64,000 nucleotides of DNA from Mariprofundus sp. KV (lineage in GTDB: Bacteria > Pseudomonadota > Zetaproteobacteria > Mariprofundales > Mariprofundaceae), in the NCBI RefSeq assembly GCF_013387475.1, contig NZ_VWNB01000004.1:1-64000 (forward strand), given 5' to 3'. How positions within the stretch are numbered: position 1 is the first letter of the stretch; every line of letters begins with the position of its first letter. The notes beneath the pieces were generated by a model, which searched no databases, was not told the origin of the DNA, and was given only the letters and a program-made list of their open reading frames with translations. Position numbers and translations under genes: made by a program. This document shows positions 1 through 64,000 of the stretch, one piece after another.

Positions 1-114
1 ACAACGAACATCATGCACCGACGAGATTTTCTCGAACTGCTAATCGAGAAAGATCCTCCCGGAAAGCCAACATCAGCAGAAACTCATCGGCAAATGACGC
101 TCATCCATGCTTAA
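1..114 (+). CDS. possible 3' end of an unidentified gene
   Basis: An open frame runs from the window edge to a TAA at 112-114, with an ATG at 13. The readable product has an RRDFLELL-like stretch near its start, which resembles a twin-arginine motif, but no hydrophobic segment follows, so it is more likely the tail of a gene starting outside the window or a chance frame. I do not recognise it and cannot assign a function. Confidence 0.2.
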   Translation, partial: TTNIMHRRDFLELLIEKDPPGKPTSAETHRQMTLIHA

Positions 115-206
115 CCGGACAGCAGTGAACAAGCATATAAATAATAGAACAAACCTTGTGATAGGCTTTTTACAAAGAGTTTGTCATGCTATAGGGAGAA
201 GAAAGA

Positions 207-788
207 TTGAACACAAAAGGGTATGTATATACACACAGAAACAGCCTGATTCATGAGAATCGTACTTATCGGATCGGGGATGATGCACTGAGCTGGCAGG
301 ATGATAATAAATCCGGGGAGCGTTTACTGTATTCGGACATACATTCAGTCGAAGCACAGTTTGCACCCTCGCGCGTACAGTCCAACCGGTATCTAATGCG
401 CTTGAGAACGCGCAATAATGGAAAAATTGATATCACCAATACCACCTATAAGGGCATCGGTGATTTTGAGGAGTTGAACGAAAGTTATGTGCCATTTGTG
501 AGCGAGCTACATCGCAAGATTGCAGAAATGAATCCGGCAGCAGCTTTTAAACAGGGCAGTTCATGGGCTGGTTACTTGGTTGCGATTGTAGTCACGATTG
601 CACTGGTATTGGTCATTATCGGTGCGGGGGTGTTCTTTCTGACAGCGGGTATGGTCTGGGTGGCAGCGATTAAGTTGGCCATCCTGATTTTCTTTTTCCC
701 AAGATTGCTACGCTACGTGAAACGCAATAAACCGGGCAGTTATGATCCGCTTAAGCTGCCTGCAGATATTCTGCCGGATGTGGCCTGA
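207..788 (+). CDS. hypothetical membrane protein, soluble N-domain plus two helices
   Basis: A 193-residue protein read from a TTG start; the purine-rich AGGGAGAA lies about 8 nt upstream and no better start is visible. Residues 1-110 are soluble and rich in beta-type alternation, resembling a PH-like or membrane-associated bacterial domain by general character only. Residues about 120-170 form two hydrophobic helices, followed by a basic segment (RLLRYVKRNK) likely on the cytoplasmic side. It sits 8 bp ahead of a PrsW-like protease and is probably co-transcribed with it. No catalytic motif is visible and I do not recognise a named family. Confidence 0.75.
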   Translation: MNTKGYVYTHRNSLIHENRTYRIGDDALSWQDDNKSGERLLYSDIHSVEAQFAPSRVQSNRYLMRLRTRNNGKIDITNTTYKGIGDFEELNESYVPFVSELHRKIAEMNPAAAFKQGSSWAGYLVAIVVTIALVLVIIGAGVFFLTAGMVWVAAIKLAILIFFFPRLLRYVKRNKPGSYDPLKLPADILPDVA

Positions 789-796
789 TTGTATCC

Positions 797-1501
797 ATGC
801 TGATGGTTTTTTTCACAGTCGCTGCAGCTCTACTTCCTTCCATCACCCTGCTTCGCTGGTTCCGTAACAGTGATCAGTTTCCGGAGCCCTGGACTGTGGT
901 TCGGCGCGTATTCTGGCGCGGGGTGTGGGTCATTTTACCTGTCGTGGTGGTTGCCCAGTTTCTGGAAGTGCTGCAGCCGGAAGATCCGTTTTATGGTGCG
1001 CTGTTTGAAGCATTTATGCTTGCTGCTATACCCGAAGAGTTATTCAAATATATTGTGTTGGTAATGTTCTGTTTGCGTCTGAAAGAGTTTGATGAGCCGA
1101 TGGATGGTATCGTTTATGGCGTAACCGTATCCCTTGGTTTCGCCACGTTGGAGAATATCCTTTATGTCATGGATGGTGGTTTGACTGTAGCCATTATGCG
1201 TGCTTTCACCTCAGTGCCCGTGCACGCCATGATGGGGGCGATCATGGGTTATTTTATTGCCATGACGTTGATCGAACCGGAAAACAGGAATCGCAATTAT
1301 CTGCTTGCATTTCTTGTACCGATGATGCTGCACGGACTCTACGATTTTCCGCTGATGTATTTTTCTGCTACCGGAGATGTTGCAGAACCGGACGATAATA
1401 CCGGTTTCATGATCATGATCTGGTTTGTTACTTTTTTCCTGATGTGGCGCATGGCTGTCGTTTATACAAAACGGCTGCAACTGCATCAGCAAAACCTGTG
1501 A
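797..1501 (+). CDS. PrsW-like intramembrane protease
   Basis: A 234-residue polytopic membrane protein. It shows the features of the PrsW/RsiW-degrading protease family: an EELFK motif at about residues 80-84, GFATLEN at about 117-123 and a conserved histidine in a following helix (VPVHAMMG), then another His near HGLYDFP. These Glu/His residues sit within membrane segments, as expected for the proposed metal-type active site of this superfamily. Family members cleave membrane-anchored regulators such as anti-sigma factors; the substrate here is unknown. ATG at 803 is an alternative start. It follows a two-helix membrane protein with an 8-bp gap, suggesting one operon. Confidence 0.8.
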   Translation: MLMVFFTVAAALLPSITLLRWFRNSDQFPEPWTVVRRVFWRGVWVILPVVVVAQFLEVLQPEDPFYGALFEAFMLAAIPEELFKYIVLVMFCLRLKEFDEPMDGIVYGVTVSLGFATLENILYVMDGGLTVAIMRAFTSVPVHAMMGAIMGYFIAMTLIEPENRNRNYLLAFLVPMMLHGLYDFPLMYFSATGDVAEPDDNTGFMIMIWFVTFFLMWRMAVVYTKRLQLHQQNL

Positions 1502-1829
1502 ATAAACTGAATGTTTATCCGGATTAGTTACCACTTCCCATTGAACAAGCAATCAGAAAATATATACCCCAAGCATCCTACAGTCCTCATGTGAAAAAAG
1601 TGTTTCACACGGACTTCGGCGAAGATCCGTAAATTAGCCCTATTCAACTTTTCCGTACTCTATGTATTGTGCCTTTAAGATATGTCTTCTCTATCACATG
1701 ATATCATGCAACTGGCTGATTCTTAAAGTGAAATAAAATATTCTTTGCATGGCTCGTTAGGAGGTTCCAGGATTCTCGAAAATAAATCGCACACAAGGAG
1801 GTAATAGCGATGTAGAGGAGAAGATTGAA
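1502..1829. other. intergenic region at the left edge of the mobile island
   Basis: No convincing gene. Two adjacent hairpins are visible: GTGAAA/TTTCAC at 1591-1608, then ACGGA-CTTC/GAAG-TCCGT with one bulge at 1609-1630. They may be a terminator-like end for the prsW operon or part of an attachment site. Base composition becomes AT-rich around 1640-1750, matching the following island. I found no direct repeat of the island's right edge or of the tRNA-Ser 3' end here. Confidence 0.4.
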
Positions 1830-3170
1830 ATGAATAGTAAACCTGAATGCCAGCATGAGGCAATTACTCATAGGTCGCCAAGTGGTCTTACCCCCTGGCC
1901 AACCAACGCCAGAACCCATTCTAAGAAACTGCTAGTGAAATTAAAAGCATCAATCCAAAAGTTCGGTTTCACAGCCCCCGTTTTGATCGACGAGAAAGAT
2001 GTAATCTTAAGCGGTCATGGTCGAGTAGAAGCAGCCAAAGAGCTTGGTTTAAAGAGTGTTCCAGCTCGAGTGATTGCAGGACTAACGGAAGTTCAGAAGC
2101 GCGCCTATGTACTTGCGGACAATAAGATTGCTCAACTTTCTGGTTGGGATAATGATATTCTCAAATCTGAGATGGAAATCCTGATTCAAGATGATTTTAA
2201 TATCGATACTACTGGCTTTAGCACAGCGGAAGTCGACCTTATGTTCGGTGAAGAAATGGGACCAGAATCAGATAGCTCTGATGAACTCAGCGAAATAGAT
2301 GTACCGGAGCAAGTGATCTCACAGGCTGGTGATCTGTGGCAACTTGATAGTCACCGTCTTCTGTGTGGTAATGCTCTTGACCCAGAAAGTTATGGAAAAC
2401 TAATGAAGGGTGTCCAAGCTCAGATGGTGATCACCGATCCACCTTACAATGTTCCGATTGCAGGCCATGTGTGTGGTAATGGCAAGCCGAAGCACAAAGA
2501 GTTTGCTATGGCATCTGGCGAGATGTCCGAAAGCGAGTTTACCACATTCCTCAGCGACGTCTTCTCACAGATTCATGATGCCATGCAAGATGGTGGAATC
2601 TTCTTCAGCTTTATGGATTGGCGTCACATGACTGAAATGCAGGCGGCCGCTAAGCCAATGTTTGGTTCCCCTCGCCAACTATGTGTCTGGTGTAAGGATA
2701 ATGGCGGCATGGGGACTTTCTATCGTAGCCAACATGAACTTATTTTTGTTTTTAGGAAAGGCGATGCAGCACATATCAACAACTTTGAACTTGGCCAGCA
2801 TGGACGTTACCGAACCAATGTCTGGAATTACCCCGGAGTAAATACATTCAAAGGCAAAGGTTATGAACTTTTGTCTATGCATCCAACGGTTAAGCCGGTT
2901 GCCATGATTGCCGATGCGATTCGGGATTGCAGTCATCGGAGTGGCTTGATCCTGGATCCATTCTCCGGAAGCGGCACGATTTTAATTGCTGCCGAGCGCA
3001 CAGGACGACATGCACGCGCCATCGAACTGGATCCACAGTACGTGGATGTGTCGGTAAAACGTTGGCAGCGCGTCACCGGAAATCAAGCAGTGCTTACCTC
3101 TACTGGCCAAACCTGGGATCAGCTTTCTAGTGAGCGTCTCTCTAAGCAGGAGGTGCCTCATGGGCTATGA
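1830..3170 (+). CDS. ParB-domain / adenine- or cytosine-N4 DNA methyltransferase fusion
   Basis: A 446-residue two-domain protein. Residues about 15-120 are a ParB/sulfiredoxin-like domain, with SGHGRVEAAKELG and a preceding 'APVLIDE' strand. The C-terminal part is an N6/N4 DNA methyltransferase, with catalytic DPPY at about residue 208 and the SAM-binding FxGxG loop as DPFSGSGT near 388; DPPY before FxGxG suggests the beta-class order. Such fusions are typical of phages and integrative elements and may protect or mark element DNA. The start has AGGAGAAG upstream. Its end overlaps the next ORF, so it is the first gene of an operon. Base composition is AT-richer than the flanking core genes. 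Confidence 0.9.
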   Translation: MNSKPECQHEAITHRSPSGLTPWPTNARTHSKKLLVKLKASIQKFGFTAPVLIDEKDVILSGHGRVEAAKELGLKSVPARVIAGLTEVQKRAYVLADNKIAQLSGWDNDILKSEMEILIQDDFNIDTTGFSTAEVDLMFGEEMGPESDSSDELSEIDVPEQVISQAGDLWQLDSHRLLCGNALDPESYGKLMKGVQAQMVITDPPYNVPIAGHVCGNGKPKHKEFAMASGEMSESEFTTFLSDVFSQIHDAMQDGGIFFSFMDWRHMTEMQAAAKPMFGSPRQLCVWCKDNGGMGTFYRSQHELIFVFRKGDAAHINNFELGQHGRYRTNVWNYPGVNTFKGKGYELLSMHPTVKPVAMIADAIRDCSHRSGLILDPFSGSGTILIAAERTGRHARAIELDPQYVDVSVKRWQRVTGNQAVLTSTGQTWDQLSSERLSKQEVPHGL

Positions 3171-3561
3171 AGTCGGGTATCGCCGCCCACCCAAGGGTGG
3201 GCAGTTCAAAAAGGGACAGTCAGGCAACCCAAATGGGAGACCTAAGGGCTCTAAAAACTTCATGACTATTCTGGCCAAGGAGTTGAACCAAAAGGTTGTC
3301 GTTAATGAAAACGGTAAAAAGAAAAAGATTTCACGTATGGAAGCGATGGTGAAACGTCTGGTTTCTGAAGCGCTACAGGGGGACAGGCGTTCTTTGCTCA
3401 CCCTGCTAGAGATGATGCGTAAGACTGGCCAGCTCGAAGAGACGGATATTCAGGGGCTTATTCCGGATGATTACGAAGATATATTAGATACCTATGTAGA
3501 AAGCCGCCAAGGGAGAAGGCAGAAAACCAGCCAAGAAAAAACTAAGGAGAATGAATCATGA
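3160..3561 (+). CDS. DUF5681-like small basic protein
   Basis: A 133-residue basic protein starting at ATG 3160 after AGGAGG (3149-3154), overlapping the methyltransferase stop. The N-terminus carries the recurrent RRPPKGGQFKKGQSGNP / GRPKGS motif of DUF5681. Proteins with this motif commonly precede phage terminase genes, and a role as a terminase partner or small-subunit-like DNA binder is plausible but unproven. The rest is helical and charged. It overlaps the terminase gene by ATGA, so tight co-expression is expected. Confidence 0.8.
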   Translation: MGYEVGYRRPPKGGQFKKGQSGNPNGRPKGSKNFMTILAKELNQKVVVNENGKKKKISRMEAMVKRLVSEALQGDRRSLLTLLEMMRKTGQLEETDIQGLIPDDYEDILDTYVESRQGRRQKTSQEKTKENES

Positions 3562-4988
3562 AGTATACAAAAGAAGAGATATTCTTGGCGGCAATCAAAT
3601 CAGACTTGAAGGTTTTTATGAGGCAGTGCTTTAACACCATCTATCCTGGTAAAAAATTCGTAGATAACTGGCATATTGATGCCATTATCTACAATCTTGA
3701 GAAGGCTATTGAGGGTAAGACACAGCGGCTGATTATCAATCTACCACCGCGCCAAATGAAGTCTTTTATGACGTCAGTGGTTCTACCTGCATTTATTCTA
3801 GGAATGGATCCATCAGTAAAGATCATATGTGTGAGCTATTCAGATGAGCTGACAAAAACACTGGCCCTTGATTTTAGACGTATCGTTGAAAGTGAGTGGT
3901 ATCAGAAGCTATTTTCCCACGTCAGAATCACAAAGATGACCGAGGGTAAAATAGTCACAGATCAAGGTGGTTTCAGATATGCCGTGTCAGTTGGTGGTTC
4001 AATAACAGGTATAGGCGGTGATTTTATTATTATTGATGACCCTATCAAGCCAGGAGATGCGTACTCAGATAAAAAAAGGGAGTCTGCAAATGAATGGTTC
4101 AGAAGTACTCTGTTAAGCCGCTTAGATGATAAGAAAAAGAGTATTCTAATTTTGGTAATGCAGCGGTTACATGTGAATGACCTTACTGGCTTTGTTGAGG
4201 CCAGTAATAACTATAAGAAGCTATCACTGCCTGCGATTGCAATAAAATATGAAGAAATACAGATCAATGATGAAGAGGTATATTATCGAAAAGATGGCGA
4301 GCCATTGCATGCTGAATGGGAGGATTTGGAGACGTTGGAGGCAATCAGGGATGAAGTGGGCACACATCACTTTATGTCACAGTACCAGCAGACACCGGAA
4401 GTGCCTGAAGGTGGGATGTTCAAACGTAAGTGGCTGAACATTATCGATCGACCACCTGAGGTTCGATATAATGGGCAATGGTTTGTCAGCATTGATTCAG
4501 CTTTATCGACATCGGAAACCGCCGATTATTCAGCAATCACCTTGATGTATGCGGACGAAAGAGGTTATTTCGTAATGTTCGCGGAGCGAGGCAGATGGGA
4601 TTATGAGACATTGCTGTCGAAAGCAAAAGGCTACATTGGTAAGTATGGACGTCGTCTTACATTAGTTGTGGAGTATGCAGGAAGTGGCATATCACTCTAC
4701 CACTCATTGAAAAGTGTCCATCTCGGTCTGTGCTATAACTACATGCCTAAAGATGACAAGCAGACGCGAGCCGCCTGCGCTGTTCCAATCATTCGTTATG
4801 GCCTTCTACATATCGTCAATCAAGAAGGAAAAAACGATTGGGTCGAACCTTATATTAATGAACTAGTAAACTTTCCACATGCTCGATTTGATGATCAGGT
4901 TGATAGCTTGGTTCAGGTTTTGAACTTTGTTGAGAACCGGCATTATGTCGGACGACTACAAGAGCGAATTCGGGAAAGTATGACTTGA
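3558..4988 (+). CDS. phage terminase large subunit (ATPase-nuclease)
   Basis: A 476-residue protein with the two-domain layout of phage terminase large subunits. The ATPase domain carries a deviant Walker A, PPRQMKS (residues 63-69), and a Walker B at FIIIDDP. The C-terminal RNase H-like nuclease has acidic residues in FVSIDSALST, VVEYAGSG and DDQVDSL. Terminases pump DNA into proheads and cut it. No portal, capsid or tail genes lie nearby, so this copy may belong to a satellite or decayed prophage that borrows a helper's particles. The length is near normal and the frame intact. ATG overlaps the preceding stop. Confidence 0.9.
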   Translation: MKYTKEEIFLAAIKSDLKVFMRQCFNTIYPGKKFVDNWHIDAIIYNLEKAIEGKTQRLIINLPPRQMKSFMTSVVLPAFILGMDPSVKIICVSYSDELTKTLALDFRRIVESEWYQKLFSHVRITKMTEGKIVTDQGGFRYAVSVGGSITGIGGDFIIIDDPIKPGDAYSDKKRESANEWFRSTLLSRLDDKKKSILILVMQRLHVNDLTGFVEASNNYKKLSLPAIAIKYEEIQINDEEVYYRKDGEPLHAEWEDLETLEAIRDEVGTHHFMSQYQQTPEVPEGGMFKRKWLNIIDRPPEVRYNGQWFVSIDSALSTSETADYSAITLMYADERGYFVMFAERGRWDYETLLSKAKGYIGKYGRRLTLVVEYAGSGISLYHSLKSVHLGLCYNYMPKDDKQTRAACAVPIIRYGLLHIVNQEGKNDWVEPYINELVNFPHARFDDQVDSLVQVLNFVENRHYVGRLQERIRESMT

Positions 4989-5013
4989 TTGTTTCTCTGA
5001 GTAGGGCGTTACT

Positions 5014-5048
5014 GTCGGGGTGGTTATTAGAGAGATGACTGCCCCGAC
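5014..5048 (+). promoter_or_regulatory. hairpin upstream of DUF2924/recombinase
   Basis: The inverted repeat GTCGGGG (5014-5020) / CCCCGAC (5042-5048), with a 21-nt loop, ends a few bases before the GGAGG that serves the DUF2924 gene. With no T-run it is not a classical terminator. It could modulate translation of the recombinase operon or be a binding site. Confidence 0.45.
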
Positions 5049-5059
5049 GGAGGCGCTAT

Positions 5060-5485
5060 GTGGCCAAATTTCTATTGAGGGACAACTGTGAAAATCTGCA
5101 GGGTTTGATGGGGCTCAGCCGAAGCGAGTTAGCATATTACTGGGAGAGGACGTTTGGATATGCACCACCAAAGCGGTGCGGCATTGACTTGTTACAAGCG
5201 GCACTTGCCTGGCAGTTGCAAATGGAGCAGCTACCAAAGCAGAGTTTTGCAGAGGCCAATCAGATATTTAGACGCATCAGGAAGTGGAAACCTCCAACTT
5301 TTAATTTATCTCTATCCCCTGGAACACGGCTGCTGCGTGAATGGCAAGGGAAGACTCATCACGTAACCGTACTGGAAAAGGGTTTTGAGCATGATGGAGA
5401 GAAGTATAGAAGCCTGTCAGCAATAGCCAGAAAGGTAACCGGAACCCCTTGGTCGGGCCCTAAGTTTTTCGGATTAAAACCGTGA
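5060..5485 (+). CDS. DUF2924 domain protein, partner of the recombinase
   Basis: A 141-residue protein starting at GTG 5060; the ATG at 5058 is out of frame and stops quickly, and GGAGG at 5049-5053 suits the GTG. It has the DUF2924 pattern: an N-terminal LxGLSRSELAYYWERTFG stretch, a middle LLxAAxAWxLQ helix, and a C-terminal GTRLLREWQG...HHVTV strand region. From family knowledge, DUF2924 genes recur directly upstream of large serine recombinases in integrative elements. A role as DNA-binding cofactor or directionality factor is inferred. Its stop overlaps the recombinase start. Confidence 0.85.
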   Translation: MAKFLLRDNCENLQGLMGLSRSELAYYWERTFGYAPPKRCGIDLLQAALAWQLQMEQLPKQSFAEANQIFRRIRKWKPPTFNLSLSPGTRLLREWQGKTHHVTVLEKGFEHDGEKYRSLSAIARKVTGTPWSGPKFFGLKP

Positions 5486-7149
5486 GAAATTATAAGGCTT
5501 GTGCGATCTATACCCGCAAGTCTTCAGAAGAGGGGCTGGGGCAGGAGTTCAACTCTCTGGACGCACAACGCGAAGCGTGCGAGGCATATGTTCTTAGTCA
5601 GAAAGCCGAGGGCTGGAGAGCCATTAAAACCAAGTATGACGATGGTGGTTTCTCAGGCGGTAATACTGAGCGCCCTGCACTGGCACAGCTCATGGCTGAT
5701 GTTGAGGCTGGAAAGATTAAGGTGTTGGTAGTCTACAAGGTCGATCGATTGACCAGGTCCCTTGCCGACTTTGCCAAACTGGTTGAGCTTTTTGATGAGC
5801 ATGGTGTCTCATTTGTATCAGTAACTCAGCAGTTCAACACTACCAGTTCCATGGGGCGACTGACACTTAATGTGCTTTTATCCTTTGCCCAGTTTGAGCG
5901 TGAAGTCACTGGTGAGCGTATCCGAGATAAGATCGCCGCCTCCAAGCGGAAAGGGATGTGGATGGGAGGTATACCACCGATTGGTTATATTCCGCATGAA
6001 CGCACTCTACAGGTTGAGCCAAAACAGGCAGAGAAGGTGCAGTCAATTTTCCAGCTTTATTTAGAGTTAAAGTTTGTCAGCGCCTTAAAAGAGAAGCTTG
6101 ATGCAATGAGCTGGGTAACACCGGTTAGATTCACCCGGAAGGAAAAGCAGGTCGGCGGCAAGCCGTTCAGTCGAGGGCATCTCTATCGTATTTTGCGCAA
6201 TCCAATTTACATAGGGAAGATTGTTCATAAAGACAAAAGATATAACGGTAATCACCCTGCAATCATTAATGAAGAAATCTGGGATGCGGTTCAGGCGCTT
6301 CTTGATGAAAATCATATCTCCCACAAAAGCCGTAAAAGAGCAGCGCATCCGAGTCTGCTGACGGGGCTGTTGTTTGATGAACATGGCAACAAACTTACAC
6401 CGAGTCATACAACGAAAGGAAAGCGCCGCTACCGTTATTATATATTACAACACCCAATTGATGGCTCTTTGGTAGGTCAGCCTGCTCTTCGAGTGCCTGC
6501 ACAAGAATTGGAACGAACCGTTATTACATCTTTGGCTGGGTTCTTAAATGATAAGGCGAGATTGCTTGAATTGATCGGAATGAAAGATGCCGCAGAAACT
6601 CAAAGGGTGCTGAAGCAGGCTACTCAGCATGCAGAGGCACTCACAAAATCGACTGCATCAGACAGGGTCGAATTGCTGAACAGACTTGTTATGCGGATAG
6701 AGCTTTATCAGGACAAGCTTATCATTATAATAAATAGTAAAGCGTTATTGGTTACGAAGACTTCTGATAGTATAGAGCTTGTTGTGCCTGTGGAGCTGAA
6801 ACGCTGCGGCATGGCTATGAAGCTGGTTGTTAGGGCTCCGGCCAGCTCTGAAACCAGAGCTCCTGACCTTAAGCTTCTGGCTCTCATCGCCAAAGGGAAT
6901 CAGTGGTTCACCAAGCTGATATCAGGTCAGTGCGATAGTGTTCAACAGGTAGCACAAGAGGTTGGTGTCAGTAGTTCCTATTGTACGCGACTTATTTATC
7001 TCTCATTTTTGGATCCGTCGATCATTCAATTACTGCTGGATGGGAAGCAACCACCAGAACTCAATGCTGATCAACTCAAACGATGTGTGCCGTTACCGGT
7101 TGATTGGAGCGAACAGCATAAGCTCCTTGGCTTCGAAAAACGATTCTGA
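5482..7149 (+). CDS. large serine recombinase (site-specific integrase)
   Basis: A 555-residue recombinase starting at GTG 5482. The N-terminal resolvase domain (about 1-150) has the catalytic serine in YTRKSS (Ser14), the arginine-rich VDRLTRSLADF region and the SSMGRLTLNVLLSFAQFER helix. A recombinase domain follows at about 160-270 (RGHLYRILRNPIYIGKIVHK). The zinc-ribbon region lacks cysteines, as in one common subgroup. The C-terminal part contains a putative helix-turn-helix (VAQEVGVSSSYCTRLIYL). It would integrate and excise the island by attP/attB exchange. It is the last intact gene before the right flank. Confidence 0.93.
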   Translation: MRNYKACAIYTRKSSEEGLGQEFNSLDAQREACEAYVLSQKAEGWRAIKTKYDDGGFSGGNTERPALAQLMADVEAGKIKVLVVYKVDRLTRSLADFAKLVELFDEHGVSFVSVTQQFNTTSSMGRLTLNVLLSFAQFEREVTGERIRDKIAASKRKGMWMGGIPPIGYIPHERTLQVEPKQAEKVQSIFQLYLELKFVSALKEKLDAMSWVTPVRFTRKEKQVGGKPFSRGHLYRILRNPIYIGKIVHKDKRYNGNHPAIINEEIWDAVQALLDENHISHKSRKRAAHPSLLTGLLFDEHGNKLTPSHTTKGKRRYRYYILQHPIDGSLVGQPALRVPAQELERTVITSLAGFLNDKARLLELIGMKDAAETQRVLKQATQHAEALTKSTASDRVELLNRLVMRIELYQDKLIIIINSKALLVTKTSDSIELVVPVELKRCGMAMKLVVRAPASSETRAPDLKLLALIAKGNQWFTKLISGQCDSVQQVAQEVGVSSSYCTRLIYLSFLDPSIIQLLLDGKQPPELNADQLKRCVPLPVDWSEQHKLLGFEKRF

Positions 7150-7194
7150 TTTTCTGCTATAAAGCACCAGATAAACGATCATTCTGATCTCTGA

Positions 7195-7344
7195 AATATA
7201 CCATCTTTTAAACTAGGCAAATCCAATGCGGTACCACTCGGTTTGCCAACAGAGAATTATGAACAATTTGGTGAAAAGTTCTCTGCGAATCCATCAGTAG
7301 AGAATACAGATAGTGCGAGAAAAGCCCGGAAACAAGCCATTTAG
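7195..7344 (+). pseudogene. possible gene remnant at the right edge of the island
   Basis: A 49-codon open frame without a start codon, from just after a TGA (7192-7194) to TAG at 7342-7344. The product is hydrophilic, with protein-like composition (LGLPTENYEQFGEKFSANPS) and a basic tail (RKARKQAI). It could be the 3' end of a gene broken by integration, or of an older element gene. I see no matching 5' half in the left flank. Confidence 0.3.
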
Positions 7345-7376
7345 AAAAAAGAAAAGCCACCATCTCTGGTGGCTTT
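7345..7376 (-). terminator. intrinsic terminator downstream of tRNA-Ser
   Basis: A perfect 9-bp stem, AAAGCCACC (7353-7361) / GGTGGCTTT (7368-7376), with a 6-nt loop. On the minus strand it is followed by TTCTTTTTT, so it terminates the leftward tRNA-Ser transcript; the plus-strand side has only a short T stretch. Confidence 0.85.
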
Positions 7377-7383
7377 AACTAGC

Positions 7384-7473
7384 TGGCGGAGAGAGAGGGA
7401 TTCGAACCCTCGGTACGCTTTCACGTACACACGCTTTCCAGGCGTGCTCCTTCAACCACTCAGACATCTCTCC
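7384..7473 (-). tRNA. tRNA-Ser (anticodon GGA)
   Basis: A 90-nt class II tRNA with a long variable arm. The 7-bp acceptor stem GGAGAGA pairs with TCTCTCC, followed by discriminator G and an encoded CCA. The anticodon loop reads CTGGAAA, giving GGA, and the T-arm contains GGTTCGAATCC. It reads codons UCC/UCU. Its 3' end faces the island's recombinase side, a common island neighbourhood, but no duplicated tRNA end was found at the far edge. Confidence 0.97.
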
Positions 7474-7581
7474 AGTACCTTGTGAAAATGGTGCGCTTCG
7501 CAAGGGCGGCGGATATTAGGGATTAAGCTGATCAATCGCAAGAGGGAGGGGTGGAAGGCTTTGTGCCCGGTTGTTCGGGAC

Positions 7582-8256
7582 TCAGGAGGGTGAAAGGATG
7601 GTGTTGATCCATTTGCCTATCTGGCGAATCTCTTCAGGGCAGACACTGTGCTGCATCGGGTAGCTGTGCCACTCAATGGTGCAGCCTGCATCTAGCAGTT
7701 TTCTTCTCGAGCTATCACCCAGTGCGAAAGAAACAACCGGATCATTGATGCCATGAGCCATGAATATCGGGGTGTTCAGCGCTGCCGGCTTGAATCGCTC
7801 CAGCTGATCAGGTAGCAGCAGGTAACCGGAGAGCGCCATAATGCCCGCCAGCGGCTGGCTCTGGGCAAGTCCGACATGCAGGCTCATCGCGGCACCCTGT
7901 GAGAAACCGGCCAGAATAATGCGGTTGCTTTTGATGCCGCGCATCTGCTCCTGCTCAATCAGCATCTGGATGTCAGTCGTCGATGCCTTGATGCCTTTGC
8001 GGTCATGTTCAATACCGAGATCGGTCTGTTTGATGTCGTACCAGGCGGGCATGATGTAGCCGCCATTGAGTGTCACCGGCATCGACGGGGCATGTGGAAA
8101 GATGAAGCGCACGGCAAGCGCTGAAGGCAGACCAAGCTGAGGAACAATCGGCTCAAAGTCATGACCATCGGCACCCAGTCCGTGCAGCCAGATAATCGTG
8201 GCGGTCGGTTTGGGGCCTGTTTCGACCGTGATGTGCGGTAAAGTGTGTAGAACCAT
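7582..8256 (-). CDS. alpha/beta hydrolase, carboxylesterase/phospholipase family
   Basis: A 224-residue protein when read from the ATG at 8256. Upstream in-frame residues derive from an 8-bp repeat (8281-8304) and are unlikely to be coding. Features of the Abhydrolase_2 family are clear: oxyanion loop WLHGLGADGHDF, nucleophile elbow GFSQGAAMS with Ser, an acidic residue in HGINDPVV and a catalytic His in YPMQHSVCPEE. It should hydrolyse short-chain acyl or lysophospholipid esters in the cytosol. It is divergent from mpl, with a 60-bp gap. The substrate is unknown. Confidence 0.88.
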   Translation of the reverse strand: MVLHTLPHITVETGPKPTATIIWLHGLGADGHDFEPIVPQLGLPSALAVRFIFPHAPSMPVTLNGGYIMPAWYDIKQTDLGIEHDRKGIKASTTDIQMLIEQEQMRGIKSNRIILAGFSQGAAMSLHVGLAQSQPLAGIMALSGYLLLPDQLERFKPAALNTPIFMAHGINDPVVSFALGDSSRRKLLDAGCTIEWHSYPMQHSVCPEEIRQIGKWINTILSPS

Positions 8257-8280
8257 GGGCAAATCATGCCGCAATAAATC

Positions 8281-8304
8281 CTTTGTGTCTTCGTGTCTTT
8301 GTGG
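8281..8304. repeat. 8-bp tandem repeat, three units
   Basis: Three near-identical octamers (CTTTGTGT, CTTCGTGT, CTTTGTGG) lie in the divergent gap between the esterase and mpl. Read on the minus strand they give HEDTKD/HKDTKTQR-type peptides, which I recall as recurring artefactual N-termini in unrelated genomes. This suggests a dispersed repeat rather than coding sequence. Confidence 0.6.
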
Positions 8305-8316
8305 TTCAATTTCGAA

Positions 8317-9711
8317 ATGGGAAAACACATTCATATTCTCGGTGTATGCGGCACCGCCATGGCTGCGATTGCCGCACTGGCCAAAGCCAGTGGCTTCCGT
8401 GTTACCGGCTCTGATGCCGGAGTTTATCCGCCGATGTCCGATTATCTGGCTGAGCTCGGAGTTGATATCGCCCCCTTTGCCATCGAAAATCTGCAGCCGG
8501 CACCTGATCTTTGTGTGATCGGTAACGCCATGAGTCGTGGTAATGTTGAGGTGGAAGCAATACTTAATCGAGGTCTGGCCTACTGCTCAGGCCCTGAGTT
8601 TGTCGGTAACCATGTTCTTCCCAGCCGCCATGGCGTGGTGGTGGCAGGTACACATGGCAAAACAACCACAGCTTCAATTATGGCGCATCTTCTTGAGGTT
8701 GCAGGCAGAGAGCCGGGTTTTCTGATTGGCGGTGTGCCTGAAAATTTCGGTGGTGGTGCCAGTCTTGGTGCGGGCGAAGCGTTTGTGTTGGAAGGGGATG
8801 AGTATGACACCGCCTTTTTCGACAAACGCAGCAAATTCCTGCACTACCATGCCCGCACGCTGATTCTCAATAATCTTGAATATGATCACGCTGATATTTT
8901 TCCTGACCTGGAAGCGATCAAAACACAGTTCTGCCATCTGCTGCGCACCGTGCCTGCTGACGGCAATATCATTGCCAACGCGGATGAGTCGGAGGTCACT
9001 GATGTCTTAAGTCGCGGCTGCTGGACACCGATAACCGCTTTTGCCCGTTATCCGCATGCCACAGCCCAGTGGCAGTGGCAGCCGTTGAGTGATGATGGGG
9101 CGCAATATCGCATCTATAAAGATGGCGAGATGTGGCTGGAGTGTGAGTGGCAGATGATCGGTATACACAACGCGGCCAATGCCTGTGCGGTTGCTGCTGC
9201 AGCCACCACGATGGGGGTGGAGCGCGATGAAATCGCTGCGGCATTCGCCAGCTTTTCCGGTATACGCCGCCGCATGACGCTGGTCGGTGAGGCTGGTGGT
9301 GTGAAGGTGTTTGATGATTTTGCCCATCATCCCACGGCGATCACCAATATGGTCAGTGCTGCCAAGGCTGCGATGCGGCGCAGCGGTGCAGAGGGTAAAT
9401 TATGGGTGATTGTAGAGCCACGCTCCAACACCATGCGCACAAAGGTGCATCAGGAGCGCTTGCCGCTCTGTTTTGAGGCGGCGGATGTGGTCGTTTTTGC
9501 TGAGCCCTCCGATCGCAATCTGAAGCCGGACGAGGTGCTGGATGTGGGGCGTGTATGTGCCACTATCGGCAGTCGCGCATCGATGATTGCTTCAGTGGAT
9601 GGGATTGTTGCTTATGTTGCAGCAGGGGTGGCAGCAGGCGATCAGCTGCTGGTTTTGTCCAATGGTGGTTTTGAGGGAATTCACGGCAGGTTGTTGAAGG
9701 CGCTGGCCTGA
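8317..9711 (+). CDS. mpl: UDP-N-acetylmuramate:L-Ala-gamma-D-Glu-meso-DAP ligase
   Basis: 464 residues, close to the usual length for Mpl. It re-attaches recycled murein tripeptide to UDP-MurNAc in the cytosol. The Mur ligase pattern is complete: an N-terminal Rossmann-like domain (HILGVCGTAMAA), ATP-binding GTHGKTTTAS at about 107-116, the central VLEGDEYDTAFFD segment, and a C-terminal domain with FDDFAHHPTAI and EPRSNTMR. HHPTAI is typical of MurC/Mpl, and the fused context without a mur cluster favours Mpl over MurC. ATG 8317 is chosen because the upstream GTG lies inside the octamer repeat; no strong SD is visible. Confidence 0.93.
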   Translation: MGKHIHILGVCGTAMAAIAALAKASGFRVTGSDAGVYPPMSDYLAELGVDIAPFAIENLQPAPDLCVIGNAMSRGNVEVEAILNRGLAYCSGPEFVGNHVLPSRHGVVVAGTHGKTTTASIMAHLLEVAGREPGFLIGGVPENFGGGASLGAGEAFVLEGDEYDTAFFDKRSKFLHYHARTLILNNLEYDHADIFPDLEAIKTQFCHLLRTVPADGNIIANADESEVTDVLSRGCWTPITAFARYPHATAQWQWQPLSDDGAQYRIYKDGEMWLECEWQMIGIHNAANACAVAAAATTMGVERDEIAAAFASFSGIRRRMTLVGEAGGVKVFDDFAHHPTAITNMVSAAKAAMRRSGAEGKLWVIVEPRSNTMRTKVHQERLPLCFEAADVVVFAEPSDRNLKPDEVLDVGRVCATIGSRASMIASVDGIVAYVAAGVAAGDQLLVLSNGGFEGIHGRLLKALA

Positions 9712-9732
9712 CCCTCCTCGAATCTCAGGGTT

Positions 9733-9761
9733 TTGTAATTTGAGACCCGTTTAGCTAGTAT
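9733..9761 (+). promoter_or_regulatory. sigma70-type promoter for fbp
   Basis: TTGTAA (9733-9738), a 17-bp spacer and TAGTAT (9756-9761) lie about 66 bp upstream of the fbp start. Both elements are close to consensus and the spacing is ideal. Confidence 0.5.
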
Positions 9762-9827
9762 GACCGCGCTTTATCTTCCGGACACTCCGCTTGCAGGGGG
9801 CCGGTAAAGCCTAGATTGGGAGGGGAT

Positions 9828-10775
9828 ATGCCAACGACAATGAACAATATTGCCAAACAGGGTGCCAATGGCGCTGCGATGATGCCGATTATTCAGGGTG
9901 TCGGACGTGCTGCGATTGAGATTGCAGCGGTTCTGCGCGGTGCAGTTTTCAGGGGCGCGCTCGGTGGAGCTGGTAGTGAAAATGTACAGGGTGAGCAGCA
10001 GCAGGTGCTGGACGTGCTCTCCGATGAGATCTTTCTTGATGAGATGCGCTCTACCGGTTTTGTCTGCGCGGTAGGTTCTGAAGAGCAGGAAGAGTTGCTG
10101 GTGATTGAAGAGTATAGCCACGCTGATTATCTGGTACTGGTCGACCCGCTGGATGGTTCATCCAACCTCGATGTTGATGGTCCTGTCGGTACGATCTTCT
10201 CTGTTGTTAAGCGGAAAACAGCCAACTCCGAGCGTCCACATGTTTCTGACACCCTGCAGTCAGGGCAGGGCGTGATTGCAGCCGGTTATGTGCTCTACGG
10301 CCCATCGCTGATGCTGGTTGCTTCTGTGGGCGAGGGTGTGAACGGTTACACCTTTAATCCGGCTGCCGCACGTTTTGAGCTAAGTCATGCCGACATCCGT
10401 ATTCCTGAAACCGGCGGTTACTACTCAGTGAATGAGTCCAACAAGGACAAGTGGCTTGATGGCATGGGCGACAAGCTCGATAATATGAAGGCGGAGACTG
10501 GTCTTGGTATGCGTTATGTTGGCGCTATGGTGGCTGATATGCACCGCACCCTGCTTAAGGGCGGTGTGTTCCTCTATCCTGCCGATGAGAAAAACACGAC
10601 CGGTAAACTGCGTCTTCTTTATGAAGCGATCCCGATGGGCTTTGTGATGGAGCAGGCGGGTGGCAAGGCGATGAGTAACGGTATTGCTGTGCTGGATATT
10701 GAGCCGGAAGCGCTGCATCAGCGTGTGCCTGTCTATCTTGGTTCCAACACCAACGTAGACGCTCTGCTCGGCTGA
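9828..10775 (+). CDS. fbp: class I fructose-1,6-bisphosphatase
   Basis: 315 residues from ATG 9828, preceded by GGGAGGGG; the in-frame TTG 12 nt upstream is less likely. It dephosphorylates fructose-1,6-bisphosphate in gluconeogenesis or the Calvin cycle. The metal-binding signature [12 protein letters not shown] (near 109-120) and the preceding GSEEQE acidic pair are intact. The substrate-binding region includes [12 protein letters not shown] and the C-terminal KLRLLYEA. An autotroph would use it for carbon fixation, but no Calvin-cycle genes occur in the window to support that. Confidence 0.95.
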
Positions 10776-10797
10776 TCTAAAAGAGGGTTTTCCGGCT

Positions 10798-11568
10798 TTG
10801 GCCGAAAACGAACTTTTTCTAAAAACGTATTTGAGGGAAATCGGTGTGCAGACACCGGTTTCCCTTTTTACATCCGGGCCGAGGATTTCAGCGGCGGAAT
10901 CTGCTGCTGCATCTGCATCGACGCAGTCAGCATCAACGCGACCGGCTGCTGAGCAGGCTGCGATTGTTGAGCTCTCCGCGATGCCTGAGGGCGAACGCTC
11001 TGAAACTAACTCCGGCACTCTCGCTGCGCTGGCTGAGAAGGCGGCAACCTGTCGACTTTGCGGGCTGGCTGAAACGCGAACGCAGGTGGTGTTTGGCGTT
11101 GGCAATCCGAATGCCGATATTGTTTTTATTGGTGAGGCGCCGGGGCGCGATGAGGATGCAAAGGGTGAGCCGTTTGTCGGTCGAGCCGGTCAGTTGCTTG
11201 ACCGTATGCTGGCTGCAATCGATCTGGATCGTGACAGGGCTTATATTATGAACACCATCAAATGCCGGCCACCGAATAATCGCGACCCGCGTATGGATGA
11301 GGTGCAATCCTGTAATTTGTGGTTTGAACAGCAGCTTGAGCTGTTGCAGCCGAAGATGATCTGCCTGTTGGGGCGTGTGGCAGCACAGACTGTGCTGGAG
11401 ACAGATGCCCCATTGGGCTCGCTGCGCGGGCAGTGGCATGATTATCAGGGTATACCGGTATGGGTAACCTATCATCCAGCTTACCTGTTACGCTCTCCTG
11501 CGCAGAAGCAGAAAAGCTGGCTTGATCTGCAGGCGCTTGCTTCGCGTTATAATCAGCTGAACTCCTGA
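10798..11568 (+). CDS. family 4 uracil-DNA glycosylase
   Basis: A 256-residue protein starting at TTG 10798. Residues 30-75 are a low-complexity Ala/Ser-rich linker. The catalytic domain shows the iron-sulfur family-4 pattern: CRLC near 82-85, [18 protein letters not shown] with GRAGQLLD, a further Cys in [13 protein letters not shown], Cys in QSCNLW, and the HPAYLLR motif. It removes uracil from DNA. The N-terminal extension resembles the tail fused to some phage-polymerase-like UDGs and has no clear domain. fbp lies 22 bp upstream, so read-through is plausible. Confidence 0.92.
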
Positions 11569-11686
11569 CCGTATGCGGGTATTGTCCGTTGCTGAAGATT
11601 TGGCGATCCAGTGCCAGGCCTGCTTTGTGAACCCTTGCTATGGTTGATATCAACAGATAGATGGCAATGCTGGCGATGAGAGGGCT

Positions 11687-11758
11687 TTAGATCAGTGCGC
11701 CGCCTATATAAAAGCCGGTCAGTGTAATCAGTGAAATAGCGATATCGAATTCAAACAT
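11687..11758 (-). CDS. FDIA micro-protein 3 (23 aa)
   Basis: ATG at 11758 preceded by GGAGGG at optimal spacing. The 23-residue product starts M-F-E-F-D-I-A and continues as a single hydrophobic helix rich in Leu, Ile, Thr and Gly, ending in GGALI. It aligns without gaps, apart from one extra residue, with the two micro-proteins upstream. Shared positions are F4, D5, I6, A7, L12-L14 spacing, a small residue/Cys at 15, an aromatic at 16-17 and a terminal Ile. One acidic residue and a short helix fit a tiny inner-membrane peptide. Function unknown. Confidence 0.72.
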   Translation of the reverse strand: MFEFDIAISLITLTGFYIGGALI

Positions 11759-11817
11759 AGTGTCTCCCTCCAGAGTGGTGTGATGGGGAGAAGTATGCCG
11801 TGGTGCCCTATCAACAA

Positions 11818-11833
11818 TGTGGCAATTGTCACA
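11818..11833. promoter_or_regulatory. CRP/FNR-family-type palindrome before micro-gene 3
   Basis: TGTGG-CAATTG-TCACA matches TGTGA-N6-TCACA with one mismatch. Its centre is about 67 bp upstream of the micro-gene ATG. A -10-like CATACT on the minus strand lies at about the distance expected for a class II CRP-dependent promoter. Confidence 0.55.
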
Positions 11834-11867
11834 CAATGTTAAATTGTTAAGGGTGTTCTAAAGAAAA

Positions 11868-11936
11868 TCAGATCGATGCGCCGATGAAGATGCAGCTGAG
11901 TGCGAGTGCCGTATAGGCGATATCAAATTTAAGCAT
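11868..11936 (-). CDS. FDIA micro-protein 2 (22 aa)
   Basis: ATG at 11936, with TGGAGG then seven T residues upstream. The product begins M-L-K-F-D-I-A-Y and forms one hydrophobic helix with a Cys at position 15, ending IGASI. It is strongly similar to micro-protein 1, while the codons differ at many third positions, which is the pattern expected of selection on the peptide. The gene lies between its two paralogues on the same strand. Candidate roles are a small subunit of a membrane complex, a regulator, or a type I toxin-like peptide; none is supported directly. Confidence 0.75.
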   Translation of the reverse strand: MLKFDIAYTALALSCIFIGASI

Positions 11937-11942
11937 AAAAAA

Positions 11943-11966
11943 ACCTCCAGTCGTTTTGATGGAGGT
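11943..11966 (-). terminator. terminator-like hairpin whose 3' arm contains the SD of micro-gene 2
   Basis: On the minus strand ACCTCCA and TGGAGGT form a perfect 7-bp stem with a 10-nt loop, followed directly by T7 and the ATG of micro-gene 2. It can end transcription of micro-gene 1. In a read-through transcript it would hide the Shine-Dalgarno sequence of micro-gene 2. If micro-gene 2 uses its own promoter, transcription would start inside or below the stem and the SD would be free. Confidence 0.6.
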
Positions 11967-11994
11967 AGTGTCGGATGAATCGGTTGCGTGTGCC

Positions 11995-12010
11995 TGTGTT
12001 CAGGGTCACA
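11995..12010. promoter_or_regulatory. CRP/FNR-family-type palindrome before micro-gene 2
   Basis: TGTGT-TCAGGG-TCACA matches TGTGA-N6-TCACA with one mismatch. Its centre lies 66-67 bp upstream of the micro-gene 2 ATG, the same distance as for micro-gene 3. Confidence 0.55.
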
Positions 12011-12025
12011 ACTCTCTACAGATGA

Positions 12026-12094
12026 TTAAATTGAGGCAGCTACGAAAAAACAGGCGAGTGTCAGCGTTGCGTATGCAATGTCGAACTTGATCAT
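12026..12094 (-). CDS. FDIA micro-protein 1 (22 aa)
   Basis: ATG at 12094 with AAGGAG seven bases upstream. The 22-residue product begins M-I-K-F-D-I-A-Y and continues as a hydrophobic helix with Cys15, Phe16-Phe17 and a C-terminal AASI. It shares M-x-[KE]-F-D-I-A, the hydrophobic pattern and the terminal Ile with the other two. It is the first and most upstream of the three. The lysine at position 3 and aspartate at 5, followed by an uninterrupted hydrophobic run, suggest a single-pass membrane peptide. Confidence 0.75.
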   Translation of the reverse strand: MIKFDIAYATLTLACFFVAASI

Positions 12095-12164
12095 GATCTA
12101 CTCCTTAATCTTACTCCCTCTTGGCAAGGGGGCGCGGAACACTGCGCAGGAGCAGGTGCCAAAC

Positions 12165-12180
12165 CGTGACCCGGATCACA
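12165..12180. promoter_or_regulatory. CRP/FNR-family-type palindrome before micro-gene 1
   Basis: CGTGA-CCCGGA-TCACA matches TGTGA-N6-TCACA with one mismatch at the outer base. It is about 78 bp upstream of micro-gene 1 and about 117 bp upstream of the divergent isomerase gene, so it could serve either. Confidence 0.5.
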
Positions 12181-12289
12181 CTTTTTCAAGATGGCGGTTT
12201 ATTGTCTGATTGATGCGGCAGCTTCTAATCCATAGGCTTGCTGTTCTCTCGCTGTTGAGTTGGCGAGAGCTACACAGGGAGAGTTGCGC

Positions 12290-12865
12290 ATGAGACGATT
12301 GATCAGGGTTGCTTTTTTTTGTTCATTGCTGGCGATGTCGTCTCTGCAGGCCGGAGCCGCTGAGGGTAACCGCCATGTCGAGATTCAGACAAACAAAGGT
12401 AACATCGAGATTGAACTCTATGCAGACAGGGCGCCGGAGAGTGTGAAAAACTTTCTCAGATATGCGTTGGCATCTGCCTATGATGACACTATTTTCCACA
12501 GAGTTATTCCCGGCTTTATGATTCAGGGCGGCGGTTACGAAGCTAGCTTTAGAGAGAGAACAACGCTTGCGCCGATCAAAAGCGAGGCAGACAACGGCAT
12601 GAAAAATCTTCGTGGTACTGTTGCTATGGCGCGCACCTCTGACCCGCACTCGGCTACCTCCCAGTTCTTTATCAACCTGAAGGATAACGGTTTTCTCAAT
12701 TTCCGATCCCGTAATATCAATGGTTGGGGTTATACCGTGTTCGGTAAGGTGACTGCAGGCATGGATGTCGTTGATGCGATCGCCATGGTGCCAACCACCT
12801 CGGCAAGAGGGCACAATGATGTGCCTGTTGAGCCGGTTGTGATCAAGGGTGTTGTTATCAAATAA
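12290..12865 (+). CDS. cyclophilin-type peptidyl-prolyl isomerase, exported
   Basis: 191 residues from ATG 12290, with GGGAGAG upstream; the longer in-frame start lacks a signal-like N-terminus. Residues 1-24 form a Sec signal peptide (MRR, hydrophobic core, cleavage near AGA-AEG), so it works in the periplasm. The cyclophilin core has FHRVIPGFMIQGGG, the catalytic Arg in FHRV, MARTSDPHSATSQFFINL, and GYTVFGKV. It speeds proline isomerisation in exported proteins, like PpiA. It is monocistronic and convergent with tRNA-Thr. Confidence 0.94.
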   Translation: MRRLIRVAFFCSLLAMSSLQAGAAEGNRHVEIQTNKGNIEIELYADRAPESVKNFLRYALASAYDDTIFHRVIPGFMIQGGGYEASFRERTTLAPIKSEADNGMKNLRGTVAMARTSDPHSATSQFFINLKDNGFLNFRSRNINGWGYTVFGKVTAGMDVVDAIAMVPTTSARGHNDVPVEPVVIKGVVIK

Positions 12866-12880
12866 ATGTTTCACAAGAGG

Positions 12881-12956
12881 TGGAGCCGATGAGCGGAATC
12901 GAACCGCTGGCCTGCTCATTACGAGTGAGCTGCTCTGCCAACAGAGCTACATCGGC
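12881..12956 (-). tRNA. tRNA-Thr (anticodon CGT)
   Basis: A 76-nt cloverleaf: acceptor GCCGATG pairs with CATCGGC, followed by discriminator T and encoded CCA. The anticodon arm GCTCA-CTCGTAA-TGAGC gives anticodon CGT. The T-loop contains GGTTCGATTCC. It reads ACG codons. Confidence 0.97.
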
Positions 12957-13055
12957 GATTCACGGGGACTGAAAAGCTTCATTCATTTTGTTTTCAGCGC
13001 ACAAAGGAAAAAAACATGGCTTTGTGTTCGAGTGCAGGTTTTTAGCCTTCGCCCG

Positions 13056-13778
13056 TTAACTCTCCAGCAGTGACTGGATGGCGGCAAGCAGGGCGGGGGC
13101 TGCGGTTTCTGTGCGCATGACACGCGGGCCGAATGTGAGATTGGTAAAGCCGCCTGCCTTCAATGTTTCAATGTCGCGATCGCTCCAGCCGCCTTCAGGG
13201 CCGATTGCCAGAGTGATCTCATCGGCAGCAAGCATGTTCGGCTTTTCATGGCCCCAGCTTGTTTCGCTTGCCGGATGCAGGGTGTAGCAGAGGCCGCAGG
13301 CAGGTGTGCTGCTCAGTTTTTCATGCCAGCTGATGGTTGGCACGATAGTGCGCTGACTCTGCTCGGCAGCTTCAATGATAATCTTCTGCCAGCGTAACAT
13401 GCGTTTGCTTAGCTTGGCGCCATCGAGTTTGAGGGATGAGCGTTCACTGCGCATGATGTGAAAGCTGGCGGCGCCCAGTTCAGTGCCTTTCTGAACAATG
13501 GAGTCGATCTTCTCACTGCGGCAGGCGGCCTGTGCGATATGAATGCGGCAAGCCATTTCGCGATTCACCTCAGAAAATGATGTAACTGCAAGTGTGGCGT
13601 TTCCTTTGCTTAGAGATTGAATTTCCGCATGGTATTCGCCACCTGAACCGTTAAACAGAATCACCGGATCTCCTGTGGTGAAACGCATGACACTGCGCAG
13701 GTAGTGCGCCTGATCAGCGGGCAGTTCGATGCTGGTGCCGGGGATTAATGCATCGTCGATGTAGAGGCGGCATGTCAT
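13056..13778 (-). CDS. rsmE: 16S rRNA m3U1498 methyltransferase
   Basis: 240 residues from ATG 13778; a start 36 nt further upstream is possible. It methylates N3 of U1498 in 16S rRNA. The SPOUT-fold features are present: N-terminal PUA-like domain (about 1-70, with HYLRSVMR), QKGTELGAASFHIMRSERS, WQKIIIEAAEQSQRTIVP, and the C-terminal trefoil knot IGPEGGWSDRDIE and LGPRVMRTETA-like segment (FGPRVMRTETAAPALLA). It is divergent from ubiC. Confidence 0.94.
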   Translation of the reverse strand: MTCRLYIDDALIPGTSIELPADQAHYLRSVMRFTTGDPVILFNGSGGEYHAEIQSLSKGNATLAVTSFSEVNREMACRIHIAQAACRSEKIDSIVQKGTELGAASFHIMRSERSSLKLDGAKLSKRMLRWQKIIIEAAEQSQRTIVPTISWHEKLSSTPACGLCYTLHPASETSWGHEKPNMLAADEITLAIGPEGGWSDRDIETLKAGGFTNLTFGPRVMRTETAAPALLAAIQSLLES

Positions 13779-13854
13779 GGCTGGAATTCGGCCTGATTTG
13801 TCAGCAATGTGCAAGTCGGATGCATGATGCGAATCATCTTGACCCGGCGGCTGC

Positions 13855-14445
13855 TTGCCACAGGATGCGCAGATGTTCTTCGGCTCCCTGGAATCACAAA
13901 ACTGGCAACCTGTTCGCTACTGGAAGGCGGATGAGGCCGGCCTTGGGCGTAATCCCGCCGCTGTTTTGACGACGGCAGGTTCACTGACCCGTTTTCTTGA
14001 GCGCCATTTTGGCATTAAGCTGGAGGTGCGTCTGCACGATCAGTTTGTGGATAAGGCGCTGCCTGAAGAGGCTGCGTTGCTGGGCTGTGAGAGTGATGCG
14101 CCATCGCTGCGCCGTCAGGTCTCTCTGATGCATCGCGGCTCTGTGCTGTTTGATGCGGAATCGGTCCTGCCGCTGGAGGATCTGCCTGCCGATCTGATCT
14201 CAGACCTGGAGGAGGGCAAACGCCCGCTGGGTAACCTGCTGCTCGATCGAGGTCTCTCCCTCTCGCGTTCAGATCTCTGCGTGACGCAGATTGAGAGTGA
14301 GCGTGGTATCAATGGCTGCTGGGCCCGGCGTTCAGTGTTGCGTTCGCCATCCGGCACGCGTGCACTGGTGGTTGAGGTGTTTCATCCCGAGATGTGGAAT
14401 CGTCTGGAGTCATCTGCCCGTCGTTACAACGTTCGGGAAGGTTAA
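13855..14445 (+). CDS. ubiC: chorismate lyase
   Basis: 196 residues from TTG 13855; ATG 13873 is an alternative start. Chorismate lyase makes 4-hydroxybenzoate, the ring precursor of ubiquinone. Supporting segments are GSLTRFLERHFG near 42-53, RQVSLMHRGSVLFDAESVLP with the substrate-contacting Arg, and LGNLLLDRGLSLSRSDL. It lies 9 bp upstream of ubiA, which uses its product, and this context supports the call on a divergent family. Confidence 0.88.
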   Translation: MPQDAQMFFGSLESQNWQPVRYWKADEAGLGRNPAAVLTTAGSLTRFLERHFGIKLEVRLHDQFVDKALPEEAALLGCESDAPSLRRQVSLMHRGSVLFDAESVLPLEDLPADLISDLEEGKRPLGNLLLDRGLSLSRSDLCVTQIESERGINGCWARRSVLRSPSGTRALVVEVFHPEMWNRLESSARRYNVREG

Positions 14446-14454
14446 TCACCTGCG

Positions 14455-15327
14455 ATGAAGTTTTCGCCGCTTGGTTCAGCTGGTGACTGGTACAGGCTGC
14501 TGCGTATTGATCGTCCTGTGGGTTACTGGTTGCTGCTCTGGCCGACGATGTGGGGTCTGCTGGCCGCATCAGGTGGCCAGCCCTCCCTGAAAAACTCACT
14601 TATATTCATTCTTGGTGTGTTGCTGATGCGCTCGGCCGGTTGTGTGATTAATGATTATGCCGATCGTGATTTCGACCCGCATGTCGAGCGCACCAAGACA
14701 CGTCCGATCGCCGCAGGGCAGATAGCTCCGGGGGCTGCGCTTGCCGGATTCGGACTGCTGCTGCTGCTGGCGCTGCTGCTGGTATCGTTGACCTCGCTCT
14801 ATGTGGTGGCCCTCTCCATTGTCGGTGTCTTGCTGGCCGGGCTCTATCCTTTCCTGAAGCGTTTTACCCACTTTCCGCAGGCCTGGCTTGGCATGGCCTT
14901 TGGTTGGGGCGCTGTGATGGCGTGGGCTGCAGAGACCGGCTCAGCCTTTGATTCACCAGTCCCGTGGCTGCTATTTGCGGCCAATATCTTCTGGTCACTC
15001 TCCTATGATACCGCTTATGCCTTCGGGGATCGGGCCGATGATCTGAAGATTGGAGTCAAATCGACAGCTATCTGGCTGGGGGAACGGGCCGTGCCGGTTG
15101 TGGTGGTGCTGGGGCTTGCTGTGATGGTGCTGCTGGCGCTGGTCACTTCATTGAGTGGTGGTGTGTGGGTGATGCTGGGCTGGATGGCTGCCATGGCGTT
15201 GCAGGTGATGCTTTCGCTGCGTCTGTTGCGCAGAGGTGAAGCCTGGGGGTTCTCATTTTTTCTCAAGTCGCACCGGGTTGGTGCGCTGTTTGCACTGGGC
15301 TTGCTCTTGCAGGGCTTGTTCGGCTGA
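14455..15327 (+). CDS. ubiA: 4-hydroxybenzoate polyprenyltransferase
   Basis: A 290-residue, multi-pass inner-membrane enzyme that attaches the polyprenyl tail to 4-hydroxybenzoate. The first aspartate motif is NDYADRDFD with RTKTRPIAAG following; the second is the segment SYDTAYAFGDRADD. N-terminal RLLRIDRPVGYWLLLWPT is typical of UbiA. It is the second gene of ubiC-ubiA and ends just before the tmRNA gene. Together with complex I it indicates ubiquinone-based respiration. Confidence 0.95.
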   Translation: MKFSPLGSAGDWYRLLRIDRPVGYWLLLWPTMWGLLAASGGQPSLKNSLIFILGVLLMRSAGCVINDYADRDFDPHVERTKTRPIAAGQIAPGAALAGFGLLLLLALLLVSLTSLYVVALSIVGVLLAGLYPFLKRFTHFPQAWLGMAFGWGAVMAWAAETGSAFDSPVPWLLFAANIFWSLSYDTAYAFGDRADDLKIGVKSTAIWLGERAVPVVVVLGLAVMVLLALVTSLSGGVWVMLGWMAAMALQVMLSLRLLRRGEAWGFSFFLKSHRVGALFALGLLLQGLFG

Positions 15328-15344
15328 ACCAATAGGCATAAAGT
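15316..15344 (+). promoter_or_regulatory. sigma70-type promoter for tmRNA
   Basis: TTGTTC, a 17-bp spacer and TAAAGT end 13 bp before the mature 5' end, overlapping the last codons of ubiA. Spacing and placement fit ssrA. Confidence 0.5.
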
Positions 15345-15357
15345 GCGCGCTTCACAC

Positions 15358-15707
15358 GGGGGCGACTTGGTATCGACGAAGATGCTGAACCCTGTGGGGC
15401 ATGTCGGGATGGCACTCTCGTTAAAAAGGCTACTTGCAATAATTGCAAACGACGACGTAGAACTAGCTTACGCTGCGTAAGTTACCCCGCTCTTGAGGTG
15501 TCCATCCATTGGGAATCCGGGGTCATTTAGATGGAATCGCCACTACAGAACGGAGACTCGTGGTCTGTAGGGTTAAATAGCTACGAATCGACCCTTTGGG
15601 CATTTTGTCCGTTTGGTTCTCAAAGGGTGCTACTCGAACGGACTACACATGTAGAACCACAGGCTGATGGTTTTCGGACGCGGGTTCGAGTCCCGCCGCC
15701 TCCACCA
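15358..15707 (+). ncRNA. ssrA: transfer-messenger RNA
   Basis: About 350 nt. The 5' GGGGGCG pairs with CGCCTCC before the 3' CCA, forming the alanyl acceptor stem. GACTTGGTATCGACG and the T-arm GGGTTCGAGTCCC are hallmark segments. The tag reading frame, GCA at 15445 to TAA at 15478-15480, encodes ANDDVELAYAA, a variant of the usual ANDEN...LAA degradation tag. It rescues stalled ribosomes with SmpB, whose gene is not in the window. A strong terminator follows directly. Confidence 0.97.
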
Positions 15708-15749
15708 ATAAATAAAAAGGGTGCCCTGTGGGTGCCCTTTTTATTTATT
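15708..15749 (+). terminator. tmRNA terminator
   Basis: A long hairpin begins right after the CCA: an AAAAAGGG arm pairs with CCCTTTTT, extended by outer A/T pairs and inner CCC/GGG pairs through two wobbles, with a 3-nt loop. The A/T-rich flanks make it work in either direction. Confidence 0.85.
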
Positions 15750-15783
15750 GCTGATGTGTCAGGGGCGAGTGCCCTGCGAAGCA

Positions 15784-15881
15784 CGGGTTCGACAACCTGC
15801 CACGACAGGCAGGTTGGACGCGCAAAGCGCGCCCGAAGGGCAAGGGCAGGATGCCCGCAGTCCGTCCCGCCGCCTCCACCA
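15784..15881. repeat. second, interrupted copy of the tmRNA 3' end
   Basis: CGGGTTCGA at 15784-15792 and an exact 18-bp GTCCCGCCGCCTCCACCA at 15864-15881 repeat the T-arm and acceptor end of tmRNA (15681-15707), but are separated by a 71-bp palindromic insert. The tmRNA 3' end is a classic integration site, so this looks like a relic attachment site or a partial gene duplication. Confidence 0.75.
15793..15863. repeat. palindromic mini-element, copy 1
   Basis: A 71-bp insert. It starts with a perfect 9-bp stem CAACCTGCC/GGCAGGTTG and a 6-nt loop, followed by ACGCGCAAAGCGCGCC and a GGGC/GCCC stem. It has the same plan as the nuoG-nuoH insert at 22967-23023. Confidence 0.7.
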
Positions 15882-16204
15882 CAGGGTAAGATGCAGGATG
15901 TGTCTGCTGCGATGGTCTGAATTTTCTGCGCCCGCAATCTTGCGGCTCTTATTGTGTGAGGATGTTGACCCTTTGGCTGCGGCAAGAGAGGCCCGATCTT
16001 GCAGGTGAGCAGATTCAGGTTGTTATCACCAGTATTAGCAAGGAAAAACAGTGAAAAAATAATTCATAGTCGCCAATTTCTCCATAGATTTCATAGGGCT
16101 AAGACGCTCCAATATACTTGACCAAATGGCGCCCCAGTGGTAGCAAGCACACCCTGCTTTCGAGGGTAGATGCAGGGGTTTTAGTTTAGAGAGGAGGGGA
16201 TTCC
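15882..16204. other. nuo upstream region
   Basis: No gene is supported between the tmRNA-end repeat and nuoA. The region holds a candidate promoter at 16118-16146 and a leader hairpin CCCTGC (16152-16157) / GCAGGG (16172-16177), followed by GAGAGGAGGGG just before nuoA. Nothing else is recognised. Confidence 0.5.
16118..16146 (+). promoter_or_regulatory. candidate nuo operon promoter
   Basis: TTGACC with a 17-bp spacer to TAGCAA, about 60 bp before nuoA. The -35 is good and the -10 weak, so an activator may help. Confidence 0.4.
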
Positions 16205-16576
16205 ATGGGCGCGGCTTATCTCGCGAACGAATACGCACCGATCTTTATTTTTATTTTGGTTGCCATTGCTATGGGGGCGGCGCCGCTTGTGCTTACGCTT
16301 TTCCTGGCGGAGCAGAAGCCGGATGCCGAGAAGCTCTCTGCTTATGAGTGTGGCTTTGAGGCTTTCGAAGATGCGCGGCTTCAGTTTGATGTTCGATTCT
16401 ATCTTTTAGCGATTCTTTTTGTTGTGTTCGACCTTGAAAGTGCATTCCTCTTTCCGTGGGCCATTGTGCTGGATCAGATCGGTCTGTTCGGTTTTGTCGA
16501 GATGGTGCTGTTTCTTGTGGTGTTGCTGGTTGGATATATCTATGCCTGGAAGAAAGGAGCCTTGCAATGGGAATAG
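16205..16576 (+). CDS. nuoA: NADH-quinone oxidoreductase subunit A
   Basis: A 123-residue membrane subunit of complex I with three helices. The conserved loop [20 protein letters not shown] and the acidic helix [15 protein letters not shown] identify it. It helps form the quinone-site roof with NuoH and NuoD. The start ATG has GAGGAGGGG upstream. First gene of the 14-gene nuo operon, overlapping nuoB by 10 bp. Confidence 0.97.
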
Positions 16577-17043
16577 AGGGCATTCTCGAAAAGGGTTTTA
16601 TCACCACCACGGCTGATAAGCTCATCAATGGCGCCCGCGCTGGTTCGTTGTGGCCGATGACCTTCGGTCTGGCCTGTTGTGCGGTGGAGATGATGCATGC
16701 AGGCGCGTCGCGCTATGACCTGGACCGTTTTGGTATCGTGTTTCGTCCCTCGCCGCGTCAGGCTGATGTGATGGTGGTTGCAGGCACGCTGTGTAATAAG
16801 ATGGCGCCTGCGCTGCGCAAGGTTTACGATCAGATGTCCGAGCCTCGCTGGGTGATCTCAATGGGCACCTGTGCTAATGGCGGCGGCTATTATCACTACT
16901 CCTATTCGGTAACGCGTGGCTGTGACCGCATTGTGCCGGTGGATATTTATGTGCCGGGCTGTCCTCCGACTGCCGAGGCGCTTCTCTATGGCTTTATTCA
17001 GCTGCAGGAGAAGATTAAACGTACCAACACGATTGCGCGGTAG
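16567..17043 (+). CDS. nuoB: NADH-quinone oxidoreductase subunit B
   Basis: 158 residues from ATG 16567; the longer upstream frame lies inside nuoA. It holds the N2 [4Fe-4S] cluster next to the quinone site. Ligands are visible in [11 protein letters not shown], the [10 protein letters not shown] segment and [11 protein letters not shown]. The R-S-P-R-Q-A-D motif ([15 protein letters not shown]) is also typical. It is a peripheral-arm subunit. Confidence 0.97.
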
Positions 17044-17049
17044 GTTAAG

Positions 17050-17667
17050 ATGACAGACGAAAAGTTACAGGATGATATCGGGGTGGCGGCTGCCACCGAT
17101 GTTTCGCCAGAGGTTAAAGGTCTGCGCGAGAAATTTGGCGATCAGGTGCTCAGTGTTGTATCGGCACTTGATTGCGAAGTAGTGACGCTGGCGCGCGAGG
17201 CAATTGCCGATGCCGGTCATTATCTTAAAAATGAACACCGTTATGAGCAGATGATGGATCTTTGCGGTGTGGATAACAGTGAGCTTCCTGGCTGGAGTGA
17301 TGCAGCCCCGCGTTTTGAGGTGGTCTATAATCTGCTTTCAATCTCCAGAAATTGCCGCATCCGCCTGAAGGTTGGAGCTAACGAGCGTGATCTGGTCGAT
17401 TCTGTGACTGAAGTCTGGCCTACGGCCAACTGGTTTGAGCGCGAAGCATTTGATATGTATGGCATTATCTTTAATAACCATCCGGATCTGCGTCGCATCC
17501 TCACAGACTATGGTTTTGAAGGTTATCCGTTGCGTAAAGATTTCCCGATGACGGGTCGTGTTGAGATGTTCTTTGATGATGCACAGTGGCGCTGTGTTTA
17601 TCGTCCGAACCAGCTTGAAGAGCGCATTCTGATTCAGCGGACATGGCCGGGGGTTGATCGTGGCTGA
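17050..17667 (+). CDS. nuoC: NADH-quinone oxidoreductase subunit C
   Basis: 205 residues. The 30-kDa subunit signature [37 protein letters not shown] is present across residues 137-176. It is separate from nuoD, unlike the fused NuoCD of enteric bacteria. It stabilises the hydrophilic arm. Its last bases overlap the start of nuoD. Confidence 0.97.
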
Positions 17668-18838
17668 GATTAAAAACTATACCCTGAACTTTGGTCCCCA
17701 GCATCCTGCTGCGCATGGCGTATTGCGTCTTGTGCTTGAACTTGACGGTGAGGTGGTCGAGAAGGCTGATCCACATATCGGTCTTTTGCATCGCGGTACC
17801 GAGAAGTTGTTTGAGTACAAAACCTATCTGCAGAATGTTCCCTATTTTGATCGATTTGATTACGTCTCGATGATGGCCAATGAGCATGCTTATGCGCTGG
17901 CTGTTGAGAAGATGCTTGGTATTGAAGCGCCTGAGCGCGCCCAGTATATCCGTGTGATGTATGCCGAGATTACCCGCATCCTGAATCACTGCATGTGGCT
18001 TGGTGCTGTGGCGCTGGATATCGGTGCGATGACCGTGTTCCTCTACTGCTTCCGTGAGCGTGAAGACCTCTTCGACTACTACGAAGAGGTGAGTGGTGCG
18101 CGCATGCATGCCGCCTATTTCCGTCCGGGTGGCGTCTCTAAGGATCTGCCTGAAGGGTTGCTTGAGAAGATTAAAGGTTTTACAGAACGCTTTCCGACCT
18201 ATGTTGATGAGTACGAGACACTACTGACTGAGAATCGCATCTGGAAGCAGCGTAATGTTGATATTGCCGTGGTTGATAAAGAGACCGCGCTGGGCATGGG
18301 TTTCTCCGGTCCGATGATTCGTGGTTCCGGTGTCGAGTGGGATCTGCGTAAAACGCAGCCATATGATGTCTACGATAAGATGGATTTTGATATTCCGATT
18401 GGTGCCACCGGTGACTGTTATGATCGTTATCTGGTGCGTGTTGAGGAGATGCGCGAGTCCAACCGTATTATTCAGCAGTGTGTTGAGTGGCTGGCGAGCA
18501 ACCCCGGGCCTGTGAAGGTTGAGGATTACAAGCTGACCAATCCAAAGCGTGCTGAGATGAAGAGTGATATGGAAGCGTTGATCCATCACTTTAAATATTT
18601 CCAGGAGGGATTCCATGTGCCTGCTGGTGATGTCTATCAGGCGGTTGAGCATCCTAAGGGTGAGTTTGCTGTTTATATTGTTTCCGATGGTTCCAATAAA
18701 CCGTACAGGATGAAGGTTCGAGCGCCGGGCTTTGCCCACCTTGAAGCGCTGGATTATATGTGCCGTGGCCACATGATTGCCGATGTGGTGGCGATCCTGG
18801 GTACGCAGGATATTGTATTTGGGGAGGTTGACCGATGA
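17660..18838 (+). CDS. nuoD: NADH-quinone oxidoreductase subunit D
   Basis: 392 residues from GTG 17660, preceded by GGGGTTGA; the TTG two codons earlier is a weaker option. This 49-kDa subunit forms most of the quinone pocket. The near-terminal [13 protein letters not shown] motif, [10 protein letters not shown] and the C-terminal [18 protein letters not shown] are canonical. It overlaps nuoC and nuoE (ATGA). Confidence 0.97.
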
Positions 18839-19335
18839 GTGCGGATACAGTTCGCTTCAGTGAAGAGCGGTTGGCTGAAATTGCCGAGTTGGTAAAGCGT
18901 TATCCCGGGCCTCAGTCTGCATTGATGCCTGTGCTGTATATGGCGCAGGAGGATTTCGGTTATATCTCTATGGATGCGCAGAAGATGATTGCTGAGGTGC
19001 TGGGCCTGCGTCTGATGCAGGTGCGTGAAGTGGTGACCTTTTACACCATGTTCAAAGAGCAGCCTACCGGCAAATATCTGCTTGAGGTCTGCACCAATGC
19101 GGGCTGCATGCTCAATGGTGCTTATGAGCTGGCTGATCACATGTGTGGCACGCTTGGTATCAGGATGGGAGAGACTACACCGGACGGCCTGTTTACCATC
19201 GCTGAGGTGGAGTGCGCAGGAGCCTGTGGTGGTGCACCTGTGGTGCAGGTGAACAATATCTATCATGAGAAGGCGACTCCGGCATCGATGGATGCGTTGA
19301 TTACTCAGGTTCGTGCGGATGGGGGTGTTGAGTGA
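18835..19335 (+). CDS. nuoE: NADH-quinone oxidoreductase subunit E
   Basis: 166 residues. A thioredoxin-like [2Fe-2S] subunit; ligands appear in [13 protein letters not shown] and [16 protein letters not shown]. It passes electrons near the FMN of NuoF. The N-terminal [21 protein letters not shown] is characteristic. Its stop overlaps the GTG of nuoF. Confidence 0.97.
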
Positions 19336-20612
19336 CTATCTCCTCTGATCCCAAACAGGTCACCCAGATCTGCTTTGACCGAATTAATATCCCGAATCAG
19401 AACAAGCTTTCCGTAGCACGAGAGAACGGCGCCTATGAGTTCCTGCCGACTGTGCTCAATGATTTTGATTCAGCGAAAATCATCAATGAGGTGAAGACCT
19501 CCGGCATTCGTGGTCGTGGTGGCGCAGGCTTCCCGACTGGTCTGAAGTGGTCGTTTGTGCCGCGCAATACAGGTAAGCCAACTTACCTGCTCTGCAATGC
19601 GGATGAGGGTGAGCCGGGCACCTTTAAAGATCGCGATATTATGCGTTTTGATCCGCATCTGCTGATTGAAGGCATGATTATGGCCGGTTTTGCGCTGGAT
19701 GTGCGTGATGCCTATATCTATATCCGTGGTGAATTCCTGCATGAGGCCAATGTGCTCAATGAGGCCATTGCCGAGGCCTATGCTGCCAACCTGTTGGGAG
19801 AGAATATCCTCGGTAGTGGTTACTCGATGAACCTGACGGTGCATCGTGGTGCCGGTGCCTATGTCTGTGGTGAAGAGACCGCATTGATTGAGTCACTGGA
19901 AGGCAAGCCGGGTCGTCCGCGCTTTAAGCCGCCATTCCCTGCAGTTGAAGGCTTTTATCGCTGCCCGACGGTTGTGAATAATGTTGAAACGCTGGCAACT
20001 GTTCCCGCCATCCTGAAGTTCGGTGGTGAGTGGCATGCTTCTATCGGTATCCCTAATAACACCGGCTGCAAGATCTTTTCTGTATCCGGCCATGTTAACA
20101 AGCCGGGCAACTATGAAGTGCCAATGGGTACCTCGCTGAAGACCCTTATTGAAGATTACTGTGGTGGACTGCAGCACGGCAGCGTGCCAAAGGTGATTAT
20201 TCCGGGTGGTTCATCCACACCGTGGCTGACTGCTGAACACTACGATACGCCACTGACCTATGATGATCTGATGAAAGCCGGGTCGTTCCTTGGCTCTGGT
20301 GCTATTATTGTCATGGATGAGACGGCTGATCTGGTTGCGCTTACCCGTCGACTGGCCCATTTCTATGCCCATGAGTCGTGCGGTCAGTGTACGCCGTGTC
20401 GTGAAGGTACCGGTTGGCTTGAGCGTGTGATGAAACGCGTTGAGGGCGGTAAAGGTTGTGCCGGTGATGTGACAGTGTTGAAGGATGCTTCTGAGCATAT
20501 GGCCGGACGCACCATCTGTGCGCTGGCAGAGGGCGCTGCTGCACCTGTTCTCTCCCTGCTCAAACACTTCCCTGAAGATGTGCAAACTCGTCTTGCGGAG
20601 AGTTCCAAATGA
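19332..20612 (+). CDS. nuoF: NADH-quinone oxidoreductase subunit F
   Basis: 426 residues from GTG 19332. It binds NADH and FMN and a [4Fe-4S] cluster. The nucleotide-binding segments GRGGAGFPTGLKWSF and NADEGEPGTFKDR, GAGAYVCGEETALIESLEG, and the cluster motif ESCGQCTPCREGT are intact. It is the electron entry point of complex I. It overlaps nuoG by ATGA. Confidence 0.97.
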   Translation: MTISSDPKQVTQICFDRINIPNQNKLSVARENGAYEFLPTVLNDFDSAKIINEVKTSGIRGRGGAGFPTGLKWSFVPRNTGKPTYLLCNADEGEPGTFKDRDIMRFDPHLLIEGMIMAGFALDVRDAYIYIRGEFLHEANVLNEAIAEAYAANLLGENILGSGYSMNLTVHRGAGAYVCGEETALIESLEGKPGRPRFKPPFPAVEGFYRCPTVVNNVETLATVPAILKFGGEWHASIGIPNNTGCKIFSVSGHVNKPGNYEVPMGTSLKTLIEDYCGGLQHGSVPKVIIPGGSSTPWLTAEHYDTPLTYDDLMKAGSFLGSGAIIVMDETADLVALTRRLAHFYAHESCGQCTPCREGTGWLERVMKRVEGGKGCAGDVTVLKDASEHMAGRTICALAEGAAAPVLSLLKHFPEDVQTRLAESSK

Positions 20613-22966
20613 CGCAACTGTTTATTAACGATCAAGAAGTCGATGTAACACCGGGCACCAGTATTCTGGAGGCGTGCCGCCAGAATGATGTTGATGTTCC
20701 CTACTTCTGTTATCACCCTGAACTCTCTGTGGCGGCCAACTGCCGCATGTGTCTGGTGGAAGTTGAGGGTTGGGGTAAACCCGCCGCCTCCTGCTGTACA
20801 CCTGTTTCCGAAGGTATGAAAGTAAAGACCCAGAGTGAGACGCTGGCAAAAGATCGTGAAATGATGATGGAGTATCTGCTGATTCATCATCCGCTTGATT
20901 GTCCGGTCTGTGATCAGGGTGGCAGTTGCAAACTACAGGATTATACAGTTGAGCATGGCGCGTCAAAAGGTCGTTACTCCGAGCCTAAGCGTGCGGTGAT
21001 CAACTATGAGTTGGGCCCGTTTGTGAACACCTGCATGACCCGTTGCATTCACTGCACCCGTTGTGTCCGTTTTGCTGATGAGGTGGCGGGTACCGGTGAT
21101 ATCGGCGTGCTTAACCGCTCTGATCACATGACTATTGCCGGTATCGTTGAGGGCGCCCTCTCATCCGAGCTCTCTGGTAACCTGCCGGATATCTGTCCGG
21201 TTGGCGCACTGCTGGATAAGCCTTCGCATGATGTTTCCCGCCCGTGGGAGATGACCAGTCACAGCAGTACCTGTATCCAGTGCCCCAATGGTTGCGATAT
21301 CTCTATCGAGTCACGTGGTGATCAGGTGATGCGCATTGTTCCTGTTGATGGGAGTCCTGAGCCGTGGATCTGTGATCGCGGCCGTTATGTTTATGACGCT
21401 TTCCGTTCCGACAATCGCATTCTCTCTCCTATGGTTCGTCAGGATGGTGCACTGCAGTCGGTTGACTGGAGTGATGCATTCGATCGCACGATTGACCTGC
21501 TTAAGGATAAGAAGGTGGGTATTCTCTTCTCATCACAGTGGAGTGTTGAGGGGCATGTGGCTATCAGCCTGATGCGCGATGCACTTTTCCCTGATGCCAA
21601 GGTGGCTTTTGATCTGCATCGCCGCGACATGCGCCCATTTGCCTTCGAAGAGGGGCTGGCGATGACAACCAGTCAGATCGAAGCGGCTGATCAGGTTGTT
21701 ATTCTTGGTTCTGATCTGCGCCAGCGTCTGCCGCTGCTGATGCAGCGACTGCGTAAGCGTGGCCGTGCTGGTAAGCCAGTGTCGCGAATCGGTGCCATGA
21801 ACTATCGCACCAATATGGAGATCGGCCGTGATGCGCTGATTCGCCCGCGTGACTGGCATGGTGTTATCGCGCGTGCTATGGAGCAGGTCTCCGAGCTGGG
21901 TAAAACTGCAGCCGGTTTTGATGCCTGGCTGGGCGCTGTCTCTGATCGTCATGAGGCAGGAAAAATTCTGGCAGATGCACTGATCTCGGATAGCTGTGCG
22001 CTGCTTGTCGGTGAAGAGATTCGCTCGCATGAAGATGCGGCATCTCTGATTCATGGCGTTGATCTGCTTATGCGTGCTTGCGGGCATGCCGAGGCAGGTA
22101 ATGATGGCCGTAACCTTATTCCTGAGGGTGTGAATGCTCAGGTGCTCTCTGCTGTATTTGCAGATGCACGTGTCAGTGCCGGCGATATCTTTGCCGCTGC
22201 TTCTGCAGGCGAGCTGGATGCGTTGATTCTGATTGGCAGTGATCCGGTCGGCGACGGGCTCTTCCCATCGGCAGCCAAGGCTGCCTTGCAGAAGGTGCCG
22301 CTGGTTCAGATCGGTTCGATCTCCGGTGAGATGGCTGATTATGCTGATGTTCAGCTGCCAGCAGCCGCCTACTCGGAAATTGAGGGGACATTCGTCAATA
22401 TGGAGGGCCGCGTACGTGTGGCCACCAATCCGATCAAATCACTGGGTCAGGAGCGTCCGCTCTGGAAAGTGATGATGCGTCTGATTCAGGTGATGGGAGC
22501 TGAGGTTCCTGTTGTTAGTCTGGATGAGCTGCGCAGTGCTGTTTGCCAGCATCTCTCCGCGCTCTCTGACGCATGGTGTGTGAGTAATCAGGATAGTGCT
22601 TTGATTGCTCCGAATCGTAATCGTGATGCTGCCGCGCTGCCAAAAGCCAGAACAGATAGTTTTGAGCTGGATGTTGTCAGTCGCTACTCGATGTACCGGG
22701 AAGGTATGTGGGCGCGTGCATCTGCGCTGCTCACAGAGGCCGGTGAACTCAATGCCCTCGATGATGTGCTGGTGCATCCGGACACGCTGGCGGCTAAAGG
22801 GTTAAGTGCCGGTGAGCTGGTAGTGAAATCGTTCCTTGGTGAGCAGTGCTTTAACATTGGCGTACGTGAAGATGTAACACCGGGTGTTCTGTTTATTGCC
22901 AAGCGTGGTGTTGCCGGTGATCTCTCTGATGTCACGGCGGCTTCTATAGATGGAGGTGCAGTATGA
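20609..22966 (+). CDS. nuoG: NADH-quinone oxidoreductase subunit G
   Basis: 785 residues. The N-terminal ferredoxin-like region has Cys ligands in PYFCYHPELSVAANCRMC, then the HHPLDCPVCDQGGSCKLQD cluster motif, TRCIHCTRCVRF and a CIQCPNGCDI molybdopterin-type motif. The C-terminal half is molybdopterin-oxidoreductase-like without a full cofactor site. The reading frame ends in GGAV-stop within the first of two 17-bp direct repeats that flank a small insert before nuoH. Confidence 0.96.
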   Translation: MTQLFINDQEVDVTPGTSILEACRQNDVDVPYFCYHPELSVAANCRMCLVEVEGWGKPAASCCTPVSEGMKVKTQSETLAKDREMMMEYLLIHHPLDCPVCDQGGSCKLQDYTVEHGASKGRYSEPKRAVINYELGPFVNTCMTRCIHCTRCVRFADEVAGTGDIGVLNRSDHMTIAGIVEGALSSELSGNLPDICPVGALLDKPSHDVSRPWEMTSHSSTCIQCPNGCDISIESRGDQVMRIVPVDGSPEPWICDRGRYVYDAFRSDNRILSPMVRQDGALQSVDWSDAFDRTIDLLKDKKVGILFSSQWSVEGHVAISLMRDALFPDAKVAFDLHRRDMRPFAFEEGLAMTTSQIEAADQVVILGSDLRQRLPLLMQRLRKRGRAGKPVSRIGAMNYRTNMEIGRDALIRPRDWHGVIARAMEQVSELGKTAAGFDAWLGAVSDRHEAGKILADALISDSCALLVGEEIRSHEDAASLIHGVDLLMRACGHAEAGNDGRNLIPEGVNAQVLSAVFADARVSAGDIFAAASAGELDALILIGSDPVGDGLFPSAAKAALQKVPLVQIGSISGEMADYADVQLPAAAYSEIEGTFVNMEGRVRVATNPIKSLGQERPLWKVMMRLIQVMGAEVPVVSLDELRSAVCQHLSALSDAWCVSNQDSALIAPNRNRDAAALPKARTDSFELDVVSRYSMYREGMWARASALLTEAGELNALDDVLVHPDTLAAKGLSAGELVVKSFLGEQCFNIGVREDVTPGVLFIAKRGVAGDLSDVTAASIDGGAV

Positions 22967-23040
22967 CAATTTTGCAGGATAGCAAAATTGCACGCGCAAA
23001 CGCGCGCCTGCAAGGTACTGCGCATGGAGGTGCAGTATGA
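22950..23040. repeat. 17-bp direct repeats flanking a 57-bp palindromic insert
   Basis: ATGGAGGTGCAGTATGA occurs at 22950-22966 and again at 23024-23040. The first copy ends nuoG, the second provides the SD and start of nuoH. Between them lies palindromic mini-element copy 2 (22967-23023): CAATTTTGC/GCAAAATTG with a 6-nt loop, then ACGCGCAAACGCGCGCC. Removing one repeat plus the insert would restore a direct nuoG-nuoH ATGA overlap, like the other junctions of this operon. Confidence 0.85.
22963..23040 (+). CDS. 25-codon ORF created by the nuoG-nuoH insert
   Basis: The ATG overlaps the nuoG stop (ATGA at 22963-22966) and the TGA overlaps the nuoH ATG (23037-23040). The first copy of GGAGG lies at a good distance upstream. 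The product is basic (KIARANARLQG) and ends GGAV, as NuoG does. It may serve only to carry ribosomes across the insert and keep nuoH translationally coupled; a functional peptide is less likely. Confidence 0.45.
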   Translation: MTILQDSKIARANARLQGTAHGGAV

Positions 23041-24098
23041 CCCCGATTGATATGGCCATTCAGGCCGGCATCTGGGCGCTGGAGATTCTGGCGATTGCGG
23101 CTCCTGTAGCGCTCTCTGTTGCCTACATTACCTATTTCGAACGCCGTATTATCGGCTGGGTTCAGGTTCGTCAGGGTTGTAACCGCGTTGGCCCTGCCGG
23201 TCTGCTGCAGCCGCTTGCTGATGGTCTGAAGCTGTTTCTGAAAGAGACCATTATTCCTGCGCGTGCCAATAAGCTGCTGTTTGTCGGGGCACCGCTGATG
23301 TCACTGGTTCCTGCTCTGATCGCTTTTGCTGTAGTTCCCTTTGGCGAAACCTCACTGTTTGGTATCTGGGATACCCCTCATGTGATGGCAATCTCCAATC
23401 TCAATATGGGACTGCTCTATGTGATGGCGATCTCTTCGCTCTCGATCTATGGCGTACTGATGGCGGGTTGGGCATCAAACTCCAAATATCCGATTATCGG
23501 CTCGATCCGTTCGACCTGTCAGATGATCTCTTACGAGATTGCTATGGGTTTCGGTCTTGTAACTGTGATGATGCTGGCTGGCTCGCTGAACCTCTCTGAC
23601 ATCGTGCATGCACAGGCCGGTGGCATTCTGCACTGGTATATGATTCCACTGTTTCCGATGCTGATTGTCTACTTCATCTCCGGTTGTGCGGAAGTAGGGC
23701 GCACTCCGTTTGATCTGACTGAGACAGAGGAGCTGGTTTCAGGTTATCACACCGAGTATTCAGGCATGTGGTTCGCTACTTTCTCGCTGGCTGAGTATGG
23801 TGCCATGATTCTGATTAGCCTGATGACCTCGATTTTGTTCCTGGGTGGCTGGTATGCACCGATTCCAGCGCTGGATATTATTCCGGGCACCGTTTGGTTG
23901 CTGGGTAAATCCGCATTCCTGATCTTTGTTTTCATCTGGTTCCGCGCCACATTCCCGCGCTACCGTTATGATCAGATGATGCGTCTGGGCTGGAAGATCT
24001 TCCTGCCATGGACACTGGGCTGGATTTTTGTGGTGGGGCTGTTCATCTATACTCCGGGTCTGGATAGCATTATCGACTTCTGGCTGGCGTGGAGGTGA
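23037..24098 (+). CDS. nuoH: NADH-quinone oxidoreductase subunit H
   Basis: A 353-residue, roughly eight-helix membrane subunit linking the quinone site to the proton channels. [21 protein letters not shown] and the loop [25 protein letters not shown] are diagnostic. The start is the ATG in the second direct repeat, with GGAGG upstream. Confidence 0.97.
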
Positions 24099-24102
24099 TG
24101 GC

Positions 24103-24585
24103 ATGCTGAAACGAGCTTTTAAAACATGGTTCCTTTGGGAGCTTCTGATCGGTCTCTCGGTGACAGGTCGTTACCTGTTCAAGAAGAAGATTACGGTTGA
24201 GTATCCGGAGCAGAAGACGCCGCTCTCACCGCGTTTCCGTGGTCTGCATGCGTTGCGTCGTTATGAGTCCGGTGAAGAGCGCTGTATCGCATGTAAGCTG
24301 TGTGAAGTGGTCTGCCCTGCAACAGCGATCTGGATTGAATCGGAAGAGCGTGATGATGGTTCGCGTCGAACTACCCGTTACGATATCGACTTTTCAAAAT
24401 GCATCTATTGTGGCTTCTGTCAGGAGGCGTGTCCGGTTGATGCGATTGTTGAAACACAGGAGTTTGAGTATGCATGTGAAACGCGTGCAGAGCTCTACTA
24501 CGACAAAAAGATGCTTCTTGCCAATGGTGACCGTTATGAGAAACAGATCGCAGCGAATCTCGCTGCTGATGCGCGCTACAGTTAA
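24103..24585 (+). CDS. nuoI: NADH-quinone oxidoreductase subunit I
   Basis: 160 residues from ATG 24103, just after the nuoH stop and its GGAGGTGA; the upstream in-frame extension lies in nuoH. It carries two [4Fe-4S] clusters, with ligands [12 protein letters not shown] and [12 protein letters not shown]. It is the last link of the electron wire to N2 in NuoB. Confidence 0.97.
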
Positions 24586-24606
24586 GCGCGGGAATTAGGA
24601 GGAAAG

Positions 24607-25191
24607 ATGCTCGAAACCGCGTTTTTTTACATGTTTGGCGGCATGTCTGTGCTCTCCGGCATGGGGGTGGTGCTGGCGCGCAACACCATGCATTCGGTGA
24701 TGTTCCTTATTTTCTGTTTCTTCAATGCTTCAGGCCTCTTCTTCCTGCTTGATGCGGAGTTCCTCGGTATCATTCTTATTCTGATCTATGTGGGCGCTGT
24801 GATGGTGCTGTTCATGTTTGTGATCATGATGCTTGAGGTGAACGCGGCAAAACTGCGTGAAGGTTTCCTGCAGTATCTGCCGCTGGGTGGCATGATCGCT
24901 GTGGTGCTGATGATTGAGTTTATCGCAGCCTCCAGTTCCGGTGTGTTTGCCGAGAGCGCAATGGGTGCTGTGACACACATGGGTCAGGAAGTGAATAATA
25001 CCAAGGAGATCGGCCAGATTCTCTATACCAGATACCTGCTCGGTTTCGAAATTGCAGCGATTATTCTGTTGGTGGCGCTGATCGGCGCGGTCGTGCTGAC
25101 CATCCGTGAGCGTAAGGACGCCAAGTATCAGAATATGTCTGCACAGGTGAAGGTGCGCAGAGAAGATCGTGTGCGTAAGGTGAGTATGTGA
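24607..25191 (+). CDS. nuoJ: NADH-quinone oxidoreductase subunit J
   Basis: A 194-residue, five-helix membrane subunit. The third-helix motif [25 protein letters not shown] is typical and holds the pi-bulge region that couples quinone chemistry to pumping. The start has AGGAGG upstream. It overlaps nuoK by one base. Confidence 0.96.
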
Positions 25192-25496
25192 TGATTGGAC
25201 TATCTGACTATCTAATCGTAGCCGCAGCCCTGTTTTCTCTGGGTGTGATAGGCCTGTTTTTGAATCGAAAGAATGTGATTACCATACTGATGTGTATCGA
25301 GCTGATGCTGTTGGCTGTGAATATCAACTTTGTAGCGTTTTCACACTATCTGAATGACCTCTCGGGTCAGATATTTGTATTTTTCGTGTTGACGGTTGCT
25401 GCCTGTGAAGTGGCAGTAGGCCTTGCGATTCTCGTTTCGTTCTATCGACTACGTCGCTCGATCGATATCGAAGATATCAACACGTTGCAGGGATAA
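25191..25496 (+). CDS. nuoK: NADH-quinone oxidoreductase subunit K
   Basis: 101 residues from ATG 25191 (GTG 25188 is possible). A three-helix antiporter-like subunit with conserved membrane glutamates in [10 protein letters not shown] and [11 protein letters not shown]. It acts with NuoA and NuoJ in proton transfer. Confidence 0.96.
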
Positions 25497-25508
25497 GGGG
25501 GAGTTCCA

Positions 25509-27524
25509 GTGCAAGAGACCGCATTAACACTGAGTACGACTGAGCTGCTCGCTATTCCCGCGCTGCCGCTGATCGGTGCGATGATTGCCGGCCTGTTCGG
25601 CTGGGCCATGAAAGAGAGAATGGCGCATTCGATCACCTCTGGCTTTGTCATCCTGTCCGCATTGCTCTCAATCCATGTCTTTACTCAGGTTCTGGCTGGT
25701 GCCTCGTTCCATGGCAACCTCTGGACCTGGATGATCGCAGGCGATTTCGTGGTGCCTGTAGGGCTGCTGATTGACCGCCTGACAACGATTATGATGGTTA
25801 CTGTGACCGTTGTTTCGGCCTGTGTGCATATCTACACCATCGGTTATATGCACGGTGATCCGGGTTATCCGCGATTCTTCGCTTATATCTCTGCCTTCAC
25901 CTTCTCGATGCTGGTGCTGGTGATGGGTAACAACTTCTTCACCCTCTTCTTCGGTTGGGAGGCTGTGGGTCTCTTCTCCTACCTGCTGATCGGTTTCTGG
26001 TTCAAGCGTGAGAGTGCCAACTACGCTGCGATGAAAGCATTTATCGTCAACCGTGTTGGCGACTTCGGCTTTGCTGTCGGTATTCTGGCTATCTGGTACT
26101 ACTACGGCTCGGTTGAATACAAGACTGTATTTGCCATGACGCCTGATTTTGTTGCTCAGAACGTCACACTCGGCTTTATGGGTTGGGAGGTTGCGGCCAT
26201 CACCTTTATCTGTCTGGCTCTGTTCGTTGGTGCTATGGGTAAATCGGGTCAGGTGCCACTGCATGTCTGGCTGCCTGACTCCATGGAGGGCCCAACGCCG
26301 ATCTCGGCACTGATCCATGCGGCAACGATGGTGACTGCCGGTGTGTTCATGGTGGCACGTCTCTCCCCGATGTTTGAATTCTCTGAGACGGCGCTGGTTG
26401 TTGTGACACTGGTGGGTGCGATTACCGCCTGGATGTGTGCGACCATCGGTCTGGTGCAGAATGATATTAAACGGGTGATTGCATACTCGACCTGTTCACA
26501 GCTCGGCTACATGTTTGTCGGCCTGGGTGTCTCCGCCTACTCAGCGTCGATCTTCCATCTGATGACGCACGCCTACTTTAAAGCGCTTCTCTTCCTGGCT
26601 GCAGGTTCTGTGATTCACGCGGTGATGGCAGAGCAGGATATCCGCAAGATGGGGCAGCTACGCAAATATATGCCGGTCACCTACATTACCATGTTGCTGG
26701 CAGCACTGGCGCTGGCCGGTGTGCCGCCATTTGCAGGCTTCTTCTCCAAGGATCTGATTATTGAAGCAACCATGGCACGTGAGTTCACCGAGTATGGCTG
26801 GGTTGGCAGCTTTGCAACCTTCGCTGTGTTGACCGGTGTATTCATGACCGCCTTCTACACCTTCCGTATGTTCTTCCTCACCTTCCACAACTCTGATCGT
26901 GTTGATCCACATGCCAAGGGTCACCTGCATGAGTCTCCAAAAGTGATCACAATCCCGCTGATGATTCTCGCTGTTGGCGCGGTTGGTTCCGGCATCTGGG
27001 GTGTGACTGTGCTGGATATTGCCAACCCTGAAGTGCTTAACGGTTACTTCGGTGATGCGATCTTTGTCATGGATGCACATAACCCGCTGATGGTTATGGC
27101 TGCTGATGGTGGTGTTCACGGTGCCCTCGGCATGATATTGCATGCACCATTCACGCTGCCATTCTGGCTTGCACTGGGCGGCATCGGACTGGCTTACTTC
27201 ATGTACTTCAAACAGACCACGATGCCAGCGAAGATTGCTGCAGCTTCCGGTCCGATCTACACCTTCCTGCTCAACAAGTGGTACTGGGATGAGCTCTACG
27301 AGAAGATATTTATTCGTCCGGCTCGCTCTCTTGGTACCTTCCTCTGGCAGCGCGGCGACCTTGGGATCATCGACAAGGGTGCGATTCATAAAGGTATTAT
27401 CGATAACATTGTTGCCGGTGCGGCACGCATGCGGGCTATGCAGACCGGTTTTGTATACCACTACGCATTTGCGATGGTGAGCGGAGTATTTGTGCTGCTG
27501 ACCTATCTGTTGCTGAAGGCTTAA
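25509..27524 (+). CDS. nuoL: NADH-quinone oxidoreductase subunit L
   Basis: 671 residues from GTG 25509 with GGGGGAG upstream. The distal proton pump and long lateral helix subunit. The antiporter-like core has FFGWEAVGLFSYLLIGFW, MGKSGQVPLHVWLPDSMEGPTPISALIHAATMV and KRVIAYSTCSQLGYM. The C-terminal helix spans the arm. Confidence 0.97.
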   Translation: MQETALTLSTTELLAIPALPLIGAMIAGLFGWAMKERMAHSITSGFVILSALLSIHVFTQVLAGASFHGNLWTWMIAGDFVVPVGLLIDRLTTIMMVTVTVVSACVHIYTIGYMHGDPGYPRFFAYISAFTFSMLVLVMGNNFFTLFFGWEAVGLFSYLLIGFWFKRESANYAAMKAFIVNRVGDFGFAVGILAIWYYYGSVEYKTVFAMTPDFVAQNVTLGFMGWEVAAITFICLALFVGAMGKSGQVPLHVWLPDSMEGPTPISALIHAATMVTAGVFMVARLSPMFEFSETALVVVTLVGAITAWMCATIGLVQNDIKRVIAYSTCSQLGYMFVGLGVSAYSASIFHLMTHAYFKALLFLAAGSVIHAVMAEQDIRKMGQLRKYMPVTYITMLLAALALAGVPPFAGFFSKDLIIEATMAREFTEYGWVGSFATFAVLTGVFMTAFYTFRMFFLTFHNSDRVDPHAKGHLHESPKVITIPLMILAVGAVGSGIWGVTVLDIANPEVLNGYFGDAIFVMDAHNPLMVMAADGGVHGALGMILHAPFTLPFWLALGGIGLAYFMYFKQTTMPAKIAAASGPIYTFLLNKWYWDELYEKIFIRPARSLGTFLWQRGDLGIIDKGAIHKGIIDNIVAGAARMRAMQTGFVYHYAFAMVSGVFVLLTYLLLKA

Positions 27525-27534
27525 GGGGAGAGAA

Positions 27535-29103
27535 ATGGAGTTGCATAACGTTCTGGACTTTCCGATTCTCTCGCTGAGCATCTTCCTGCCGCTTGCAGGC
27601 GCGCTGGTGATCTGGCTCTTCGTTAAGGGTGATGATGCTGTACGCTGGGCAAGCCTGGCTGTATCGATAGCTGCATTTATCGTCACACTGCCTCTGGTGT
27701 TTATGTTTGATGAGACTACATCTCACATGCAGTTTGAAGAGTTTGCACCGTGGATCTCTTCATTTAATATCAATTATCAGCTGGGCGTGGATGGCATCTC
27801 CATGCCGTTTATCGTGCTGACCAGCTTCCTGACTGTGGTCTGCATTATCTCTGCCTGGCGTTGCATTCAGAGCCGTGTAAAAGAGTACATGATCGCCTTC
27901 CTGGTGCTGGAGACCACACTGATTGGTGTGTTTGCAGCGTTGGATGCGGTGCTTTTCTACTTCTTCTGGGAAGCGCTGCTGATTCCGATGTACCTTATTA
28001 TCGGTATCTGGGGTGGTAAAAACCGTGTTTATGCCACACTGAAATTCTTCCTCTATACACTTGCCGGTTCTGTACTGATGCTGATTGCATTGTTGGCGAT
28101 GTATTTTGAGGCGGGTAAAACATTCAGTCTTCTCGCTTTCATGGACTACCCGTTCAATCTTGAGTGGCAGATCTGGATCTTCATCGCCTTCTTTATCGCC
28201 TTTGCTGTGAAAGTGCCGATGTGGCCGGTTCACACATGGCTGCCTGATGCACATACTGAAGCACCAACAGCCGGTTCGGTGATTCTGGCAGGTATTCTGC
28301 TGAAGATGGGTGCTTACGGCTTCCTGCGCTTCTCTCTGCCGATGCTGCCTGATGCCTCACAATATTTCGTGCCGTTTATGGTTGCGCTCTCACTGGTTGC
28401 CATTGTCTACATCTCGCTGGTTGCCATGATGCAGACAGATATGAAACGTCTGATCGCTTACTCATCGATCGCACATATGGGTTTTGTGACACTGGGTACC
28501 TTTATGTTTACTCAGGCAGCGGTTGAGGGTGCGGTGATCGGTATGATCTCTCACGGTTTTGTGGCCGCAGCGCTCTTCCTCTGTGTTGGTGTGATGTATG
28601 ATCGACTGCATACGCGTGAGATTGGTGATTACGGAGGTGTAGTGAATGTGATGCCGGTATTCGCGGCTGTCATGCTCTTCTTCTGTATGGCTAACGTGGC
28701 TCTTCCCGGAGCATCAGCATTTGTTGGTGAGATCATGGTGCTGATCGGCACCTTTGAGGCCAATCCGGTCTATATGGATGTATCAACCAAGTGGGTTGCT
28801 ATCGCCGCTACCAGTAGCGTGGTGCTCTCAGCCTGTTATACGCTCTGGATGTACAAGCGCGTCGTGATGGGTGATCTGGTTAAGGATTCGGTGAAATCGA
28901 TGAAAGATATGACAGCGCGTGAGTTCGGTTACTTTGTGCCGCTTATGCTGCTGACCCTCTGGATGGGTTTCTATCCGTTGCCGTTCCTGGATATTTTACA
29001 TGTGTCAGTTGAGCATCTGATTGCTCAAGCCACAACAAGTAAGCTGGATGCAGCTGCCGCACTGGTTCAGGCGATGCCTGCACTAGATGCTGTGCATCAT
29101 TGA
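27535..29103 (+). CDS. nuoM: NADH-quinone oxidoreductase subunit M
   Basis: A 522-residue antiporter-like proton-pumping subunit with about 14 helices. It shows the YFFWEALLIPMYLIIGIWGG, KVPMWPVHTWLPDAHTEAPT and KRLIAYSSIAHMGFV motifs containing the key Glu and Lys residues. AAGGGGAGAG precedes the ATG. Confidence 0.97.
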   Translation: MELHNVLDFPILSLSIFLPLAGALVIWLFVKGDDAVRWASLAVSIAAFIVTLPLVFMFDETTSHMQFEEFAPWISSFNINYQLGVDGISMPFIVLTSFLTVVCIISAWRCIQSRVKEYMIAFLVLETTLIGVFAALDAVLFYFFWEALLIPMYLIIGIWGGKNRVYATLKFFLYTLAGSVLMLIALLAMYFEAGKTFSLLAFMDYPFNLEWQIWIFIAFFIAFAVKVPMWPVHTWLPDAHTEAPTAGSVILAGILLKMGAYGFLRFSLPMLPDASQYFVPFMVALSLVAIVYISLVAMMQTDMKRLIAYSSIAHMGFVTLGTFMFTQAAVEGAVIGMISHGFVAAALFLCVGVMYDRLHTREIGDYGGVVNVMPVFAAVMLFFCMANVALPGASAFVGEIMVLIGTFEANPVYMDVSTKWVAIAATSSVVLSACYTLWMYKRVVMGDLVKDSVKSMKDMTAREFGYFVPLMLLTLWMGFYPLPFLDILHVSVEHLIAQATTSKLDAAAALVQAMPALDAVHH

Positions 29104-29115
29104 GGAATATAAATC

Positions 29116-30576
29116 ATGGCTAATGTGACTTTCCCGTTCCCTTTTCCTGATCATCTGATCACGCTGATGCCTGAAATGATCGTTGCGATCATGGCGATGT
29201 TCCTGCTGCTGTTTGACGTCTTTGTTGCCAAGGGCAGCAAGACAACAGCCTATCTGGCTATCGCCACAACTGTAGCTGCCGGTGTTGCCACATGGTCACT
29301 GCAGGGGCCCGATCCTCTGGTCGCCTTCTACGGCTTCTTTGTCTTCGACTCCTTTGCGGTGTTCAGTAAGTTCCTGATCTATGTCGCAACCGCGCTGGGT
29401 ATGATTCTCTCTCTCGAATATATGAAAAATGAGAAGCATATCGGTGAATACTATGTTCTGATGCTGTTTGCCATGCTCGGTATGATGCTGATGGTTTCAT
29501 CCAACAACTTCGTTACCATGTACCTTGGTCTGGAGCTGATGGCTCTCTGCGTCTATGTGCTCGTTGCCTATCAGCGTGAAGTGCTGCGTGCCAATGAGGC
29601 GGCTCTCAAATATTTCATACTTGGCGCACTCTCATCGGGAATGTTGCTGTATGGTATCACCTTCCTCTACGGGGTGACCGGCAGTTTCGATTTTGCTGTT
29701 ATGGGTGAGAAGCTTGCCCATGCCGAGGGTGATGCGACCGCAGCTGTGATGCTGGGCATGGTCTTCCTGATCGCCGGTCTCGGTTTCAAGGTCTCAATGG
29801 CACCGTTCCACATGTGGACACCAGATGCCTATGAGGGAGCACCAACACCGGTCACTGCCTTTATGTCGGTAGCACCGAAGGTGGCAGGATTTGTCATCTT
29901 TATGCGTATCGTTGCTGACCTTTTGCCAGCACTACAGCATGAGTATCAGTCTATTCTGATTGGTGTTGCGGTGTTGACTATCGCGGTAGGTAATCTGGCG
30001 GCTATTGCGCAACGTAATATAAAGCGCATGCTGGCTTACTCGACCGTTGGCCATGTCGGTTTTATTATGATGGGTCTGATAGCGGGCTCACCTGCCGGTT
30101 TCTCAGGAATTCTGGTCTATCTCTCAATCTATCTGGTAATGACCATGGGTGTGTTTGCTGTCATCATTCTGATGCGCCGTGAAGGTATTCAGGGTGAGCT
30201 GCTTGATGATTTTGCAGGTCTCTCCAAGGTAAGGCCGGGTTATGCACTGGCAATGGGCCTGTTCATGTTCTCCATGGCTGGTATTCCATTCCTGGGTGGC
30301 TTCTGGGCCAAGTATGTTGTGTTTATGGCTGCTGTTGAGGCGGGGCACCTCTATCTGGTTCTCTATGCGCTGCTCTTCTCAGCTGTGGGTGCGTTCTACT
30401 ATCTGCGAGTTGTGAAATATATCTACTTTGATGAAGAGCGCGTGGCATTTAACTTTATTGAAAGCAGACCGATGCAGGCAACTGTATTTGTAACAGCCGT
30501 AACCATCGTGTTTTTAGGGCTGTTTCCTGACGCTCTGTTTGAGCTTTGCCGTCAGGCGCTTGTTGGTTTGGTTTAA
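29116..30576 (+). CDS. nuoN: NADH-quinone oxidoreductase subunit N
   Basis: A 486-residue antiporter-like subunit, last of the operon. Motifs: YLGLELMALCVYVLVAYQR, KVSMAPFHMWTPDAYEGAPT and KRMLAYSTVGHVGF. With this gene all fourteen complex I subunits are present in conserved order. A terminator-like hairpin lies 70 bp downstream. Confidence 0.97.
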   Translation: MANVTFPFPFPDHLITLMPEMIVAIMAMFLLLFDVFVAKGSKTTAYLAIATTVAAGVATWSLQGPDPLVAFYGFFVFDSFAVFSKFLIYVATALGMILSLEYMKNEKHIGEYYVLMLFAMLGMMLMVSSNNFVTMYLGLELMALCVYVLVAYQREVLRANEAALKYFILGALSSGMLLYGITFLYGVTGSFDFAVMGEKLAHAEGDATAAVMLGMVFLIAGLGFKVSMAPFHMWTPDAYEGAPTPVTAFMSVAPKVAGFVIFMRIVADLLPALQHEYQSILIGVAVLTIAVGNLAAIAQRNIKRMLAYSTVGHVGFIMMGLIAGSPAGFSGILVYLSIYLVMTMGVFAVIILMRREGIQGELLDDFAGLSKVRPGYALAMGLFMFSMAGIPFLGGFWAKYVVFMAAVEAGHLYLVLYALLFSAVGAFYYLRVVKYIYFDEERVAFNFIESRPMQATVFVTAVTIVFLGLFPDALFELCRQALVGLV

Positions 30577-30645
30577 CGCTGCAGGCTTCTGCAGTGGCAG
30601 GTTATTCTATCGATCCTGTTTCTGTATGGGTTGTTGTGATTAACT

Positions 30646-30663
30646 TCCCGGAACGGGATTTTT
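30646..30663 (+). terminator. short terminator after nuoN
   Basis: A TCCCG/CGGGA stem with a 3-nt loop followed by five T. Short but well formed, placed between the nuo and atp operons. Confidence 0.6.
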
Positions 30664-30666
30664 AGC

Positions 30667-30695
30667 TTGATCAGAGGTGGCCGTTTAGCTACAAT
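30667..30695 (+). promoter_or_regulatory. sigma70-type promoter of the atp operon
   Basis: TTGATC, an exact 17-bp spacer and TACAAT, starting 3 bp after the terminator and about 70 bp before the first atp gene. The closest match to consensus in the window. Confidence 0.7.
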
Positions 30696-30764
30696 GCGCC
30701 ACCGCACGAATCGAGGGAGAGGGTTTGCACGTTCTCTATACTCGTCTGATCAAATGAGGCATCC

Positions 30765-31154
30765 ATGTCTTTGCTAAAAGAATCTGCAATTGGACTCATG
30801 GTTCGCCTGCAGATAGTGATCGGAGTTCTTGGTTTTGTCGGTCTGTTGCTATTTGATCAGACTGGCTCGGCACTGTCACTTCTATATGGCGTAGCCATGA
30901 TGGTAGTGAATTCAATCTGGCTTGCCAGGCGACTGGACAGGACTCGCGGATTGGATGCTGATGCTGGCAAGCGCTCGCTCTATGTTGGAGCGGTGCTTAG
31001 GTTTGCCGCACTGATTGCCGGCTTGATGCTGGCTTATCTTGCGGGGCTGCACCTCTTGGTGGTGGCTGTTGGAGTTTTTCTGGCGCAGGCAGTTGTTTTT
31101 GCCACTGCGCTGGCAGGAATAAGAAAAGAGTACAAAGGAGGGGGACTTGGCTGA
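30765..31154 (+). CDS. atpI: ATP synthase protein I-like
   Basis: A 129-residue, four-helix membrane protein upstream of atpB. Position, size and the pattern of an N-terminal helix pair followed by GAVLRFAALIAGLM support AtpI, which assists c-ring assembly or Mg2+ supply. Sequence conservation in this family is low, so the call leans on context. It overlaps atpB by 8 bp. Confidence 0.85.
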   Translation: MSLLKESAIGLMVRLQIVIGVLGFVGLLLFDQTGSALSLLYGVAMMVVNSIWLARRLDRTRGLDADAGKRSLYVGAVLRFAALIAGLMLAYLAGLHLLVVAVGVFLAQAVVFATALAGIRKEYKGGGLG

Positions 31155-31971
31155 TCAGAGTCACGGCGACGGCGGAATTGCCGGCCATCTGCAGTATTGG
31201 ACTGTTAAGCTTGATGAATCCAATCCATTCATGCAGATCCATATGGATACTATGCTTGTTTCACTTGTTGTTGCCGGGCTTATGTTTGGCTTCGCGCTGT
31301 GGCTGAAAGGCAGGCTTGTGAGCGGGGCTCCCAGCGGTGCCCAGAACGCGATGGAGTCTGTGGTCGGTTTTGTCGACCAGACTGTAAAAGACAACTTCCC
31401 TGTACATAATCCGTTGATTGCGCCATTGGCGTTTACTGTTTTTGTCTTTATCGCGCTGATCAATACCATTGATATTCTTCCGGCCTTTCTGCTGGGTAAT
31501 GTCGCCCACCTCTTTGGTGTTGAGCACTTCCGTCCGGTTCCGACCAACGACTTGAATCTGCCTGCTGCTATGGCCGTCTCTGTCTTTGTTCTGGTGCTGT
31601 ACTATGAGTTTAAGCTCAAGCCGGTTCACTTCTGTAAAGAGCTTCTTATGGAGCCGTTCACAAATCTGGTTCCTGGATTCCTGAAGCCGATTGTGATGCC
31701 AATTAATCTTATTTTGAAACTTGTAGAAGAGGTGGCTAAACCATTGTCACTCTCCTTCCGACTCTTTGGTAACATGTTTGCCGGAGAGGTTATCTTTCTG
31801 CTGATCGCTTTCCTGCTGCTGGGTGGCGGAGCTGTCGGCATGGCTGCAGGTTTCTTCGTTGGTCTGGCATGGACGATATTCCATCTGTTTATCGGTCTTC
31901 TGCAGGCATTTATTTTCATGATTCTTACGGTGGTGTATCTGTCTATTGCGCACCAACCGGCAGAGCACTAA
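31147..31971 (+). CDS. atpB: F1Fo ATP synthase subunit a
   Basis: 274 residues starting at TTG 31147, with AAAGGAGGGGG immediately upstream. A membrane stator subunit forming the proton half-channels. The essential Arg is in the segment KPLSLSFRLFGNMFAGE, and the C-terminal helix contains LLQAFIFMILTVVYLSIA. The N-terminus is periplasmic. Confidence 0.96.
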   Translation: MADQSHGDGGIAGHLQYWTVKLDESNPFMQIHMDTMLVSLVVAGLMFGFALWLKGRLVSGAPSGAQNAMESVVGFVDQTVKDNFPVHNPLIAPLAFTVFVFIALINTIDILPAFLLGNVAHLFGVEHFRPVPTNDLNLPAAMAVSVFVLVLYYEFKLKPVHFCKELLMEPFTNLVPGFLKPIVMPINLILKLVEEVAKPLSLSFRLFGNMFAGEVIFLLIAFLLLGGGAVGMAAGFFVGLAWTIFHLFIGLLQAFIFMILTVVYLSIAHQPAEH

Positions 31972-31999
31972 TTATTTATAACGATAGGAGTATATAAAT

Positions 32000-32254
32000 A
32001 TGGACGCAACAACAATCATCACAGCTGCAACCGCAATTTCGGTCGGCATTATCTTGGCTGCTGCAGGCATGGGTTCTGCAATTGGCTGGGGTCTTATCTG
32101 CTCGAAGGCTCTCGAAGGTATCTCTCGTCAGCCAGAAATGCGCCCACAGTTGATGTTTAACATGTTCATCTTTGCAGGTTTGATGGAGTCTTTCCCATTC
32201 ATCGTCATGGCTTTCGCTCTGTGGTTCCTGTTCGCAAACCCATTCCTGGGTTAA
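32000..32254 (+). CDS. atpE: F1Fo ATP synthase subunit c
   Basis: An 84-residue helical hairpin forming the rotor ring. The polar loop is EGISRQPEMRPQ. The ion-binding carboxylate is Glu63 (AGLMESFPF) rather than the Asp of E. coli, with Ser64 next to it. Helix 1 has GMGSAIGWG, with Trp where Na+-type rings carry Gln, so proton coupling is more likely. GATAGGAG precedes the ATG. Confidence 0.96.
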   Translation: MDATTIITAATAISVGIILAAAGMGSAIGWGLICSKALEGISRQPEMRPQLMFNMFIFAGLMESFPFIVMAFALWFLFANPFLG

Positions 32255-32288
32255 TAGAAAGAACATTGGAATTTAAAGAGGAGGTCGT

Positions 32289-32771
32289 ATGAGTTTAGAC
32301 CTGACATTTATCGGTCAGATTGTTATTTTCCTGACGCTGGTAGTTCTGATGAGGAAGTACCTGTATGGGCCAATGATTGATCTGATGGAAGCACGCTCTC
32401 AGAAGATCGCTGATGGTCTTGCCGCAGCAGATGCCGGTAACGAAGCCAAGGCCAAGGCCGAAGTTGAGATTGCTGAGCAGCTGAAAGAGGCTCGCACCAA
32501 GGCTGTTGAGATCATTGCATCAGCTGAGAAGCGTTCAGCCGAAATCAATGAAGAGGCAGTCGTCAAGGCGCGTGAAGAGGCTCAGCAGATTGTTGACGCT
32601 GCACGCGATGAAGTAGGCGCCGAGTTGAATCGTGCCCGTCAGACACTTCGCGCAGAAGTTGCAGGCATTGCGATGCTGGCTGCTGAACGTGTGGTTGAAT
32701 CCGAGCTGGATGCAAGTCGCCACGCCACACTGGTTGAAGGCATTGTAAGCCGCGGGTTTGGTAACGCATGA
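32289..32771 (+). CDS. atpF: F1Fo ATP synthase subunit b
   Basis: 160 residues: one N-terminal membrane helix (FIGQIVIFLTLVVLM) and a long charged coiled coil rich in Ala, Glu, Lys and Arg. It forms the peripheral stalk with AtpH. AGGAGG precedes the ATG; the stop overlaps atpH (ATGA). Confidence 0.95.
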   Translation: MSLDLTFIGQIVIFLTLVVLMRKYLYGPMIDLMEARSQKIADGLAAADAGNEAKAKAEVEIAEQLKEARTKAVEIIASAEKRSAEINEEAVVKAREEAQQIVDAARDEVGAELNRARQTLRAEVAGIAMLAAERVVESELDASRHATLVEGIVSRGFGNA

Positions 32772-33289
32772 GCACTTCACAGATATCTCGTCGCTACGCA
32801 CGCGCACTGTTTGATCTGATTCAGGAGGGCACCGATCTGCGTGCTGATCTGGAGAAGGTTGCTGCAGCTGCCTCTGCTGACGAGGTAGCAGTGCTTCTGG
32901 CTTCACCGGAATATCCTGCCACTCTCAAGAAGCAGGTTATTGTAAAAGTTGCCGGTGACATCTCTGGCGAAATAGATTCTCTTGTTGGCATGCTTGCAGC
33001 ACGCGGCAAAGAGTCTCTGCTTCCTGAGATTCACGCATTGGTAGAAGAGATGCTGCATCAGGCTGAGAGTGAACTTGAAGCTGATGTTGTTGTTGCGACT
33101 TCCATTGATCCTGCCCTGCAGGAGAAGCTGACTGCTGCTCTGACAGCATCTACTGGTAAGAAGGTTCGCATTAAGGTCTCCGAGGATAAGTCTATTCTTG
33201 GTGGGCTGGTTGTTCGAATTGGCGACCGCAAAATTGATTATTCGTTGCGTACGAAGTTGAACGGCCTGCGCCGTGAACTGGCATCGTAA
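32768..33289 (+). CDS. atpH: F1Fo ATP synthase subunit delta
   Basis: A 173-residue soluble stator subunit. The N-terminal SRRYARALFDL and the C-terminal DKSILGGLVVRIGDRKIDYSLRTKL are family signatures. It links subunit b to the F1 head. Confidence 0.95.
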   Translation: MSTSQISRRYARALFDLIQEGTDLRADLEKVAAAASADEVAVLLASPEYPATLKKQVIVKVAGDISGEIDSLVGMLAARGKESLLPEIHALVEEMLHQAESELEADVVVATSIDPALQEKLTAALTASTGKKVRIKVSEDKSILGGLVVRIGDRKIDYSLRTKLNGLRRELAS

Positions 33290-33321
33290 GCAAACAGATT
33301 GAGTATTAGAGGAATATACGT

Positions 33322-34863
33322 ATGAAGCTCGATACCGCAGAAATTAGTTCGATCATTAAAGAACAGATCAAGGGTTTTGAAGCCGCTGCTGCTGATGCCA
33401 ATGTTGGTCAGATCATCTCCGTTGGTGATGGCGTTGCGCTCATTCATGGTCTCTCCGGGGCAATGGCAGGCGAAATGCTTGAATTCCCGGGTGGCATCAT
33501 GGGAATGGTGCTCAACCTTGAAGAGGACAGTGTTGGTGCTGTTATCTTCGGTGAGTTCACGTCATTGGGCGAAGGCGACGAAGTCAAATGTACTGGCAAA
33601 ATCTTTGAGGTTCCGGTTGGTCCTGAACTGAAAGGTCGCGTAGTTAACGCGCTGGGTCAGCCTATTGATGGTAAGGGCCCGATCAATGCATCAGGCTTTG
33701 ATGCTGTTGAGAAGATCGCACCAGGCGTTATCGAACGTAAATCTGTGGATCAGCCGCTTCAGACCGGTATTAAAGCAATCGACTCCATGGTTCCTGTTGG
33801 TCGTGGCCAGCGTGAGCTGATCATTGGTGACCGTCAGACTGGTAAGACTGCAATCGCAATCGATACCATCATCAATCAGAAGTCTACTGGCGTAACATGT
33901 GTATACGTGGCCGTCGGTCAGAAAGCTTCTACTGTTGCAACAGTTGTACGTACACTGAAAGAGCATGGCGCACTGGATAATACCATTATCGTCTCCGCCA
34001 CCGCTTCTGAGTCTGCAGCGCTGCAGTATATTGCACCTTACTCAGGTTGCACCATGGGCGAATACTTCCGTGATCGCGGTGAAGATGCACTGATCGTTTA
34101 TGATGATCTGACTAAACAGGCATGGGCTTACCGTCAGGTTTCCCTGATCCTGCGTCGTCCTCCGGGTCGTGAAGCATATCCTGGTGACGTATTCTATCTG
34201 CACTCCCGTCTTCTGGAGCGCGCTTCCCGTGTTGATGCAACCTACGTTGAGAAGTTCACCAACGGTGCGGTAACCGGAAAAACTGGTTCATTGACTGCTC
34301 TGCCAATCATTGAGACTCAGGAAGGCGACGTGTCTGCATTCGTTCCTACCAACGTAATCTCTATTACTGATGGTCAGATCTTCCTCGAAACCAGTCTGTT
34401 TAACGCAGGTCAGCGTCCGGCAATTAACGCAGGTCTTTCTGTATCACGAGTTGGTGGTGCTGCTCAGACTAAAGCGATGAAGAAAGTTGGTGGTGGTCTG
34501 CGTCTTGATCTGGCTCAGTATCGTGAGCTGGCTGCATTCGCTCAGTTCGCATCCGATCTTGATGAGGCAACTCGTCAGCAGATCGAGCGTGGTAAGCGCG
34601 GTATGGAGATCCTCAAGCAGGACGAGAATAATCCACAGTCTGTAGCTGAGATGACTGCAGTACTCTACGCACTGAACAACGGCGATCTTGATGATGTTGC
34701 AGTGAACAAGATTGTAGCCTTCCAGAAAGCATACCTGGCATTCCTGAATTCCCAGTGTTCAACTCTGGTTGAAGGGCTGAATGCTACACCGGCACTGAAC
34801 GAGCAGGTTGAAGAGGGTCTGCAGAAAGCTGTCGCTGACTTTAAGTCAACCGGCACGTACTGA
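33322..34863 (+). CDS. atpA: F1Fo ATP synthase subunit alpha
   Basis: A 513-residue non-catalytic nucleotide-binding subunit. P-loop [11 protein letters not shown] near 170-180, arginine finger region in [17 protein letters not shown], and the full length expected. GAGGAA lies upstream of the ATG. Confidence 0.98.
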
Positions 34864-34875
34864 TAGGGGTCTATT

Positions 34876-35733
34876 GTGGCTTCAGCTAAGGAAATTCGTA
34901 CTCAGATCGGAGCAATCCAGAACACTGGTAAAATTACCAAGGCGATGGAGATGGTTGCCGCATCCAAGATGCGTAAGGCACAGGATCGTGTAGTTTCTGC
35001 TCGTTCTTATGCTGAAGGTGTCAGACGTATTGTTGGTAACATGATGAGCGCGCATGCTGAGTATCAGCATCCGTTTCTTGTAGAGCGCGAAGAGATCAAA
35101 AAGGTAGGTATCATTGTTGTAACTACCGATAAGGGTCTCTGTGGCGGCCTCAATACCAACGCCTTGAAAGAGGCGATTGTTCTGATGAAAGCTCAGACTG
35201 CCGGCATTGAAGTGTTTACCATCGGTAAGCGCGCAGGCCTGTTCATGAAACGTGTCGGCGCACAGATCAGTGGTGTTGCAGAGAATATTTCTGACACGCC
35301 TGAACTTGCTGACATTCTCGGTGTTGTAACGCTGGCTATCGAGAAGTACATCTCAGGCGAACTGGATGAGGTGCATCTGGTGTTCAGCGAGTTTGTTAAT
35401 ACCATGACTCAGAGCCCGACTACAATGCGCCTGATGCCATGTCCGCTTCCTGAGCATGAAGAGAAATCTGGTTACTGGGATTATCTCTACGAGCCAGAGG
35501 CTAAGGATGTTCTCGAAGGCGTTCTGCGTCGTTATGTAGAGTCACTGGTTTATCATGCGGTACTGGAAAACAAGGCATGCGAACAGTCGGCACGTATGGT
35601 TGCGATGAAAGCTGCAACTGATAATGCAAAAGATATTGTTGGTGATCTTAAAATCACATACAACAAGGCCCGTCAGGCCGCCATCACGCAGGAGTTGGCA
35701 GAGATTTGTGCCGGCGCGGCTGCGGCTGGTTAA
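34876..35733 (+). CDS. atpG: F1Fo ATP synthase subunit gamma
   Basis: 285 residues from GTG 34876. The central rotor shaft: an N-terminal coiled-coil helix with KEIRTQIGAIQNTGKITKAM, and a C-terminal helix MKAATDNAKDIVGDLKITYN. Both are diagnostic. Confidence 0.97.
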   Translation: MASAKEIRTQIGAIQNTGKITKAMEMVAASKMRKAQDRVVSARSYAEGVRRIVGNMMSAHAEYQHPFLVEREEIKKVGIIVVTTDKGLCGGLNTNALKEAIVLMKAQTAGIEVFTIGKRAGLFMKRVGAQISGVAENISDTPELADILGVVTLAIEKYISGELDEVHLVFSEFVNTMTQSPTTMRLMPCPLPEHEEKSGYWDYLYEPEAKDVLEGVLRRYVESLVYHAVLENKACEQSARMVAMKAATDNAKDIVGDLKITYNKARQAAITQELAEICAGAAAAG

Positions 35734-35741
35734 CAGTTTAG

Positions 35742-37153
<1,412 letters not shown>

Positions 37154-37154
<1 letters not shown>

Positions 37155-37564
37155 TGGCTTCTACCATGCAAGTGCTGGTCGCTACGGCTGAGCGTGAAGT
37201 CTATCGTGGCGAAGCTGAGTTTCTTGTTGCACCCGGTGCAGCTGGTGAACTCGGTATTCTGCCTAAGCATAGTCCTCTGCTCAGTGCCCTGACCACCGGT
37301 GAACTCCGCATCACTAATGGCGATCATGTTGATGAGGTGTTCGTTTCAGGCGGCTACATGGAAGTGCAGCCTGATATGATTACAATTCTCTCTGACTCTG
37401 CAGAGCGTGCTTCAGATATTGATGAAGCGGCCGCTGTTGAAGCTGAGCGTAAAGCCAAAGAGGTTCTCGATACGAAGAAAGACGATATCGATTACGCTGC
37501 TGCTGAAGCTGAGCTTGCCATGATGACTGCACGTCTGATCTGGCTGAAGAAGAAAAAGAAATAA
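37154..37564 (+). CDS. atpC: F1Fo ATP synthase subunit epsilon
   Basis: 136 residues. An N-terminal beta-sandwich (VATAEREVYRGEAEFLVAPGAAGELGILP) and a C-terminal two-helix region that can inhibit hydrolysis. The tail ends in a lysine run. Last gene of the atp operon, followed by a strong terminator. Confidence 0.95.
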
Positions 37565-37584
37565 TATTGCGATCAAACGATCTT

Positions 37585-37613
37585 AAAGGGCTGCACATTG
37601 TGCGGCCCTTTTT
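37585..37613 (+). terminator. atp operon terminator
   Basis: AAAGGGC and GCACA/TGTGC-type arms form a long hairpin (AAAGGGC...GCCCTTT) with an ATT loop, followed by a T run. Confidence 0.9.
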
Positions 37614-37704
37614 CGTTGTAAACGAATAATCCTGTACCTTTTATTTTGATCTCTACAGGTTGCTGCCTTATCGTTAGCGGCCACTATTCTATCGGAGGAA
37701 TTTT

Positions 37705-39102
37705 ATGAGCAATCTCCACTATCCTGATTTACAGGTTTGTGTGTTGGCCGCGGGTAAAGGCAAGCGTATGCGTTCCAATCTGCCGAAGGTACTGCACAAG
37801 GTTCTGGGCAGGGCGATGATTGATCATGTGTTGCATACGGTTGAAGCGTTGCGTCCCAAAGCTATAGCTATGGTGACCGGTCATGCCTCCGAGATGGTAA
37901 GGGCACACGTCGGTCAACCGGTTAACCTGGACTGGGTGATTCAGGACAAGCAGCTCGGTACAGGCCATGCCGTCAAACAGTGCGAGAAGGTGATTCGCGA
38001 TGTTCGTGATGTGCTGATTGTCTGTGGCGATACACCTCTGTTGAGTGTGGAGACGCTGGCCCGGCTGGTAGATGAACACAGGGCGGCCAATACCGATGTG
38101 ACGGTTCTTACTGCCAAGCCTGAGAATCCTTTCGGTTATGGCCGCATTGTTCGAGATGGCAATGGTAACGTGACCAGTATTGTTGAACAGAAAGATGCTA
38201 CTGATGAGCAGCGACTGATTGGAGAAGTGAGCAGTGGTATCTACTGTGTTCGCCATGAAGTGCTGTTTGATCTGTTGCATGCCATAGGTAACAGCAATGC
38301 CCAGGAGGAGTATTACCTGCCGGATATTGTGCCGCTGGCTCTGCATGCCGGGCAGTCGGTGGCTGCCATTGCTATGAATGATTCAGATGAGATGGTGGGC
38401 GTAAATGATCGTGTAGATCTGGCGCATGTCGAAGGGCTGATGCAGAAACGAATTATTGAAGAGTGGCAGCGTAGAGGCGTGACAATTGAGAAGCCGGATA
38501 CTGTGCGTATCGAGGCCGGTGTGAAGATTGGCATTGATACAGTGATTCAGGCCGGCTGCTATCTGATTGGCACAACCCATGTTGGCGACGAGTGCAGGGT
38601 TGGCCCTAATGCGGTTCTGGTCAATGCATGGCTTGATGATCGCGTCAATGTGTTTGCCTTCAGTCACATCCATGGCGCCAGCGTCGGCTCTGATGCCATT
38701 ATCGGCCCTTATGCCCGCCTGCGTCCGGAAGCGCAGCTTGATGAAGAGGTGCACATCGGTAATTTTGTTGAGATCAAGAAATCGGTCATTGGACGTGGCA
38801 GTAAAGTGAACCATCTCAGTTATATCGGTGATACTGTGATGGGTTCAGCATGTAATGTCGGTGCCGGAACGATTACCTGTAACTATGATGGTGCTAACAA
38901 GTTTGTGACTGAGATTGGCAACAATGTCTTTATTGGTTCTGATACCCAGTTGGTTGCGCCAGTGAAGGTGGCTGATGATGCAACCATTGGTGCTGGCAGT
39001 ACGATTACGCGCAATGTGGCAGCCGGTGGGCTGACGCTCTCTGAACGCAATGCTCAGAAGTATGCTGCAGGCTGGAAACGTCCCCAGAAAGATCGCAACT
39101 GA
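37705..39102 (+). CDS. glmU: bifunctional GlmU
   Basis: 465 residues. It acetylates glucosamine-1-phosphate and then makes UDP-GlcNAc for murein and LPS. The uridyltransferase domain has LAAGKGKRMRSNLPKVLH (near 12-29), QLGTGHAV and CGDTPLL. The C-terminal left-handed beta-helix carries the acetyltransferase, with IGNFVEIKKS, NHLSYIGD and GAGTITCNYDG. GGAGGAA precedes the ATG. It overlaps glmS by one base. Confidence 0.97.
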   Translation: MSNLHYPDLQVCVLAAGKGKRMRSNLPKVLHKVLGRAMIDHVLHTVEALRPKAIAMVTGHASEMVRAHVGQPVNLDWVIQDKQLGTGHAVKQCEKVIRDVRDVLIVCGDTPLLSVETLARLVDEHRAANTDVTVLTAKPENPFGYGRIVRDGNGNVTSIVEQKDATDEQRLIGEVSSGIYCVRHEVLFDLLHAIGNSNAQEEYYLPDIVPLALHAGQSVAAIAMNDSDEMVGVNDRVDLAHVEGLMQKRIIEEWQRRGVTIEKPDTVRIEAGVKIGIDTVIQAGCYLIGTTHVGDECRVGPNAVLVNAWLDDRVNVFAFSHIHGASVGSDAIIGPYARLRPEAQLDEEVHIGNFVEIKKSVIGRGSKVNHLSYIGDTVMGSACNVGAGTITCNYDGANKFVTEIGNNVFIGSDTQLVAPVKVADDATIGAGSTITRNVAAGGLTLSERNAQKYAAGWKRPQKDRN

Positions 39103-40928
39103 TGTGTGGCATTGTTGGAGCTATTGCAAAGAGAAACGTGCTTCCCACCCTTATGGATGGGCTGCAGCGGCTCGAGTATCGTGGTTATGACTCTGCCGGT
39201 GTTGCCATCAGGGATGCGGCTGGAGAGCTGAAACGTTTTCGTTCTCTCGGTAAGGTAAAAGCCCTGAAAGCACTGGTAGATCAGTCGGATATCGTTGGCG
39301 ATCTCGGCATTGCCCACACCCGCTGGGCGACGCACGGGGCACCGGCAGAGCGTAATGCCCATCCGCATATGAGTGGTGTCAGGGTTGCGGTTGTTCATAA
39401 CGGAATTATTGAAAATCATGCAGTCTTACGTGACGCCCTGATAGCCAAGGGGTACACATTCACATCAGAAACCGATACCGAAGTCATTGCCCATCTGATG
39501 GCGGATAAACTTGAGTCGGGCAGGGATCTGTTTGCAGCAGTTGTAGAGACTGCTGCTGAACTTGATGGTGCCTACGCCCTTGCTGCCGCCAGTCCGGAGG
39601 ATGCTGATCGTATTGTTGTGACCCGAGAAGGGAGCCCGCTGGTGATTGGCGTGGGCGATGGCGAACACTTTATTGCATCTGATGTTGCCGCTCTGCTTCC
39701 GGTGACACGCAGTTTTATCTTCCTTGAAGAGGGGGATGTGGCTGAGGTGCGTCGTGATGGCGTTACCATTTTCACCCGCGATGGTGAGCAGGTTATGCGT
39801 CCGGTTAAAACCTCTGAACTATCCAGTGAAAGCGTTGATAAGGGGCCGTACGCGCATTATATGCTCAAGGAGATCTATGAGCAGCCCGGTGTGGTCTCTG
39901 AGACGCTGGAGGGGCGTATTCATAAAGGGCGTCTGCTTGAGGCAAGCTTCGGCCATGAAACTACGGCGCTACTGGATAAGACCAAACATGTTCAGATTGT
40001 TGCCTGTGGCACCAGCTATCATGCCGGTCTTGTTGCACGCTACTGGTTGGAAGAGATTGGTATTCCTTGCAGCGTCGAAGTGGCCAGTGAATACCGCTAC
40101 CGCAAGGTGGTGGTACCGGAAAATTCACTTCTGATTACCATTTCGCAGTCGGGTGAAACCGCTGACACCCTGGCAGCACTGCGTGACAGTCGTTCAAATG
40201 GCTATATTGGCAGCCTCACCGTCTGCAATGTGCCGGAGAGCTCCCTTGTGCGGGAATCGGATGTCTGCTTTATGACCCGTGCCGGTACTGAGATTGGTGT
40301 GGCCTCCACCAAGGCATTTACCACGCAGCTGGTGGCGCTACGCCTGCTGATGATCGCACTTGCCCGTCGCAAGGGTCTGTCATCGGATGCCGAAGAGGTG
40401 ATGGTCAACGAGCTGCACTCGCTGCCAAGGCAGATTGAGGTGGTTCTGCAACTGGGCGACTCTATAAAAGCGATGGCCGAGGGTTTTGCCGATAAGCATA
40501 ACGCCCTGTTTCTCGGGCGTGGTGCCTTCTATCCGGTTGCCATGGAGGGGGCGCTTAAGCTCAAAGAGATCTCCTACATCCATGCCGAAGCCTACCCTGC
40601 CGGAGAGCTCAAGCATGGCCCGCTCGCACTTGTTGATGAGAGTATGCCGGTGGTCTGCGCACTTCCCGATGATCCGCTGCTGGAGAAGGTGCTCTCAAAT
40701 CTTCAGGAGGTGCGCGCGCGTGGTGGTGAGCTGTTCCTCTTCTCTGATCACAAGGTCGAAATCGGACTGGATCACTACCAGAACCTTACTCTTTCAGATA
40801 TCTATCCGGGCACAGCACCCATCGTCTACAGTATTCCGCTGCAGTTGCTGGCTTATCATGTTGCTGTGCTTAAAGGCACCGATGTTGACCAGCCGCGCAA
40901 TCTCGCGAAATCGGTTACTGTCGAATAG
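39102..40928 (+). CDS. glmS: glucosamine-6-phosphate synthase
   Basis: 608 residues. An N-terminal class II amidotransferase with catalytic Cys after Met (MCGIVG) and GYDSAGVA, then two SIS domains (ACGTSYHAG, ISQSGETADT) and the conserved C-terminal DQPRNLAKSVTVE. It makes glucosamine-6-phosphate for the UDP-GlcNAc pathway and pairs functionally with GlmU upstream. Confidence 0.97.
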   Translation: MCGIVGAIAKRNVLPTLMDGLQRLEYRGYDSAGVAIRDAAGELKRFRSLGKVKALKALVDQSDIVGDLGIAHTRWATHGAPAERNAHPHMSGVRVAVVHNGIIENHAVLRDALIAKGYTFTSETDTEVIAHLMADKLESGRDLFAAVVETAAELDGAYALAAASPEDADRIVVTREGSPLVIGVGDGEHFIASDVAALLPVTRSFIFLEEGDVAEVRRDGVTIFTRDGEQVMRPVKTSELSSESVDKGPYAHYMLKEIYEQPGVVSETLEGRIHKGRLLEASFGHETTALLDKTKHVQIVACGTSYHAGLVARYWLEEIGIPCSVEVASEYRYRKVVVPENSLLITISQSGETADTLAALRDSRSNGYIGSLTVCNVPESSLVRESDVCFMTRAGTEIGVASTKAFTTQLVALRLLMIALARRKGLSSDAEEVMVNELHSLPRQIEVVLQLGDSIKAMAEGFADKHNALFLGRGAFYPVAMEGALKLKEISYIHAEAYPAGELKHGPLALVDESMPVVCALPDDPLLEKVLSNLQEVRARGGELFLFSDHKVEIGLDHYQNLTLSDIYPGTAPIVYSIPLQLLAYHVAVLKGTDVDQPRNLAKSVTVE

Positions 40929-40996
40929 AGCATCCAAAAACGAGAGTTACAATTGTCTCAATGGTTTATCGGTTTTGTGGACAGCTATAAGTCCTG

Positions 40997-42334
40997 CTAC
41001 ATGCCCGCATCCAGCATCCACGAGAGGGCGGCGGCAATGCCGAGAAAGGACATAAAGCCGGCGATATCAGTGACTGTAGTCAGGATGATTGAGGATGAGA
41101 GCGCCGGATCCTGTCCCATGCGCTTAAGAATGATAGGCACCAGAGCGCCGGCAATGGCAGCCAGTGTCATGGATGAGATCATGGCCAGAGCAATAATCAA
41201 TGCCAGTCCGTAACTATGACTCCAGAGCAGCACTCCGAGACCGCAGGTGATAGCGATGGCAATGCCGTTGATGACCGCAGCCCCGGCCTCTTTCATGGTG
41301 ACCCGCAGCCAGTGCCTGATGGTGATCTCGCGCAGGGTCAGGCCGCGCATGGTAACGGCCAGCGCCTGTGCACCGGTGTTGCCGGACTGACCGGCGGCAA
41401 TTGGTAGCAGGATAGCCAGGGCAGTATATTTGGCGATGGTATCTTCAAACATACCGACAACCGCAGCAGCCATAAATGCCGTGAGCAGATTAATCTGCAG
41501 CCAGGGCTGGCGCTTTTTCACGGCAAACCATGCGCTGGAGAGGGCTCGTTCGTCCTTGCTTACACCCACCATCGTCTGCATGTCGGAGGCGATATCTTCC
41601 TGCAGGGTATCCATCAGGCTGCTGCCGTGAATGATGCCGAGCAGGTGGGCGTTGGCATCAATGACCGGGATCGTATCAAGATGAAATTTTTTCACCTTCT
41701 CAACCACTTCATCCTTAGGGTCGAGCGCCTGCACAAATGTCAGCACGGGAAGGGAGAGTGATGCGAGTTTTTGCCGACCACTGGCCAGCGCCAGTCGCTG
41801 GATATCCACCTGGCCGTGCAGATGCATATCGTCATCCAGCAGATAGAGGTGGTGCAACGCCTCAATCTGCTGATTACGCAGCTGGTTGAGAGCATCCTCC
41901 ACGCTGATGTTTTCGTTGAAGGCAATAATATGGGTATCCATCAGCCTGCCAGCCGCATTCTCGGGGTAGCTGAGCATCTCCTTCAGCTCCCAGACCACAG
42001 ATGCTTCCATCAGCGAGAAAAGTAACTGCTGCTTCTGCTCGTCCAGACGGCTGATCAATGTGGCAGCAGGGCCGGCATCGAGTGCCATCAGTAGCTCAGC
42101 TGCCGTTTTGTCCGGCAACTCTTTGAGTAGTGCGTCGGCCACTCCGGGAGCGAGATTGGACCAGAGACGCTCCAGTATATGAACGGGCTGCTCACCAATG
42201 CTCTCAATGGCCTCGGCGGCGCTCATTGTTTCGATCCTGCGCGCCGCGTCCTTGGGGAAGTCGAGCAGGAATGCCCTGTTCAGAATCTCCAGCGGATTAT
42301 GGGTCTGTATGGTATCTGCAGTTGCCATTGTCAT
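40997..42334 (-). CDS. mgtE: MgtE-type magnesium channel
   Basis: 445 residues. An N-terminal helical superhelix domain, CBS pair (about 130-250) and a five-helix channel. Pore signature segments are PIAAGQSGNTGAQALAV and the C-terminal TTVTDIAGFMSFLG with the conserved Asp. Gating is by cytosolic Mg2+. It is last in a leftward operon after the membrane-less MgtE paralogue, overlapping it by 4 bp, and is expected to be under the ECF-type promoter at 45419-45448. Confidence 0.93.
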   Translation of the reverse strand: MTMATADTIQTHNPLEILNRAFLLDFPKDAARRIETMSAAEAIESIGEQPVHILERLWSNLAPGVADALLKELPDKTAAELLMALDAGPAATLISRLDEQKQQLLFSLMEASVVWELKEMLSYPENAAGRLMDTHIIAFNENISVEDALNQLRNQQIEALHHLYLLDDDMHLHGQVDIQRLALASGRQKLASLSLPVLTFVQALDPKDEVVEKVKKFHLDTIPVIDANAHLLGIIHGSSLMDTLQEDIASDMQTMVGVSKDERALSSAWFAVKKRQPWLQINLLTAFMAAAVVGMFEDTIAKYTALAILLPIAAGQSGNTGAQALAVTMRGLTLREITIRHWLRVTMKEAGAAVINGIAIAITCGLGVLLWSHSYGLALIIALAMISSMTLAAIAGALVPIILKRMGQDPALSSSIILTTVTDIAGFMSFLGIAAALSWMLDAGM

Positions 42335-43170
42335 GACCTCCCTCTGCTTTCCATGCCGATCAGATCACCGGCGGCGCCAAACAGGGCAAGCAGACTTCCT
42401 CCATATATTTCCAGCATGGAAGAGAGTGGATCAGCCCCCTGAGGCACATCAATATGTGTATCCAGTTGCTCCATGCCCTTGCGCAGGTCGACATGCCTGA
42501 TGCAGCCGACAAGTTGTTGGTGGCGGTTGATTACCGGCAGGGTGTCAGCCATCAGCCAGCCTTGATGATCTCCGGCTGCGATCAGATTGGTGCGACCGGA
42601 GATAGGCTCCGGAGTCGGGCGCATTACTGCCGTGACAGATGTTTCAGTGCTGCTGCGAAGTAGCTGGGTGAGTGTTACGACACCCTGAATATGGCCGCTA
42701 CGATCCACCACGTAGATTACATCAGCATTCGCTTGGTTATCGGCAATTCTTGTCAGAGCTGTAGTGACGGTACATTCGGCTGGTAGTGTTGCAGTCTCTA
42801 CCAGCATCCATGCACCTACCTGGTCATCGGAATAGTCCAGTAGCAACTTGCAGCTGAGACTGTTTTTTTCACTGAGTAAACCGAGCAGTGTTTCTCTCAA
42901 TAGCGGTGTCAGATGTCGAAGCACAGCCGCCGCCATGCTTATCTCCATGCGGGATAAAAATCCTGCCGCCAGTTCTGCTTCCAGATGAGTGCAGAGCTTT
43001 GCCGTATATTGCGGCAGCATTTTTTCCAGCACAGGGGCAGCATAGCCGGGCGGCACATCTGCCAGAAAGAGAGCCACTTCCTGCATCGGTTGCTGTTCCA
43101 GTAGCGCGGCTGCTGAATGGGGATGCGACTGCAGAAATGCCAGAGCCAGGTCCGCTTTTTTAGCTGTCAT
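42331..43170 (-). CDS. MgtE-like cytosolic sensor domains without a channel
   Basis: 279 residues from ATG 43170, overlapping the preceding channel gene. The N-terminal helical domain (APVLEKMLPQYTAKL, AAAVLRHLTP) and two CBS-like segments (DVIYVVDRSGHIQGVVTLTQL and DTLPVINRHQQLVGCIRHVDL) match the soluble half of MgtE. It ends where the membrane domain would begin. It could form hetero-oligomers with MgtE or report Mg2+ or nucleotide status. No frameshift to a lost channel domain is visible, since the next gene is a full MgtE. Confidence 0.8.
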   Translation of the reverse strand: MTAKKADLALAFLQSHPHSAAALLEQQPMQEVALFLADVPPGYAAPVLEKMLPQYTAKLCTHLEAELAAGFLSRMEISMAAAVLRHLTPLLRETLLGLLSEKNSLSCKLLLDYSDDQVGAWMLVETATLPAECTVTTALTRIADNQANADVIYVVDRSGHIQGVVTLTQLLRSSTETSVTAVMRPTPEPISGRTNLIAAGDHQGWLMADTLPVINRHQQLVGCIRHVDLRKGMEQLDTHIDVPQGADPLSSMLEIYGGSLLALFGAAGDLIGMESRGRS

Positions 43171-44023
43171 GACGGGCCTCTTGCCGGTTGGCAGATGCAG
43201 CCATGAAGCTGCTTGCCTGCTCAAGGAACAGCTTGGCCGGCACAACAGTTCGGCCAGCTTCGGTCTCCAGACAAACTGTCGTACGCGTCACTTCTGTGAC
43301 GATGCCTTCGAACTGACCAACGGTCATAGTCTCTCCCAGACGGCATTGCTGACGCAATTGCTGGGAGCCAATGACATTGGCAATCAGTGTTTTAGCCCCC
43401 AGTCCGAAGGCGAGTGCCGCACCGGCCAGCAGGATGCCAACAATAACAAGGGTGATACTGGTCAGGAACTGGACATTGATACCTATCTGCTCGACACCGA
43501 TGACAATGGCGGTAAACAGAATAGCGATCTGCACAAGCCTGGATAACAGATCGAAGTGCTCAACACCGGCAGATGCGGCGGCAGTGGAAATGATCGTGCG
43601 CGCACTGTTGGACAGAAGAATGCCGCCCAGCACGATGGCAATACCTGCGATCAGGTTGGGCAGGTAGGTGATGACACCATCCATCCAGCCGGAAAACATT
43701 TTCCAGCCCAGCATGTTTGCGGTGGCGGCGATAAAGAAGAGCATGACAGTCCAGAAGACGGCTTTGCTGATAATCAGGATGGAGGTTCGCTGCATGCGAG
43801 CCTGTTTGGCATTGCCGGATTTGCTGCCCCTCTTGAACAGCAGGTCGATGCCGCCAACCACTCTTTTGGTGGCTGCAGCCAGCAGATAGGCTACGAGCCA
43901 TCCTGCAGCCAGTAGCGCTATACCGGCAATCACCTGAGGAGCCTGTTCAACAAACTGACCGGCAAAATTTTCGAAAGTGCTGCTGACTGACTCCTGCCAG
44001 TTTAATCCACCGTTTTCACTCAT
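43160..44023 (-). CDS. small-conductance mechanosensitive channel-like protein
   Basis: 287 residues. Four to five hydrophobic helices, including LPNLIAGIAIVLGGILLSNSARTI, typical of the conserved TM-helix repeat seen in MscS-related proteins. Then a glycine-rich pore-like helix (LAGAALAFGLGAKTLIANVI) and a short beta domain. The large MscS C-terminal cage is absent. It probably responds to membrane tension. A paralogue lies at 51634-52470 in the other arm of the putative regulon. Confidence 0.82.
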   Translation of the reverse strand: MSENGGLNWQESVSSTFENFAGQFVEQAPQVIAGIALLAAGWLVAYLLAAATKRVVGGIDLLFKRGSKSGNAKQARMQRTSILIISKAVFWTVMLFFIAATANMLGWKMFSGWMDGVITYLPNLIAGIAIVLGGILLSNSARTIISTAAASAGVEHFDLLSRLVQIAILFTAIVIGVEQIGINVQFLTSITLVIVGILLAGAALAFGLGAKTLIANVIGSQQLRQQCRLGETMTVGQFEGIVTEVTRTTVCLETEAGRTVVPAKLFLEQASSFMAASANRQEARHDS

Positions 44024-44038
44024 ATTTATTCTCCCTGA

Positions 44039-45382
44039 TTAACTGTTGTTGCTACCTGATGTCCCTGTCTCATCTGATTCACTAGTATGCTCATTGCGCT
44101 GCAACGAAGCACGCTCTACATATCTGCCTGAAACCTCTTCCACGAGGAGGGTAAACTCACCTTCATGAAGTTTGTCTCCAACCACAGGCAGGCGACCCAG
44201 GCGCTGCATGAACAGCCCTGAAATGGTATTGGCCTCAGTCGCTTCAGCCGGGGTGAATGAGGTTTTCTTGGAGAGCTGGGCAATAGAGACCAGTCCATGT
44301 GCGACCCACGCGCCTTCTGCGCTCTGCTCAATAGGGAATTCAGACACCTCCTCATCGAGTTCATCAGCGATTTCGCCGACAATCTCCTCAAGCAGGTCTT
44401 CCATGGTGATCATACCTGCAACAGCGCCATATTCGTCGGTAACGATGACCATATGCGTACGGTTGTTGCGCATCGACTCAAATAGCTCGCTGGCCGACAT
44501 CAGTTCAGGTACAAACGGTGCCTCGCGGCAGTAGTCGGCAAGGTTCAGATCTTGCGGCTGTTTGCCTGCCAGCATGTCATTGATCAGATCCTTGACCAGC
44601 ATGACACCGACCAGATGGTTGATCTCTCCGTTGACCACTGGAAAACGGGAGTGCCGTGTTTCCACGATTCTGGCGATACTGTCTTGAATCGGATCTTGCA
44701 GGTCGAGATAATCCACCTTGGTGACCGGCACCATAACATTGCGCGCAATACCGCGATCAAAAGCGAACATGTTGCTCAACATCTCCGCTTTATCCTCAAG
44801 CAGTTCTCCATGATTACGAGAAACGTCCACCAGACTTTTCAACTCATCATGACTGAACACCTCCTCATGTGTTGCCTCAGGCACCTTGAACAGTCCGAGA
44901 ATTCCATTGGTGGCCGACTTGAGCATGATATTCAGCGGCAGCATCAGCAGATAGAAGGCGTGCAGCGGGTAGGCAAACCACATCGAAACAGGTTCGGGAT
45001 TGCGGATGGCGAAGGTCTTGGGTACCTGTTCGCCGACGACAATATGCAGGGATGAGAAGAGTATGAATCCGAACAGAAATGAGATGGTATGGATGCTCTC
45101 TTCAGAAAGTGGCAGCTGCGCAAACAGCGGCGCCATTAGTGCCTCAACAGCCGGTTCACCGACCCAGCCCAATCCCAATGAGGCCATGGTGATGCCCAGC
45201 TGACAGGCTGCCAGATAGTTATCCATACTCTTCTGAATGGTCATCGCCATAATGGCTGAGCGCACGCCGTTGGCCGCAAGGGTCTCCATGCGCACGCCTC
45301 TGGCTTTGACCAGTGCGAATTCGGTAGCCACGAAAAAGGCATTGGCAAACAGCAGCGCAGTAATTATCAGTATATCAGTCAT
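44039..45382 (-). CDS. CorC/HlyC-family CNNM-CBS transporter
   Basis: 447 residues from ATG 45382; GTG 45394 is an alternative. The N-terminal CNNM/DUF21 membrane domain (about 1-190) has NAFFVATEFALVKARGVRME and ASLGLGWVGEPAVEAL. Then two CBS domains with VMVPVTKVDYLDLQD and THMVIVTDEYGAVAGMITMEDLLEEIVGEI, and a C-terminal CorC_HlyC domain. The family is linked to Mg2+ or Co2+ efflux. First gene of the leftward operon, ahead of the MscS-like and MgtE genes. Confidence 0.9.
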   Translation of the reverse strand: MTDILIITALLFANAFFVATEFALVKARGVRMETLAANGVRSAIMAMTIQKSMDNYLAACQLGITMASLGLGWVGEPAVEALMAPLFAQLPLSEESIHTISFLFGFILFSSLHIVVGEQVPKTFAIRNPEPVSMWFAYPLHAFYLLMLPLNIMLKSATNGILGLFKVPEATHEEVFSHDELKSLVDVSRNHGELLEDKAEMLSNMFAFDRGIARNVMVPVTKVDYLDLQDPIQDSIARIVETRHSRFPVVNGEINHLVGVMLVKDLINDMLAGKQPQDLNLADYCREAPFVPELMSASELFESMRNNRTHMVIVTDEYGAVAGMITMEDLLEEIVGEIADELDEEVSEFPIEQSAEGAWVAHGLVSIAQLSKKTSFTPAEATEANTISGLFMQRLGRLPVVGDKLHEGEFTLLVEEVSGRYVERASLQRNEHTSESDETGTSGSNNS

Positions 45383-45418
45383 CAGTAAATGCACCTTTGG
45401 TTTTTCTCATAAAGAAGA

Positions 45419-45448
45419 TAAGACGCTGGGCAGAGACTTTTGGTCACA
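45419..45448 (-). promoter_or_regulatory. ECF-type promoter, corC operon
   Basis: On the minus strand TGTGAC (45443-45448), 17 bp, CGTCTTA (45419-45425), about 37 bp upstream of the corC ATG. It is one of four sites of identical design. Confidence 0.75.
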
Positions 45449-45465
45449 ATTGATTGTAAAACGGG

Positions 45466-45495
45466 TGTGACCTTTTGCTACTTGAGGGCGTCTTA
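45466..45495 (+). promoter_or_regulatory. ECF-type promoter, rimK operon
   Basis: TGTGAC (45466-45471), 17 bp, CGTCTTA (45489-45495), about 65 bp upstream of rimK. It is back to back with the corC promoter, so the two -35 elements form the inverted repeat GGTCACA...TGTGACC. Confidence 0.75.
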
Positions 45496-45560
45496 CTAAT
45501 TAACGAAAGCGTCACTTTCCGGTCAGGTAGCATCTTGCTAAGGGCGCAAAAGGGGATCAT

Positions 45561-46466
45561 ATGAAAATCGCAATTCTTTCAAGGAACGCAAAACTCTACT
45601 CAACCAGACGGCTGGTTGAGGCCGCCAAACAACGCGGCCATGAGGTGCAGGTACTGGATCATCTACGCTGCTACATGAATATCACCTCGATGAAACCATC
45701 GATTCACTACAAAGGAGTCAATCTGGAGGGTTTTGATGCAGTGATTCCGCGTATCGGTGCATCCGTAACATTTTATGGTACAGCAGTACTGCGGCAGTTT
45801 GAGATGATGGGTGTCTATCCATTGAACGAATCGGTCGCCATATCCCGTTCGCGCGACAAGCTGCGTTCGGTACAGCTGCTGGCGCGCAAGGGCATTGGTC
45901 TGCCGGTTACCGGTTTTGCCCGTAACCCTGATGATATTGGAGACCTGCTGAATTCTGTGGGTGGTGATCAGTTTGTCATCAAGCTGCTGGAAGGCACTCA
46001 GGGGATCGGCGTGGTGCTGGCTGAAAACAAGAAAGCTGCAGAGAGTGTGATTGAGGCCTTCTTTGGCCTGAATGCCAATATTCTGGTGCAGGAGTTTATC
46101 AAGGAGGCCGGCGGTGCTGATATTCGCTGCCTGGTTGTCGATGGTAAGGTTGTGGCAGCCATGAAACGGCAGGGCAAGGAGGGTGAATTCCGCTCCAACC
46201 TGCATCGTGGCGGCTCTGCCGAGGTGGTACGCATTACCCCTGAAGAGCGTTCCACCGCAGTACGTGCAGCGTCTATCATGGGGCTTAATGTGGCCGGTGT
46301 TGATCTGCTGCGTTCTAATCATGGACCTGTTGTGATGGAGGTGAACTCATCGCCGGGACTGGAAGGTATTGAGGGTGCGACTGGCAAGGATATTGCCGGT
46401 TTAATCATTGCCTGTATTGAGAAGAACGCCAAAAATGGCAACACCAAAACCAAAGGTCAGGGATGA
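45561..46466 (+). CDS. rimK: RimK-family ATP-grasp ligase
   Basis: 301 residues, the length of E. coli RimK, which adds glutamates to the C-terminus of ribosomal protein S6. The N-terminal [21 protein letters not shown]-grasp segments [18 protein letters not shown] and LVQEFI, and metal-binding [14 protein letters not shown] are strong. Stress-linked modification of ribosomes is a family theme. It is followed, with ATGA overlap, by an aspartoacylase-like hydrolase. Confidence 0.92.
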
Positions 46467-47512
46467 GCGAATCGTTGATGATCGGGGGCGAGTCCATCGC
46501 CCCCGGTGAGCGAAAAACAATAGACCTGAAGCTGGCCAGCCTGGTGACGCATACCGATATGCATATGCCTGTGCATGTGATACGCAGCAAACGAGCGGGT
46601 CCAACACTGCTGGTCTGTGCAGCCATTCATGGCGATGAGGTCAATGGCGTTGAGGTGATTCGACGCCTCTGCAATAAAATTTCTCTCAATCGCCTGCGTG
46701 GTACGTTGATCGCCATTCCCATTGTCAATGTCTATGGCTTTATCCATCACAGCCGTTACCTGCCGGATAGACGTGATCTGAACCGCTGTTTTCCCGGGTC
46801 GCCAAAGGGGTCGATGGCATCTCAGCTGGCTCATATCTTTGTTAACGAAATCGTTTCCAAATGTACGCATGGAATCGATCTGCATACGGCAGCGATTCAT
46901 CGGGAGAATCTGCCCCAGATTCGTGCCTGCATCGAAGATGAAGATACCCGCATGATTGCCGAAGCCTTTCAGGCGCCTGTGATTATGGACAGCAGCGTGC
47001 AGCCCGGAACCTTGCGGGGGACTGCCGTCTCGCTTGGTATACCATGGCTGGTTTATGAGGCAGGAGAGGCACTACGTTTCGATGAGATCAGTATCCGGGC
47101 AGGTGTGGATGGTGTGATGAATGTCATGCGTAGCCTGAATATGCTGGCAAGAGGGAACAGGAAGCAGGCCGTGACGCCCCGGGTGGCAAAAGGGAGTGCC
47201 TGGATGCGTGCGCCAAAGAGCGGAATTATGCGCCTGATCATACCGACAGGCGCACTTGTAAAACAGGGCGATGTACTTGGCTTTGTCGCTGATCCATACG
47301 GTGATAATGAGACCGCGATTGTTGCTGACCGATCAGGTATTGTCATTGGCAGGGCCAATCTGCCGATGGTGAATCAGGGCGAAGCTGTGATGCATATTGC
47401 CCGCTTCAAAAATGTGAATGCGGTTGCCGGAGAGGTTGAATCCTTTCAGGTAGATATGGAGCCGGATTGGGACAATGAAGAGCTCTATCCGGAAGATGCT
47501 CCCATTGTCTGA
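46463..47512 (+). CDS. succinylglutamate desuccinylase/aspartoacylase family hydrolase
   Basis: 349 residues. A zinc-carboxypeptidase-like fold with metal ligands in [13 protein letters not shown] (His, Glu) and GIDLHTAA (His), plus a catalytic Glu in [10 protein letters not shown]. The C-terminal 100 residues form a beta-rich, barrel-sandwich-like domain ([19 protein letters not shown]). Members next to rimK are often proposed to trim or process glutamyl or related adducts. The exact substrate is unknown. Confidence 0.87.
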
Positions 47513-47558
47513 TCACTGTTTGCATTGAGATGATGGCGAGAAACAGAGAGGAAAAGAA

Positions 47559-48353
47559 ATGCATAAGTTGCTGACTTTGATGCTGCCACTGCTTCTTCTG
47601 TCCGGATGTGGACAGGAGGGAATTACAGGGGTTCATCTGAATGAGACGTATGTGGTGACACTGCCTGACTTCGCCTCATACAGTGATGTGAAGGAGAAAA
47701 AGCGAGCCTTTTTTGATTTTCTGCGTCCGATCATAGAGCAGGAAAATAGTAAGGTGATGCTTGATCGCAAGCGAATGCTTGCACTGGAAGCGATCCTCAA
47801 AGAGCGGGGTGGCTTTTCGCCGACTGATGCCAGCTGGCTTAAACAACTGGCAGAAAATTATCGTGTAGAGATGCCCTCATTTGATGATGAACAGGCATGG
47901 ACACTGCTCAAACGGCGTGTTGATACAGTCCCCTTCCGGCTGGCACTGGCGCAGGCTGCCAATGAATCGAGCTGGGGCACCTCCCGTTTTGCCCGTGAAG
48001 GACTTAATCTTTTCGGCCAATGGTGTTTCACGCAGGGCTGCGGCATTGTGCCATCCCATCGGGCGCCTGACATGACCCATGAGGTTGCAACCTATGCGTC
48101 TGTGAATGCATCAGTGGCGGCCTATATTCACAGTATCAACCGTGTGCAGATGTATACACCATTGAGGAAATTACGCCGTAGCATCCGTAAGCGGGGTGAT
48201 AAGCCCACTGCGATTGAGTTGGCTCAGGAGTTGTCCGGTTACTCGGAACGGGGTGAGGCTTATGTGAGCGAGATTCAGAGTATGATTCGTACCAACTACA
48301 ATCTGATGTCACCTCCTGATCTGGCGTCCCAAGATGGTGAACGGCGAATCTGA
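47559..48353 (+). CDS. Bax-like glucosaminidase-domain lipoprotein
   Basis: 264 residues. Lipobox LLLLSGC at about residues 11-17 predicts a membrane-anchored lipoprotein. The C-terminal half is a glucosaminidase/Bax-type fold with PFRLALAQAANESSWGTSRFA (catalytic Glu) and LNLFGQWCF, YASVNASVAAYIHSINR. It likely cuts murein glycan strands. It follows rimK and the hydrolase by 46 bp on the same strand and may be read from the same promoter. Confidence 0.87.
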   Translation: MHKLLTLMLPLLLLSGCGQEGITGVHLNETYVVTLPDFASYSDVKEKKRAFFDFLRPIIEQENSKVMLDRKRMLALEAILKERGGFSPTDASWLKQLAENYRVEMPSFDDEQAWTLLKRRVDTVPFRLALAQAANESSWGTSRFAREGLNLFGQWCFTQGCGIVPSHRAPDMTHEVATYASVNASVAAYIHSINRVQMYTPLRKLRRSIRKRGDKPTAIELAQELSGYSERGEAYVSEIQSMIRTNYNLMSPPDLASQDGERRI

Positions 48354-48431
48354 GAAAGCAGACGTTGAACAGAAGCGTACAACAGGCCACGCAGGAGGAA
48401 GCTTCGGCCTGGCAAAACAGAGGAGAGTTAC

Positions 48432-49013
48432 ATGTATTATATGAAAAGCGCAGCGATAGTAATCATGCTTCTGGCAGTGCCAGCAGCAGTAAGTGCAGGT
48501 GAAATCAAAACGGAGATTTTCTACCCGAGCGCCATAACCGCTATTGCAGAAAGTGCCGGCGAAATCGGATTATGGGTTGAGGATGGCAGGGCGGAAAAAG
48601 TGCTCGGCCGGGCAGTGGACGGGGAGTACCTTGTTCCAGCTTCCGATATCGCAACCTCACTCTATGCCCACATGGCTTCATCCCTGAAAGAGGGTGGCTA
48701 CCGGGTTGTTCCCTATAGCAGCGAGATGGCCAATGGCTTGCTGATTCGCATCCACGCCATCAACTATGCAGCCACAAGGGAGATGATCAAAAGCAAGGTG
48801 GAGGTGAAAGTGGCACTTGAGGCAAAAATGAATGTTTCCACCATCTCCCGCACCTACCGCGCCAGTGTTGAAGAGCAGTTTGCCCTGAGCCCGTCCGGCA
48901 AAGAGAACGGCACTATTATCGGCAGTGCTCTGACCACAGCGGCTGCATCAGTGCTGGCCGATATTCAACTGACCAACGCGACTCAGCCTGAAGGCGAAAA
49001 CGCCGAGCATTAA
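48432..49013 (+). CDS. periplasmic protein, YajG-like
   Basis: 193 residues. A Sec signal peptide (cleavage near VSAG-EIK), no lipobox. The body has the character of YajG-like proteins: IGLWVEDGRAEKVLGRA near the start, a central SSLKEGGYRVV strand-helix segment, and a KVEVKVALEAKMNVST strand. Function is unknown in the family. GAGGAGAG precedes the ATG; a strong terminator follows. Confidence 0.75.
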   Translation: MYYMKSAAIVIMLLAVPAAVSAGEIKTEIFYPSAITAIAESAGEIGLWVEDGRAEKVLGRAVDGEYLVPASDIATSLYAHMASSLKEGGYRVVPYSSEMANGLLIRIHAINYAATREMIKSKVEVKVALEAKMNVSTISRTYRASVEEQFALSPSGKENGTIIGSALTTAAASVLADIQLTNATQPEGENAEH

Positions 49014-49072
49014 ATACGATCAGTAGAACTGTTTGACACTGACTGATTGACAGTCTGGATGAGCAGAAACAG

Positions 49073-49105
49073 AAGAGGCTGCGATTTCTCGCAGCCTCTT
49101 TTTTT
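49073..49105 (+). terminator. strong intrinsic terminator
   Basis: An 11-bp perfect stem AGAGGCTGCGA/TCGCAGCCTCT with a TTTC loop, followed by a T run. It lies between convergent genes and is enclosed by a 12-bp inverted repeat (49021-49032 and 49112-49123). Confidence 0.92.
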
Positions 49106-49153
49106 AGCTGTACAGTTCTACTGCACTGCTCCAGAGGGTCTTCTAGCTTTACC

Positions 49154-50527
49154 TTATGGGTTGGTCGGAATCGGTGGTGCAATCAGTACGATATCGATAC
49201 GCCTGTTCTTGCTGCGCCCCTCTGCCTTTTCATTGTTGGCAATTGGACGCTCTTCACCGAGGCCTGCGGATGTAATGGTGCGGCTATTCTCAGCAAAGCG
49301 GGCATCGAGATACTCCTTTACGGTGATAGCGCGGCGCTCTGAGAGGTGCTGATTATATTCATCATCGCCCATCGCATCGGTATGACCTTCGACGCGAACG
49401 GTGCGGTCACCAAACAGATCGATCGCTTTGCTGGCTACCTCCAGAAGGTCATAGGAGGTGGCCGGAATAATGGCACTGCCACTGGGGAACCTCATCGCTT
49501 TCATACGGATGATCACATCGGCATCGGTGGTCAGGAACAGCTCCACCTGTGCCGGATCGAACAGGCTTGCAAGCTGCATGATTTTGGCTTCTGCTTCACG
49601 CTTCTGCTGCAGCTTGAAACGTGCCTGACCAAGACTGGTGCGTGTATCATCAAGCTCTGAGAGATTGCCCTGTAGTATGTTGATCTGCTCATGGGCATCA
49701 GCCAGTTGCTGGTCATAGCTGGCACGCATCTGATCAATGGAACCGGTAATCAGTCTGATGCGCTCCTCATGGCTGCCTGCAGAGCCAAGATTAAGTTTGA
49801 GATGACCTGCGATGGTTGCCAGATCATGGTCGCGGTTATATAGCCAGCCCTCAACATCGCCGGGATTCTTGTGCAGCTTTTGTCCAAGCAGGCCGATATG
49901 CTGTGCTGTGCGGGCAGATTCAATACTGTTTTTACTCTCATTTATCAGCTGACCACGAGCGGCAGGATTACTGCTGACCAGCCGCTCCACCTTTTTAAGG
50001 CCGGCATTAGCTTTCGTGTAGTTCTGGGGCGCATATTTACTAGCCTCATCTTTTCGTGCTTCGGCAATGGCTTTAGCGATTGGCCGGGTAAGCTGTTCGC
50101 GTGCAGCTACAACTTCAGCCTGATAGGTAAGAAGCTCAGCATTTTCAGCCTCTTTTCTGGCGCGCCGGATATCACCGGATTCCACTGCAGCAACAACGCG
50201 ACTAAAAGCCTGTTCAGCGCGTTCTGCCAGGTCCCTGCGTACATCGATGGCGCCCGATGCATGCATGCGGTCACGAGATTCGATCAGTTTGGCAAAGCTG
50301 CGGCTCATGAGCAGGCTGTTGGTAATAGCCTGCCGCGCCTGAATATCTGCCTCCTCACCAGCGTTGTTGTTATAGGCTGTTTTTGCTGCGCTGTAGGTTG
50401 CAGGAGAAAGCTCCTGGGCACGCACTGCCTCAGCCTCCTGCAGAAGCTTGGATTCATCCGCTGATGCACTCATTGGTGCCAGTACAAGAGCGGCTATAAA
50501 CAGGCCGTTAGTTACATATTTAAACAT
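49154..50527 (-). CDS. OmpA-family envelope protein with coiled-coil N-terminus
   Basis: 457 residues. Signal peptide cut near ASA-DES. Residues 25-230 are helical and Ala/Glu rich, like DUF4398-type envelope proteins. Residues 245-310 are a likely coiled coil. The C-terminal OmpA domain shows MRFPSGSAII, VEGHTDAMGDDEYNQHLSERRA and GRSKNRRIDIVL, the murein-binding signature. It probably ties the outer membrane or a periplasmic scaffold to murein. Promoter at 50557-50586. Confidence 0.9.
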   Translation of the reverse strand: MFKYVTNGLFIAALVLAPMSASADESKLLQEAEAVRAQELSPATYSAAKTAYNNNAGEEADIQARQAITNSLLMSRSFAKLIESRDRMHASGAIDVRRDLAERAEQAFSRVVAAVESGDIRRARKEAENAELLTYQAEVVAAREQLTRPIAKAIAEARKDEASKYAPQNYTKANAGLKKVERLVSSNPAARGQLINESKNSIESARTAQHIGLLGQKLHKNPGDVEGWLYNRDHDLATIAGHLKLNLGSAGSHEERIRLITGSIDQMRASYDQQLADAHEQINILQGNLSELDDTRTSLGQARFKLQQKREAEAKIMQLASLFDPAQVELFLTTDADVIIRMKAMRFPSGSAIIPATSYDLLEVASKAIDLFGDRTVRVEGHTDAMGDDEYNQHLSERRAITVKEYLDARFAENSRTITSAGLGEERPIANNEKAEGRSKNRRIDIVLIAPPIPTNP

Positions 50528-50556
50528 CTCGTTCTCCTTATAAATATTGCCTTTGA

Positions 50557-50586
50557 TTAGACGTCGGGTTGCGTGATTAAGTCACA
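50557..50586 (-). promoter_or_regulatory. ECF-type promoter, OmpA-family gene
   Basis: On the minus strand TGTGAC (50581-50586), 17 bp, CGTCTAA (50557-50563), about 30 bp upstream of the ATG. Its -10 is the closest to the classical GTCTAA of ECF promoters. Confidence 0.78.
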
Positions 50587-50608
50587 AAAAAATAGATGTA
50601 GAATCGTA

Positions 50609-50638
50609 TGTGACTTTTTTACAAGGGAGGGCGTCCTA
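50609..50638 (+). promoter_or_regulatory. ECF-type promoter, sigma-factor operon
   Basis: TGTGAC (50609-50614), 17 bp, CGTCCTA (50632-50638). The expected transcription start is within a base or two of the ATG at 50646. Confidence 0.75.
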
Positions 50639-50645
50639 TTAACTA

Positions 50646-51158
50646 ATGGTAACCGATCAAATGATGATACAGCGATCTCAGAGTAGTGATGTCAACAGCT
50701 TGGTAGCAAAGCTGGAGATGGTGCTGTGCGAAGAGCTCAGCGCAGGAACTGCTTCAGTAAAGAAGCTCGCCAATGGTATTGTGCATATTGTGATTCAGGG
50801 GGAGCTGCTGTTTTTTGCTGGCGATGACGCCAGGCTTAGCCCGGCAGGCAAGGCTCTCCTGAGCAAGTTTGCTCCTCTCTTGCGGGCACTTGAAACCGGT
50901 CAGAAGGTGCATGTGCGCTGTTATGACAGCAGGGGTGCCGGGTTGAAGGGCAGACAGGCCTTCGTTGAGTGCTGGAAGTCGACGGGATGGTGCTCATCCC
51001 ACGTAGTGCGATACTTTCTCTGGGAGCATCAGCTCTACTTCCTCGATTTTCGTGCAGAAGGCCACTCGCGAGCAGAGCCACTTGTGCCTCACGATGCGCT
51101 TCTGGCAAAACTGAACAGGCGAATCGAGATTTGTATTGAACCTGCCGGAGGTATATAA
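50646..51158 (+). CDS. OmpA/MotB-like domain protein without signal peptide
   Basis: 170 residues from ATG 50646; ATG 50661 and later Met codons are possible starts. There is no signal peptide or membrane helix. Residues about 50-165 resemble a divergent OmpA-like domain: IQGELLFFAGDDARLSPAGK, LLRALETGQKVHVRCYDSRG, ARNR-type end LNRRIEICIEP. The usual murein-binding Asp and Arg pattern is only partly kept, so a cytosolic regulatory role is possible. No SD is visible and the promoter is very close, suggesting a leaderless message. First gene of the operon containing the ECF factor. Confidence 0.65.
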   Translation: MVTDQMMIQRSQSSDVNSLVAKLEMVLCEELSAGTASVKKLANGIVHIVIQGELLFFAGDDARLSPAGKALLSKFAPLLRALETGQKVHVRCYDSRGAGLKGRQAFVECWKSTGWCSSHVVRYFLWEHQLYFLDFRAEGHSRAEPLVPHDALLAKLNRRIEICIEPAGGI

Positions 51159-51160
51159 CG

Positions 51161-51385
51161 ATGAGAATCAGACTGTTGATCGTTGTACTGGCAGTAACGC
51201 TTCTGTTTGTGTTGCAGAACAGTCAGATAGTTCGTGTACGGCTGCTCTGGTGGTCTGCGGATGTGATGGCGCTGCTGCTCATGCTGTTGATGTTGTCAGT
51301 GGGCTTTTTGTTAGGCTATGGCGTGCACTACTGGTTACAGCATCGCCACCGGCGCAACTATGAGAAAAAAATATGGACGCAGTGA
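51161..51385 (+). CDS. LapA/DUF1049-like small membrane protein
   Basis: A 74-residue protein with two hydrophobic helices. The second-half pattern FVLQNSQIVRVRLLWWSADVMALLLMLLMLSVGFLLGYGVHYW is typical of LapA/YciS-type proteins, which help LPS assembly or regulation in some bacteria. It is 2 bp after the preceding gene. Confidence 0.8.
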   Translation: MRIRLLIVVLAVTLLFVLQNSQIVRVRLLWWSADVMALLLMLLMLSVGFLLGYGVHYWLQHRHRRNYEKKIWTQ

Positions 51386-51395
51386 GGATATAGCA

Positions 51396-51647
51396 ATGGG
51401 GCATCGTACAGAACCCGGTCAGGATCCGCTGGCAAGCTTGCTGGCGATCTCGCCGGAAGCGGATAGTCAGGCAGAAAAGAGTGTAGAGAGGGCTGTTCAT
51501 GCGGCACATCGACACGTCAGCACACATGACATTCTAAGTTTAATGCTGGTCAATCTGTGGCAGGTGCTGGCACAGATGCTGGCGCCGCTGTTTCTGATAA
51601 AACAACAAAAACTCAAAGAGAAGGGAGATAACAATGGAAAATCTTGA
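51396..51647 (+). CDS. small hypothetical membrane-associated protein
   Basis: 83 residues from ATG 51396, with GAGGATA upstream; the longer frame overlaps the preceding gene. The N-terminal half is polar and acidic, the C-terminal part a hydrophobic helix (ILSLMLVNLWQVLAQMLAPLFLI) followed by a lysine-rich tail. I do not recognise it. It lies in the ECF-factor operon and overlaps the MscS-like gene, so an accessory or regulatory link to either is possible. Confidence 0.6.
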   Translation: MGHRTEPGQDPLASLLAISPEADSQAEKSVERAVHAAHRHVSTHDILSLMLVNLWQVLAQMLAPLFLIKQQKLKEKGDNNGKS

Positions 51648-52470
51648 AACGGTCGCGCAGATGGTACTTGATCCGATGCAGATGTTATGGGGAAAGATCA
51701 CGTCGATGATGCCGAATATCTTTGCTGCTCTGCTGATGCTGGTTGCCGGTTACCTGCTGGCACGCGTCGTCGGTTTTATGGCGCGCAAGTTTGCCGAAAA
51801 ACTTGGTGTGGACAGTCTGGCAGATCGACTGAATATCCATCATAGCCTGAACAATATGAATGTGAAAAAGCCGGTGTCAGAGCTGTTCGGCATGCTGGTG
51901 TTCCTCTTCATTGTAGTGGCGTTCCTGCTTTCAGCCGTCGAGACACTCGGTTTTGACAGGGTATCCTCCTCTATAGATCAACTGCTGCTCTATCTGCCTA
52001 AAGTGCTTGGCGCGGCAATGGTGTTGATGGTCGGTCTGTTTATTGCTGATTTTGTGCGTACTGGCGTGCGAAATGCTGCAGAAGGGGTAGGGCTGGAGTA
52101 TGCGCCCGCACTCTCCAAGGTGACCTTTGGTCTGATTGTTGTCGTTGTGGTGATGCTGGCTGTAGACCAGCTTGAGATTGAGCTGTTTCTGCTCAATGAG
52201 CTGATCGGCATTATCCTTGTCTCTGTGGGTGTGGCTGTGGCCCTTTCTCTGGGATTGGGTTCTCGTGACCTCTCTCGTCAGATTGTATCCGGCGTCTATG
52301 TACGTGATATCTATCGTTCTGGTGAAACCATTGAGTTTGCCGGTTTTACCGGCAAGTTGATTGAGGTGGGGACGGTAAAATCGGTGATGCAGCTGGAGAA
52401 TGGCTCTCAGGTCTCTTTTTCCAACGAGGAGCTTCTGCATCAGACCGTTGTGATACACCCGGAGAAATAG
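51634..52470 (+). CDS. MscS-like channel protein
   Basis: 278 residues. It begins with a conserved TM helix (MMPNIFAALLMLVAGYLLARVVG), then a KFAEKLGVDSLADRL linker, further helices, LPKVLGAAMVLMVGLFIADFVRTGVRNAAEGVG and a beta domain GETIEFAGFTGKLIEVGTVKSVMQ. It is a paralogue of the product at 43160-44023, with the same order of segments. Likely a tension-sensitive channel. It sits 7 bp before the ECF sigma gene. Confidence 0.85.
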   Translation: MENLETVAQMVLDPMQMLWGKITSMMPNIFAALLMLVAGYLLARVVGFMARKFAEKLGVDSLADRLNIHHSLNNMNVKKPVSELFGMLVFLFIVVAFLLSAVETLGFDRVSSSIDQLLLYLPKVLGAAMVLMVGLFIADFVRTGVRNAAEGVGLEYAPALSKVTFGLIVVVVVMLAVDQLEIELFLLNELIGIILVSVGVAVALSLGLGSRDLSRQIVSGVYVRDIYRSGETIEFAGFTGKLIEVGTVKSVMQLENGSQVSFSNEELLHQTVVIHPEK

Positions 52471-52477
52471 GGGTTCC

Positions 52478-53059
52478 GTGTCCCTTGAGGACATGGATAT
52501 CTTCATGAATAGTCATATTGAGGCAGAATCCTTGCCCGATGAGGAGCTCGTTCGTCTGGCAAGAGAGCAGCTTCCCTACCGGACAGGGGCATATGAGCAG
52601 CTGATGCGCAGGCATCGGAGCAAACTCTATTATCTCTGCTTGAGGATCACCCGCCATGTCGAGGATGCTGAGGATGTTGTTCAGGATGTGATGCTGAAGG
52701 TATTTCATGGTCTGAAGGGATTCTCCGAGCAGGCCAGATTCTCAACCTGGCTCTACACTGTTGCCAGCAATGCCTGCCTTGACCATCTGCGTAAAAGTGC
52801 AGCCCGTAATCGCCATACTGGTTATATGGATGAGGCCAATGAGCCTTATTATCTGGCTTGTAGCGATGATAAAATCCTGGCAGAAAAAGCGCTGGCTAGT
52901 CTCAGTGATCGAGATCGCACCATGATGGCACTCTACTACACCGTGGGCATGACTCTCGATGAGATTGCCACGGTGATGGGTATGAAGCTCAGCGCAGCTA
53001 AAATGTGCCACTACAGGGCGATTGAGAAGTTGCGCAAGCGTTTTGGCGCCAAGAGGTAG
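52478..53059 (+). CDS. ECF sigma factor
   Basis: 193 residues from GTG 52478; an ATG at 52493 is also possible. Sigma region 2 spans about 35-105 with YYLCLRITRHVEDAEDVVQDVMLKVF and FSTWLYTVASNACLDHLRK, which melts and reads the -10. Region 4 spans about 130-190 with LSDRDRTMMALYYTVGMTLDEIATVMGMKLSAAKMCHYRAIEKLRKR, a helix-turn-helix for the -35. There is no C-terminal extension. No zinc-finger or membrane anti-sigma gene is adjacent. It lies downstream of a promoter of the same class as three neighbouring ones, which suggests autoregulation. Confidence 0.93.
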   Translation: MSLEDMDIFMNSHIEAESLPDEELVRLAREQLPYRTGAYEQLMRRHRSKLYYLCLRITRHVEDAEDVVQDVMLKVFHGLKGFSEQARFSTWLYTVASNACLDHLRKSAARNRHTGYMDEANEPYYLACSDDKILAEKALASLSDRDRTMMALYYTVGMTLDEIATVMGMKLSAAKMCHYRAIEKLRKRFGAKR

Positions 53060-53071
53060 GAGGGGAAAGTT

Positions 53072-54259
53072 ATGCATATGGATCCGATTATGCCTGCGCT
53101 TGTTGCCAGTATCGTTGCCATACTCGCCGTCGGTCTGGTTTTTCACGCGCTGCGTCAACCCAATGTGATTGCCTATCTCGTGGCCGGCATCTTTCTCGGA
53201 CCGTCTGTGCTCGGCATGATCAGCGACCAGCAGATACTTGATCGACTGGGGCAGTTTGGTGTGGTGATGCTGATGTTCTTTATCGGCATGGAGGTCTCAC
53301 CACAGAAGATGGTGTCTAAGTGGCAGGTGGCCCTGCTGGGAACATGCTTGCAGATTGGAGTCAGCACATCTCTGATTGCATTGATTGGCTACTTCTTTGA
53401 TTGGCCTCTGGTGCTCTGCGTTTTGCTGGGGTTTATTGTTTCGCTCAGTAGTACGGCTGTAGTTTTGAACCTGCTACAGGCGCGCAACGAGCTGGATACG
53501 ACGCATGGGCAAAATGCATTGAACGTATTGCTGGCACAGGATATCGCGGTCATTCCGATGCTTATTATTATCAGCATGCTCAGTGGCGAGCAAATCTCCA
53601 GTGGTGAAATGATGTTGCAGATGGTTGGTGGTGCCATGTTAATCGGGCTGTGCACCTGGATCGTGATTCGCCCGGATTTCCGTATCCCCCTGATCGGCAA
53701 GGCTGTGAAAAAGGATCATGAGTTTCAGGTGTTCGGCGCCTTGCTGCTCTGCTTTGGGCTGGCATTGATCACCGGCCTGTTTTCACTCTCATCTGCACTT
53801 GGCGCATTTGTGGCCGGTATGGTGGTCTCTGCAGCCAAAGAGGCGAAATGGGTGCATCAAAGTCTGGAGCCGTTCAAGACGGTGTTCGTGGCACTCTTTT
53901 TCGTATCAGTCGGCATGCTGGTCGATGTCGGGTTTATTGTGGAGAACTGGGGCAAGGTAGTGTTGCTAGCGCTGATTGTCCTGATCCTGAATACAGCGAT
54001 TAACGCATCTGTGTTCCGCTTGCTTGGCGAAAGCTGGGGCGACAGTGTGTATACGGGCTCCATACTCGCACAGATAGGCGAATTCAGCTTTATTCTTGCC
54101 GCAGTGGGTGTCTCTTCTGCGGTCATTTCACAGGCGGATTATCAGCTGGCTGTTGCCGTTATCGTCGTTTCTCTTCTTGCTTCGCCATTTTTTATCGCAC
54201 ACATGAGAAAGTATGCAAGCTGCTCACAGGGTGAAACGCAGAGCATCAATGGGCCGTAA
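53072..54259 (+). CDS. CPA2-family cation:proton antiporter (KefB-like)
   Basis: 395 residues, about 12-13 helices, without the C-terminal TrkA-N domain of true KefB/KefC. Family segments are VIAYLVAGIFLGPSVLG, VVMLMFFIGMEVSP, SLSSTAVVLNLLQ, LLAQDIAVIPMLI with the ion-binding Gln-Asp, and GALLLCFGLALITGLFSLSSALGAFVAGM. It probably exports K+ or Na+ in exchange for protons. AGGAGGGG precedes the ATG. Last gene of the putative ECF operon. Confidence 0.88.
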   Translation: MHMDPIMPALVASIVAILAVGLVFHALRQPNVIAYLVAGIFLGPSVLGMISDQQILDRLGQFGVVMLMFFIGMEVSPQKMVSKWQVALLGTCLQIGVSTSLIALIGYFFDWPLVLCVLLGFIVSLSSTAVVLNLLQARNELDTTHGQNALNVLLAQDIAVIPMLIIISMLSGEQISSGEMMLQMVGGAMLIGLCTWIVIRPDFRIPLIGKAVKKDHEFQVFGALLLCFGLALITGLFSLSSALGAFVAGMVVSAAKEAKWVHQSLEPFKTVFVALFFVSVGMLVDVGFIVENWGKVVLLALIVLILNTAINASVFRLLGESWGDSVYTGSILAQIGEFSFILAAVGVSSAVISQADYQLAVAVIVVSLLASPFFIAHMRKYASCSQGETQSINGP

Positions 54260-54422
54260 AATTGAGGTAGGGCAATCCAGGTGTTTTGTTGATCGTGATA
54301 CAGTTCTGCTTGCGGCCCCCTGCTCTTTTAAGGGTATTCATAATGGGTCAATATTACTCTCGCACAGCTATACAAACATGTCTGCGCCCATAGAGTGCGC
54401 TTCAAATTTTGGAGGTGCAAGA

Positions 54423-54992
54423 ATGAAGAAGATTGCTTTAATTGCTGCAGCACTACTCTCGATGCAGGCAACTGCTGCGGTTGCTAATGATATAAAGCCT
54501 TATGCAGGTGTTGGTCTGGGACTGTTTGAACTTGATCCGGGTCAGAATAAGAAAGCCGTTTTTGGTGGTTTTGGTTTTGCTGGCGCAAGCTTCCATGAAT
54601 ACTTTGCTGCCGAATTTCGTGCTGGTCTGACAGGCCCCCATGAACGTGAAGAGCTGGGCCCTTTGACAGAAACCTTCCAGGTAAACTGGTTTGTTTCGGC
54701 ACTGGCCAAACCGAAGATTGAGGTTGCTGATGGTCTGGAATTTTACGGGCTGCTCGGTGCCACCAGCATCAGCACCAGCATTACACCACTTAACTCCGTC
54801 ATTGAAAGGTCTGTGACCAAAACAGCCCTCACCTTTGGCCTGGGCGGCAACTACTTTATCACTGATAACATGAGTGTTGGCGCTGAGTGGGTGCGCTACT
54901 CATCCAATGCCAACGCTGCGACAAAGAATGGTGCAAGCTTCAACGGTCTGGATGTGAACGGCTTTACCGGCACATTTGCCTATCACTTCTAA
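54423..54992 (+). CDS. small outer-membrane beta-barrel protein
   Basis: 189 residues from ATG 54423 with GGAGG upstream. Signal peptide cut near AVA-NDI. The mature part alternates as in an eight-strand barrel: PYAGVGLGLFEL, KAVFGGFGFAGASFHEYFAAEFRAG, TKTALTFGLGGNYFITDNMSVGAEWVRYS, and a C-terminal FTGTFAYHF with terminal Phe. OprF/OmpA-like or OMP_b-brl type. Function unknown; a strong terminator follows. Confidence 0.85.
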   Translation: MKKIALIAAALLSMQATAAVANDIKPYAGVGLGLFELDPGQNKKAVFGGFGFAGASFHEYFAAEFRAGLTGPHEREELGPLTETFQVNWFVSALAKPKIEVADGLEFYGLLGATSISTSITPLNSVIERSVTKTALTFGLGGNYFITDNMSVGAEWVRYSSNANAATKNGASFNGLDVNGFTGTFAYHF

Positions 54993-55061
54993 GTAGCAAA
55001 CGTTGGTGAGTTAGTCATCACCCTTTGCCGGGTGTCTTTCTGAACCTTGTAAAGCACAAGC

Positions 55062-55091
55062 AAAGGGAGGCTCAATGAGCCTCCCTTTTTT
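55062..55091 (+). terminator. terminator after the beta-barrel gene
   Basis: AAAGGGAGGCTCA and TGAGCCTCCCTTT pair as a 13-bp stem followed by more T. The upstream A's also allow a leftward terminator for the converging yceH-like gene. Confidence 0.92.
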
Positions 55092-55106
55092 CTGGGGCAG
55101 CTGGGG

Positions 55107-55766
55107 TTATAGAAAGGTAGAACTATTCCCCTCTTTCAATCTCCTGATCTCCTCATCTAAGCGGGCGACGGTCTCTTCGAGCCGGGTGATGCGCTCCAAT
55201 GCATCATTGGTAAGTGAGGGTGATGCGGGAGCGGCTGTTCTGACAGGCGGGGTTTCGATATCCGGAGTACCGCACAACAGGTGCGTATATCGATCTTCGC
55301 GCTGACCTGGGGCTCTGGGGATTTGGATCACCAGCGGCTCGTCTCTGGCCATTAAGCTCTGAAGTGTCTTCTGAATCTCTTCATGATCGGCGAATTCGGC
55401 CATGCGGCTGGTGTTAACCTTGATCTCATTGAGCGTGTGTGAGCCGCGCAGCAGCATCACACATATAATGGAACGCTCTTTCGATGACAGGTGCAGTTTA
55501 CGTGAGAGAAACTGCTCGTAGCGGTCGGCACGGGCCAGTGTGTTGGCGGTGATCAGGCCATCATGGCGCAGTTCATTGATGACAGAGCCGACCTGTTGAG
55601 GGGAGAGGTTCATCACCGGATTGCGGCTGCTCTTCTGATTGCATGCGGCAACCAGTGCATTGAGCGTGAGCGGATAGTAATCGGGTGTGGTCATCTGCTT
55701 TTCCATCAGGCTTCCCAGCACGCGGGCCTGTAAAGCATTCAGCATCGCCTCTTCCTGTTCGCTCAT
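55107..55766 (-). CDS. YceH/DUF480 family protein
   Basis: 219 residues from ATG 55766 with AGAGGTG upstream. Two winged-helix-like segments are suggested: LNALQARVLGSLMEKQMTTPDYYPLTLNALVAACNQKSSR and SKERSIICVMLLRGSHTLNEIK. The C-terminal 30 residues form a likely coiled coil (LERITRLEETVARLDEEIRRLK). The family is conserved but poorly characterised; a DNA- or RNA-binding role is plausible. Confidence 0.9.
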   Translation of the reverse strand: MSEQEEAMLNALQARVLGSLMEKQMTTPDYYPLTLNALVAACNQKSSRNPVMNLSPQQVGSVINELRHDGLITANTLARADRYEQFLSRKLHLSSKERSIICVMLLRGSHTLNEIKVNTSRMAEFADHEEIQKTLQSLMARDEPLVIQIPRAPGQREDRYTHLLCGTPDIETPPVRTAAPASPSLTNDALERITRLEETVARLDEEIRRLKEGNSSTFL

Positions 55767-55810
55767 GGCATCACCTCTGTTTTCGAGTGTTTGAAGACTA
55801 ACTGTTATCT

Positions 55811-56713
55811 TTACCACTGTAATTGAAATTTGCTTTCAAAGTTGAGTCTGTTGCCGGCTATTGGATCTGTGAATGAGAGCCTTTTGGCCAGCAGTTGCAG
55901 TGGATCGTCGTAACTGGGCGGATCAGAGGGCGGCTGAAAGTCCGGGTAGAGGCGATCACCGACAATAACTGAACCGATCAACCCCAGATGCAGACGCAGC
56001 TGATGGGTTTTGCCGGTGATGGGTTTAAGTTCGAAACGAGCCAGTTTATCTCTTGTCTCCAGCAGTCGAATCTCAGAGCGGGCATTGATCTCCCCCTCCA
56101 TATTTCTGAAGCGTAACCAGGGCTCGCCGCGCTCAATGCGACTCTGAATATGCCAGGGGCTTTGCTCAGGGTGGTCCGGCGTGCTGGCAATTGCCTCGTA
56201 GGATTTGTCGATGTTGCCGAGGCGGAAGAGATCAAAGTAGGGGGCACGCTGTTTCTCATCGACAGTGAACAGAACTAGGCCGGCCGTTTCGCGATCCAGC
56301 CGGTGCACAGGCACAAGATGTTGCAGGCCGGTGCTTCGCTTGAGCCGGTGCAGCAGGCACTCGTTGACGTATGATCCGCCGGGAGTCACGGGCAGAAAGT
56401 GTGGTTTGTCAGCTATCAGAATATGCTCATTGCGAAACAGTATCGATTCGTGGAAGGGGATCGGGTGTTCAGTGACCACTTCGCGAAAATACTGTAGTCG
56501 TGCGTTGACTCGGTATGGGGTGGTTTCGTTGACAGGTTGCCCGGAATCATCGCATATTTTTCCGCTCTGCAAGCGATGCAGCCAGACATCCCGGCCGACA
56601 CGCGGGAAACGGTGATCAAAAAAATCGAGCAGGCTGGGATAGGGGAGAGGCACATTCGGCAGTGTGACGAATGATGGTGTGGGTGAAGTGCTTTGCTGAT
56701 TATTGTCGGGCAT
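55811..56713 (-). CDS. RluA-family pseudouridine synthase
   Basis: 300 residues. The catalytic motif HRLDRETAGLVLFT has the active Asp near residue 139; GKTHQLRLHL and VGDRLYP follow. The N-terminal part reads as an S4-like or RluA-specific region with FPRVGRDVWLHRLQSGKI. It isomerises uridine in rRNA or tRNA; the target cannot be told from the sequence. Close upstream of the YceH-like gene. Confidence 0.92.
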   Translation of the reverse strand: MPDNNQQSTSPTPSFVTLPNVPLPYPSLLDFFDHRFPRVGRDVWLHRLQSGKICDDSGQPVNETTPYRVNARLQYFREVVTEHPIPFHESILFRNEHILIADKPHFLPVTPGGSYVNECLLHRLKRSTGLQHLVPVHRLDRETAGLVLFTVDEKQRAPYFDLFRLGNIDKSYEAIASTPDHPEQSPWHIQSRIERGEPWLRFRNMEGEINARSEIRLLETRDKLARFELKPITGKTHQLRLHLGLIGSVIVGDRLYPDFQPPSDPPSYDDPLQLLAKRLSFTDPIAGNRLNFESKFQLQW

Positions 56714-56792
56714 AAGTGCTTAATAGTGCAAAAGCAGGAACAAAAGCGCCAGAAGTTAGCCGTTGCAGATCAGCGCAGAGAGCAGGTTCCCT

Positions 56793-56821
56793 TTGACACA
56801 CTCGATTACAATTCCTAAGCT
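56793..56821 (+). promoter_or_regulatory. candidate aroE promoter
   Basis: A perfect TTGACA, 17 bp, then TAAGCT. The predicted start would fall within a few bases of the ATG at 56830, implying a very short or absent leader, or use of the ATG at 56845. Confidence 0.4.
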
Positions 56822-56829
56822 GACGATGC

Positions 56830-57711
56830 ATGAAAACTGACGCAATGACAAAGATTTATGGCATCATCGGCTGGCCAGTGAAACATTCGCTTTCACCGGT
56901 TTTTCAGTCCACTTTCCTTGAGCAGCAGCAGATCAATGCGGCTTACCTCCCTTTTGCAGTGGCACCTGAATTGCTCGAGCAGGCGATGCAGGGCATGCTG
57001 GCTCTGGGTATTGAGGGGTTTAATGTGACTGTTCCGCATAAAGAGTCGGTGTTTCAGATGGTCTCTGCTGATGAGGATGCCAGGCTGATTGGTGCGGTGA
57101 ACAGCGTGCGCCGTGGCTCTGCTGGCTGGGAGGCGACCAATACCGATTGGCGTGGCTTTAAAGCGGTGGTTGAAGGACTTGCGATTCCTGTGGCCGGAAA
57201 AAAGGCGCTGCTGTTTGGTGCCGGTGGTACCGCTCGTGCTGTTCTGCATGCTCTGGCTACTCTTGAACTTGAAACCGTCTATATCTGCAATCGAAATCCT
57301 GAGCGGCTGGCCAATTTTGTTGCCTTTGCCCGCTCCAGCTATCCGTCGCTGAATTGTGAGCCTGTGAGATGGCAGCAGGATGCGGTTGCAGATGCCTGTG
57401 CAGAGGCGGCTCTGCTGGTGAATACCACGACGGTCGGTCTGGCATCAGATCAACAATTTCCATTTGCGCTTTGCGGGGCTGGGGCAGCTATCGATGCTGT
57501 TTACAAACCTGACGGTGACACAGCCTTCTGCAAGGCTGCTGCAGTCAGTCGGAGTGCAGTGGATGGCCTGCCGATGCTGATTGCTCAGGGTGCGGAATCC
57601 TTTGCCTGGTGGCACGACTGTGCACGTCCCGATTGCAGCAGTGCACTGAGAAATATCGAGCAGCAGCTTGGCCGAACTGCGGTGCAGCTGCCCGGCTGGC
57701 AGGGCTGCTGA
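56830..57711 (+). CDS. aroE: shikimate dehydrogenase
   Basis: 293 residues. Substrate domain: YGIIGWPVKHSLSPVFQ and FNVTVPHKE with catalytic Lys; Asp in NTDWRGF. NADP domain: LFGAGGTARAV and NRNPERL, then VNTTTVGL. It reduces 3-dehydroshikimate in the aromatic pathway. No SD at either Met start. Its stop overlaps the pilB ATG. Confidence 0.95.
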   Translation: MKTDAMTKIYGIIGWPVKHSLSPVFQSTFLEQQQINAAYLPFAVAPELLEQAMQGMLALGIEGFNVTVPHKESVFQMVSADEDARLIGAVNSVRRGSAGWEATNTDWRGFKAVVEGLAIPVAGKKALLFGAGGTARAVLHALATLELETVYICNRNPERLANFVAFARSSYPSLNCEPVRWQQDAVADACAEAALLVNTTTVGLASDQQFPFALCGAGAAIDAVYKPDGDTAFCKAAAVSRSAVDGLPMLIAQGAESFAWWHDCARPDCSSALRNIEQQLGRTAVQLPGWQGC

Positions 57712-59408
57712 TGAGCCGCTCAAGACTGGGTGATATTCTGCTGCGTCAGCAGCGCATCACGCGTGATCAACTTGATCAGGTGCAACGTGAGGCCAAACTC
57801 AATGGTGATACACTTACCCTGCAGCTGGTGAAGCAGGGTATCTTTACAGAAGAGCAGCTGGTCGCTTTTGTGGCCCGTTCATTTGGTTGTCCGATTGTTG
57901 ATCTGAGCAAGGTTGAGGTTAATGCGGAAACTTCCAAAGTGCCGTTTGATATCCTGCGAAAAAACATGGCGCTGCCGCTTAAGCATGAAGGCAATATGCT
58001 CAGGCTGGCTGTGGCGGACCCCTACGATATCAATGCCCTGGATGAGATCGCGTTTGTTAGCGGTAAACAGGTTGATGTTGTCATTGCCGCCGAGAGTGAA
58101 CTGATCAAGAAGCTGGATGAACTGGGTGATTCTGACTCCCATCTTCAGGATGTTATGGCTGATCTGGGTGCGATGGACGTCGAGGTTGTCGAAGCTATCG
58201 ATGAGGATGTCGATACCTTGAGCCTCTCCGCCAAGACTGAGGCTGCACCCGTTGTGCGACTGATTAATCTGGTACTGCTTGACGCGATTAAACGTGGCGC
58301 ATCGGATATTCATCTTGAGCCTTATGAGAAGGTGCTGCGGGTGCGTTATCGCATTGATGGCGTACTGCATGAGATTATGCGCCCACGCATGAATATGCGC
58401 GATGCGATGATTTCACGGCTGAAAATTCTTGCCCGACTTGATATCTCCGAACGGCGTCTGCCGCAGGACGGGCGCATTAAATTAAGACTATCACGTGCTA
58501 AAACGGTCGATTTCCGTGTCTCTGTTCTGCCCACCCTGTTTGGTGAGAAGGTGGTGCTGCGTCTGCTCGACCCCTCCAGTCTGCAGCTGGATATGACCAA
58601 ACTGGGTTATGGGCCACAGGCACTGGGCTGGCTGAAAGAGACTATCAGCCGTCCCTACGGCATGGTGCTGGTGACCGGGCCAACCGGATCGGGTAAAACC
58701 GTGAGTCTCTATTCGGCGGTTGCCGAATTGAATCAGCCGGGTGTCAATATCTCCACCGCTGAGGATCCGGTGGAGTTCAACTTCATGGGTATCAATCAGG
58801 TAAATGTGAATGCCGATATCGGTCTCGACTTTCCGGCGGCCCTGCGCTCGTTTCTGCGTCAGGATCCCGATATTATTCTCATTGGTGAGATTCGTGATTA
58901 CGAGACCGCCGCCATTGGCATCAAAGCAGCGCTGACCGGCCATCTGGTACTGGCCACGTTGCATACCAATGATGCCCCCTCTACCATGACACGACTGGTG
59001 AATATGGGGGTGGAGTCATTTCTGGTCGGTTCTGCTGTGAATCTGGTCTCTGCGCAACGACTTGCCCGCCGTATCTGTCCCGATTGTAAAACCGAAGAGG
59101 TTATTCCGGCATCAGCCTTGCTGGAGGCGGGGGTGAGTGAGGCCGATGTACCCTCATTCAGGCCGATGCATGGTGCCGGTTGTCCGACCTGTAGCGGTAC
59201 AGGTTACAAAGGGCGAACGGGTATCTATCAGGTGATGCCGATTTTTGATGAAATTCGCGAGGCGGTGTATGCTGGTCAGAATTCGAACCAGATTAATGAG
59301 ATTGCAGTGGCCAAAGGCGTGAAAACGTTGCGTATGGAGGCTCTGGAAAAAGTGAAGGCCGGAGAGATCTCCCTTGAGGAGTGTCTCAGGGTGACGGTGG
59401 CAGATTGA
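57711..59408 (+). CDS. pilB: type IV pilus assembly ATPase PilB
   Basis: 565 residues from ATG 57711. N-terminal MshEN-type domain (RLGDILLRQQRITRDQL, PFDILRKNMALPL), then the secretion ATPase core with GPTGSGKTVSLYSA (Walker A), the Asp box near STAEDPVEFNF, Walker B DPDIILIGEIRD, and the His box ATLHTND. The tetracysteine zinc site CPDCKTEE...GCPTCSGTGYKG is present. It powers pilus extension in the cytosol with PilC. Confidence 0.95.
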   Translation: MSRSRLGDILLRQQRITRDQLDQVQREAKLNGDTLTLQLVKQGIFTEEQLVAFVARSFGCPIVDLSKVEVNAETSKVPFDILRKNMALPLKHEGNMLRLAVADPYDINALDEIAFVSGKQVDVVIAAESELIKKLDELGDSDSHLQDVMADLGAMDVEVVEAIDEDVDTLSLSAKTEAAPVVRLINLVLLDAIKRGASDIHLEPYEKVLRVRYRIDGVLHEIMRPRMNMRDAMISRLKILARLDISERRLPQDGRIKLRLSRAKTVDFRVSVLPTLFGEKVVLRLLDPSSLQLDMTKLGYGPQALGWLKETISRPYGMVLVTGPTGSGKTVSLYSAVAELNQPGVNISTAEDPVEFNFMGINQVNVNADIGLDFPAALRSFLRQDPDIILIGEIRDYETAAIGIKAALTGHLVLATLHTNDAPSTMTRLVNMGVESFLVGSAVNLVSAQRLARRICPDCKTEEVIPASALLEAGVSEADVPSFRPMHGAGCPTCSGTGYKGRTGIYQVMPIFDEIREAVYAGQNSNQINEIAVAKGVKTLRMEALEKVKAGEISLEECLRVTVAD

Positions 59409-60601
59409 TGGCTGTATTTGTTTGGCAGGGAAAAAACAGACAGGGCGTTCCACAGAGTGGTGAGATGGAGGCCAATAACCGTGAAATCGTTTCAGCTACG
59501 CTACGACGGCAGGGGCTGGCCGGCATCAAGGTTAAGAAAAAACCGATTGAGATTAACCTGTTTCCCGAGAAGGTGGATGAGAAGGATATCTCTATCTTCT
59601 TTCGCCAGCTCTCCACGATGATTAATGCTGGTCTGCCGCTGGTGCAGTGCTTCGAGATGGCCGAGAAGGGCTCTGAAAAAAAAGCGCTGAACAAGCTGCT
59701 TAGGGATGTGCGCCAGAACCTTGAGGGCGGTAACCCTCTGGGCGAAACGATGCGTAAATTTCCCAAAGAGTTTGATCGCCTGACCTGTGCTCTGATTGAG
59801 GCGGGTGAGCAGGGCGGTATTCTTGACTCGATTCTGCTCAGGCTCTGCACCTATAAAGAGAAGGCGCTCAGTCTGAAACGAAAAATCAAGTCGGCGATGG
59901 TATACCCTGTCGCCATTCTGGTGGTTTCGTTTATTGTAACCTCAATTTTGATGATCTTTGTGATCCCTATTTTTAGTGAGATGTTTGCCGACTTTGGTGC
60001 GGAGTTGCCTGCCCCGACCCAGATTGCCATGGCGATATCAGATATCTTTGTCGAGTTCTGGTATGTGATTCTGTTTGCACCGATTTTACTGGTGTTTGCC
60101 ATTAAAGCGATCTACAAAACCCCTGCCGGACACTATCAGATGGATAAACTTCTGCTCTCACTGCCTGTTCTGGGTGACGTGCTGCGCAAGGCTTCTGTAG
60201 CCCGATTCTGCCGCACATTCTCGACACTGGCGGCTGCCGGTGTACCGATTCTCGATGCTCTGGATACGGTGGCCGAAACCTCCGGTAATGTGGTGATCGA
60301 AGAGGTGATCCTCGCCTCCAAAGAGTCGATCTCCCAAGGTCAGACGTTAACCGCACCACTGGAGGCCAGTGGCGTATTTCCTGTCATGGTGACCCAGATG
60401 ATCTCAATCGGTGAGCAGACCGGTAGCCTTGAAGAGATGCTGGGCAAGATTGCTGATTTCTACGAGGAGGAGGTGGATACTGCCGTGGAGAATATGCAGC
60501 AGTTGATGGAGCCCATGATTATGGCATTTCTCGGCGTGGTGATTGGCGGGCTGGTGATTGCGATGTATCTGCCCATCTTCCAGATGGCCTCCATCGTTTA
60601 A
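59408..60601 (+). CDS. pilC: type IV pilus inner-membrane platform PilC
   Basis: 397 residues from ATG 59408 (TGATG overlap with pilB). Two T2SSF domains: FFRQLSTMINAGLPLVQCFEMAEKG in the first and FCRTFSTLAAAGVPILDALDTVAETSGN in the second. Three membrane helices, ending MAFLGVVIGGLVIAMYLPIFQM. It couples PilB to pilin assembly. Confidence 0.95.
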   Translation: MAVFVWQGKNRQGVPQSGEMEANNREIVSATLRRQGLAGIKVKKKPIEINLFPEKVDEKDISIFFRQLSTMINAGLPLVQCFEMAEKGSEKKALNKLLRDVRQNLEGGNPLGETMRKFPKEFDRLTCALIEAGEQGGILDSILLRLCTYKEKALSLKRKIKSAMVYPVAILVVSFIVTSILMIFVIPIFSEMFADFGAELPAPTQIAMAISDIFVEFWYVILFAPILLVFAIKAIYKTPAGHYQMDKLLLSLPVLGDVLRKASVARFCRTFSTLAAAGVPILDALDTVAETSGNVVIEEVILASKESISQGQTLTAPLEASGVFPVMVTQMISIGEQTGSLEEMLGKIADFYEEEVDTAVENMQQLMEPMIMAFLGVVIGGLVIAMYLPIFQMASIV

Positions 60602-60676
60602 CCTGAAAAGGCCATGCGCTGGCATCATTCAACTCACAGTAATCTGGCAGCATGAGAAAAGGCTGCTGATCTACCC

Positions 60677-62239
60677 ATGTCACTGATCTATTTCAGAGTG
60701 TTGGCCGGAGCCATCATCTCTCTGATTATTGCTACCTGGTTTTATGATGATGCCGGAGCCCTTCACAAGCAGATGCTGCTCTTTTGTGGTGTGCTGTTTC
60801 TTGTTCTGCTGGTTGTTCAGGCTGTTCTGACCTATAGCCATGTGGCTCTGCGCAACCAGTATCTGATCGGTTATGGCTCAGATGCCCTGCTTGCAGGGGG
60901 GCTGATCTTTGTCACCGGTGGTGTGGCCAGTCCATTCGCGTTCCTTTCTGGTCTTATCATTATCGCCTCCGGCCTGCACGCCATGCGCCTGCTGCCGCAA
61001 CTGGTTGCTGTGATTGCCTGTATCAGCTATCTGGCTGCAGTCAATGGTGATGCCTGGCTGGCTGATCAGCATTTGCTCGACTTTCAACAGTCACTCAAAA
61101 CACTGCTACAGGTCTCCGCACTGCTGCTGGTTGGTGGTGTCATGGCCTACATATCCAGACGCCATGCTGCGCTTAGTGCCACCAGCGATCATGCGGTGCG
61201 CCGCCATCGCCAGCTAAAGGATCTCTATGATCGGGTAATGCAGTCGATGCATGAGGGGATGGTGGTGCTTGATGAGGGGCTGCAGCTCTCCGATATGAAC
61301 GGGGCTGCTGAACGGTTACTCGGCTCTCTGAAATTGGAGGCCCTGTTAGCTGCCTCTGAACTTAAAAGCTATTTTGAGCAGCCAAATCACAGTTCATATC
61401 AGTGTGACTATGTCTTTGATGATAAGGTGCTATTGGTGCGGGTCACCCGCCTAGAGGCGGGAGCGGATGCGACCTGGCTGTTGACGCTGGTTGATATCAG
61501 TGAGGTTCGCAAACTGGAGGGGGAGCTCATGCAGCAGGAGAAGATGGCCGCTCTGGGGCAGATGGCGGCCATGCTGGCACATGAGATACGAAATCCGATT
61601 CAGACGATGGCACAGGGGCTGGAGTTTATCGGTATGGATGCAGAGAGGGATATCAATATCAAACATATCATGCATGATGAGATGCTGCGCCTGAACAGGC
61701 TGGTCTCGACGATGCTTGAGTACTCCAAACCGCTGCGTCCTGTACCGGTTTCGGTTGCAGTTGCCGAGCTTATAGAAGCAGCTGTAAAGCAGGTTGAGAT
61801 GGGTGGTGCTGAACATGTGCACTGGCAGTGTGATGCCGGTCGTCTGCAGCTGGATCCTGACCATTTTAGATTGCTTCTGGACAATCTGCTCTCCAACGCA
61901 CTGGCCAACAGGGATGAGCATGGTGAGGTTCGTATAGAGATGCATGCCAGCGGCATGCGATGGAACCTTAAGGTCTGCAATCCCGGCATGGTTGCAGATG
62001 AGGTGAAAAGCAGATTGTTCGAACCGTTTGTCAGTGGCCGCTCCCGTGGCGTTGGTCTGGGGCTGGCGACGGTTCAGCAGGTGTGCCGGGCCAATAGCTG
62101 GTTGATTGATGTAATGAGCAGCGACGGGATGACCTGTTTTAACGTCACCTGTTTAAGCAGTGATTTTATTGTGCCAGAGCGTGACTCCGGAGATGGTGAA
62201 GGTCAGAAACAGATAAGCGTGGAGGAAACTGATGGCTGA
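60677..62239 (+). CDS. pilS: sensor histidine kinase PilS-like
   Basis: 520 residues. About six N-terminal helices (1-160), a PAS-like middle (about 180-285, MQSMHEGMVVLDEGLQLSDMNG), HisKA with AAMLAHEIRNPIQTMAQGLE and an HATPase domain with LLDNLLSNAL, GVGLGLATVQQV. In the family PilS senses pilin in the membrane and controls pilin gene transcription through PilR. It overlaps pilR by 8 bp. Confidence 0.93.
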   Translation: MSLIYFRVLAGAIISLIIATWFYDDAGALHKQMLLFCGVLFLVLLVVQAVLTYSHVALRNQYLIGYGSDALLAGGLIFVTGGVASPFAFLSGLIIIASGLHAMRLLPQLVAVIACISYLAAVNGDAWLADQHLLDFQQSLKTLLQVSALLLVGGVMAYISRRHAALSATSDHAVRRHRQLKDLYDRVMQSMHEGMVVLDEGLQLSDMNGAAERLLGSLKLEALLAASELKSYFEQPNHSSYQCDYVFDDKVLLVRVTRLEAGADATWLLTLVDISEVRKLEGELMQQEKMAALGQMAAMLAHEIRNPIQTMAQGLEFIGMDAERDINIKHIMHDEMLRLNRLVSTMLEYSKPLRPVPVSVAVAELIEAAVKQVEMGGAEHVHWQCDAGRLQLDPDHFRLLLDNLLSNALANRDEHGEVRIEMHASGMRWNLKVCNPGMVADEVKSRLFEPFVSGRSRGVGLGLATVQQVCRANSWLIDVMSSDGMTCFNVTCLSSDFIVPERDSGDGEGQKQISVEETDG

Positions 62240-63596
62240 TATTTTGTTGGTTGAAGATGAAGCCAACGCCAGGCAGATCCTTACGCTGGGGTTGAGCCTT
62301 CAGGGTCATCAGGTGAGCGGCTGTGGTTCTGTGGAAGAGGCGCAGAGGCTGATGCATAGTCAGGTGTTTGATGTGGTGTTGACTGACCTGCGCATGGATG
62401 GGCGTGATGCTGGCCTTGAGGTAATTCGTATGGGGCGAGAGCTGCAGCCGGATGCCCGTATACTGCTGCTTACCGCTTATGCCAGTGCCGATACAGCTGT
62501 AGCGGCTATGAAAGAGGGAGCCTTCGACTATCTGACCAAGCCGGTTTCGGCGGAGGAGCTGGCAGCGGCTGTAGAGAGGGCGCTGGCTGATAGTGCCGAA
62601 GCAGCGCCTGTTGAACAGAAGAGTGAGGTTGCCAACGGCAAACATGAGATGCTTATCGGGGTCTCTGAGGCGATGAAGCGGGTGCGCTCCAGACTTGGAC
62701 GGGCGGCACTATCGGATTTTACAGTGTTGATCAGTGGTGAGTCGGGAACCGGCAAGGAGCTTGCCGCAAGGTATGTGCATGCTTCATCAACACGAGCCCA
62801 TGAAGCGTTTGTTCCTGTGCATTGCGGAGCTATTCCTGACGGACTGTTTGAGTCGGAGCTGTTCGGCCACCGCAAAGGTGCATTTACCGGTGCCGATTAT
62901 GATCGCAATGGACTTATTGAGGCGGCCAATGGTGGCACGCTCTTTCTCGATGAGGTGGGTGAGATGCCATTGGCAGTGCAGGTGAAGCTGCTGCGTGTGC
63001 TGCAGGAGCGTTCTGTGCGCCGCGTTGGTGATGATCATGAGCACGCCGTTGATCTGCGCATTATTGCGGCTACCAATCGCGATCTTGAGGCTGAGGTGCG
63101 CAAGGGTGATTTTAGAGAGGATCTCTTTTTCCGGCTCAATGTGGTGCCGGTGCATATGCCGCCGCTGCGTCAGCGCAGCGAGGATATTCCCGAACTTGCA
63201 AAAGCGATTGTCCGGCAGTGGAGCGGGGGGCGCTCCAGACTGAGTGAAAGCTGCCTGAGCCGACTCTGTGAGCTCCCCTTTATGGGCAATGTGCGCGAGC
63301 TGGAGAACCTGTTGCAGCGCATGCTCGCACTCTCTGAAAGTGGTGATCTGGATGCTGCCCTGCTTAATGAACTCTATGCCGTTAAACAGCTTGAAGCCGA
63401 GGTTTCACTGTCGCGCCTACAGGAGCAGAAGATCGATCTCGATAGCTGGCTGGAGACGATGGAGCGGCAGCTGATAGAAGAGGCTGTGAGCAAAACCGGC
63501 GGTAATATTACCCGCGCAGCAGAGGAGCTTGGTATCAGCTTCCGCTCGATGCGCTACCGATTGAAAAAACTTGGTCTATCCGGAGCCGAAGAGTGA
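62232..63596 (+). CDS. pilR: sigma54-dependent response regulator PilR-like
   Basis: 454 residues. Receiver domain with phospho-acceptor Asp in [10 protein letters not shown] and conserved Lys in DYLTKPVS. The AAA+ domain has [15 protein letters not shown], the GAFTGAD loop that contacts sigma54, and the switch [13 protein letters not shown]. The C-terminal Fis-like HTH is [25 protein letters not shown]. The expected target, pilA, is not in the window. Confidence 0.95.
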
Positions 63597-64000
63597 CGCT
63601 GTTTATTATCACTGCTTCTCTGTTAGGGCTGATCTTTGGCAGTTTTGCCAATGTCTGTGTGCACCGGATTCCGCGCCGCGAGTCGATTGCCTTTCCTGCC
63701 AGCCACTGCCCTGCCTGTGACCATCCGATAGCGCTAAGTGATAATGTGCCACTGCTCTCATGGCTGCTGCTTAAAGGTGCCTGCCGCCACTGCGCTTCAC
63801 CGATCTCATGGCGCTACCCGCTGCTGGAGTTGCTGATGGGGGTAAGCTGGGGAGGGCTGGCATGGCTTTATGGCCCCATACCCATACTGCTGGTTGCCAT
63901 TACGCTGTTTTTCCTGCTCTGGATTCTGACCCTGATTGATCTTGAGACAGGGCTATTGCCCAATGCACTCACCTTTCCCGGTATCGCACTGGGGCTTCTT
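63593..64000 (+). CDS. pilD: prepilin peptidase PilD, truncated by window end
   Basis: 136 residues are visible from GTG 63593, which overlaps the pilR stop. N-terminal IFGSFANVCVHRIPR, zinc cysteines CPACDHP and CRHCASP, and the first catalytic Asp in ILTLIDLETGLLPN. It cleaves leader peptides from type IV prepilins and may N-methylate them. The second Asp motif lies beyond the window. Confidence 0.93.
   Translation, partial: MTLFIITASLLGLIFGSFANVCVHRIPRRESIAFPASHCPACDHPIALSDNVPLLSWLLLKGACRHCASPISWRYPLLELLMGVSWGGLAWLYGPIPILLVAITLFFLLWILTLIDLETGLLPNALTFPGIALGLL

Follow-up and report, generated by a model that had tools for sequence, protein, structure and literature searches.

Membrane microproteins are usually found singly, beside the complex that they serve. 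Among very small proteins made from short transcripts, AzuC of Escherichia coli and VcdP of Vibrio cholerae (29 aa) are tied to carbon metabolism, and act by binding an enzyme (GlpD, GltA), which they adjust (PMC8672173). In comparisons of CRP orthologues among bacteria, TGTGA-N6-TCACA is the reference site (PMC5449483).

The locus described here lies in a window (i.e., the whole stretch of DNA analysed, 64,000 nucleotides) from a Mariprofundus genome of 2.53 Mb in 28 contigs (G000). The host bacteria, marine iron oxidisers, are known for living on Fe(II), and little genetics is available for them. A literature search on small proteins, or on control by CRP/FNR, in Mariprofundus returned nothing on point, and the microprotein regulatory arrangement presented below is apparently undescribed, no account of it having been found in the papers searched.

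Three micro-ORFs of 22, 22 and 23 codons, all on the minus strand and referred to as the FDIA family, lie in an intergenic gap. The gap is bounded by two plus-strand genes, one for a family-4-like uracil-DNA glycosylase (10798-11568, PF03167) and one for a cyclophilin (12260-12865, PF00160). The initial annotation had placed three minus-strand ORFs of 22-23 codons here, each with a good Shine-Dalgarno (SD) sequence and a CRP-type operator of its own, and had considered such genes too small for normal annotation. The coordinates were confirmed almost to the base, an SD can be read before every ORF, the sizes do fall under the usual gene-caller limit, and the one-mismatch box before each ORF is kept in relatives. 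The features of the locus are the following.

12094-12026, minus strand: micro-gene A1, 22 aa, MIKFDIAYATLTLACFFVAASI; SD AAGGAG; pooled pN/pS of 0.09 over four close orthologues
11936-11868, minus strand: micro-gene A2, 22 aa, MLKFDIAYTALALSCIFIGASI; SD TGGAGG; 64% identity to A1, with an A1/A2 pN/pS of 0.16
11758-11687, minus strand: micro-gene B, 23 aa, MFEFDIAISLITLTGFYIGGALI; SD GGAGGGAG; pooled B pN/pS of 0.29
12165-12180: CRP-type operator of A1, TGTGATCCGGGTCACG on the minus strand; one mismatch; centre 78 bp before the ATG
11995-12010: CRP-type operator of A2, TGTGACCCTGAACACA; one mismatch; centre 66 bp before the ATG
11818-11833: CRP-type operator of B, TGTGACAATTGCCACA; one mismatch; centre 67 bp before the ATG
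12139-12144, minus strand: -10-like hexamer of A1, CAGTGT, read from the sequence 20 nt past the operator
11967-11972, minus strand: -10-like hexamer of A2, GACACT, read from the sequence 22 nt past the operator
11792-11797, minus strand: -10-like hexamer of B, CATACT, read from the sequence 20 nt past the operator

A few kilobases away, at 5482-7149 of the window, lies a 555-aa ORF that resembles a serine recombinase (named from its own sequence), a possible remnant of a mobile element.

Within the 64 kb window, no TGTGA-N6-TCACA match with at most one mismatch exists beyond these three, and 2.76 are expected by chance. A count of three is thus no more than chance would give and is no proof in itself; the proof is carried by placement and conservation. 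By arithmetic, the chance of a box at a matched distance before a homologous ORF is approximately 1e-3 per ORF and 1e-9 for three; boxes so placed before three homologous ORFs are not chance. On comparison of sequences, the decisive support for the locus is its conservation in related genomes, where nearly every FDIA copy has its own TGTGA-N6-TCACA box. The A1 operator stands in the same register in G001, G008, G012, G019 and G020, the A2 operator is identical in G001, and the register of the B operator is kept in all nine other B orthologues.

The claim of the initial annotation that the peptides look selected is borne out by codon change that is overwhelmingly synonymous. Over eight independent sister comparisons, 14, 3 and 42 differences fall at codon positions 1, 2 and 3 (P 3e-9), i.e., third positions account for 42 of the 59. 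The initial annotation had also named a refutation test, concerned with whether conserved ORFs and third-position enrichment exist; it was run, both are present, and the claim survived. The pooled pN/pS values listed above (close A orthologues, B, and A1 vs A2) come with 3' flanks that diverge faster than the ORF in eight of eight sister pairs (flank divergence of 10-69%). On these patterns, the FDIA ORFs are judged to be protein-coding genes under purifying selection, with translation predicted.

The peptides are 22-23 aa long and hydrophobic, the best 17-residue hydropathy being about 1.8-2.0. Across 19 peptides, Asp5 is invariant and position 3 is Glu or Lys, while small residues occupy both position 15 and position 19 in 17 of them, mostly as GxxxG, GxxxA or CxxxG/A; small-x3-small is the classic pattern of packed transmembrane helices. 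Pfam, NCBIfam and PHROGs hold no FDIA match, and the sole PDB match is at chance level (cytochrome b6f subunit 5, E 1.2), which led us to reject membership in a known protein family. Together with the further micro-ORF families described below, FDIA adds new families to an established class, the membrane microproteins.

A peptide profile search found the family in 10 of the 23 Mariprofundus genomes. Three copies are present in G000 and G001, A and B in G008, G012, G019 and G020, and B alone in G003, G010, G016 and G017; B is hence the copy shared by all ten, and A2, a paralogue of A1, is limited to G000 and G001. Orthologues occupy the same genomic place in the nine other Mariprofundus genomes, among them Mariprofundus ferrooxydans PV-1, M. 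micogutta ET2 and Mariprofundus MAGs, and G008 and G012 are single-contig genomes (2.30 and 2.54 Mb). Since the family is missing from 13 of the 23 genomes, some of them nearly complete, FDIA is not essential there. The upstream neighbour varies (cyclophilin or rsmE-type), and the FDIA genes persist despite the change. A leader peptide or 3'UTR artefact was rejected on the grounds that in Mariprofundus the following gene is convergent and that the FDIA genes survive a change of upstream neighbour.

Among 299 genomes sampled across the phylum, FDIA profile matches at E <= 0.001 were confined to Mariprofundus. In another genus of the same taxonomic family (g10), a relative, MIEFDVMLPALILGAFFIGQTLFD, was found by searching for the box-plus-SD pattern; a second g10 genome has MMELDIILAAGSLAGFFLIQSLVS, and a third has MSELDVLLPALILGTFFIGQILLD, an independent profile match (E 8e-5). 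All three g10 copies have a box-like sequence upstream, which in G047 is CGTGATACGGCGCACA, and an xAxxxT hexamer 21 nt past the box. The context differs in g10, where the FDIA gene stands directly ahead of a UDG-superfamily gene on the same strand. A UDG-superfamily glycosylase gene is thus near FDIA in both genera (L307, L047 and L331 vs 10798-11568 of the window), yet the two glycosylases differ, the g10 gene being downstream on the same strand and the Mariprofundus gene convergent. Phage and plasmid records contain no FDIA match, and an origin from either was rejected for that reason.

Promoter layout was read from 36 promoters of transmembrane micro-ORFs aligned on the box. A hexamer with A at its second and T at its sixth position occurs at a gap of 20 or 21 in 84% of the 36, and other gaps give 0-8%. 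All three window copies have the xAxxxT hexamer 20-22 nt past the box, and the B hexamer in G001 and G008 is CATACT or GATACT with spacing unchanged. Matches to a -10 element are poor in A1 and its orthologues (CAGTGT, GAGGGT), and a consensus sigma-70 promoter was found on neither strand of the region. A gap of 20-21 nt from box to -10 is class II spacing, with CRP at -41.5, and it is this predicted class II CRP geometry that the FDIA promoters have.

Two CRP/FNR proteins are shared by the four Mariprofundus genomes checked. One, the CRP orthologue, keeps the equivalents of the E. coli cAMP contacts Glu72, Arg82, Ser83, Thr127 and Ser128, and those of the contacts to TGTGA in DNA (Arg180, Glu181 and Arg185). 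Each of the four genomes also has 5-9 matches to class III cyclase domains. Given a CRP with both sets of contacts, 5-9 cyclase-domain genes and a box of the reference type, a cAMP-CRP reading is favoured, not proven, and activation by the CRP orthologue is strongly suggested by these sequence features. The CRP/FNR-family control proposed in the initial annotation stands as to the family, and it can be narrowed to a cAMP-type CRP, which is more likely than an FNR-type oxygen sensor. No box with at most two mismatches lies within 300 bp upstream of the two CRP/FNR genes, and autoregulation of both was accordingly rejected.

The initial annotation missed that FDIA is one of several micro-ORF families under one promoter layout. 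Near-consensus boxes number 82 in the genome vs 35 for the reversed control, and the box-spacer-SD-ATG layout occurs 5-15 times per Mariprofundus genome vs 0-3 in the reversed control. Across Mariprofundus, the ORFs read behind about 100 box-SD-ATG sites include at least six further micro-ORF families that share this promoter layout; their members are 31-58 aa long and for the most part have a single span.

31-40 aa: family whose peptides end in 'VGVMGFTTSIL'; an hslV-like gene lies downstream in both genomes read
34-36 aa: family with 'KHSHD...YG'
41-44 aa: family with 'LQIPLA'
43-52 aa: His-rich family with one span
34-52 aa: family ending in 'TFPRPLF', with no span
53-58 aa: family with 'NNMM(D/N)', with no span

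Those tested gave no Pfam, NCBIfam or PHROGs match. Comparing FDIA with two other micro families by hhalign gave nothing in one case and 27.6% probability over 15 hydrophobic columns in the other, and kinship with them is for that reason not claimed. In the source genome, micro-ORFs make up seven of the 12 pattern matches, two of the remaining five having been examined. Of 30 boxed SD-ATG starts, 15 (50%) are followed by a transmembrane micro-ORF, vs 8 of 213 unboxed ones (3.8%); the Fisher P of 1.5e-10 is only indicative, since the loci were partly fetched by the operator pattern and include orthologues.

Other boxed targets are an RNase J-like protein of the metallo-beta-lactamase fold, YdjM-like (below the Pfam cut-off) and OmpW-like (by resemblance, with no Pfam match) envelope proteins, a Fer4_19 protein, and secreted proteins of 95-129 aa. 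The presence of envelope proteins, an RNase J-like protein and an Fe-S protein as co-targets indicates envelope and energy housekeeping rather than a single enzyme. Before the RNase J-like gene, a conserved TGTGA-N7-CAC box is found 55-75 bp from the start in many Mariprofundus genomes (L188 minus strand, at 1993 of the reverse strand, L227, L233, L254, L262 and others).

Several boxed loci were noted in passing. Beside the FDIA gene of G017 (L072:6035-6400 and 6534), there are single-span micro-ORFs of 38, 35 and 31 aa, two of them boxed. The source genome has boxed single-span micro-ORFs of 52 and 44 aa at G000:C2:66635-66714 and on, and at G000:C24:201169-201250 (L184, L190). In g5, a further genus of the same taxonomic family, G026:C9:10114-10702 (L312) holds two single-span micro-ORFs in tandem (36 and 35 aa), both with a CRP-type box of their own; the architecture is FDIA-like and the peptides are unrelated. 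A palindrome, TGTGAACTATTTCACA, recurs with one-base variants about seven times among the listed near-consensus box sites (G000:C21:37159, C25:61015, C2:93568, C5:71842, C11:247849 and others), and it seems to be a distinct motif or repeat outside the CRP-type class.

The reading we prefer, with a probability of about 0.6, is that the locus encodes three independently promoted, CRP-activated, single-span inner-membrane microproteins that tune a membrane complex and that were multiplied as cassettes. Each gene would be activated by a regulator of the cAMP-CRP type that binds at about -41.5 (class II), and driven by the -10-like hexamer 20-22 nt downstream of the operator and a strong Shine-Dalgarno sequence. 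Growth of the family in this lineage would have come from duplication of the whole operator-promoter-SD-ORF cassette, A1 giving rise to A2. The peptide is predicted to insert as a single helix of approximately 17 residues, with its acidic N-terminus (E/K3 and the invariant D5) at one face of the membrane, and the conserved small-x3-small face (15/19) may pack against a partner helix. When cAMP rises, the peptide would tune a membrane protein complex. We infer that such tuning is probably what the FDIA peptides do; no linkage of FDIA genes to any membrane complex was seen. FDIA would be one branch of a wider Mariprofundus microprotein gene set with a common promoter layout.

Some features of the locus recall other systems. 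Size, hydrophobicity and tandem duplication are reminiscent of Ibs (19 aa) and ZorO (29 aa) (PMC8309996), and FDIA might be type I toxin-like peptides that depolarise the membrane on de-repression and are restrained by antisense RNA, as in Ibs/Sib and ZorO/OrzO. We consider this improbable. The consensus sigma-70 promoter, the type searched for, is absent on both strands; the predicted mRNAs show less structure than shuffled sequences do (z 0.7 to 1.4), and there is therefore no sign of a blocked SD; the promoters are conserved, activator-type and followed by strong SDs. Moreover, FDIA peptides have no C-terminal basic residues, phage and plasmid records are void of them, and D5 is invariant, whereas IbsC toxicity tolerates N-terminal deletion (PMC8309996). 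Dual-function or regulatory RNAs in which the ORF is secondary, like VcdRP or AzuCR, are also to be weighed, given that short CRP-linked transcripts encoding proteins of about 29 aa are known (PMC8672173). Here, however, it is the codons that are conserved, in sister pairs whose 3' flanks have diverged; no structure beyond that of shuffles and no minus-strand terminator were found, and Rfam has no family for the locus. An RNA role of this kind is very improbable, and a structured RNA was rejected, Rfam being empty and folding no better than for shuffles.

An unlikely but somewhat better alternative is that FDIA peptides are co-induced accessory subunits of a respiratory complex, like CydX of cytochrome bd or subunit IIa of ba3 oxidases. 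Small accessory oxidase subunits do exist (PMC4325964; PMC3128077), and both the single span with a conserved packing face and CRP/FNR-family control would suit them. Yet the neighbours in the loci read are UDG, cyclophilin and rsmE-type genes, and oxidase or other respiratory genes never adjoin FDIA there; presence in the genus is patchy, with up to three paralogues, and the Pfam, NCBIfam and PDB results reported above stand against it as well. Toxin, dual-function RNA and oxidase subunit are all less well supported than tuning of a complex. The initial annotation had offered small subunits or regulators of a membrane complex alongside type I toxin-like peptides, and its interpretation as a whole is partly supported. 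A different question is which protein acts at the boxes, as the same microproteins could be run by the other CRP/FNR protein, with a signal other than cAMP, perhaps redox or a metabolite. This protein is present in all four genomes checked, has a REV(I/V)SR recognition helix close to that of CRP and a TCMLTTSCLL motif, and keeps the DNA contacts. It does not keep the cAMP pocket, missing the equivalents of Arg82-Ser83 and Thr127-Ser128, and the CRP orthologue holds all the TGTGA contacts. Control by the second protein is doubtful.

With the CRP orthologue as the preferred regulator, the best reading of the wider data is that the cAMP-CRP regulon contains many single-span inner-membrane microproteins and has expanded in part through promoter-plus-ORF duplication. 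A bolder version, to which we give somewhat less than even odds, is that the cAMP-CRP regulon of iron-oxidising Zetaproteobacteria is largely given to many unlinked, duplicated cassettes for single-span membrane microproteins, which jointly re-tune membrane complexes in answer to cAMP. The wider set of boxed micro-ORFs is more interesting than the three genes alone: one promoter signature picks out a whole microprotein set by computation, in a gene class that lies under gene-caller limits and is clearly selected. If true, this offers a simple route to unannotated microproteins elsewhere, and the CRP orthologue is a likely master switch, so that function becomes testable through deletion of one regulator.

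In comparison with class II CRP promoters, those described here share the TGTGA-N6-TCACA box, the 20-21 nt to the -10 and the want of a recognisable -35, but in Mariprofundus, where CRP binding is predicted, what follows this layout is chiefly micro-ORFs, with some envelope genes. Ibs/Sib and ZorO/OrzO are likewise tandem copies of very short hydrophobic ORFs, whereas FDIA has neither a predicted antisense promoter nor an inhibitory leader, and has a conserved acidic N-terminus and activator-type promoters. CydX, CydY and CydZ of cytochrome bd are likewise very small membrane proteins with one span, and they too are difficult to annotate (PMC4325964); they are encoded in cydAB operons, while FDIA genes stand alone, each with its own promoter, and have no Pfam or NCBIfam model. 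The vcdRP gene is repressed by CRP and includes a base-pairing RNA, in contrast with the activator geometry and tandem paralogues of FDIA, whose genes give no sign of an RNA function. Although no sequence kinship with FDIA was seen, AzuC and VcdP, in acting through binding to an enzyme, are by analogy the closest functional model for the FDIA peptides.
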